Below are positions 1 through 35,417 of a stretch of DNA of 35,417 bases, piece by piece. Source of the DNA: a bacterium (candidate division B38) B3_B38. GTDB lineage: Bacteria; Acidobacteriota; B3-B38; Guanabaribacteriales; B3-B38. Below the pieces are notes generated by a model that searched no databases, was not told where the DNA came from, and was given only the letters and a program-made list of their open reading frames with translations. The stretch lies in assembly GCA_005223145.1 (NCBI GenBank), contig NJBL01000020.1, positions 1 through 35,417 of the forward strand. The letters run 5' to 3'. A program made the position numbers and the translations under genes. How positions within the stretch are numbered: the stretch's first letter is position 1; each line of letters opens with the position of its first letter.

Positions 1-2106
1 CAAGACTACGGGGTACGCTATATAAGGTCGCAGGTCTCCTCGGTTGGTCAGTCAGATACCTCCGACAGGCTGACCGTTCATTATTCCACCGAGGAGGGAC
101 CACCCAAGGATGGGGAGTTCGACCTGGTGGTCTTAGCGGGGGGTTTGCACCGACCAGAGGGCTCTTCCGAGCTGGCTGAGCTCCTGGGGATCGAGCTGAA
201 CAAATACGGCTTCTGCTCCACCATCAATTTCGACTCTGTGGAGACCGGGCATGGGGGCATCTTTGTCTGCGGTGCTTTCCAGGAGCCAAAGGATATACCC
301 GAGACCGTGACCCAAGCTTCCGCTGCTGCAGCCAAGGTCTCCACCCTTCTCCGGCCACCCCGACGAAAGCCGGAGGAAGAAGTGAGCTACCCTGCGGAAA
401 TCGACATCATCCAGCAAGCACCTCGCATCGGGGTCTTTGTATGTCGGTGTGGAACAAACATCGGTGATTTTGTCGATGTCCCCGCAGTGATTGAATACGC
501 CCAGACCCTCCCTTGTGTAGTCTATGCTGAAGAGAACCTCTATTCCTGCTCTCAGGATGCTCAGGAGAGGATGAAGGAGAAGATAAAGGAGCATAAGCTG
601 AACCGGGTAGTGGTTGCCTCTTGCACTCCCCGAACCCATCAGCCCCTCTTTCAGGAGATGCTGAGGCAAGCAGGGCTTAACAAATACCTCTTTGAGATGG
701 CTAATATCAGAGAGCAGTGCTCCTGGGTTCATATGAACCACCCCGAGGCGGCGACCCACAAAGCCAAAGACCTTATCCGGATGGCGGTCGCTCGCTCTCA
801 GATGCTTCAACCCCTGGTAGCGGTGCGGGCTGAGATCATCCCCAAAGGATTGGTAATCGGTGGAGGCTTGGCAGGGATGACCGCTGCCCTCAGCCTGGCA
901 GAGCAAGGCTACCAGGCTTATCTAATTGAAAAGGAGGCAGAGCTTGGAGGGAACTTCCGCCGGCTCAAATTCAGCCTCCCCTTAAAAGATGACCCGCAGA
1001 GCTATCTCCAATCCCTCATAGAAAAGGTGGAATCCAACGAATTGATTGAGGTCTATACCGAAGCGGAGATAAAAGAGGTGGCTGGATTTATTGGGAATTT
1101 CCAGACCACTGTCCTCCACAAGGGCAAGGACGTAAAGCTCGACCACGGGGCGATCATTGTAGCTACGGGAGGGGAGGAATTGAAACCGGCTGAGTATCTC
1201 TATGGCCAAGATGAGCGAGTAGTTACCGGTCAGGAGTTTGAAGAGCTATTAGCCAGGGGTGATGGCAGGTTAGGGGAGAGCAGGTCTATCGCTATTATCC
1301 TATGTGTCGGCTCCCGGGAGGAAGGGCGACCCTATTGCAGTCGGGTCTGCTGTGTTCAGGCTATTAAGACTGCCCTTAAGCTGAGGCGAGACTTCCCGGA
1401 TTTAAGAGTCTTTATCTTATATAAGGATATAATAACCTATGGTTTTAAAGAGGACTACTACCGCAGGGCAAGAGAAGAAGGAGTGGTGTTCCTGAGATAT
1501 GACGATGACCATAAGCCCTCCCTTCTCAAAGAGGGGGACAGGTTAAAGCTGACCCATCGGGTTCAAGTCCTGGGGGGCGAAGAGATAGTCCTCTATCCTG
1601 ATATGGTTGTTTTAAATGCCGCAATTATACCAGGGGATAACTCATCACTGGCAAAGATGCTCAAAGTTCCCTTGACCGGGGACGGCTTCTTTCTCGAAGC
1701 CCATATGAAACTTCGCCCGGTAGACTTTGCCACCGATGGAGTCTTCCTCTGCGGTCTGGCTCATTCTCCCAAGTCGGCGGAGGAGTCCATCACCCAGGCA
1801 CATGCCGCTGCTTCCAGGGCAGTTTCCCTCCTCTGCCAGACCACCATTGAAGCCCCTGCGGTGACTGCCGAGGTGGATGAGGAGCGGTGTCGCGCTTGTG
1901 GTAAGTGTGTGGAGGTCTGCGAATACAGCGCCCCGGAGCTGGTCGAGGTAGGGGAGGGGAGAAAGGCTGCCCGGATTAATCCCCTTCTCTGCAAGGGCTG
2001 CGGAGTCTGTCCGGTGCTCTGTCCCACCAGCGCTATAACTCTGAAGCACTTCACCAGCGGGCAGATTATCTCCATGATAGATGCTGCCCTGAAGGTAGCT
2101 ACTTAA
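1..2106 (+). CDS. HdrA-HdrA' fusion flavoprotein (5' end outside window)
   Basis: The frame is open from base 1, so the true start lies upstream and only the last 701 residues are seen. The first ~110 visible residues are the C-terminal end of an HdrA-type FAD domain (GIFVCGAFQEPKDI, then an Ala-rich helix). They run without a break into a complete second module. This has an HdrA N-terminal Cys domain (VFVCRCGTNIG, ASCTPRTH, REQCSW), a dinucleotide-binding FAD fold (GLVIGGGLAGMTAA), and a C-terminal pair of [4Fe-4S] motifs (CRACGKCVEVC and CKGCGVCPVLC). HdrA proteins carry the bifurcating flavin in Hdr complexes; that role is known for the family and inferred here. The next gene (MvhD) follows after about 16 bases, so this belongs to the same operon. 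The same two modules occur as two separate genes at 3674-6689. Confidence 0.9.
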   Translation, partial: QDYGVRYIRSQVSSVGQSDTSDRLTVHYSTEEGPPKDGEFDLVVLAGGLHRPEGSSELAELLGIELNKYGFCSTINFDSVETGHGGIFVCGAFQEPKDIPETVTQASAAAAKVSTLLRPPRRKPEEEVSYPAEIDIIQQAPRIGVFVCRCGTNIGDFVDVPAVIEYAQTLPCVVYAEENLYSCSQDAQERMKEKIKEHKLNRVVVASCTPRTHQPLFQEMLRQAGLNKYLFEMANIREQCSWVHMNHPEAATHKAKDLIRMAVARSQMLQPLVAVRAEIIPKGLVIGGGLAGMTAALSLAEQGYQAYLIEKEAELGGNFRRLKFSLPLKDDPQSYLQSLIEKVESNELIEVYTEAEIKEVAGFIGNFQTTVLHKGKDVKLDHGAIIVATGGEELKPAEYLYGQDERVVTGQEFEELLARGDGRLGESRSIAIILCVGSREEGRPYCSRVCCVQAIKTALKLRRDFPDLRVFILYKDIITYGFKEDYYRRAREEGVVFLRYDDDHKPSLLKEGDRLKLTHRVQVLGGEEIVLYPDMVVLNAAIIPGDNSSLAKMLKVPLTGDGFFLEAHMKLRPVDFATDGVFLCGLAHSPKSAEESITQAHAAASRAVSLLCQTTIEAPAVTAEVDEERCRACGKCVEVCEYSAPELVEVGEGRKAARINPLLCKGCGVCPVLCPTSAITLKHFTSGQIISMIDAALKVAT

Positions 2107-2122
2107 GGCTTAGGTGCGAACG

Positions 2123-2536
2123 ATGCCCGAATTTGAGCCCCGCATAATCTGCTTTGCCTGCAACTGGTGCTCCTACCCGGGAGCAGACCTGGCGGGGGTG
2201 AGCAGGATTCAATATCCCCCCAACGCCCGCATAATAAGGACTATGTGCTCCGCCCGGGTCTCTCCAGTCTTTGTTCTGCGGGCTTTTCAGCGGGGGGCTG
2301 ATGGGGTGCTGGTGACCGGGTGTCATATTGGAGATTGTCATTACATCTCGGGCAACGAGAAGGCGGAAGAGAATATGAGGCACACCGCCGAACTGCTGGA
2401 CTTACTTGGCATCGGTAAGGAGAGGCTCCGGCTGGAATGGGTCTCGGCTGGCGAAGGGGGTAGATTTGCGGAGGTGATGACCTCCTTTGTGGAGCAGATA
2501 AAAAAACTGGGGAAGCTAAAGTTGAAGGAGATATGA
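2123..2536 (+). CDS. MvhD-like hydrogenase/Hdr iron-sulfur subunit (all-Cys copy)
   Basis: About 137 residues, a normal length for the MvhD/FrhD delta-subunit family. Family Cys motifs are visible: CFACNWCSYPGADLAG near the start, TMCSAR, and VTGCHIGDCHY around residue 60. MvhD carries a [2Fe-2S] cluster and passes electrons between an electron donor subunit and HdrA. I chose ATG 2123 because a TTAGG-like ribosome site sits 8 bases upstream; a GTG at 2114 is an in-frame alternative. The stop overlaps the next start (ATGA at 2533), which implies translational coupling to the HdrC-HdrB gene. A paralogue at 6740 carries selenocysteine at two of these Cys positions. Confidence 0.9.
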   Translation: MPEFEPRIICFACNWCSYPGADLAGVSRIQYPPNARIIRTMCSARVSPVFVLRAFQRGADGVLVTGCHIGDCHYISGNEKAEENMRHTAELLDLLGIGKERLRLEWVSAGEGGRFAEVMTSFVEQIKKLGKLKLKEI

Positions 2537-3657
2537 AGGTTTTTGAGAAGATAGTTCAACAGACAAAAGCTTATTATTGCATCGATTGCGGCATCTGCAC
2601 TGGAAGCTGCCCGGTTGCGCGGGTGAATCCCCGATTTTCTCCGCGACTAAATGTGGAGAAGTCCCTGCTGCAATTGGAAGGTGAGATAGTAGAGGACCGG
2701 GAGCTGTGGTCTTGTCTGACCTGCGGCACCTGCAGCCAGCGCTGCCCGGCATTGGTCGATTATCAAAGCTTTGTCCTCTCCTCACGCATTGAGGCTCGCA
2801 AAGCGGGACGGGAGGGGTCGCTCACCCATGACGGGGTGCTGAAGTTAATGATGGAATTGCAGACCTTCGCCTTCCCCCAGGCAAGAACTGGCTGGATACC
2901 CAAGGAGGTGAAAACCTCGGCAAAGGGTGAATACCTCTACTGGGTCGGCTGTCTGCCTCATTTTGATGTTATCTTCAAAGATTATGGGACCCATTCCCTG
3001 CAGACCGCTATCAACGCTTTGCGGATATTAAACCGCCTGGGGATAAAACCGGTGGTCAGCCCCGAGGAGCGGTGCTGCGGGCATGACCTTCTGTGGAATG
3101 GTGATATAGAGAGCTTCCGGAAGTTAGCCCGCTATAATATCGGAATGCTAAAAAAATATGGGGTATCCAAAGTTGTCTGCAGTTGTCCCGAGGGCTATCG
3201 CACTTTGAAGGTGGACTACCCCAACCTCGTCGGTGATACCGGGGTGGAGGTTATTCACATCTCCCAGCTCATAGCCCAGGGGATTAAGGAGGGAAAGATA
3301 TTCCTCAATCCCCTGGAAGAGAAAGTCACCTACCACGATCCCTGCCGTCTGGGGAGGCTTTCGGGAATCTATGAGGAGCCGCGCGAGGTCATCCGTCACA
3401 TCCCGGGTCTTCAATTGCTGGAGATGGAGAGAAACCGGGGTGATGCCATCTGTTGCGGCACCACCGGCTGGGTGAACTGCTCCTCCTATTCCAAAGAGAT
3501 TCAAACTGACAGGCTGAAGGAGGCTATCAGCACTGGCGCTCAAACCCTTATAACCGCCTGTCCCAAGTGCAAGATTCATTTCCAATGCGCCCTTATGAAC
3601 AGCGACTTATCCATAGAGATAAAGGATATGTTAGACCTAGTAGGGGAGGTCATCTGA
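2533..3657 (+). CDS. HdrC-HdrB fusion (HdrD-like (Fe-S) protein with two CCG domains)
   Basis: 374 residues. The N-terminal third is HdrC-like, with two [4Fe-4S] motifs (CIDCGICTGSCP near residue 16 and CLTCGTCSQRCP near residue 60). The rest is HdrB-like with two cysteine-rich CCG domains. The first has VGCLPHF, ERCCGHD and CSCPEG. The second has HDPCRLG, ICCGTTG and CPKCKIH, ending in the CxxC expected of the family. In Hdr enzymes these CCG domains hold noncubane clusters that reduce a disulfide; the substrate here is unknown. The first CCG domain has CxC rather than CxxC, so one cluster may be altered. It is coupled by a 4-base overlap to MvhD and sits 16 bases before the selenocysteine HdrA. 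Fused HdrCB proteins are known in HdrD- and GlpC-type families. Confidence 0.9.
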   Translation: MKVFEKIVQQTKAYYCIDCGICTGSCPVARVNPRFSPRLNVEKSLLQLEGEIVEDRELWSCLTCGTCSQRCPALVDYQSFVLSSRIEARKAGREGSLTHDGVLKLMMELQTFAFPQARTGWIPKEVKTSAKGEYLYWVGCLPHFDVIFKDYGTHSLQTAINALRILNRLGIKPVVSPEERCCGHDLLWNGDIESFRKLARYNIGMLKKYGVSKVVCSCPEGYRTLKVDYPNLVGDTGVEVIHISQLIAQGIKEGKIFLNPLEEKVTYHDPCRLGRLSGIYEEPREVIRHIPGLQLLEMERNRGDAICCGTTGWVNCSSYSKEIQTDRLKEAISTGAQTLITACPKCKIHFQCALMNSDLSIEIKDMLDLVGEVI

Positions 3658-3673
3658 CAAATAGGGAGAACCT

Positions 3674-4987
3674 ATGGGAAGCAAGGATGTTTTAGTCATC
3701 GGTGGGGGAATAGCCGGAATCCAGGCGGCTTTCGACCTGGCAGAGATGGGGGTTGCCGCCTATCTGCTGGAGAGAAAGCCGAGCATCGGCGGGGTTATGG
3801 CTCAGCTGGATAAGACCTTCCCCACCAACGACTGCGCTATCTGAATACTCAGCCCCAAGATGCTGGATGCCGGTCGGCATCCCAACATCAAGATTCTCGC
3901 CTATAGCGAGGTACAGGGCTTGGAGGGCAAGGCGGGGGACTTTACAGTCCAATACCTGAAGAAAGCCCGCTATATAAAGGAGGAAGTGTGCACCGCCTGC
4001 GGAGCCTGCGCTGAAAAATGCCCCATAAAGGCGGACAATGACTTTGAGATGGGACTGAAAAAGAGGAAGGCCATTTACATTTACTTCCCCCAGGGGATAC
4101 CGGCAGTGTATACCATCGACCCCGAGCATTGCCCCATGATTCTGAAGGGTAAATGCGGGCTCTGTGCTAAGTTATGTCAGGCCGGAGCCATCGATTATGA
4201 GCAGAAGGACGAGAAGAAGACCCTCCATGTGGGGGCTGTCATAGTAGCCACAGGTGTGACGCAATTCGACCCCAGTGTGGTGACCGAATACGGCTATGGA
4301 AGGATAAAGAATGTCATTACTGGTCTGGAGTATGAGAGGCTCATCAGCGCCTCAGGTCCCACCAAAGGACACCTTTACCGCCCCTCCGATGAGAAGTTGG
4401 CGAAGAGGGTTGCCTACATCCAGTGTGTCGGTTCGCGCAGCCTGAAATACAAAGATTACTGCTCCAGTGTCTGCTGCATGTATGCCATTAAGGATGCTAT
4501 GTTAGCCAGAGAACACGATGAAGAGGCTGAATCATATATCTTTTACAGCGATTTTCGGGTTATGGGTAAAAGGTATCAGCAGTACCGCTTGCGGGGAGCA
4601 GAAGATTATGGGATAAAATACATCAGAGGAAGGGTAGCTGAGATTATCGAGGATGCGGAAGGGAATCCCGTGCTCTGGTATGAGGACACCCGCACCCGCC
4701 AGGTGAAATCGCTCACAGTAGACATGGTTGTTCTGTGCTCTGCCGCTGTTCCCAGTAAGGGAGTTGAGCAGCTGGCTGAGGTTCTGGGAATTGAGCTGAC
4801 TCCTAATCGCTTCGTAAAGACCGACCCCTTCCATCCTACCGATACCACCGTGCCGGGGATTTTTGTCTGTGGCTTCTGCCAGAACCCCAAGGATATAGCC
4901 GAATCAGTGAGCCAAGCAAGTGGAGCTGCCTCCAGGGCTGCAGGGTTATTGGGAATTACCTCTTCGGGCAAGAGGACTGTGGCTTGA
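3674..4987 (+). CDS. hdrA: Selenocysteine-containing HdrA (module I)
   Basis: Reading the in-frame TGA at 3842 as selenocysteine gives one 437-residue protein. It opens with an FAD fold ([14 protein letters not shown]), followed by FPTNDCAIU with Sec57, then ILSPKM. A [4Fe-4S] motif follows (C106[10 protein letters not shown]), then a second Cys motif near residues 155-170 (CGLCAKLC), the HdrA signature CVGSR...YCSSVCC, and the terminal [13 protein letters not shown]. In family members with Cys the same place reads CxxC followed by I/L-L-S/A-P-K, so Sec replaces a conserved cluster-region Cys. Sec-containing HdrA is known in Methanococcales and some deltaproteobacteria. Start ATG 3674 has GGGAG 5 bases upstream. 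The N-terminal Cys domain and C-terminal ferredoxin of full HdrA are absent here and are supplied by the next gene (16 bases on). A plain ORF call gives only a false 375-residue protein from 3860. Confidence 0.93.
3842..3844 (+). other. UGA selenocysteine codon (Sec57 of HdrA)
   Basis: The codon is in frame with open reading and strong HdrA homology on both sides (NDCAI-U-ILSPK). A Cys is expected at this place in the family. A hairpin with a GGUC loop follows 27 bases later. Confidence 0.92.
3859..3889 (+). promoter_or_regulatory. Bacterial SECIS element for HdrA Sec57
   Basis: Within the coding sequence, GGATGCC (3865-3871) pairs perfectly with GGCATCC (3876-3882) around the loop GGTC. GATG (3859-3862) and CATC (3886-3889) can pair below it across small internal loops. 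The loop opens with GG, as SelB-bound loops do, and GGUC matches the core of the well-known E. coli fdhF loop. The loop begins after 27 bases from the UGA, inside the accepted bacterial range of roughly 16-37. Confidence 0.87.
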
Positions 4988-5003
4988 GTAGAGAGGTTAT
5001 GCG

Positions 5004-6689
5004 ATGAACGAGAAGAGAGGATTGCCGAGCGTAGGGGTCTTTGTCTGCAGGTGCGGAGTGAACATCGGCGGCTTCCTCGATACTCCCGCACTGGTGGAAT
5101 ATGCGAAGACCCTCCCTGGGGTGGTCTTCGCCAAGGAGAACCTCTACACCTGCTCCGAGAGCGGCACAGCGGAGATAAAAAAAGCCATCCAGGAGAACGA
5201 CATTCAGCGAGTGGTGGTGGCTGCGTGCACACCCCTCACCCATGAGCCCCTCTTCAGGGCAATCTGTCAGGAGGCAGGTGTCAATCCCTACCTATTTGAG
5301 TTTGTCAACATCAGGGAGCACTGCTCCTGGGCGCATATGAAAGAGGGGGAGGAGGCAACTAAGAAGGCAAAAGACCTCATCCGAATGGGAGTTGCTCGAG
5401 CTATAGAGCTGGAACCACTGGAGTCGATTGAAGCTGAAGTGGAACCCTCGGCTCTGGTCATCGGCGGAGGCATATCAGGGCTGGTGGCAGCTGCCTCGCT
5501 GGCTGAGCGGGGATTCCGCGTCGCTCTGGTAGAGCGGGAGGGGGAATTGGGAGGGATGCTCAGGCATCTTTATAAATTATATCCCTCCGATGTACCGGCA
5601 GAGGAAGTTCTTAAGCCCTGGAGGGATAAGGTAATTGATAACCCCCTGGTTGACTTATATCTGGAATCAGAGGTCATCAGTGTCAAAGGGTATATAGGAA
5701 ATTACGATGTGGTCATCAAGTCCCCTGAGAAGGAGATTCCCCTTAAAGCCGGGGTGATCATCCTGGCTACCGGCGCTCAGCTATGGGAGCCTCCGGAGGG
5801 GCTTTACGGATATAATAAAAAGGATGTCATTACCCAGTTAGAGCTGGAGAGTCTTTTGATGAAAGGGAAGCTAAAAGCGGATAAAGTGGTTATGATTCAG
5901 TGTGTGGGAGCGATGAGTCCCGAGAGGAGCTACTGTTCCCGCATCTGCTGTGTTACCGCCATCAAGAACGCCATTCTGATAAAGGAGCTCAACACCGCCG
6001 CCTCCGTGCACATTCTCTACCGGCAGATGCAGGCTTATGGTGATGAATACGAAAGCTATCTACGAAGGGCTAAGGAGTTAGGGGTGAGGTTTGTCAATTT
6101 CTCCCCTGAGCAGTCTCCAGTGGTGGAAAACCAGCAGGTTAAGGTCTATCATCAACTGCTGGGACGAGAGCTAACCCTGCCCTTCGACCTTCTGGTGCTC
6201 TCCACCCCTCTGGTCACCCAGCGGGGGAGCGAGGCTCTGGCCACTCTTCTCAAGGTCCCCATCGACCAGGACGGCTTCTTTCTGGAAGCTCATATCAAGC
6301 TCCGACCCCTCGACTTTTCCACCGATGGGATATATCTCTGCGGCTGTGCCCACTACCCCGCCGATGTGGGGGAAGCGGTGAGTCAGGCATTGGGGGCGGC
6401 AAGTCGGGCTTCCATTCACCTTACCCGGGGGTATATCAAAGTGGAGCCGATTGTTTCCTCCCTGATAGATGAGAAACTCTGCCAGGGATGCGGTTTGTGT
6501 GCGGGGCTCTGCCCCTATGGGGCAATTGAGATGGTCGACACTTCCGAAGGGAAAAAAGCGAGAATTATATCGGTAGCCTGCAAAGGGTGCGGTATATGTG
6601 CGGCGAGCTGCTATTGCCAGGCTATCAGACTAAGTCATTACACCAGGGAGCAATTGGAGGCTCAGATCAGAGCCTTGCTCTCGGCATAA
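5004..6689 (+). CDS. HdrA' (module II): N-terminal Cys domain, FAD domain and 2x[4Fe-4S]
   Basis: 561 residues. Residues ~10-130 are the HdrA N-terminal domain (VFVCRCGVNIG, LYTCSES, AACTPLTHEP, REHCSWAH). The FAD fold starts near 150 (LVIGGGISGLVAAASLAERG). The CVGAMSPERSYCSRICC signature follows. Two C-terminal [4Fe-4S] motifs lie at about 493 (CQGCGLCAGLCP) and 526 (CKGCGICAASC). The internal ferredoxin insertion of module I is missing, so this protein and the selenoprotein just upstream look complementary, probably forming one HdrA-like unit. The gene is closely similar in plan to the second half of the 1-2106 gene. ATG 5004 has AGAGG 7 bases upstream. Predicted role: flavin and cluster relay in an Hdr complex (inference). 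Confidence 0.92.
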   Translation: MNEKRGLPSVGVFVCRCGVNIGGFLDTPALVEYAKTLPGVVFAKENLYTCSESGTAEIKKAIQENDIQRVVVAACTPLTHEPLFRAICQEAGVNPYLFEFVNIREHCSWAHMKEGEEATKKAKDLIRMGVARAIELEPLESIEAEVEPSALVIGGGISGLVAAASLAERGFRVALVEREGELGGMLRHLYKLYPSDVPAEEVLKPWRDKVIDNPLVDLYLESEVISVKGYIGNYDVVIKSPEKEIPLKAGVIILATGAQLWEPPEGLYGYNKKDVITQLELESLLMKGKLKADKVVMIQCVGAMSPERSYCSRICCVTAIKNAILIKELNTAASVHILYRQMQAYGDEYESYLRRAKELGVRFVNFSPEQSPVVENQQVKVYHQLLGRELTLPFDLLVLSTPLVTQRGSEALATLLKVPIDQDGFFLEAHIKLRPLDFSTDGIYLCGCAHYPADVGEAVSQALGAASRASIHLTRGYIKVEPIVSSLIDEKLCQGCGLCAGLCPYGAIEMVDTSEGKKARIISVACKGCGICAASCYCQAIRLSHYTREQLEAQIRALLSA

Positions 6690-6739
6690 TAGAAGATAAA
6701 TGGTTCATATAAACCTCAACTCACAAATGGCAAGGAGCA

Positions 6740-7534
6740 ATGAGCAATTTCCAACCCAAAATTTTAGCCTTTTGTTGCAACTGGTGAGCCTATGCGGCAG
6801 CCGATTTAGCCGGCGTGAGCCGCTTTCAGTATCCGCCGGACATCCGCCTTATCAGGCTGATGTGCCTGGGGAGGCTCGACCCACCCTTCATCCTCGAGGC
6901 TTTCGCCAACGGGGCGGATGGGATCTTCACCGGCGGCTGAAAGTTTGGCGAATGCCACTATTCGACGGGCAACTTTCAGGCTGAAAGTAAAGTAATACTG
7001 TTAAGAAAGATACTTGAGACTATAGGTCTCAACCCGCAGAGGCTTGTCATTGAGCAGATGTCGGCAGCCGAAGGGGGGAAGTTTGTGGAGCTGGTCACCC
7101 ACTTTAGTCAGACCATCAGAGAGCTTGGTCCCCTCAAGAAGGAGGTTGACCCCGAGAAGCTGAAGACCAAGCTCCAGGCAGCCAAAAATGCGGTGGAAGG
7201 GAAGAAGATGCGGTGGGTGGTTGCCAAGCGGGTTGAGTTTATGACCAACGGCAACCTCTACGGCGAGGTCTTCACCCAGCAGGAGCTCAACCGGCTTTTT
7301 GAAGAGGTGGTGCTTGACGAAATGGCTATACAGGAGATTTTGCTCCTCACCAGGGAGCAGCCTCTCTCCGTAAGAGAGCTCGCTGAGAAGACAGGCTTAG
7401 CTCCCTCGGTGGTACTACGCCGGCTCACCGATATGAAGCGGATGGAATTGATGAAAGTGGAAAAGGTAGATGAGCGCACCCCTCTCTGGAAGGCGGTGGA
7501 AGAAGGAGAAAAAGGCAATGAATCCTCAGGATAA
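6740..7534 (+). CDS. MvhD-like subunit with two selenocysteines and a C-terminal winged-helix domain
   Basis: Two in-frame TGAs (6785 and 6938) interrupt what is otherwise a clear MvhD: AFCCNWU-AYAAADLAGVSRF, LMCLGR, then GGU-KFGECHY, then the usual helical end with EQMSAAEGGKF. Each TGA falls where the all-Cys paralogue at 2123 has Cys (NWC; TGC). Read through, the protein has 264 residues with Sec16 and Sec67. MvhD is usually ~140 residues. Here ~120 extra residues end in a winged-helix-like segment (about 190-264: IQEILLLTREQPLSVRELAEKT, then PSVVLRRLTDMKR). ATG 6740 is the only usual start after the in-frame stop at 6710; AAGGAG lies just 2 bases upstream, a tight spacing. The end overlaps the next gene by 17 bases. 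Selenocysteine MvhD/VhuD relatives are known in methanococci; two Sec plus wHTH is unusual. Confidence 0.9.
6785..6787 (+). other. UGA selenocysteine codon (Sec16 of MvhD paralogue)
   Basis: In frame in CCNW-U-AY. The paralogue at 2123 has Cys in NWCSY. Homology continues on both sides. Confidence 0.88.
6811..6822 (+). promoter_or_regulatory. Candidate SECIS for Sec16
   Basis: CGGC (6811-6814) and GCCG (6819-6822) close a GTGA loop whose first G is 28 bases after the UGA, leaving 27 bases between. That matches the spacing seen for the HdrA element. The stem is only 4 bp with weak extension, and GCGGC (6794) can compete for the 3' arm, so this is less certain. Confidence 0.55.
6938..6940 (+). 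other. UGA selenocysteine codon (Sec67 of MvhD paralogue)
   Basis: In frame in TGG-U-KFGECHY, where the paralogue has TGC-HIGDCHY. The reading frame and homology continue to 7534. Confidence 0.9.
6938..6988 (+). promoter_or_regulatory. Candidate SECIS for Sec67 with two competing hairpins
   Basis: ACTTTCA (6972-6978) pairs with TGAAAGT (6982-6988) around a GGC loop, a SECIS-like hairpin with GG at the apex 38 bases after the UGA. The same arm, as AACTTTCA (6971-6978), also pairs perfectly with TGAAAGTT (6938-6945), which begins with the UGA itself. GCC (6954) and GGC (6968) can extend that longer fold. The two folds exclude each other. Confidence 0.5.
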
Positions 7535-9215
7535 GCAGAGTGCAGTGCTGGTTGTGGGAGCTGGGGTCGCCGGGATGCAAGCCGCCCTCGACTTAGCTGA
7601 TATGGGTATGAAGGTCTATCTGCTTGATAGAGCGCCAGTCATAGGGGGTGCAGTTGCCCAGCTGGAGCGCACCTTACCCGAAGGGCAATCCTCTTCGTGC
7701 GAGGTGGGAGCCATGTTTGATGCTATCAGCCATCATCCCAACATTGAGCTTATTACCAATGCCGATTTGCAGGGCATAAGCGGGGAGCAGGGAAGTTTTG
7801 AGATTGCCATCAAAAAGAGAGCTTTCAGGGTCACTGAGAAGTGCGACGACTGTGGGGCTTGTTATCAGGTTTGTCCCGTTAAACCGTATAATACTTTTAA
7901 TGAGGGGCTGACCCTCCGCTGCGCTATCGACCATCAGAACTACTCCTTCCTTCCATTGATATACAACATAGAGAAAGAGACTCCCGCCTGTCAGGAGACC
8001 TGTCCGGTGCATATTGATATCCGCCGATATGTGGGGCTCATTGCCGAGGGGAAGTTCTTAGAAGCGTTGCAAGTAATCAGGGAGAGGAACCCTCTCCCAT
8101 CTATCTGCGGTCGGGTCTGCCACCATCCCTGCGAGGGCATGTGCAACCGGGGGCAGCAAGATGAGCCCATCGCTATTGAGAAGCTGAAAAGATTTGCGGT
8201 TGATTACGAGATGAACCTGCGTCGACAGGGACTGTTACCTAAGCTCTCCGCTCCGAAGAAGCCGACCAAGGAGAAGGTGGCTATAGTGGGCGCCGGACCA
8301 GCGGGACTGACCTGCGGGCACGACCTGGCGAAATTGGGATACGAGATCACCATATTCGAGAAGGAGTCGGTCCCCGGCGGGATGCTCTACCTGTGTATCC
8401 CCGAATACCGACTCCCACGAGATGTCATAGAGTATGATGTTGCTTTCATAAGGGATTTAGGGGTGGACATCAGGCTCGGCACTCCGATAGGGAAAGAGTT
8501 AACCTTGGATGACCTCCGAAAACAGGGACATAAAGCCATCTTTCTGGGTATCGGGGCTCACAAGGGGCTGAAGCTGCGCGTCCCTGGAGAAGACGAGTTT
8601 GAGGGGTTCATCGACTGCATAGAGTTTCTGAAGCGGGTGAACCTGGGTGACAAGAGTAAGCCGGGCAAGCGGGTAATCGTCATTGGCGGGGGCAACTCCG
8701 CTGTTGATTCTGCCAGAGTAGCCCTCAGATTAGGTTGTGATGAGGTTTACATCCTCTATCGAAGGTCGAGGAAAGAGATGCCGGCCAATGAATGGGAGGT
8801 GGAGGAGGCAGAGCATGAAGGAGTGCAGATTCACTATCTTGCTGCCCCGGTAAAAATCTTAGGGAAGAATGGTCGAGTGACAGGGATGGAGTGCACAAAG
8901 ATGAAGCTGGGTAAGCTCGATGCCAGCGGGCGAAGAAGACCCATCCCAATCAAGGGTTCGGAGTTTACCATTGAAGCAGATGTCATAATCCCCGCTATCA
9001 GTCAGCAGCCCGATATATCATTCCTCTCAGAGGTTCATGGTCTGGAGATAAGTCGATGGGACTCCTTTGTAATAGATGAAAGGACAATGCAGACCAATCT
9101 TCCCGATGTCTACGCCGGAGGGGATGCAGTGACCGGTCCGGCTACCGTAATTGAGGCTATTGCTGCCGGGCATCGTGCTGCCTCAGGTATTGACCGCTAC
9201 CTGCGGGCAAGGTGA
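7518..9215 (+). CDS. HdrA module I front half with inserted GltD/NfnB-like NAD(P)H flavoprotein
   Basis: 565 residues. Residues 1-150 match the start of module I HdrA: FAD motif VLVVGAGVAGMQAA, then a Cys in the Sec position (GQSSSC60), then the first insert cluster CDDCGACYQVC at 109. From ~155 it becomes GltD-like: CQETCPVHIDI, then CGRVCHHPCEGMCNRG, a second FAD site (VAIVGAGPAGLTCG, ~254) and an NAD(P)H site (VIVIGGGNSAVDSA, ~385). It ends with the family motif DVYAGGDAVTGPATVIEAI. GltD/NfnB proteins oxidise or reduce NAD(P)H, so this links the complex to pyridine nucleotides (inference). ATG 7518 has AGGAG 8 bases upstream; the longer frame from 7470 has none. The gene ends TGA TAG, and the next gene continues in the same frame after one more codon. 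Confidence 0.9.
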   Translation: MNPQDKQSAVLVVGAGVAGMQAALDLADMGMKVYLLDRAPVIGGAVAQLERTLPEGQSSSCEVGAMFDAISHHPNIELITNADLQGISGEQGSFEIAIKKRAFRVTEKCDDCGACYQVCPVKPYNTFNEGLTLRCAIDHQNYSFLPLIYNIEKETPACQETCPVHIDIRRYVGLIAEGKFLEALQVIRERNPLPSICGRVCHHPCEGMCNRGQQDEPIAIEKLKRFAVDYEMNLRRQGLLPKLSAPKKPTKEKVAIVGAGPAGLTCGHDLAKLGYEITIFEKESVPGGMLYLCIPEYRLPRDVIEYDVAFIRDLGVDIRLGTPIGKELTLDDLRKQGHKAIFLGIGAHKGLKLRVPGEDEFEGFIDCIEFLKRVNLGDKSKPGKRVIVIGGGNSAVDSARVALRLGCDEVYILYRRSRKEMPANEWEVEEAEHEGVQIHYLAAPVKILGKNGRVTGMECTKMKLGKLDASGRRRPIPIKGSEFTIEADVIIPAISQQPDISFLSEVHGLEISRWDSFVIDERTMQTNLPDVYAGGDAVTGPATVIEAIAAGHRAASGIDRYLRAR

Positions 9216-9221
9216 TAGGGA

Positions 9222-11642
9222 ATGAAAAAGAGGAAGTTTATCACAGAATTTCCGGATATTCCCTCAAAGCGCCCTCCTGAGCCATCTCTCCCCCTGGAGG
9301 ATAGGAAGGGAAATTTCAAGGAGGTAGAGTTAGGTTACAGCGAGGAGCAGGCGATAGCCGAAGCCCGGCGCTGCCTGAGCTGTCGTCGGTGCATCGGGTG
9401 CGGACTCTGTCTGGCAGAATGCCCGCTGGAGGCCATAGTTTACGACCAAAAGGACGAGGCAATCAAGCTAAAGGTCGGCTCTGTAATCTTAGCCCCCGGC
9501 TTCGATGAGTTTGATGCCAACCTTCAGGAGCAGTTCGGGTATAGCCAATATCCGAATGTCATCACCAGCATTGAGCTGGAGAGGATTCTCAGCCCTAATG
9601 GTCCCTATGGGGGATTATTGCTCCGTCCCTCAGATGGAGAGATACCTAAGAGGATAGCATTCATCCAGTGTGTTGGCTCCCGCGAGGAGTTTATCGGGGC
9701 GAATTTCTGCTCTTCGGTCTGCTGCAATCATATGATCAAGCAGACCATATCCGCCCATCAGAAGGTGCCGGATATCCTCACCAGCGTATTTTTCAGAGAC
9801 ATCCGTCCTCTGGGGAAGGGATACGAGGATTATTACCTTCAGCTCATGGACCAACCCGAAGTAAAGTTTATCAACAGTATTCCCAAGGTAGTCAAGGAGG
9901 AACCTTCCACCCGGAACCTTGTAGTGGAGTGGGAGAAAGGGTCGGAAAAGGAGAGCGAGGAGTTCGACCTGGTAGTCCTGTCGGTGGGGCTGTGGGCTCC
10001 TCAAGGGTCTCGCCGATTGGGGAGGCTCGCCGGGATTCAACTAAATAAATACAACTTCTGCCACACCACCCCCTTCTCGCCCCTTACCAGCAGCAAGCCG
10101 GGGATTTTCGTCGCCGGGGCGTTCAGCTCCCCAAAGGATATTTCGCAATCATTAGCCCAGGCGAGTGGTGCTGCATCAAAATCAGCGAGTATTCTGGGCG
10201 ATAAGCGCGAGCTTCCCAAAGCCGCTCCCAGAGGGGAGAAGGAGATTAAGGCTTCAAACAAGGAGAATAGAATCGGGGTGTTTATCTGCCCCTATATCGG
10301 AGTGTCAGGGGAGGAGAAGAAAGGGGAAGGTTGGCTCGAATATGCCCGGAGCCTGTCCGGGGTGTTAGGGGCGGAAGTTCTTCAGTTCCCCTGCTGGAGT
10401 GTCGGACGCGAGGAGATAAAGAAGACGATACAGGAGAAAGGGTTAAACTGGGTAGTAGTGGTCGGGTGTCAGCCCTCTATCAGCCTTCCCATTTTCCAAA
10501 GGTCGGTAGAAGAAGCAGGGCTCAGCCGTCAGCGGCTCATCATGGAATCGGCATTTAAGGGTGCGGCTGAGGATGAAGAGATAAAAAGGGCGATCGCCAA
10601 GGCGGTAGAAAGAGCGGGAGAAGCGACGGAGGAGCCTGTTTCGGAGAAGATTGTTCCTGTGGGGCTGGTGATAGGGGGAGGGATAAGCGGTCTGACCGCT
10701 GCGCTGGATATGGCGGCTAACGGATTCCAGGTACATCTGGTGGAGAAGGGGAGCCAGCTGGGAGGCGGGCTTCTTTCCTCTTATTACACCCTGGAGGGCG
10801 AGGATGTTCAGGAGAAGGTGAAATCGCTGGTTGAGGAGGTGGAGAGAAACGAGCGGATACGCATATATACCGAAGCCACGGTGCAAAAAATTGAAGGTAG
10901 GGAAGGGAACTTCCTTACCGAGTTAACGCATAAGGGTAGCCCGGTTAAGATAGAACATGGGGTGTGCATCATCGCTACCGGGGCTGAGGAGTATGAACCC
11001 CGGGAGTATCTCTACGGAGAGCAATCCAGGGTAATGACGCAGAAAGAACTTGAGGGGATGCTGGCGAAGGGTGAGCCGTTGAAGGGGAAGGTAGCAATGA
11101 TTCAGTGCGTGGGGTCGCGGAATGAAGAGCATCCCTATTGCAGCCGATTCTGCTGCGGCGAAGCCTTAAAAAATGCCCTGAAGATAAAGGAGGCGCACCC
11201 AGAGAGCGAGGTCTATATTCTCCATAAAGATATCAGGGTCTATGGCTTTGAGGAGGATTTCTTCACCGATACCGTTGACAAAGGGGTTCATTTCCTCAGA
11301 CACCAGGGAGACCTCAAGGTGGTTAATAGCAAGGGCTTACAGGTGGAGTTTACCGAGGCGGTTAATGGGGAGCGAGTCACCCTCTCTGTGGATAACATAG
11401 TGCTGAGCACCGGAGTCGTCCCTCCCCAGAGCAATAAAGCTCTGGCAGATATGATAGGAGTCGATCTGGACAAGGACGGCTTTTTCAAAGAAGTCCATCC
11501 TAAATTCAGACCCCTGGAGCTTTCCCGAGAAGGGTTTTTTGTCTGCGGTTTAGCCCATTCACCCCAGACCATCTCCGAGGCTATATCCCAGGGGAGCGGT
11601 GCGGCGGGTAGGGCTTGCCGTATCCTTGTTAAGGCTTTATAA
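9222..11642 (+). CDS. HdrA module I rear half fused to degenerate module II
   Basis: 806 residues. It opens with the tail typical of GltD-like proteins (GYSEEQAIAEARRCLSC) and a ferredoxin motif (CIGCGLCLAECP, ~57). The second half of module I HdrA follows (FIQCVGSREEF, CSSVCC, IFVAGAFSSPKDI to ~335). A second HdrA unit comes next with FAD motif GLVIGGGISGLTAA near 485 and CVGSRNEEHPYCSRFCC. In this second unit the N-terminal Cys domain is eroded: the usual CxCG reads CPYI, ASCTP reads VGCQP, and REQCSW is lost. The C-terminal pair of [4Fe-4S] motifs found in its two relatives is absent. It lies in the same reading frame as the 7518 gene, separated by TGA TAG GGA. It is the last gene of the Hdr operon. 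FAD binding seems intact; cluster content is reduced. Confidence 0.9.
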   Translation: MKKRKFITEFPDIPSKRPPEPSLPLEDRKGNFKEVELGYSEEQAIAEARRCLSCRRCIGCGLCLAECPLEAIVYDQKDEAIKLKVGSVILAPGFDEFDANLQEQFGYSQYPNVITSIELERILSPNGPYGGLLLRPSDGEIPKRIAFIQCVGSREEFIGANFCSSVCCNHMIKQTISAHQKVPDILTSVFFRDIRPLGKGYEDYYLQLMDQPEVKFINSIPKVVKEEPSTRNLVVEWEKGSEKESEEFDLVVLSVGLWAPQGSRRLGRLAGIQLNKYNFCHTTPFSPLTSSKPGIFVAGAFSSPKDISQSLAQASGAASKSASILGDKRELPKAAPRGEKEIKASNKENRIGVFICPYIGVSGEEKKGEGWLEYARSLSGVLGAEVLQFPCWSVGREEIKKTIQEKGLNWVVVVGCQPSISLPIFQRSVEEAGLSRQRLIMESAFKGAAEDEEIKRAIAKAVERAGEATEEPVSEKIVPVGLVIGGGISGLTAALDMAANGFQVHLVEKGSQLGGGLLSSYYTLEGEDVQEKVKSLVEEVERNERIRIYTEATVQKIEGREGNFLTELTHKGSPVKIEHGVCIIATGAEEYEPREYLYGEQSRVMTQKELEGMLAKGEPLKGKVAMIQCVGSRNEEHPYCSRFCCGEALKNALKIKEAHPESEVYILHKDIRVYGFEEDFFTDTVDKGVHFLRHQGDLKVVNSKGLQVEFTEAVNGERVTLSVDNIVLSTGVVPPQSNKALADMIGVDLDKDGFFKEVHPKFRPLELSREGFFVCGLAHSPQTISEAISQGSGAAGRACRILVKAL

Positions 11643-11648
11643 TGGAAA

Positions 11649-11666
11649 AAGGGGATTTTTCCCCTT
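11649..11666 (+). terminator. Terminator-like hairpin after the Hdr operon
   Basis: AAGGGGA and TCCCCTT close a TTTT loop 6 bases after the stop of the last Hdr gene. Only a short, mixed T run follows (ATTAGGTGTTT), so termination may be partial. Confidence 0.5.
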
Positions 11667-11760
11667 ATTAGGTGTTTCCTTGTTATGTCCACTATTTTGA
11701 ATTTATCGTTGAAGCAAGGAAGATTAAGAAATTGATTTTATTTTTAGGAGGAAAGGCAAA

Positions 11761-13110
11761 ATGGAAATGAAAAAGATGACGGTGGAAGAGCTGTTAGCCA
11801 AAGCTGCTCAACCGGGCAAGGACGCCATGAGACTGCACCCTTTTTATCGGGGGAAGGTTGAGGTGGTTCCCAAGTGTCGCATCAGGGATTTTAATGATTT
11901 TGGCATCTGGTACACCCCGGGGGTGGCAGAGCCTTGCATGGATATTCATAAAAATCCCGATACGGTCTTTAGACATACCAATAAGGCTAACTTTGTGGCG
12001 GTTGTCTCCGATGGCACCAGGGTGCTGGGTTTAGGTGATATTGGACCTGAGGCTGGCTTGCCGGTGATGGAGGGGAAAGCCATACTCTTCAAGTACCTTG
12101 GTGGAGTAGATGCCTTTCCCATCTGTCTGGACACCAAGGACCCCGATGAAATAATCCAAGCGGTGAAGTGGCTGCAACCCACCTTTGGAGGAGTAAACTT
12201 AGAGGACATCGCCAAGCCCAAATGTTTCTATATCCTAAAAAGATTGCGGAAGGAGTGTCGGATCCCGGTGTGGCACGATGACCAGCAGGGGACGGCTGCA
12301 GTCACGGTAGCTGGGTTGGTCAATGCGCTGAAGGTGGTGAAAAAGAAGATAGACAAGGTGCGGATAGCTCAGGTAGGAGCGGGAGCTTCTAATATCCGCA
12401 TCGCTCACCTTCTTCTTGCCGCTGGGTTTGACCCCGGAAAAATAATAATGGTCGATTCCAAAGGTACTCTCCATAAGGAGAGGCTGGATCTCAAGGAGAA
12501 GGAGCCGGAGAAGTGGGAGCTGTGCGAGGTCACCAATGCAGAGCTGCGTAAGGGGGGCATCCCGGAGACAATGGAGGGAGCCGATGTGCTCATAGCGCTT
12601 TCCAAATCCGGACCCGGAGTAATAAAGAAGGAATGGGTTGCCAACATGGCCAAGGACCCCATTGTTTTTGCCTGCGCCAACCCGGTACCGGAGATATGGC
12701 CCTGGGAGGCCGAGGAGGCAGGGGCTAAGATTGTGGCCACCGGGCGGTCAGATTTCCCCAACCAGGTAAACAACTCCCTCGGGTTTCCCGGCATCTTCCG
12801 AGGGACCCTCGATGTGATGGCCACCACTATCACCGATGAGATGTGCCTGGCGGCTTCTTTCGAGCTGGCCAAATGCGCCGAGGATAAGGGCCTGAGCCCC
12901 CAATACATCATCCCCAATATGGATGAGTGGGAGGTTTACCCCCGAGAGGCAACCGCTGTGGGAATGAAGGCTATTGAGCAGAAGGTGGCCAGGGTAAAGA
13001 TGAGCCGCAGCGAGCTCTTTGAAATCGCCTCTACTACCATCAAGAGAGCTCGGGATGAAACCAAGCTCCTTATGAAAGAGGGCTTCATTCCCATGCCCAA
13101 GGAGGATTAG
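11761..13110 (+). CDS. NAD(P)-dependent malic enzyme (bacterial MaeB/SfcA-like)
   Basis: 449 residues. Catalyses oxidative decarboxylation of malate to pyruvate with NAD(P) reduction in the cytosol. Visible family motifs are the catalytic Tyr segment GIWYTPGVAEPC, VVSDGTRVLGLGDIGPEAGLPVMEGK, the metal-binding VWHDDQQGTAAV, the nucleotide fold QVGAGASNIRIAHLL, ACANPVPEI, and the end motif TGRSDFPNQVNN. The phosphotransacetylase-like C-terminal domain of long MaeB enzymes is absent, so this is the short form. AGGAGG at 11746-11751 sits 9 bases before ATG 11761. A hairpin separates it from the Hdr operon, so it may be partly co-transcribed or have its own promoter in the 118-base gap. It could feed NAD(P)H or pyruvate-derived electrons to the Hdr complex (inference). 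Confidence 0.95.
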   Translation: MEMKKMTVEELLAKAAQPGKDAMRLHPFYRGKVEVVPKCRIRDFNDFGIWYTPGVAEPCMDIHKNPDTVFRHTNKANFVAVVSDGTRVLGLGDIGPEAGLPVMEGKAILFKYLGGVDAFPICLDTKDPDEIIQAVKWLQPTFGGVNLEDIAKPKCFYILKRLRKECRIPVWHDDQQGTAAVTVAGLVNALKVVKKKIDKVRIAQVGAGASNIRIAHLLLAAGFDPGKIIMVDSKGTLHKERLDLKEKEPEKWELCEVTNAELRKGGIPETMEGADVLIALSKSGPGVIKKEWVANMAKDPIVFACANPVPEIWPWEAEEAGAKIVATGRSDFPNQVNNSLGFPGIFRGTLDVMATTITDEMCLAASFELAKCAEDKGLSPQYIIPNMDEWEVYPREATAVGMKAIEQKVARVKMSRSELFEIASTTIKRARDETKLLMKEGFIPMPKED

Positions 13111-13148
13111 CCCCTTTGCCAGGGGTTGAAGAGGGGATATATTCCCTC
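13111..13148. terminator. Possible bidirectional terminator between convergent genes
   Basis: Two small hairpins fill the gap: CCCCT/AGGGG around TTGCC (13111-13125) and GAGGG/CCCTC around GATATATT (13131-13148). There is no strong T run on either side, so this is tentative. Confidence 0.3.
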
Positions 13149-14262
13149 AGAGGGATGGGGGAATATCGATCGCCTCCTTCAGCTGGCTCACTCCGCCGCT
13201 GATGTTGTCCTTGACGATTATCTCTAAAAGGTGAGAACCAGGTCTACCCATCAGGCTCACCTGGTAGTGATATTCTTCTTCTATTTTCTCCTTCAGTTGG
13301 TCGGGGGTCAGGCGCAGCACTAAAGTGTCGGTCTTCTGGTCGATAATCTCACCTTCCTGGTCTGTGAGTTTTTCCTGAAGGGTGAGCTGTACCTGCAGCC
13401 GGTCCCCCTCCTTGTACCAGGCGAGATCGCGGTATTTAAACTTAATAGTGAGAAGAAGCTCAACCTTTTGTTCAGCCAGGGTGATGTAATCTGCCTGCCA
13501 CTGAAAGGGGATTTGCTGTGAGGGTAGCGGAGGAATGGGGGGAGGAGAGGAGAGGGTGGGGCTGAGTATCTGGTCGTAGGTTAGTTTCTCGTTGAAAATA
13601 GCTTTCTTGTTGGCATCTTCCAGGGCGGGACGGAACTCAGATAGTATCTTTTCAGACCTAAGTCTGTAGCGGGGAGAAAGTCTCTCACCTGTAAAAGAGC
13701 TGTTTAGAAGATAGTATTCGCCGGTACCGAAGATATTGGCGAATATCAGGGGTTCGAAGGGTGATATATATATGGAGGGGCTCTTAGCGTAGTACCAATA
13801 TATAACCAGTTGAATCACGCCATAAAGATCTTGGTATCGCATTTCCACCCGGTCGGGAGGTCCGAAGACGATCCATATCTCCCCTCGGGCAGTTCTCCAT
13901 GCGTCCTCGCCAACGCGCCCAAAGTTGACTTTGGCGTAGTCAGCCCGGCGATAGAATTCCTCCCGAAATTCGTTGATTCCTGTCGCTGGATTATAATCCC
14001 GGCGTGCCCAGAATATTCTGACGAACTGGATTTTATCTTCCAGGGTCTTGAGCTTTCTTAATATCGACTCTTCCTCGGGGGTCATTATTAACTTAAAAGG
14101 ACTCTCAAACCAATGGCGGAGTTCTTTTCCAATTTCCTCTACAGAAAGGAGCTCACTCTTCTCCTTTTCCAACTGGCAGATGGAACTGATAGGGAAGAAG
14201 AGGAGTCCTGCCAACAATGCAAGCATTAAGAGGTAATACTTTTTATGTGTCGATGAAATCAT
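13147..14262 (-). CDS. Exported GWxTD-domain protein
   Basis: 371 residues with an N-terminal signal peptide (positive start, then LLMLALLAGLLFFPISS, cleavage likely after SSIC or nearby). A GWxTD-type domain follows: FWARRDYNPATGINEFREEF, a Tyr/Arg-rich stretch, then AWRTARGEIWIVFGPPD. Here the eponymous GWxTD reads DAWRTA, a divergent form. A short Pro-rich linker (SSPPPIPPLP, ~230) leads to a beta-rich C-terminal region. The GWxTD family is common in Acidobacteria, Aminicenantes and related phyla, and its function is unknown. AGGAG lies 8 bases before ATG at 14262. Convergent with the malic enzyme gene. A second, longer GWxTD gene lies at 17451-19055. Confidence 0.85.
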   Translation of the reverse strand: MISSTHKKYYLLMLALLAGLLFFPISSICQLEKEKSELLSVEEIGKELRHWFESPFKLIMTPEEESILRKLKTLEDKIQFVRIFWARRDYNPATGINEFREEFYRRADYAKVNFGRVGEDAWRTARGEIWIVFGPPDRVEMRYQDLYGVIQLVIYWYYAKSPSIYISPFEPLIFANIFGTGEYYLLNSSFTGERLSPRYRLRSEKILSEFRPALEDANKKAIFNEKLTYDQILSPTLSSPPPIPPLPSQQIPFQWQADYITLAEQKVELLLTIKFKYRDLAWYKEGDRLQVQLTLQEKLTDQEGEIIDQKTDTLVLRLTPDQLKEKIEEEYHYQVSLMGRPGSHLLEIIVKDNISGGVSQLKEAIDIPPSL

Positions 14263-14462
14263 AAGACTTGCTCCTGTTTTGTAGTCGTGGTTAAGAAAAC
14301 TCTTCCTTTAAATTTTATCTTAATAAGAAATCCCAGGTCAGGCCCTTTGCTTGTACTAAATGTTGCATGAGCAGAGAACTTTTGCAAAAATAAGCAAGTC
14401 TATTCAATAAAGGTCAAAAGTATCTATCGTCTATATTTTCTAACATTTAAAAGGATTTTTTC

Positions 14463-14491
14463 TTGACAAAGTGAAATAGGTGTGATATAAG
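14463..14491 (+). promoter_or_regulatory. Sigma70-type promoter of the MshEN gene
   Basis: TTGACA (14463-14468), a 17-base spacer and TATAAG (14486-14491) lie in the 311-base divergent gap 14263-14573. Transcription would start near 14498. No convincing promoter for the minus-strand gene was found in the rest of the gap. Confidence 0.75.
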
Positions 14492-14513
14492 TGAAATACT
14501 TAAAGAGTAATAT

Positions 14514-14539
14514 TTGTTGCAAAGCAACAATAATTGTTG
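14514..14539 (+). repeat. Overlapping alternative hairpins in the 5' leader
   Basis: TTGTTGC-AAA-GCAACAA (14514-14530) forms a perfect 7-bp hairpin. Its 3' arm CAACAA can instead pair with the next TTGTTG (14534-14539) around TAA. Both lie about 16-40 bases after the predicted transcription start. Confidence 0.55.
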
Positions 14540-14669
14540 ATGTCGAAGCGAGGCCATGCCCCCACTATGATTAATGTGCTCACTATGTGAGTTATCGCTA
14601 TGTCTGGGGCTATGGCATCACATGTCTCCCTTCTGGGGGAGGAGAAGGGGAGCAAGAAGGAACAAGAGG

Positions 14670-15908
14670 TTGGTCAACTCAAAGAGCCGAGTCAGGAAGA
14701 GATTGGGGGAGATTCTGATTGATTTGGGCCATGTATCGGAGGAAGATTTTGTCACTGTGTTAAGTGAGCAGCAGAGTTTGCCCTGGGTGGAGTTAGACCC
14801 ATATTATATCGACCCTTCCCTCAAAGATATTATCCCGAGGGAGGTGGCTGGCAAATATTCCATCCTCCCCCTCCTTCTTCTGAAGAACTCCCTTTTGGTC
14901 GCTACACCCGACCTATTGGGGGAGGAAAAGTTGAAGGAACTTGAAGGGATAGCACAACGCCGCATTGAGCTGAGGTTAGTAACTCTGTCGGACTTCAACT
15001 TCGCATTCCGCCACTATTACGATTGGGAACAGGAAATTAAAGGACCGAGATTAGGTAGGCTATTAGTAGAGGAGAAGCTTATCACCGCAGAAGAGTTACA
15101 GAAAGCCTTCAAGTATCAGAAGAAGAGCGGGAAACGCCTGGGGGAGGCATTGGTGGAGTTAAAGCTTCTGAAAGAAGAGGAGCTGGAGCAGGCTTTAAGC
15201 CGGCAGCTCAGTTTGAATTTCATAGACCCCGACCCGCAGCTGATAGATACGGGTGTGTTGGCGAAAATCCCCGAGGAGGTAGCTCGCCGCACTTGCTCCC
15301 TACCTCTGCTGCTGATTGGCGATACTCTTTTGGTGGCTACCCATCGTCCTGATAAGGCTCTGAGAGAGGAGCTGGAGAGAGTTTCTGGCAGGAATCTAAA
15401 ATTTGTTCTTGCCTCCAAAGAGAAGATCATGCACGCCATAGACTATTGCTATACCCAATGGCGACAGCAGAGAGAAGAGTCTGAAAAGTTGGGGGAATAT
15501 CTCGTAAATCGCGAGCTGATTGGCCCATCCCAGCTGGAGGAGGGGTTAGCCATTCAACAGAAAAGCAGGGAGAAGTTGGGGAAAATATTAGTGGATAAAG
15601 GGTTTATATCTTCCGAGCAACTTATGGAAGCCCTGTCCGCCCGATGGGGGATATCTTATGTTAAGATTGACTTAGAGCGAATAGATAGAGGGCTCACAAA
15701 GGATTTCTATTCGCGGAATTATCTTCTAAAAAATTGCCTGGTACCTCTTTGCATTGAGGCAGATAAGCTCTTGATTGCTATGGAAGACCCCCTTGATTTA
15801 AAGGCACTGGACGAGGTTCGATGGTCGAGCATGAAATCGGTGCTGCCGGTTATGGCTGCCAGGGATGATATATATGGAGCGATAAACTATATTTTTAAAG
15901 GTCTGTAA
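14670..15908 (+). CDS. Triple MshEN (T2SSE N-terminal) domain protein without ATPase
   Basis: The gene consists of three tandem GspE/MshE N-terminal domains. Each starts with an RLGxxLxxxxxI-type repeat: KRLGEILIDLGHVSEEDF; RLGRLLVEEKLITAEELQKA plus KRLGEALVELKLLKEEEL; KLGEYLVNRELIGPSQLEEG plus KLGKILVDKGFISSEQLMEA. Each continues with the Ile-Pro / LPLL...LLVAT core. MshEN domains bind cyclic di-GMP in MshE (known), so this may be a c-di-GMP receptor or a pilus/secretion regulator (inference). No Walker ATPase follows, so it is not a complete GspE. The frame is open from ATG 14574, but the extra 32 residues are Cys-rich and lack a ribosome site. TTG 14670 has AAGGA 8 bases upstream, so I prefer it with modest confidence. 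The next gene starts 39 bases later. Confidence 0.85.
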   Translation: MVNSKSRVRKRLGEILIDLGHVSEEDFVTVLSEQQSLPWVELDPYYIDPSLKDIIPREVAGKYSILPLLLLKNSLLVATPDLLGEEKLKELEGIAQRRIELRLVTLSDFNFAFRHYYDWEQEIKGPRLGRLLVEEKLITAEELQKAFKYQKKSGKRLGEALVELKLLKEEELEQALSRQLSLNFIDPDPQLIDTGVLAKIPEEVARRTCSLPLLLIGDTLLVATHRPDKALREELERVSGRNLKFVLASKEKIMHAIDYCYTQWRQQREESEKLGEYLVNRELIGPSQLEEGLAIQQKSREKLGKILVDKGFISSEQLMEALSARWGISYVKIDLERIDRGLTKDFYSRNYLLKNCLVPLCIEADKLLIAMEDPLDLKALDEVRWSSMKSVLPVMAARDDIYGAINYIFKGL

Positions 15909-15947
15909 TTTAGGACTTAGAGCCGATAATAAGGAGTGCAGTTTTTT

Positions 15948-16985
15948 ATGACGAGTATGGGGGACAAAATTAAGGAACTTTCCTCCCTGATTGATGAGTT
16001 AGAGCGCATATTAAATGACTCTTTGGCTAAGAAGAAAATCCTCATAGACTCTAATTTAGAGGAGTTTGTCAAGCAGAAGAGGGAGGAAAATAGGCTTAAA
16101 TTCGAATCCGCCAAGACTGAGACCGACAAAATGAAGGCGGATTTGAACTCAATTCGTGCACCCATTTTAGAGCTTGAGCAGGAGAAGGCGAGATTCACCG
16201 AGGAGATCAATCGCCACATAGAGCTCGCAAATCAGTATCAGAGCAAAATAGAGGAGCTTACCCGGTTGAGGAAAGAGGAGTTAGAAAAGGCAATGGAGAA
16301 GGACCTTCAGATGAGGGAGTATGAGAGGTCGATTATTGAGAAGGTGAATGAGCTCAAAAACGAACTGAGTGATCGGTACCGTCACCTGAGAGAAGCTATC
16401 CTTTCCAAGAAAGAGGAGGCGAAAGTCGAGGAGGCCAAAGTTAGTCCAGAGAAAGAGCAGTGGGAACCATCCCCCAGCCCGGAGGAGGGGGCAACAGAGG
16501 AGAATCTGCTGGAGAGCTACAAAAAGAAGGACGAAAGTCTTGGAGATGGAACGATCAATTTCATCTATTTTCAATTGAAGGACAGGGTCATTATGGACGG
16601 GGAGTCTCTGCTGAAGGGGATAAATTCTGGCGTTGAACAGATGAAAGAGCTTTACAGCAAATTAGAGGAGACAGGTTCTTCCAAAGATAAATACTTCATG
16701 AAGCAGCGCATTATCAATATCCAAGCTATGTTGCGCAAAATAGTTATCAAGAGTGTCAGCATGTGCAAATTCAAATACGGCTCCCTGCCCAAATACACCA
16801 ACGATGTGCTTAACCTCTCCCTTTTGGAAGAGATGATGGAGAAGCTGAACACCCAAAATTGGACTAAAAAGAGTGACTTTGAGGAGTTTGCCTCCTTTTT
16901 CGGCGAGATTAGCCGGGCTTTCCAATCTAAAATCACCCCCAAAGAACCCTATCTGAAAGCGGTGCTGGAAGAGATAACCTACTGA
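15948..16985 (+). CDS. Coiled-coil protein of unknown function
   Basis: 345 residues from ATG 15948, which has AAGGAG about 11 bases upstream; a GTG at 15936 and ATG 15957 are alternatives. Residues ~1-160 are Glu/Lys-rich with heptad-like Leu/Ile spacing (LIDELERILNDSLAKKK, ELEQEKARFTEEINR), a long coiled coil. A low-complexity Glu/Pro linker (~160-190) leads to a helical C-terminal domain of ~150 residues (MDGESLLKGINSGVEQMKEL, MCKFKYGSLPKY). There is no signal peptide or membrane segment. I do not recognise the family. It follows the MshEN gene by 39 bases and probably shares its promoter, so it may be a partner of that protein. Confidence 0.75.
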   Translation: MTSMGDKIKELSSLIDELERILNDSLAKKKILIDSNLEEFVKQKREENRLKFESAKTETDKMKADLNSIRAPILELEQEKARFTEEINRHIELANQYQSKIEELTRLRKEELEKAMEKDLQMREYERSIIEKVNELKNELSDRYRHLREAILSKKEEAKVEEAKVSPEKEQWEPSPSPEEGATEENLLESYKKKDESLGDGTINFIYFQLKDRVIMDGESLLKGINSGVEQMKELYSKLEETGSSKDKYFMKQRIINIQAMLRKIVIKSVSMCKFKYGSLPKYTNDVLNLSLLEEMMEKLNTQNWTKKSDFEEFASFFGEISRAFQSKITPKEPYLKAVLEEITY

Positions 16986-17157
16986 CGATAATAGATGAAC
17001 CCTTTAGCTACCGGTAGTCTCCTCTGTGCCTTCTTTAGACGCTATATGCTCATCCCTTCCTGCCCAAATGGGTTATAGAGCTATAACCATTGCCTTCCCT
17101 TCTCCGACATATATATAATGCGCTTAGCCATTATCCGATTTATATTGAAAAGGAGTT

Positions 17158-17337
17158 ATGCTGAGTATGGTAAGGGTGTGGGCACTGACCGGGAGTAGAT
17201 TAAGAGGGGGAATAATATTCCCAGTTACGATAAAGATAGGTATCAGCCGATGGAGGTTGTTAACCTCTCTGAAAAGGAGGGCAGCGCAGCAGATAGCCGG
17301 TATTATAATGAGCAATTGGGTCGGGCTGCGCTGGTGA
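17158..17337 (+). CDS. Possible 59-residue basic small protein
   Basis: This lies in the 465-base gap 16986-17450. ATG 17158 opens 59 codons ending at TGA 17335. AAGGAG sits 2 bases upstream of it, or 11 bases upstream of ATG 17167. The product is Arg/Trp-rich with no recognised motif, and its stop overlaps a terminator-like hairpin. It could be chance. The rest of the gap shows nothing gene-like. Confidence 0.25.
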   Translation: MLSMVRVWALTGSRLRGGIIFPVTIKIGISRWRLLTSLKRRAAQQIAGIIMSNWVGLRW

Positions 17338-17371
17338 AGGGGCTTTCCTTCGCTAAAGGGAACTCCCCTTC
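17336..17371 (+). terminator. Hairpin terminator between convergent genes
   Basis: GAAGGGG (17336-17342) pairs with CCCCTTC (17365-17371), and CTTT can pair with AAAG inside. TTC follows, with only a weak T run. It lies between the plus-strand MshEN/coiled-coil pair and the minus-strand GWxTD gene. Confidence 0.5.
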
Positions 17372-17450
17372 TTCAAAATAGAAGCTCTCCGCCAATTACA
17401 AAAATAAATAGCTTACCCCAAAAAAGATATCTATTTTTCCCGCTGGCTTA

Positions 17451-19055
17451 TTATCGGAGTTCGAAGCTTATATTTTGGCTAGTCCTCTGACTGGAGACCA
17501 GGTCGATTGCTCTGACTCGTAAAGTATAGCTTCCTGGCGTAAAGCCATCCAATTTGAAAGTAGTTAAGAAAGCCCTGGTGGGCAGGGGTGTGGGAGGAGG
17601 GTATCGGGTTGCTACCCTTCTGTAAATCATGGTTCTTTTATAAAAAAGATATTCGATGGCGAGACGGTTTTTGCCGGTGCTGGGATCCAGAGAGAGATTG
17701 TAGATGTAATAAAACAGAGATAATTTATCCTCAGGGCGAAAGTTTCTTCGCACATTGGGGACAATCTTGATATTTTCAAAGAGATAGGGGAGGAGAGTTC
17801 TCGATATAGGGACCATTGAGGAAGGAAGGATTTGCACCCGATTGCTTAAAATCAGACTGCTGATGTCCAGCTTATCATTACCGTAATGGGGAACGGTGAG
17901 CTCTTCTTGATAGTTATACCAGCTGGCGGATAGAGTATCAATAATATATAGCTCCAATAAGTAGGTGGCGGGGAGAGGCATAAAGCATAGCTGAAAGGTG
18001 GCCTTATCCCGGGAGATTTTATTGAATGTCTCATCTCCCAGCGAGATGGAGATGCGGTTGGCTGCCATCAAGGTCTGTGTACTCCCTTTCCTTGTCAGAG
18101 AGGCAACCACATCGAAGAGAGCCTCCTTCTTGCTCTCCCCCCTTTCATGAAGAAGTTCCTCAAGGGGGAGGTTTATAGTTATAGGCATCCTGACCCGATT
18201 TCCCATGGCACGGAAAAAATTGGTCTCTATCATAGAAGAAGAAAGCGGGAGTGCGGAAGAAGGGAGTAAACTTCGCCTGTAATCAGTTTCGGTGAGGGGT
18301 TTCAGACGGGCAAACTCCTGGATGGCAGCGGGGTCCTGGAGACTACTGTCTCCTTCCAGGTAAAGGGCGTCTATAAGGGGAACCCAGGGAGGGTAAGCGA
18401 GGGTCTCCAGGGTATAAATCGATTTGAAATGCTCCACCATTAGCTCCGGATTTTCGACCAGCAGTCCAGGGAATTTAAAATCCTCAATGTCTTTGCTAAG
18501 CTCTTTTAAATTGGTGGCTAAGACATAGCTTCTTGTGTTGTCAAGGTCGACAAATCGGATTTCGAAGCTCCGGGTCATCCTGCTGGAATCTTCCACCTGA
18601 TAAATCCAGATTTCGATGGGGTAGCCTCCTTCTCCTGAGGGGATCTGCTCGATTTCATCAGGGGTGCCATAAAGTATATATATCATTCCCCGATCGGTGC
18701 CCATCCCTGCCCGCAGGGAAGTGGAGAAGTATTTGTTAACAAATTCAACTCTATTCAGGTATTCCCTTTGAAATTCATTCACTCTTGTGCGAGGGTTAGG
18801 GTCACGCTTCCTCCAGAAGTTATTTATGAATCGCTCCCGTTCGTCATTGGTGGGCAGTTTCAGAAAGGCTTCCCTTTCTTCCGAAGTGATGATATAGCGT
18901 ACTGTTCCATGGAGCCACTTCTGATATTTCTCGGAGAGTTTTTGGGGAAAGGTGCTTACCGCGAGGCTAAAAAAGATTCCTCCCAGACAGATTAATCCAA
19001 TTGTCCTCGTTCTTCTGCATACAACGAAATCCAGCAATTTTCTATAAAACCACAT
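17451..19055 (-). CDS. Membrane-anchored GWxTD-domain protein
   Basis: 534 residues from ATG 19055; a TTG two codons earlier (19061) is the limit of the frame. The N-terminus has a single hydrophobic anchor or signal segment (IGLICLGGIFFSLAVSTF). The GWxTD domain follows, with FWRKRDPNPRTRVNEFQREYL near residue 85 and GMGTDRGMIYILYGTPDEIEQ near 120. A large beta-rich C-terminal part follows, ending in an Ig-like strand pattern (FTPGSYTLRVRAIDLVSS). It is about 160 residues longer than the GWxTD protein at 13147-14262 and closer to the family consensus. No strong ribosome site is visible; TACAAT on the minus strand at 19070-19065 would give almost no leader. Divergent from the ABC permease genes. 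The function of GWxTD proteins is not known. Confidence 0.85.
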   Translation of the reverse strand: MWFYRKLLDFVVCRRTRTIGLICLGGIFFSLAVSTFPQKLSEKYQKWLHGTVRYIITSEEREAFLKLPTNDERERFINNFWRKRDPNPRTRVNEFQREYLNRVEFVNKYFSTSLRAGMGTDRGMIYILYGTPDEIEQIPSGEGGYPIEIWIYQVEDSSRMTRSFEIRFVDLDNTRSYVLATNLKELSKDIEDFKFPGLLVENPELMVEHFKSIYTLETLAYPPWVPLIDALYLEGDSSLQDPAAIQEFARLKPLTETDYRRSLLPSSALPLSSSMIETNFFRAMGNRVRMPITINLPLEELLHERGESKKEALFDVVASLTRKGSTQTLMAANRISISLGDETFNKISRDKATFQLCFMPLPATYLLELYIIDTLSASWYNYQEELTVPHYGNDKLDISSLILSNRVQILPSSMVPISRTLLPYLFENIKIVPNVRRNFRPEDKLSLFYYIYNLSLDPSTGKNRLAIEYLFYKRTMIYRRVATRYPPPTPLPTRAFLTTFKLDGFTPGSYTLRVRAIDLVSSQRTSQNISFELR

Positions 19056-19224
19056 CTTCAATTAATTGTATCACACCTTTTTTTACAAATATATAGGTGT
19101 TCAAGAAATGTATTCTGTAAGATATACTACATATCAGAAGACAAAGCTCGTTTTTCTTTATGAGCGCTAAGAGTTTAGTTGTAAAGGGAATAGTGCAATA
19201 ATCTGTATTGAGGGACAAAAGAGC

Positions 19225-19254
19225 TTGACTTAAGTGGGAGAGCTGACCTAATAT
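19225..19254 (+). promoter_or_regulatory. Promoter of the ABC permease cluster
   Basis: TTGACT (19225-19230), an 18-base spacer and TAATAT (19249-19254). Transcription would start near 19261, giving a leader of ~28 bases. It lies in the divergent gap 19056-19288. Confidence 0.55.
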
Positions 19255-19288
19255 GTAAACTGTATTTGGAGAAGAAGGGGCCTCTCCT

Positions 19289-20659
19289 ATGCTGAGGGAT
19301 ATAATCAATAAAGAGCTGTTAGAGAATATCCTCCATTTCAAATTTATCCTATCCTTCCTGGTTTGCGTGATCCTTTTTTCTACCTGTGCTATTATTCGGG
19401 TGAAGGATTATCAGGAGCAGCTCAGAGCCTATCGCAGCAATGTTCAGCTCCACCACCGGGCAGCTACTCAGTATAAGTCAGCCAAGGATCTCGCCATCAA
19501 GGGGATAAAGATAGATCACCCTCCTAATCCCTTGTCGATACTCGTGGAAGGGGTGAGCAACAGCTACCCCAAAACAATGACCATCGCTCTGAGCAGTGGC
19601 TTTATCACCGATGAGAGAGCGGGGAAGACAGCCCTTAACCTGATATTTGATACATTCGATTTTGTGACCCTCATCCAGATAGTTATCAGCTTGATAGCAA
19701 TTTTATTCACTTATAACGCCATCTCGGGTGAGAGGGAGGATGGCACCCTTACCCTGAGCCTCTCTAACCCTTTGCCACGCCATACGCTCATTCTGGGTAA
19801 GATGGTCGGAAATTTCCTCCCTTTAATAACCACCCTTCTCATCTCTCTAATTGCAGGGCTGCTCATAGTGGTGGTGATGGGAGGGATCGAATTTGATGCC
19901 CACGCCTGGGGGAGGATAGGGGTTATATTTCTTCTTTCTCTGTTATATCTGCTGCTCTTTTCTAATATGGGCATTATGGTATCAGTGCGAAGCCGTAGCT
20001 CGGTCACCTCGCTGATTCTGCTCCTTTTCCTGTGGGTTATTTTTGTATTTGTCATACCTCATGCAGGGATACTTTTGGCTAACTATCTCAAGCCGGTTCC
20101 CACACCAGACCATATTCAGGAACAGAAGGGGATGATATTTGGTATGCAAATGTATCAGTGGTCTTCTAAAGTGGAGAAATACAAGGAAGAGCACGGGGTA
20201 TACCCACCAAAGGATGTGTGGGATTCCCGGGAGGTTGAGCGCGACCTCTCTATAGCTGATGGCTATCGCAAGGTTGAAGAGAAGTTCAAGAGTCAGGTTG
20301 ATGCCCAGGTGAGAGTGGCCAAGACCATCTCCCGCTTTTCCCCTTCCTCCTCACTATATTATGCCTGCTCCTCCCTGGCCGGAACAAGCATTTTAAATGA
20401 GAAAGCTTATTTCAAGGAGTTGGAGCAGTACCGCTCCCTCTTTGTTGATTACTCCCTGGGTAAAATGAAAAAGGGCGCCACCTGGTCCAGTAGTGGGGAG
20501 AAACTCGATTTATCGGGTATCCCTTTGCTCCAGGTTCAGCCCTTCTATCGGACTCCCATAAGGAAGGACTTCCTGGTTGATTTCTTTTTGCTGGTGGTTT
20601 TCAATCTGGTCTTCTTTCTGTTAGCATATTTTTCATTTTTAAAGAGAACCTTTTTATAA
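19289..20659 (+). CDS. ABC-2 type transporter permease (DUF3526-like), copy 1
   Basis: 456 residues, an inner-membrane permease. One N-terminal helix (FILSFLVCVILFSTCAIIRV) is followed by a periplasmic domain. A block of helices at ~130-255 contains the family motif YNAISGEREDGTLTLSLSNP-LPR. A second large outside domain and a final helix (VVFNLVFFLLAYFSFL) complete it. The start at ATG 19289 has a purine-rich site (GAAGGGG) upstream. The 20697 gene is a paralogue with the same layout, so the pair probably forms a heterodimer. Neither has an ATP-binding cassette, and no ATPase gene is near in this window. Similar permeases sit beside M1 peptidases elsewhere, matching the gene at 22211. The substrate is unknown. 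Confidence 0.88.
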   Translation: MLRDIINKELLENILHFKFILSFLVCVILFSTCAIIRVKDYQEQLRAYRSNVQLHHRAATQYKSAKDLAIKGIKIDHPPNPLSILVEGVSNSYPKTMTIALSSGFITDERAGKTALNLIFDTFDFVTLIQIVISLIAILFTYNAISGEREDGTLTLSLSNPLPRHTLILGKMVGNFLPLITTLLISLIAGLLIVVVMGGIEFDAHAWGRIGVIFLLSLLYLLLFSNMGIMVSVRSRSSVTSLILLLFLWVIFVFVIPHAGILLANYLKPVPTPDHIQEQKGMIFGMQMYQWSSKVEKYKEEHGVYPPKDVWDSREVERDLSIADGYRKVEEKFKSQVDAQVRVAKTISRFSPSSSLYYACSSLAGTSILNEKAYFKELEQYRSLFVDYSLGKMKKGATWSSSGEKLDLSGIPLLQVQPFYRTPIRKDFLVDFFLLVVFNLVFFLLAYFSFLKRTFL

Positions 20660-20696
20660 GGAAGCCCGTCTAAAATATAAAAGGGGGCTATCCTCT

Positions 20697-22046
20697 ATGC
20701 TGTGGCATCTTATTAAGAAGGAATATCGGTCTAATCTCCTCAGTCTGAAATTCATCATCTCCTTCGCCCTGCTGGCAGTTTTGATAATTGTCAGTGTCTC
20801 TTTGCACACCCGTTTGTACAAAGAAGAGGTGAGCGATTATCAGAGCCGCATTATGGCTCATAAGATGAGCCTCAATTTTATACCGAACTACGAGATGCTG
20901 GGTTTTTCAGGGATGACGCTGGATAAGAAGCCTCCCCCCCTATCCATCCTCGCCCATGGGCTTGACCAGGGTGCCAACAAGATATCCCGCGTTGGTCTGA
21001 TGACCTTCCCCCGTCTTAATGTGGGCTCTGGGGGGAACCCTCTCTTCTATACAGCAAGAACGCTGGATTACCTTTTCATAATCAAAATAGTAGCCAGCTT
21101 GCTGGCCATCCTGTTCGCTTACAATGTCGTCTCCGGTGAGAAGGAGGGACGAACCCTGAGCCTGACCCTCTCCAACTCCCTTCCTCGGAGCACCTTTCTG
21201 CTGGGGAAATATATAGGCGGGTTTTCCAGCCTCCTCACACCCCTGGTCTTCGCCTTTGCCAGCGGTTTGCTGATAATTAACCTGCACCCTTACATCTCCT
21301 TTACCGGAGGGGAGTGGATGCGAATCGGTATGATTTTCATCTTCACCCTCTTCTACCTCGTTTTCTTCTTTGCTTTGGGTGTGCTGGTCTCAGTTCTTAC
21401 ATCCCGCTCGGTAATCACCCTGTTTGTCCTTCTCTTCTTATGGGTGCTGTTTGTCTTTGCTTTTCCCTATTTTGCCAGCTTGGCAGGGAGGAGGCTGAGC
21501 CCCGTTTCCGATATCGCCGAGGTGGAAATGGCTGTTGATACAGCAAATTATCAGGCCAATGAGCGGGTGGAGAGGAGAATAGCAGAATACTTCATCAGAG
21601 AGGGGAAGCAGCCGGATATAGACTGGGTATATGCCGCTGTTCAGCAAGGCCAGCGCGAAGCCAATGTGCAGGTTCGGCAGATTGAAGAGGAGTATGACCG
21701 GAGCCTCTCCAACCAGGTCGCCCTCATATCAAAGCTCTCCCTCATTTCTCCAGCCGCTTCCTTTAGCCTGTCCGCCACCCGATTGGCGAAGACCGACTTT
21801 GGTTTCCAGCGAGGTTTTATCCTCCAGGCCCAGAGGTTTCAGGACGAGTTCATCAAATTTCTCGCCCAAATCCCCGATAAACAAGCCAGGGTGGACCCGG
21901 CGAAATTACCCCTTTTCTCCTACGAAGGGAAAAGCCTCAGGGAGAGTCTTGCGGTAACCATTCCCCATCTGGTTGTCCTGCTGCTCTCCTCAGGGGTAAT
22001 TATCTTTCTTTCCTTTGTACTTTTTTTGAGATATGATGTCCGATAA
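20697..22046 (+). CDS. ABC-2 type transporter permease, copy 2
   Basis: 449 residues, inner membrane. Same plan as the gene 37 bases upstream: N-terminal helix (FIISFALLAVLIIVSVSLH), outside domain, a helix block with YNVVSGEKEGRTLSLTLSNS-LPR and LFVLLFLWVLFVFAFPYF, a soluble domain, and a last helix (LVVLLLSSGVIIFLSFVLF). GGGGG before ATG 20697 is a modest ribosome site. Probably the partner of the copy at 19289. The required ATPase would have to be encoded elsewhere. Confidence 0.88.
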   Translation: MLWHLIKKEYRSNLLSLKFIISFALLAVLIIVSVSLHTRLYKEEVSDYQSRIMAHKMSLNFIPNYEMLGFSGMTLDKKPPPLSILAHGLDQGANKISRVGLMTFPRLNVGSGGNPLFYTARTLDYLFIIKIVASLLAILFAYNVVSGEKEGRTLSLTLSNSLPRSTFLLGKYIGGFSSLLTPLVFAFASGLLIINLHPYISFTGGEWMRIGMIFIFTLFYLVFFFALGVLVSVLTSRSVITLFVLLFLWVLFVFAFPYFASLAGRRLSPVSDIAEVEMAVDTANYQANERVERRIAEYFIREGKQPDIDWVYAAVQQGQREANVQVRQIEEEYDRSLSNQVALISKLSLISPAASFSLSATRLAKTDFGFQRGFILQAQRFQDEFIKFLAQIPDKQARVDPAKLPLFSYEGKSLRESLAVTIPHLVVLLLSSGVIIFLSFVLFLRYDVR

Positions 22047-22150
22047 ACAGAGGGAGAGAAATTTGATGAATAATTAGAGCTTCCTAAAGCTCAAAAAAAG
22101 AGAAGGTTTTCAATTAGTTTTGGAGAATGTTTAACAAAAAGGGAGGGTTT

Positions 22151-22192
22151 ATGGAATTATCTTCTGGTCTATTAAGGATGAATCGTTTTTAA
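22151..22192 (+). CDS. Possible 13-codon leader peptide
   Basis: ATG 22151 to TAA 22192 encodes MELSSGLLRMNRF, with GGGAGGG 3 bases upstream. The block TTAACAAAA + AGG-rich Shine-Dalgarno recurs before this start and before the M1 peptidase start at 22211. The little frame stops 18 bases before the real gene, which would suit translational coupling. Evidence is only the duplicated signal. Confidence 0.3.
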   Translation: MELSSGLLRMNRF

Positions 22193-22210
22193 CAAAAGAG
22201 GAGGGAGCAA

Positions 22211-24229
22211 ATGGACAGAAAATTAATAGCAGGATTTATTGGCTTAGTATTAGTGAGTATGGGGGCATTTTCCTGTCTTCTGGCTCAGGAGCCCCTCAGC
22301 AAGCGGATTGCTAACTATACCATGGATGTCCGTCTCGACCCCGAGAAAAAGGTGGTCAGCGGCAAAGAGGTGCTCACCTGGCTCAACGACTCCGAGGTGG
22401 AGCTCAGTGAACTCTATTTCCACCTCTATCTGAATGCTTTCAAGAACAATATGACCACCTTGCTTACCGAGGCTCGCCGCGTATATCCCTGGAGAATCCC
22501 CCAGTTGAAGAAAGAAGACCTGGGCTACATAGATGTGGAGTCTATAATGCTAATCGGCGAGGAAGGGGTGGAACCAATTGATATAACTCCTACCATAGAA
22601 TATGTTCAACCCGATGACGGCAACCCCTACGACCAGACGGTGATGAAGGTTACCCTTCCCCAGCCTCTGCCGCCACAGCAGACCATCAAACTCGACATCT
22701 CCTTCACCGCCAAGCTCCCCCTGGGTATTGCACGCACCGGCTTTCGGGACGACTACTTCTTCGTTGCCCAGTGGTTCCCCAAGATAGGGGTTTTCTATGA
22801 GGGAGCGTGGAATTGTCACCAATATCATGTCACTTCTGAGTTCTTCGCCGATTATGGAGTTTACGATGTGAGCCTTACTCTCCCTTCCAATTTTATAGTA
22901 GGAGCCACCGGTATACGCCTTTACGAGAGGGACAATGGAGATGGCACCATTACCTATAACTACTATCAGGAGGATGTCCACGATTTCGTATGGACCGCCA
23001 GCCCCCACTACCTGGTCTATGAAGACACTTTTACCCACGAATATCTTCCAGAGGTAAAGGTTATCCTCCTCCTGCAGCCCTATCACAAGATGTTCAAGGA
23101 CCGCTACATTGAAGCCACCAAGCATGCACTGCGCTATTATGGCGAATGGTATGGAGCCTACCCCTATCCCCAGGTCACCTGTGTTGACCCCGCTTATCGC
23201 AGCGGCTCAGGAGGGATGGAATACCCCACCCTGTTTACCGGAGGAGCATACTGGCTGACCCCCATTGAGCTCCGCTCGCCCGAAGGGGTAACCATCCACG
23301 AGTGCGGACACGAATGGTGGTATGGGATTATAGGGAATAACGAATTTGAGGACGCCTGGATGGACGAGGGCTTCGACTCCTACTCCGATGATAGGGTGCT
23401 GGAGAAAGCCTATGGTCCCTACTACTTTTCCCGCCGCTTCCTGCAGATATTCCCCATTGTCTTCAAGAGGTTCTCTTACAAACCAGCCTGGGGAAGTATG
23501 AGCGGCTATCGCCCGTATGCCGAGTTGGATGATATGTCTCGCTTAGCCTGGGAATTTATGAGCGGCACCAGCTACGGCGTCAACTCTTACAGCAAGGGTG
23601 CCCTCACCATGTGGACTCTGGAGAACTACCTCGGTCCCGAGCTCAGCGCTAAGGTGTTCAAGACCTACTTCCAGCGGTGGAAATTCCGCCATCCCCGACC
23701 ACAGGATTTCATCGATGTGGTCGAGGAGGTCACCGGGCAGGATATGAGCTGGTTTTTCGACCAGATTGTTTTTGGTTCCAACGAGCTCGATTACGCTATA
23801 GAGAGAATCAGCAGCAGTCCTGTGACCAAGAAGGAAGGGTATTTCGATGAGAATGGTGAGCGAGCCTTTATTACAGGAGAGGAAGAAGGGGAAAAAGAGG
23901 AGAAAGAAGAGGTAATCTACCAGAGCAATGTGATAGTCCGTCGACTGGGTGAGGTGGTCTTTCCCGTAGAGGTGCTGGTGACCTTTGAGAATGGGGAGCA
24001 GGAGAAAAAGGTCTGGGATGGAGAGTACCGATGGGTGCGCTACACCTTCAAGAAGCCGAGCCGCCTGCAATCGGCGGAAGTTGACCCCGACCATAAGATA
24101 TTCTTGGATGTTAACTACACCAACAACAGCAAGACCATGAACCCCCGGAAGCTCCCCGCTTACAAGTGGGCATTCCGCTGGATGTTCTGGCTGCAGCACC
24201 TGCTGGAGACATGCACCTTCTTTAGTTAA
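22211..24229 (+). CDS. M1 family zinc metallopeptidase (aminopeptidase), exported
   Basis: 672 residues. The N-terminal hydrophobic segment (LIAGFIGLVLVSMGAFS, then Cys-Leu-Leu-Ala-Gln) is a signal peptide and possibly a lipoprotein signal. The catalytic domain has GGMEYPTLFTGG, zinc site HECGH at 363-367 and the third zinc ligand Glu386, an exact HEXXH-X18-E pattern. A C-terminal beta-rich part of ~130 residues carries an acidic patch (EEEGEKEEKEE). M1 enzymes remove N-terminal residues from peptides; here it probably acts outside the cytoplasm. Strong AGGAGGG site before ATG 22211. It follows two ABC-2 permeases, a pairing also seen as fused permease-peptidase proteins. Confidence 0.95.
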   Translation: MDRKLIAGFIGLVLVSMGAFSCLLAQEPLSKRIANYTMDVRLDPEKKVVSGKEVLTWLNDSEVELSELYFHLYLNAFKNNMTTLLTEARRVYPWRIPQLKKEDLGYIDVESIMLIGEEGVEPIDITPTIEYVQPDDGNPYDQTVMKVTLPQPLPPQQTIKLDISFTAKLPLGIARTGFRDDYFFVAQWFPKIGVFYEGAWNCHQYHVTSEFFADYGVYDVSLTLPSNFIVGATGIRLYERDNGDGTITYNYYQEDVHDFVWTASPHYLVYEDTFTHEYLPEVKVILLLQPYHKMFKDRYIEATKHALRYYGEWYGAYPYPQVTCVDPAYRSGSGGMEYPTLFTGGAYWLTPIELRSPEGVTIHECGHEWWYGIIGNNEFEDAWMDEGFDSYSDDRVLEKAYGPYYFSRRFLQIFPIVFKRFSYKPAWGSMSGYRPYAELDDMSRLAWEFMSGTSYGVNSYSKGALTMWTLENYLGPELSAKVFKTYFQRWKFRHPRPQDFIDVVEEVTGQDMSWFFDQIVFGSNELDYAIERISSSPVTKKEGYFDENGERAFITGEEEGEKEEKEEVIYQSNVIVRRLGEVVFPVEVLVTFENGEQEKKVWDGEYRWVRYTFKKPSRLQSAEVDPDHKIFLDVNYTNNSKTMNPRKLPAYKWAFRWMFWLQHLLETCTFFS

Positions 24230-24294
24230 ATTGTGCTCTGCTAAAGAAAAATAAGCCACCTTTTGATATGGTAAGATTTCAATAGGAGAGAGCG

Positions 24295-25299
24295 ATGGGA
24301 ATTTTTAAAGCCTTAAGAACGGGAATCAAACGAGTAAATAAAAATAAAAAGATGTGGTTTTTTCTCCTGGTGGTCAACATACTGGTAGCCCTGGTGCTCA
24401 CTTTTCCCCTCTACTCCGCCTTGAAGACCTCTATCGGCGACAGCCTCATGGGAGAGAGGCTGACTAAAGGTTTTGATTACCGATGGTATGACGAATTTCG
24501 CTACAAGTTTCGGGACACCGGTTTTATTACCTTGTGGAGCCCGACGATTGTAGGTAGCGGCGCTTTCTTTTCCAATGTGGATAGCCTGGTAACTGGACGG
24601 TTCTTCCAGTTTAGTCCCACAATCCTTATACTTATGGCTGTATATGTGCTGCTCAATATCCTTTTCGCAGGAGGGATTCTGGGTGTTTTCCACTCACCCG
24701 AGGAGAAATTCACCATCAAGGGATTTTTCAGCTTTGGGGGCACCTACTTCAATCGCTTTTTCAGGCTGTTCATTCTGTCCGGGGTCTTATATGGCGTCCT
24801 GTATTTCCTTGCCGTGCCTTACTTTTCCGGAATAATCAATCGTATAGGGGGAACCGCCGCCTCGGAAAGGGTTCCTATGGTGCTGGGTATTATATTCGCT
24901 GTGGTGATGTTCTTCATCCTTTTCCTGGTCAATATGATATTTGATTATGCTAAAATAAGAACGGTGGTGGGGGATGGTCGGAGCATGATCGTGCAGACTG
25001 GGAAAGCTATTGGCTTTGTGTTCAAAAATTTCGGCAGGACCATGGGGCTCTATTACTTTATTGGCGTGCTTGGAATAGTCTTCATGGTGATATATAGTGT
25101 GGTGGAGCCTCAAATATCACAGGTGACCCCTCTCTTTGTCCTGTTAGCCTTCGTATGGCAGCAGGTGTACATGCTGTGTAGAATATGGGTCAGGTTGACC
25201 TTCTTCTCCAGCCAGCTCAACCTCTTTATGGGGCTGCAAAAAGAAAAGAAAGTTTCCAAGACAGCCGCTTCTGCCTCTCCCTCATTGGCGGAGAGCTGA
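24295..25299 (+). CDS. Polytopic membrane protein of unknown function
   Basis: 334 residues with about six hydrophobic helices. Clear ones are WFFLLVVNILVALVLTF (~20), ILILMAVYVLLNILFAGG (~105), LFILSGVLYGVLYFLAV (~160), MVLGIIFAVVMFFILFLVNMI (~195), YFIGVLGIVFMVIYSVV (~255), and a last one near 280. The short soluble end is Ser/Ala-rich. A Gly/Phe-rich loop (KGFFSFGGTYFNRFFRLF) lies between helices. I do not recognise a family. AGGAGAG precedes ATG 24295, and the gene sits 65 bases after the M1 peptidase and before an M14 peptidase in the same direction, so it likely belongs to the peptidase operon. Confidence 0.8.
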   Translation: MGIFKALRTGIKRVNKNKKMWFFLLVVNILVALVLTFPLYSALKTSIGDSLMGERLTKGFDYRWYDEFRYKFRDTGFITLWSPTIVGSGAFFSNVDSLVTGRFFQFSPTILILMAVYVLLNILFAGGILGVFHSPEEKFTIKGFFSFGGTYFNRFFRLFILSGVLYGVLYFLAVPYFSGIINRIGGTAASERVPMVLGIIFAVVMFFILFLVNMIFDYAKIRTVVGDGRSMIVQTGKAIGFVFKNFGRTMGLYYFIGVLGIVFMVIYSVVEPQISQVTPLFVLLAFVWQQVYMLCRIWVRLTFFSSQLNLFMGLQKEKKVSKTAASASPSLAES

Positions 25300-25403
25300 T
25301 TATCATCAATTAATATATTTTTAGCCCGCACAATAGCTTATCGCGGGAGAAAGGGAGGTGTATGTTTACTACTCATCTAATTACTTTAAGAAGGGGGTAT
25401 CAA

Positions 25404-27989
25404 ATGAAAATAAAGGGTTTTATATTAGCGTTTTTGTTTCTGGCAGTTTTCTCCCTTTCCGGAATTACCCAGCAAGAGGGAAGGGTTCCGTCACCTGAGG
25501 AGGTGCTGGGCTTTCAGGTGGGGGCAGACTTCAAGCTGGCTGACTACCCCATGATGCTCCGTTACTTCCAGCTTCTGGACGAAGCCTCCGACCGTGTGAT
25601 AGTGAGCCGCATCGGCACCACTACCGAGGACCAGCCTTTTATTATAGCCATCATCTCCTCCCCTGAGAACCTTGCTCAGCGGGAGCACTACCGGGAGATA
25701 GCTCGCCGTCTAACTTCGGTCAGGGGGCTGGAGGAGGAAGAAGCGTGGCAGTTAGCCAACGAAGGGAAGGCGGTAGTCTGGATTGACGGCGGCATCCATT
25801 CCACCGAAATCGCCCCTACCCAGCATTCCTTTAAGTTAGCTTATCACCTGGCTTCGGATAATTCTCCTCAGACTTTAGAAATTCTTGACAAGGTTATTCT
25901 CGTCTTGCTTCCCTGCGCTAATCCCGACGGATTAAATCTGGTGGTCAACTGGTATAACCGCAACCTGGGAACCCCTTTCGAGACCAGCCGGCTACCCTGG
26001 CTCTATCAAAAATATGTAGGACACGATAATAACCGCGACTTCTTCATGCTGACCCAGAAGGAGACCCGGGCTATTACCGAGGCTCTCTACCACCGGTGGT
26101 TCCCGCAGATTGCTTACAATCACCACCAGACCGCTCCTTTCCCTGCACGGATATTCATCCCCCCATTTGCTGGACCGACCAATCCTAACATTGACCCTCT
26201 GGTGATAAGCGGGATAAACCTGGTGGGCTCCCGGATGGCTCATGCCTTCAATGAAGCTGGTCAGACAGGGGTGATCTCCGGAACTCGCTTCACCACCTGG
26301 TGGAACGGTGGAGGTCGCACCACTCCCTATTATCACAATATTGTCGGGATTCTCACCGAAACCGCCCTTTATCGTTATGCCACCCCGAAGTTCTATACCA
26401 GGGATGATTTCCCCGAGGAGTATCGCGACCTTAGCCCCCAAGCCAATTATCCTAACCCCTGGAAAGGGGGATGGTGGCGGCTTGGGGATGCGGTCGATTA
26501 CTGCCTCACCGCCTCCACAGCGGTGCTTGATGTGGCAGCCAAATATAAAGAACGGTTCCTTTTCAACATCTACTTGATAGGCAAAAGAGCCATAGAGAAG
26601 GGGCAGACGGAGTCCCCCTATGCCTTTGTTATACCTCCCCAGCAGTGGGACCCTCCAACTGCCGCCAAGATGCTCAACACTCTGATTATGGGGGGAGTGG
26701 AAGTCCATATGGCAAAAGCCCCCTTCCAGGCTGATGGGATTGATTACCCGAAGGGAAGCTTTGTCATCCTGATGTCTCAGCCCTACCGGGCTTATGCCAA
26801 AGACTTGCTGGAGCCCCAGCAGTATCCTCCACGCCACCTTTACCCTGGTGGACCACCTATCCCTCCCTATGATCTGACGGGCTGGACTCTTCCTTACCAG
26901 ATGGGGGTTAACACAGTCCCCATTATCCACCCCTTCCAGGGGGAGCTGGAGTTGATTAGCCGTGCTTCTTCTCCTCAAGGTAAGGTGAAAGGTAAGGCTT
27001 CCTATGCCTACCTCATCTCCCATAATGCCAACAACAGCTTCATCGCCGTCAATCGCCTGTTGAAGGAGGGGTATGAGATATACTGGGCGGCTGAACCAAT
27101 TTCGGTGGAGGGAGAAGAGTTTTCTCCCGGAGCTATAGTCATACCGGCAAAGGGTGGTATCCACCGGCTGATAGCCCCCATCTCCGAGGAGCTCTCCCTC
27201 CAGATTTATCCTCTGAATCGCCGCCTCCAGGGGAGAGCTTATCGGCTGAAGCCCTTGAGGTTGGCTCTCTATAAGTCCTGGGTAGCCAGCATGGATGAAG
27301 GGTGGACCCGCTGGGTGCTGGAGCAGTTTGAGTTCCCCTATCAGAATATCCAAGATGCGGAGGTCAGGAAGGGGAAGCTGAGCGAGAACTACGATGTTAT
27401 CCTTCTGCCCGACATCCGCCCCAGAGCCATTCTTGAAGGACACGCTCCAGGGACTATGCCTCCGGAGTATTGTGGTGGTATTGGCATAGAGGGATTAGCC
27501 AACTTAAAGATGTTTGTAGCAGAGGGGGGAACACTGGTCACCCTCGACTCCTCCTCGGAGCTACCTCTGGAGAATTTCCAATTACCGGTGGAGAATTCGC
27601 TTAAGGATGTGAAAAGGACCGACTTTTTCTGTCCCGGTTCCATATTATCGGCTGAGGTGGATACCAGTCATCCCATCGGATACGGGATGAAGGAGAAATC
27701 AGCAGTTGTCTTCAGGCGCAGCCCCGCATTCAGGATCATACCCACTACTGAGCAGACAGGGGCTAAAGTGGTGGTAACCTATCCCGACAGGAATCCACTG
27801 CTGAGCGGGTGGCTCCTGGGAGGTGAATATCTCTCTAATAAAGCGGCAGTAGTTGATGTCCCTATGGGTAAGGGGAGGGTGATTCTCATTGGCTTTAGTC
27901 CCCAGCATCGGGGACAGCCTCATAGAACTTTCAAGATGCTGTTCAATTCCATTTATTATGGTTCGACAACATTGACCCGTCTCCCCTGA
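25404..27989 (+). CDS. M14 family zinc carboxypeptidase, exported
   Basis: 861 residues from ATG 25404, chosen because a standard signal peptide starts there (MKIKGFILAFLFLAVFSLSG). The frame is open from ATG 25362, which also has GGGAGG nearby and would add 14 residues. The M14 zinc site is visible: His and Glu in GGIHSTEIAPTQ (~131), CANPDGLN, then NRDFFMLTQKETRA, and a distal His in YNHHQTAPFP (~239). The family removes C-terminal residues from peptides. The long C-terminal region (>500 residues), with domains resembling the type I glutamine amidotransferase fold near 620-860, is typical of large extracytoplasmic M14 proteins in these phyla. Same operon direction as the M1 and M20 genes. 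Confidence 0.92.
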   Translation: MKIKGFILAFLFLAVFSLSGITQQEGRVPSPEEVLGFQVGADFKLADYPMMLRYFQLLDEASDRVIVSRIGTTTEDQPFIIAIISSPENLAQREHYREIARRLTSVRGLEEEEAWQLANEGKAVVWIDGGIHSTEIAPTQHSFKLAYHLASDNSPQTLEILDKVILVLLPCANPDGLNLVVNWYNRNLGTPFETSRLPWLYQKYVGHDNNRDFFMLTQKETRAITEALYHRWFPQIAYNHHQTAPFPARIFIPPFAGPTNPNIDPLVISGINLVGSRMAHAFNEAGQTGVISGTRFTTWWNGGGRTTPYYHNIVGILTETALYRYATPKFYTRDDFPEEYRDLSPQANYPNPWKGGWWRLGDAVDYCLTASTAVLDVAAKYKERFLFNIYLIGKRAIEKGQTESPYAFVIPPQQWDPPTAAKMLNTLIMGGVEVHMAKAPFQADGIDYPKGSFVILMSQPYRAYAKDLLEPQQYPPRHLYPGGPPIPPYDLTGWTLPYQMGVNTVPIIHPFQGELELISRASSPQGKVKGKASYAYLISHNANNSFIAVNRLLKEGYEIYWAAEPISVEGEEFSPGAIVIPAKGGIHRLIAPISEELSLQIYPLNRRLQGRAYRLKPLRLALYKSWVASMDEGWTRWVLEQFEFPYQNIQDAEVRKGKLSENYDVILLPDIRPRAILEGHAPGTMPPEYCGGIGIEGLANLKMFVAEGGTLVTLDSSSELPLENFQLPVENSLKDVKRTDFFCPGSILSAEVDTSHPIGYGMKEKSAVVFRRSPAFRIIPTTEQTGAKVVVTYPDRNPLLSGWLLGGEYLSNKAAVVDVPMGKGRVILIGFSPQHRGQPHRTFKMLFNSIYYGSTTLTRLP

Positions 27990-28034
27990 GAAGGGGTGTA
28001 TCAGGGTCTCTGTTATCACCAGAGGAGGTGAAGT

Positions 28035-29495
28035 GTGAGGAAAAGAGGAATAATTCTGTTAACTGTGTTATTTATGGCTCTCCTATGGGGAGGGAGTCTA
28101 TTAGTTGTAGCCTCTTCCAAACAGGAGCCCAAACTCAAAGAAGAGGCTATCAGATGGATAGAAGACCATCAGCCCCTGCTGATTGACCTTAGTGACCAAA
28201 TCTGGGGCTATGCGGAGCTTGGTTTGAAGGAGTTTAAATCGTCCGAACTGTTAGCTGATGCTCTGGAGGAAGCGGGTTTTCAGGTGGAAAGAGGAGTAGC
28301 GGGCATGCCCACCGCCTTTGTGGCTACTTACGGCGAGGGGGAGCCGGTAATTGGCTTACTGGCAGAATACGATGCTCTTCCCGGACTGTCGCAGAAGGTC
28401 TCCTCCACCCAGGAGCCGTTAGAAGAGGGTGCCCCGGGACACGGCTGCGGTCACAATCTTCTGGGAGTAGGGTCTGTGGGAGCAGCTTTAGCGGTGAAGG
28501 AGGTGTTAGCCGCTCACCCCATCTCAGGAACCATAAAGCTTTTTGGCTGCCCTGCTGAAGAAACATTGATAGGCAAGGTCTATATGGTGAAATACGGGCT
28601 TATCGATGGGCTCTCGGCTGCCCTGACTTGGCACCCCAGCAGCACTACTAAGGTTAGCAATAGAAGCAGTCTGGCTATGAACAGCTTCTGGGTGGAATTC
28701 AGGGGGAGGACCGCCCATGGGGCTGGTGACCCCTGGAATGGGAGAAGCGCACTGGATGCCGTGGAGCTGATGAATTACGGGGTCAATCTGATGAGGGAGC
28801 ATATGGAGCTCACCTCCCGCATCCACTATGTGATCACCGATGGAGGGGAAGCCCCTAATGTTGTTCCCGACTACGCCCGGGTGTGGTATTATGTGCGCAA
28901 TGCCAATCGAGAAAAGGTAGAAGAACTCTATCAGAGGGTACTGAACATAGCCCAGGGGGCTGCCTTAGCTACAGATACCACCTACCAGGTAAACCTCATC
29001 ACCGGGGTGTATAACACGCTGGTCAACAACACCGGGGTGAAGATAATGCACAGCAACTTAGAGCTGGTCGGTCCACCCCTCTTCTCCTCCGAGGAACTCA
29101 CCTTTGCCAGGGAGATTCAGAAGGGCGTGGAAAAGCCGGAGGTGGGATTAGCAGAGGAGATTGAGCCCATCAAAGAACCACCCAAACTGGTAGGAGGTGG
29201 GTCCAGCGATGTGGCTGATGTCAGCTGGATTACCCCCACGGTTTCCTTAAATGTCGCTACTACCGCTAAAGGTACTCCCGGTCATAGCTGGGCAACGGTA
29301 GCCTCCTGTGGCAGCCCCATAGGACATAAGGGGATGCTGGTGGCGGCAAAAACCCTGGCAGCTACTGCTGTCGACCTCATCTATGATGGAGAACTTCTGA
29401 AGCAGATGAGGGAGGAGTGGAAGGAGAAGACCCAAGGCTTTACCTATAAAAGTCCTCTCCCCGAGGGTCGAAAATCTCCCTCTCTACCGAAATAG
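28035..29495 (+). CDS. M20 family amidohydrolase (AbgB-like aminoacyl/aminobenzoyl-glutamate hydrolase)
   Basis: 486 residues. An N-terminal hydrophobic segment (ILLTVLFMALLWGGSLLVV) indicates export, unusual for AbgB relatives. Metal-site motifs of M20 peptidases are clear: GLLAEYDALPG, APGHGCGHNLLG, GCPAEE, TWHPSS, EFRGRTAHGAGDPWNGRSALDA, GGEAPNVVPD, GGGSSDVADVSW and GTPGHSWA. AbgB-type enzymes split amide bonds of N-acylated or aminobenzoyl amino acids. GTG 28035 has AGAGGAGG 6 bases upstream and is the only good start. It follows the M14 gene by 45 bases, so it is likely the last of the peptidase genes. Confidence 0.93.
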   Translation: MRKRGIILLTVLFMALLWGGSLLVVASSKQEPKLKEEAIRWIEDHQPLLIDLSDQIWGYAELGLKEFKSSELLADALEEAGFQVERGVAGMPTAFVATYGEGEPVIGLLAEYDALPGLSQKVSSTQEPLEEGAPGHGCGHNLLGVGSVGAALAVKEVLAAHPISGTIKLFGCPAEETLIGKVYMVKYGLIDGLSAALTWHPSSTTKVSNRSSLAMNSFWVEFRGRTAHGAGDPWNGRSALDAVELMNYGVNLMREHMELTSRIHYVITDGGEAPNVVPDYARVWYYVRNANREKVEELYQRVLNIAQGAALATDTTYQVNLITGVYNTLVNNTGVKIMHSNLELVGPPLFSSEELTFAREIQKGVEKPEVGLAEEIEPIKEPPKLVGGGSSDVADVSWITPTVSLNVATTAKGTPGHSWATVASCGSPIGHKGMLVAAKTLAATAVDLIYDGELLKQMREEWKEKTQGFTYKSPLPEGRKSPSLPK

Positions 29496-29505
29496 AGGAA
29501 AAGAC

Positions 29506-29967
29506 TCACTTTTTCGTCAACGAGCGAATGAATTTGAGCACCTTTTTCTGCTCTGCAGGAGAGAGGCTACGATACATATTGACGACCTGCTCGGTATCCT
29601 TGTCCCAAAGGGGGAGTTCCCTTTCCTCCGAGTAGCGACTGACAAGTTGGTCTAACCTTTTCTGGTCGAGCTCCTCGAGGGAGAAGAACTCTCCCGCAAT
29701 TTTGTATCTCTTGCCCGGCACTACCTCCTCCTGACGAACCACCTTTAGCAAGGAAGAGATTGGGGGCTCGAAAGTGGGTAAGTGGAGGGTGATCATCATC
29801 GTTTTGGCTATGGGGTAAGGAACATTTGATTCGAAAAGGATACCCCTATGGCTGAGGTTGATGATCTTATGTTGACCCCTGCGTGGCGCTTCTGAAACGG
29901 GCTCTATTTCAAACCAGGCTGGGAGTCCGAGCTGTATCCTCTTTGCTTTCCGTTGCTCATTTTCCAT
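29506..29967 (-). CDS. PilZ-domain protein (candidate c-di-GMP receptor)
   Basis: 153 residues, cytosolic. The N-terminal RKAKRIQLGLPAWFEI and NLSHRGILFESNVPY show the PilZ c-di-GMP pattern (RxxxR and N/DxSxxG). The beta-barrel-type strands run to ~residue 100. A helical tail of ~50 residues (EQVVNMYRSLSPAEQKKVLKFIRSLTKK) follows. It lies alone on the minus strand, converging on the M20 gene 10 bases away. With the MshEN protein it makes a second possible c-di-GMP reader in this window. Confidence 0.87.
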   Translation of the reverse strand: MENEQRKAKRIQLGLPAWFEIEPVSEAPRRGQHKIINLSHRGILFESNVPYPIAKTMMITLHLPTFEPPISSLLKVVRQEEVVPGKRYKIAGEFFSLEELDQKRLDQLVSRYSEERELPLWDKDTEQVVNMYRSLSPAEQKKVLKFIRSLTKK

Positions 29968-30149
29968 TGAAAGTTCGCCTCCTCAATATAGAGCATTCCA
30001 TTGCTCTATAAAGTTTATTTCTAGGTATGACAACCAAATTATAACAGATCTAACCTTTTTTCTCAATTAAATATTGGAGATAATCTAATTTTTCAACGAT
30101 ACGGTTATAAACTGCGGATTACATCTTGCAAGGTTCTGTTGTTTTTCTC

Positions 30150-30184
30150 TTGTTTTTAAATTAAACATTTGTTATATTTATAAT
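30150..30184 (+). promoter_or_regulatory. Tentative promoter of the phosphohexomutase gene
   Basis: In the AT-rich gap 29968-30206, TTGTTT (30150-30155) and TATATT (30173-30178) are 17 bases apart. A perfect TATAAT (30179-30184) also lies there, with only a weak -35 at 30156. One of these probably serves the gene at 30207. The rest of the gap shows no gene. Confidence 0.4.
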
Positions 30185-30206
30185 AACAATAGAAGAAAAA
30201 GGTAAT

Positions 30207-31619
30207 ATGATCAAGTTTGGAACCGCAGGGTGGAGAGCTATAATCGGGGATGAGTTCACCTTCCATAATGTGAGGATGGTCTCGCAGGCCATTTGCAATT
30301 ATCTTAAAAGAAAAGAACTCGCCGCCAAAGGGACTGTCATCGGCTACGATACCCGTTTCTTATCGGAGAAGTTCGCCTTGGAGGCGGCTAAGGTTTTCAC
30401 TTACAACAGAATAAAAACTTACCTCTGCACTCGCGATGTTCCCACCCCTGCTCTCTGCTTCGCCATCCGACAGCGGAGGGCGGCAGGGGGGGTTAATTTT
30501 ACTGCCAGCCACAACCCACCAGAGTATAACGGGATGAAGATATTTACCGCCGAAGGTGCTGAGTCTCTCCCTCAAGTTACCAACGAGGTGGAGAAAGAGC
30601 TATCCTCTCTGGAAAGAACGGGCTTCCGGGATTCTTATTACCTCGAAGAGGGATACTTTCATATGATAAATCCCCAGGAGGATTATCTCGCCTTGCTGCG
30701 GCAGAAGGTCGATTTTTCTCTAATAAGGGATTCCCAGATGAAGATGGTAGTCGATCTTCTTTATGGCACGGCCAGAGATTATCTGGACCGCATTCTTCTG
30801 GAGGAAGGATGCCAGCTTAAAGTGATTCATAATTTCCGCGACCCCTACTTTGGAGGTTACAGCCCGGAGTCTAAAGAGGAGAATCTCTCAGAGCTTAAAC
30901 AAATGCTTGAGAACAGCGACTACCAGATAGGTTTAGCCACTGATGCTGATTCCGACAGGTTCGGCTGTCTCGACAGGGGAGGGGATTTCGTCCCGGCAAA
31001 TAACCTCCTCCCTCTGCTCCTCGATTATCTGGTGAAGAGGAAAGGGTGGAGGGGTGGTGTAGCCAGGACAGTGGCTACCAGCCATCTGTTCGATTTGGTG
31101 GCCCAAAAACATGGGCTAAGGGTCTATGAGACTCCAGTAGGATTTAAATATATTGGAGAGCTCATACTGCAGAATAAGGTCATAATGGGGGGAGAAGAGA
31201 GCGCCGGTTTTTCCATTAAGGAGCATATTCCAGAGAAGGATGGTATTTTGGCTTGCTTGATGGTAGCTGAAATGGCAGCTTATCATAGTAAAAGCCTCTC
31301 CCAGGCGCTGGTTGAGCTCTGCCAGGAGATAGGGGCACGGCTGTATAACCGGAAAGTGACGGTGAGTCTCACCCCTTATCTCAGCAAGCTCTTGGAGTTG
31401 CGATTGCAGCATCCCCCCAAGAGCCTGGACGACCTCGCGGTAAAGCAGGTTGTCAGTCTGGATGGTCTGAAACTTCTTTTTGAGGATGGGAGCTGGTTTC
31501 TAATTCGCTTCTCCGGCACCGAGGCGGTAGTTCGCTATTATGCCGAGGCGGATACCCCGGAAAAGCTGGAGAGGATAATAGAGAGTGGGCGGAGATACTT
31601 CTTCCGCCGGCGTGCTTGA
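30207..31619 (+). CDS. Phosphoglucomutase/phosphomannomutase (alpha-D-phosphohexomutase)
   Basis: 470 residues. It moves phosphate between C1 and C6 of a hexose, in the cytosol, linking glycolysis to cell-wall or glycogen sugars. Visible motifs are the N-terminal KFGTAGWRAIIGDEFT, the phosphoserine loop TASHNPPEYNGMK (~98), the metal loop DADSDRFG (~246), the sugar-binding GGEESAGFS (~331) and the phosphate-binding RFSGTEAVVRYY near the end. These define the superfamily; sugar specificity cannot be set by eye. AAGG is upstream of ATG 30207. The enolase gene follows after 30 bases. Confidence 0.93.
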   Translation: MIKFGTAGWRAIIGDEFTFHNVRMVSQAICNYLKRKELAAKGTVIGYDTRFLSEKFALEAAKVFTYNRIKTYLCTRDVPTPALCFAIRQRRAAGGVNFTASHNPPEYNGMKIFTAEGAESLPQVTNEVEKELSSLERTGFRDSYYLEEGYFHMINPQEDYLALLRQKVDFSLIRDSQMKMVVDLLYGTARDYLDRILLEEGCQLKVIHNFRDPYFGGYSPESKEENLSELKQMLENSDYQIGLATDADSDRFGCLDRGGDFVPANNLLPLLLDYLVKRKGWRGGVARTVATSHLFDLVAQKHGLRVYETPVGFKYIGELILQNKVIMGGEESAGFSIKEHIPEKDGILACLMVAEMAAYHSKSLSQALVELCQEIGARLYNRKVTVSLTPYLSKLLELRLQHPPKSLDDLAVKQVVSLDGLKLLFEDGSWFLIRFSGTEAVVRYYAEADTPEKLERIIESGRRYFFRRRA

Positions 31620-32948
<1,329 letters not shown>

Positions 32949-33007
32949 AACACCAGGATAAGCTTTCAGCTATGGTAGTAAGCTTGACGGAGGGATGATA
33001 GTTTCCT

Positions 33008-33334
33008 ATGGATAGAAATTATTACCGCCGAACTAAGAACACCTTCTCCTTCACACAGAAGGCGGCTTGGGCTCTGTTTATCATTATCATCATCTCCGTC
33101 ATCATTATCTCTCTGGCGGGAGATAACGGTGTGCTGGAGCTCTATCGAAGGAAGCTGATCTACCGGCATTTAGAGGACGAGATAAGCAAGCTCCTGCAGG
33201 AGAATGAGCGGCTACAAAAAGAGATTATATTACTGAGAGAGGACCCCTTTACTATCGAAAAGATAGCCCGCGAGGAGCTGGGTCTGGTTAAGCCAGGGGA
33301 GATTGTCTACCTTTTTCCCAGAAAAGATAGATAG
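33008..33334 (+). CDS. Septum formation initiator (DivIC/FtsB-like)
   Basis: 108 residues. A basic cytosolic start leads to one membrane helix (ALFIIIIISVIIISLAG, ~25-42), then a coiled coil with regular Leu spacing (EISKLLQENERLQKEIILLRE). The family end EKIAREELGLVKPGEIVYLFP follows. DivIC/FtsB are bitopic divisome proteins acting with FtsL/FtsQ-type partners. The eno-divIC order is common in bacteria, which supports the call. A GGAGG-like site lies upstream of ATG 33008. Confidence 0.92.
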   Translation: MDRNYYRRTKNTFSFTQKAAWALFIIIIISVIIISLAGDNGVLELYRRKLIYRHLEDEISKLLQENERLQKEIILLREDPFTIEKIAREELGLVKPGEIVYLFPRKDR

Positions 33335-33386
33335 CCCTTCTATCCTGCCTTTGGAAAAAGAAGCCATGGTGTAGGAGAAAAACAGC

Positions 33387-33415
33387 TTGACAAATCAAGA
33401 ACTTTAATTTATAAT
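33387..33415 (+). promoter_or_regulatory. Perfect consensus promoter of tRNA-fMet
   Basis: TTGACA (33387-33392), exactly 17 bases, then TATAAT (33410-33415). Start of transcription would be near 33422, 4 bases before the mature tRNA. Confidence 0.88.
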
Positions 33416-33425
33416 TCTTAAAGGT

Positions 33426-33502
<77 letters not shown>

Positions 33503-33590
33503 TTTTTTATTTTAAATAATTTATTCGAATTTACCACCTCAAAGCGCACAATACCTGCCTATTTAAATCCTCAGCAATGAGGCAAAAGTG

Positions 33591-33610
33591 ACCCTTTTAA
33601 AGGGTTTTTT
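33591..33610 (+). terminator. Intrinsic terminator after tRNA-fMet
   Basis: ACCCT and AGGGT close TTTAA, followed by a run of T (ACCCTTTTAAAGGGTTTTTT). Flanking GGCAAAA and TTTTGC can extend the stem. It is about 90 bases after the tRNA. Confidence 0.75.
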
Positions 33611-33716
33611 GCTGCCTTTCTTCTAACTCTAAAACTCAGGGAAGGTTTCCAAACTGAAGATTGGACGAAATGCTTGATGAGCGCTCTTTGATAAACTTAA
33701 TTAAATATCTTACTGA

Positions 33717-34019
33717 AAAGAGCATATTATTCGAAAAGAAGCATTATTCTTTCTCGCCAGATCAGGAAGACAGCTGAGCCTGACAATGGCGGACAAGACC
33801 ATTGAGAGGATCGGGAAGAGGGCGGAGGTGGAAAATGTCAGGCTTTCAGCCCACACCTTTGCCAAGAACTGGCTGATGAACGGAGGGGACGTCTTCAGTC
33901 TGCAGAAGATCCTGCGGCACAGGTCACTGGAGATGGTCAGGAATTATATCAACATAACCTTCAGCGACATCCAGACCCTGCACCGTAAATTTAGCCCCGG
34001 GGATAATCTTCTTAAGTAG
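33717..34019 (+). pseudogene. Tyrosine recombinase (integrase) C-terminal remnant
   Basis: The open part from 33717 (just after TGA 33714) to the stop at 34019 reads as the last ~100 residues of a XerC/D-type integrase. It has LARSGRQLSLTMADKTIERI, then RLSAHTFAKNWLMNGGD, then LQKILRHRSLEMVRNYIN with the catalytic Tyr. Intact relatives have HTFRHTFA; here the HxxR Arg-His core is shortened to SAHTFA, so the active site is broken. The N-terminal and SAM-like domains are missing. It lies ~215 bases after tRNA-fMet, a common integration target, and faces a second remnant. Confidence 0.8.
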
Positions 34020-34021
34020 TC

Positions 34022-34204
34022 TCAATCCTGGAATCCTGCTCTCAGCAGAAAGGAAGCGGTCAGTTTATCTCCGGGATTATATTTGTTGTAATGATCGAAG
34101 ATGTCTTTTTTATCCATATTGACATATATCTGAACGGTCTCCAGATAGCTGTGGCCAGGAATATCTAATAAAAGCTGGTGCAATGTTTGCCAAAATATAG
34201 TGTA
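34022..34204 (-). pseudogene. Second integrase C-terminal remnant, opposite strand
   Basis: On the minus strand the frame from 34204 to the stop at 34022 reads WQTLHQLLLDIPGHSYLETV, then QIYVNMDKKDIFDHYNKYNP. This is the end of a tyrosine recombinase with the GHS and Tyr boxes and usual tail. The upstream catalytic parts are absent, and a stop lies just beyond 34205. The two remnants are convergent with only two bases between their stops, so they come from two different integration events or a rearrangement. Too short for normal ORF lists. Confidence 0.7.
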
Positions 34205-34414
34205 TTATTTGTATCTCTCCCCGTTTTTCTGCAAGCGATTTTAAAAAATATTAATCTAAAATTTGTTTGAAGTAAAGTCCTTACTGATAAACAATATTGC
34301 CTCTTCTTAAAACCGTAAAATATTTGTAGCACATCAAACGTAAACTAAAAAAGATAATGATTACTAAAAGCAATTATATTTATTAATATGTCCTATTAAT
34401 GAGAAAAAAATATC
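34205..34414. other. AT-rich intergenic stretch, no gene seen
   Basis: Between the integrase remnant and the promoter at 34415 the sequence is strongly AT-rich with stops in all frames. No RNA gene or repeat was recognised. It differs in composition from the rest of the window. Confidence 0.6.
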
Positions 34415-34443
34415 TTGCACCTCCTACTAAAATACCCTATAAT
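34415..34443 (+). promoter_or_regulatory. Promoter giving a leaderless or near-leaderless mRNA
   Basis: TTGCAC (34415-34420), 17 bases, then a perfect TATAAT (34438-34443). Only 8 bases separate it from ATG 34452, so transcription should start at or within a few bases of the start codon. No ribosome site is present. Confidence 0.75.
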
Positions 34444-34451
34444 TTAGAAAC

Positions 34452-35417
34452 ATGCTTAAGGAAAAGAACAAAATCAAATATTATATTTACAGCGGTATTT
34501 TCTTCTTGACTATGTCTACTCTTATGCTGGAAATACTATTAATCAGGATATTTTCTGTTACATTGTGGTATCATTTTGCCTTCCTGGTAGTTTCATTAGC
34601 TCTTTTTGGTTTAGGTGCCAGCGGAGTATATGTATATACCTCCCCCAAATTATTTCGGCAAGAAAAAGCGCTCAACCACGCATCCATTTTTTCAACTGCT
34701 TTTTCTCTATCAATTCTGGTCTCCTTTTTGATTTTTTTAGGCATCCATTTTTTTCCTGAGGAGATGCACTTTTCTTCTATTATGTCACTCGCTTTGATAT
34801 ATATTATTTGCTCTGTCCCTTTCTTCTTCAGTGGATTATGCATCTCAATTATTTTGATGAATTTCAGCGCAATGGTCAGCAAGATATATTCCTTTGACTT
34901 GATGGGGGCCGGCATCGGTTGCTTCCTTATCTTCCCCACCCTTTACTTCTTCGATGGACCAACCTCTATAATAATTATCTCGCTATTAGCGGCTATAGCG
35001 AGCATACTGTTCTCTGCAGCTTTTAGAAGCAAAAAGCGCCTGATAACTTCCTTTTTTCTCCTTTTTATATTTCTTATTTTAATTATTATCAACTCTAACA
35101 ATCACATCATTAAATTGGACTTTATCAAGGGGCAGTTTGAAATAAAGCCCCTTGTCGTTCAATGGAATTCCATTTCTCGGGTAGCGGTCTATCCAAGAGC
35201 CGACATTAAAAACATTTTAACAATGCAGATTGACGGTAGCGCCTGTACTCAAATTTTAAAGTTCGATGGAAATTTACAAAGCATGAGATTCTTAAAAAGC
35301 CAAATATTTTTCGTATCCTATCATTTAAAAAAGAATGCTGATATTTTAATCATAGGTCCAGGTGGGGGCAGTGATGTGTTGGCTGCTCTCGCATTTGTTA
35401 ACTCTGGCATTACTGGC
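34452..35417 (+). CDS. Membrane-anchored spermidine-synthase-like protein (3' end outside window)
   Basis: The frame is open for 322 codons from ATG 34452 to the window edge. The first ~215 residues hold six or seven hydrophobic helices (IYSGIFFLTMSTLMLEILLIR, WYHFAFLVVSLALFGLGAS, LALIYIICSVPFFFSGLCI, YSFDLMGAGIGCFLIFP, LITSFFLLFIFLILIII). A soluble part follows with WNSISRVAVYP, IDGSACT and, near residue 302, ILIIGPGGGSDVLAAL. That last motif is the SAM-binding glycine motif of methyltransferase/spermidine-synthase folds. Similar membrane-plus-spermidine-synthase proteins are known but mostly uncharacterised. The gene is much more AT-rich than its upstream neighbours and lies beside integrase remnants, so it may have come by transfer. 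Confidence 0.82.
   Translation, partial: MLKEKNKIKYYIYSGIFFLTMSTLMLEILLIRIFSVTLWYHFAFLVVSLALFGLGASGVYVYTSPKLFRQEKALNHASIFSTAFSLSILVSFLIFLGIHFFPEEMHFSSIMSLALIYIICSVPFFFSGLCISIILMNFSAMVSKIYSFDLMGAGIGCFLIFPTLYFFDGPTSIIIISLLAAIASILFSAAFRSKKRLITSFFLLFIFLILIIINSNNHIIKLDFIKGQFEIKPLVVQWNSISRVAVYPRADIKNILTMQIDGSACTQILKFDGNLQSMRFLKSQIFFVSYHLKKNADILIIGPGGGSDVLAALAFVNSGITG

Follow-up and report, generated by a model that had tools for sequence, protein, structure and literature searches.

In the Methanococcales, VhuD is a bare FlpD subunit of a hydrogenase/formate dehydrogenase complex, is not known to carry a winged helix and is made by the archaeal selenocysteine (Sec) system with a 3' SECIS. Two UGA codons have been reported within the single vhuD gene of Methanococcus maripaludis (PMC9622424, Fig. 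S5 legend), and a 2026 review lists two Sec and the motif CxxU for the MvhD/VhuD family (PMC13188914, Table 1) and also refers to archaeal FrhD/VhuD with multiple Sec (PMC13188914). Sec-containing MvhD is already known in bacteria (PMC2702500), and HdrL is found next to MvhD in Desulfobacterium autotrophicum (PMC2702500). In solved complexes, MvhD holds one [2Fe-2S] cluster and relays to HdrA the electrons of a donor module (PMC5861303, PMC12350162, PMC6019823).

The window analyzed here is the whole 35,417-nucleotide stretch of contig NJBL01000020.1 from the bacterium B3_B38. With TGA read as an amino acid, positions 6740-7534 of the forward strand form one 264-residue frame containing exactly two UGAs. 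The preliminary description had given the coordinates and the two-UGA frame correctly, and had claimed that ORF calling misses the gene. Under table 11 there indeed remain a 94-residue ORF in another frame (6700-6984) and a 158-residue fragment (7058-7534). The two other species of the genus likewise keep the 94-residue ORF open, but its frame is not the one that carries the homology, and its openness probably follows from the conserved real frame that it overlaps. Both UGAs had further been placed at Cys positions of the all-Cys paralogue upstream (2114/2123), and Cys is found there at both places. The evidence argues for a bacterial selenoprotein with Sec16 and Sec67 in an FlpD/MvhD iron-sulfur domain that is fused to an ArsR-like winged helix; we put the probability of this reading, with the electron-transfer role proposed below included, at roughly 85%. 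Two UGA-encoded Sec in an FlpD/MvhD-type protein are upheld by Cys/Sec alternation at exactly these columns, by conservation in the genus, by the presence of selA, selB and selD, and by the tRNA-Sec of a congener. The earlier name, MvhD subunit, fits the FlpD/MvhD domain but not the protein as a whole, which is not a bare MvhD because a winged helix is fused at its C-terminus. The features of the locus and of the protein are collected in the table.

Table. Features of the flpD-wHTH locus (nucleotide positions in the window) and of its predicted product (residues).
Feature	Position	Strand	Evidence or remark
hdrA paralogue, C-terminal part	127..2106	+	
all-Cys MvhD paralogue without winged helix	2114..2536	+	
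hdrCB fusion (4Fe-4S plus CCG domain)	2533..3657	+	
hdrA N-terminal part, predicted Sec at UGA 3842 (NDCAI-U)	3674..4987	+	
hdrA SECIS, GGATGCC-GGTC-GGCATCC, 7 bp	3865..3882	+	loop at +31, 27 nt after the UGA; compensatory changes across phyla
hdrA C-terminal part (FAD and 4Fe-4S domains)	5004..6689	+	
flpD-wHTH, predicted selenoprotein gene	6740..7534	+	translation, Pfam, AlphaFold, Foldseek
UGA codon 16, predicted Sec, CxxU motif (CCNW-U)	6785..6787	+	column 16: Cys 112 frames, UGA 23
candidate SECIS hairpin for UGA 6785, CGGC-GTGA-GCCG	6811..6822	+	weak, 4 bp; loop +31
UGA codon 67, predicted Sec, GG-U motif (FTGG-U)	6938..6940	+	column 67: Cys 112 frames, UGA 29
candidate SECIS region for UGA 6938	6943..6988	+	hairpins 6949-6964 (loop +18) and 6972-6988 (loop +42)
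hdrL N-terminal part: HdrA-type Rossmann plus GltD-like NAD(P)H-binding module	7518..9215	+	Fer4_20, Pyr_redox_2; synteny
hdrL C-terminal part / HdrA-like	9222..11642	+	
FlpD domain	residues 8-130		PF02662, 170 bits (cut-off 22.3), 2e-50
helical linker	residues 138-169		
winged helix	residues about 180-252		HTH_24 6e-6, HTH_5

The order hdrCB-hdrA(Sec)-hdrA C-part-flpD-wHTH-hdrL is common to the window and Desulfobacterota, and in the window the start of hdrL overlaps flpD by 17 bases. The Sec-HdrA that had been noted in the same cluster is encoded two genes upstream of flpD. By analogy with MvhD, the FlpD-wHTH protein would bind a [2Fe-2S] cluster through some of its five conserved Cys/Sec positions. 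Judging from gene order, it would take electrons from HdrL, the NAD(P)H-linked product of the next gene, and hand them to the FAD of the upstream-encoded Sec-HdrA. Bifurcation at that FAD would then serve two acceptors, ferredoxin and HdrCB. A role as electron carrier linking HdrA with NAD(P)H-linked HdrL is most likely, and the tuned cluster chemistry suggested in the preliminary description is plausible. Farther along the window, two genes on the reverse strand (13147-14262 and 17451-19061) appear by eye to encode GWxTD-type secreted proteins of Acidobacteriota.

The AlphaFold model of the window protein had a pLDDT of 90.4, and in Foldseek searches with this predicted model the FlpD half matched MvhD (5odc_D; rmsd 1.0 A, E 1e-15), while the tail matched ArsR-type regulators, among them ZitR, SmtB and HlyU. 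Within an alignment of 26 members, winged-helix profile matches were seen for HTH_5 in 16 and for HTH_24 in 12. The fusion of FlpD with a winged helix also occurs in Desulfobacterota, in other Acidobacteriota-like relatives of the same phylum and in archaea, there joined to an all-Cys FlpD; going by these sequences, the FlpD-wHTH fusion is a family of its own. One member comes from G003, a genome of the same order and a sister genus, in which there was no selA match and no selB over the cut-off. In its orthologue (L066, G003:C45, 6751-7515) none of the five Cys remains and the CxxC segment is gone, but the winged helix is retained and the gene still precedes hdrL and a malic enzyme gene. Because this Cys-less orthologue retains the helix and its position before hdrL, the comparison indicates that the winged-helix tail has a job independent of the redox centre. 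Since the helix stays linked to hdrL where the Cys are lost, it most likely serves HdrL as a docking or dimerisation element.

The winged helix is ArsR-like by both profile and fold, as would be expected if the protein were mainly a redox-sensing transcription factor, with DNA binding by the helix under the control of the Sec/[2Fe-2S] site. We consider this unlikely: the gene is strictly linked to the Hdr cluster, and in G003 the winged helix seems to work without a redox centre, since the orthologue there is Cys-less and still keeps both the helix and the hdrL neighbour. Slightly more doubtful is the proposal that the winged helix binds DNA (or RNA) and that the redox state of the Sec/[2Fe-2S] site directly controls the expression of its own operon. 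If true, the protein would be a fused electron carrier and regulator of an electron-bifurcating complex, with selenium making it a sensor.

The assignment of the two UGAs to Sec is carried by the family-wide pattern. A set of 144 FlpD-like frames, drawn from the window's genus and phylum and from a named genome collection, was compiled with UGA read as a residue anywhere. Among 18,316 aligned codons these held 52 UGAs, of which 23 fell in column 16 and 29 in column 67, leaving the rest of the 130 columns free of UGA; the frames are related, and the counts thus not independent. The Cys/Sec alignment proposed in the preliminary description therefore came out as it had anticipated, every in-frame UGA within the domain falling in column 16 or 67. 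Apart from UGA, column 16 contained Cys (112 frames), Asp (4), Ser (2) and Ile (1), and column 67 contained Cys (112) and a single Val, in the degenerate G003 protein. The five conserved FlpD Cys positions are all Cys or Sec in the window protein (C13, U16, C42, U67 and C72). Columns 42, 67 and 72 were Cys or Sec everywhere except in G003, and column 13 was Cys in 141/142. Positions 13, 42, 67 and 72 may thus be the stricter set and 16 an exchangeable position, because 16 accepts Ser, Asp and Ile while the others stay Cys or Sec.

On a tree built without columns 16 and 67, three changes were needed for Sec16 and seven for Sec67, and therefore both Cys/Sec exchanges recurred. The genus of the window falls inside a Sec16 clade (97% SH-aLRT, 15-row set), and Sec16 combined with Cys67 is found in the Desulfobacterota FlpD-wHTH and in five relatives from the window's phylum. 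The tree indicates that Sec16 is inherited from the common ancestor of the fusion clade. Sec67 was most likely gained later, in the window's genus, since the tree nests that genus within the Sec16 clade. The sequence of events in the fusion clade would then be Sec16 first and Sec67 second; elsewhere Sec67 arose repeatedly. Because Sec67 arose both in this clade and repeatedly elsewhere, the same Cys positions appear to attract Sec again and again. Other arrangements were seen outside the fusion family. A deltaproteobacterial MAG encodes an independent two-UGA FlpD without a winged helix (L128, 7815-8348; CTW-U and GG-U), which sits in a cluster that also encodes Sec-HdrA and an MvhD with one Sec. 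The window's own genome has a second Sec-MvhD (L061, G000:C25, 9252-9731; ILVAG-U), which is short, has Sec67 only and lies beside a large hdrA. Among plasmids, only one FlpD was found, and it was distant and short.

Sec-HdrA offers a reference for SECIS elements in this genus. Several of its HdrA paralogues have Sec in NDC(A/S)I-U or MDCSI-U (window 3842, L059 4563, L067 3463), and the Sec-HdrA paralogues carry a well-conserved, covarying SECIS hairpin. Across 30 Sec-HdrA contexts, 94% of the SECIS pairs form, and C-G, T-A and T-G exchange at one pair. Both SECIS elements of the window's flpD gene are weak and are candidates only. After codon 16, the loop position of the 6811-6822 hairpin matches that of the hdrA SECIS and of a Desulfobacterota hairpin (CTGGA-GTT-TCCAG), and a codon-16 hairpin with its loop at +31 was complete in 8/13 Sec versus 1/92 Cys homologues. 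When all 39 bases 3' of codon 16 were folded, no surplus structure was seen in the Sec homologues; only the local hairpin at its fixed place differs. After codon 67, a 6-bp hairpin was complete in 21/28 Sec versus 0/86 Cys homologues, and Sec homologues also had the more stable local hairpins (energy, p about 8e-12, the sequences being related). The window's genus is without this hairpin common to other Sec67 homologues and has two other hairpins instead.

That no canonical hairpin follows UGA 6938 at the usual spacing in this genus could mean that only UGA 16 is efficiently decoded as Sec, UGA 67 being poorly decoded and the product partly truncated, as in a selenium-dependent switch. This is improbable, however, as Sec at column 67 recurs in 29 frames, two alternative hairpins are present, and the DNA just 3' of UGA 6938 is nearly unchanged between species, with one difference between the window and congener G002 in the first 51 bases from this UGA. 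Decoding of both codons as Sec remains the preferred reading.

The Sec machinery of the window's genome was recovered in large part. Matches over the cut-offs were obtained for selA (576 bits), selB (326 bits, in a 651-residue frame) and selD (344 bits), and SelD itself has a UGA where its Sec usually stands (GSG-U-ASK). Of the four sel genes that the preliminary description had proposed to look for, selA, selB and selD were therefore present, and the genome is not devoid of Sec machinery, which that description had named as refuting. No selC turned up, however, in the 93%-complete assembly to which the window belongs. The best selC-like match of that genome (C63, 47.9 bits) proved to be a tRNA-Leu and was discarded. 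In the genus, G002 has a tRNA-Sec (71.9 bits, anticodon UCA), and G001 has the first 36 bases of selC, cut at a contig end. The genes that flank selC in these two congeners were sought in the window's assembly (G000) and were missing as well, and the selC gap therefore looks like incompleteness. In G002, the tRNA-Sec lies beside an integrase-like ORF (L152, G002:C154, 2981-3744), and a 42-base copy of the 5' part of tRNA-Sec adjoins a large ORF resembling a radical SAM gene (L153, G002:C140, 1724-1765), as if selC of this congener served as an integration site.

Insertion of another residue at UGA, whether Cys by a suppressor tRNA or Trp or Gly through a changed code, would agree with the absence of selC from the window's assembly and with the Cys found at these places in homologues. 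It is nonetheless very improbable. Homology of hdrCB, hdrA and hdrL stops at their UGA terminators, so that UGA is a normal stop elsewhere; selA, selB and selD are present; the UGAs of HdrA and SelD lie at known Sec positions; and the UCA-anticodon tRNA of G002 is a tRNA-Sec. A changed code in particular was rejected on the grounds of the UGA stops at which neighbour-gene homology ends and of the restriction of the family's UGAs to Cys columns. The bacterial SelA/B/D system of this genome is thus predicted to insert Sec at UGA 6785 and UGA 6938.

Both UGAs are kept in the two other species of the genus. The G002 protein is 83% identical to that of the window and has both. In G001 (Candidatus Aminicenantes bacterium 8_1_Oct_SF_Bin20), one contig covers residues 1-103 with both UGAs and a second begins at residue 56, with identities to the window of 95-97% (residues 1-103) and 89% (residues 56-260). 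Other residues or frameshifts in close relatives, which had been named in advance as what would speak against Sec, were not seen; only Cys or Sec occurs at the two codons, without frameshifts. The NG86 dN/dS values between the window and G002 were 0.05/0.38 before UGA 16, 0.06/0.37 between the UGAs and 0.10/0.46 after UGA 67, a ratio of about 0.14-0.21 throughout, and all three stretches of the gene are under purifying selection. A broken gene or an assembly error, with the UGAs as genuine stops in a decaying gene, would account for a frame interrupted twice under table 11, but this least probable reading was rejected on the grounds of the same two UGAs in three species' assemblies without a frameshift, of dN/dS of this order on both sides of the UGAs, and of the confinement of the UGAs to Cys columns.

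The preliminary description had invoked known Sec-MvhD and VhuD proteins; Sec-MvhD is indeed known in bacteria (PMC2702500), and the two-Sec state as such is already known in methanogens (PMC9622424, PMC13188914). No paper on selenoproteins of Aminicenantes and no description of a winged-helix FlpD family was found in the literature. As far as our searches reach, what is new is the winged-helix fusion as a Sec family, the addition of Sec67 in Aminicenantes and the Cys-less sister. The locus provides a bacterial two-Sec FlpD outside methanogens, and the family provides a natural series of one protein in CC, UC, UU and Cys-less states, largely within a single gene cluster. Such a series would allow the influence of Sec close to a [2Fe-2S] cluster to be tested. 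Standard gene calling would fragment the Sec-containing genes of this family.

Compared with the described systems, the window protein shares with VhuD of M. maripaludis the FlpD family, two UGAs and an operon with Sec-HdrA, and one of its UGAs stands in a CxxU motif, as in the two-Sec VhuD of Methanococcales. VhuD of Methanococcales, however, is a short subunit (about 130-140 residues) without a winged helix, whereas the window protein has 264 residues and a winged helix. MvhD of Methanothermococcus thermolithotrophicus (5ODC chain D), on which the FlpD half superposes, is 51% identical, all-Cys in the deposited sequence and likewise without a winged helix. The Sec-MvhD of Desulfobacterium autotrophicum and of other Desulfobacterota and Dehalococcoidia is, like the window protein, a bacterial FlpD with UGA-encoded Sec whose gene adjoins hdrA or hdrL (PMC2702500); unlike it, most of the short bacterial homologues collected here lack a winged helix and have a single Sec, which lies at column 67. 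The Desulfobacterota FlpD-wHTH proteins (e.g. Desulfoferrobacter suflitae, L079) share the domain order, the cluster and Sec16 at 44-54% identity, but they have Cys at residue 67, where the window protein has a predicted Sec.
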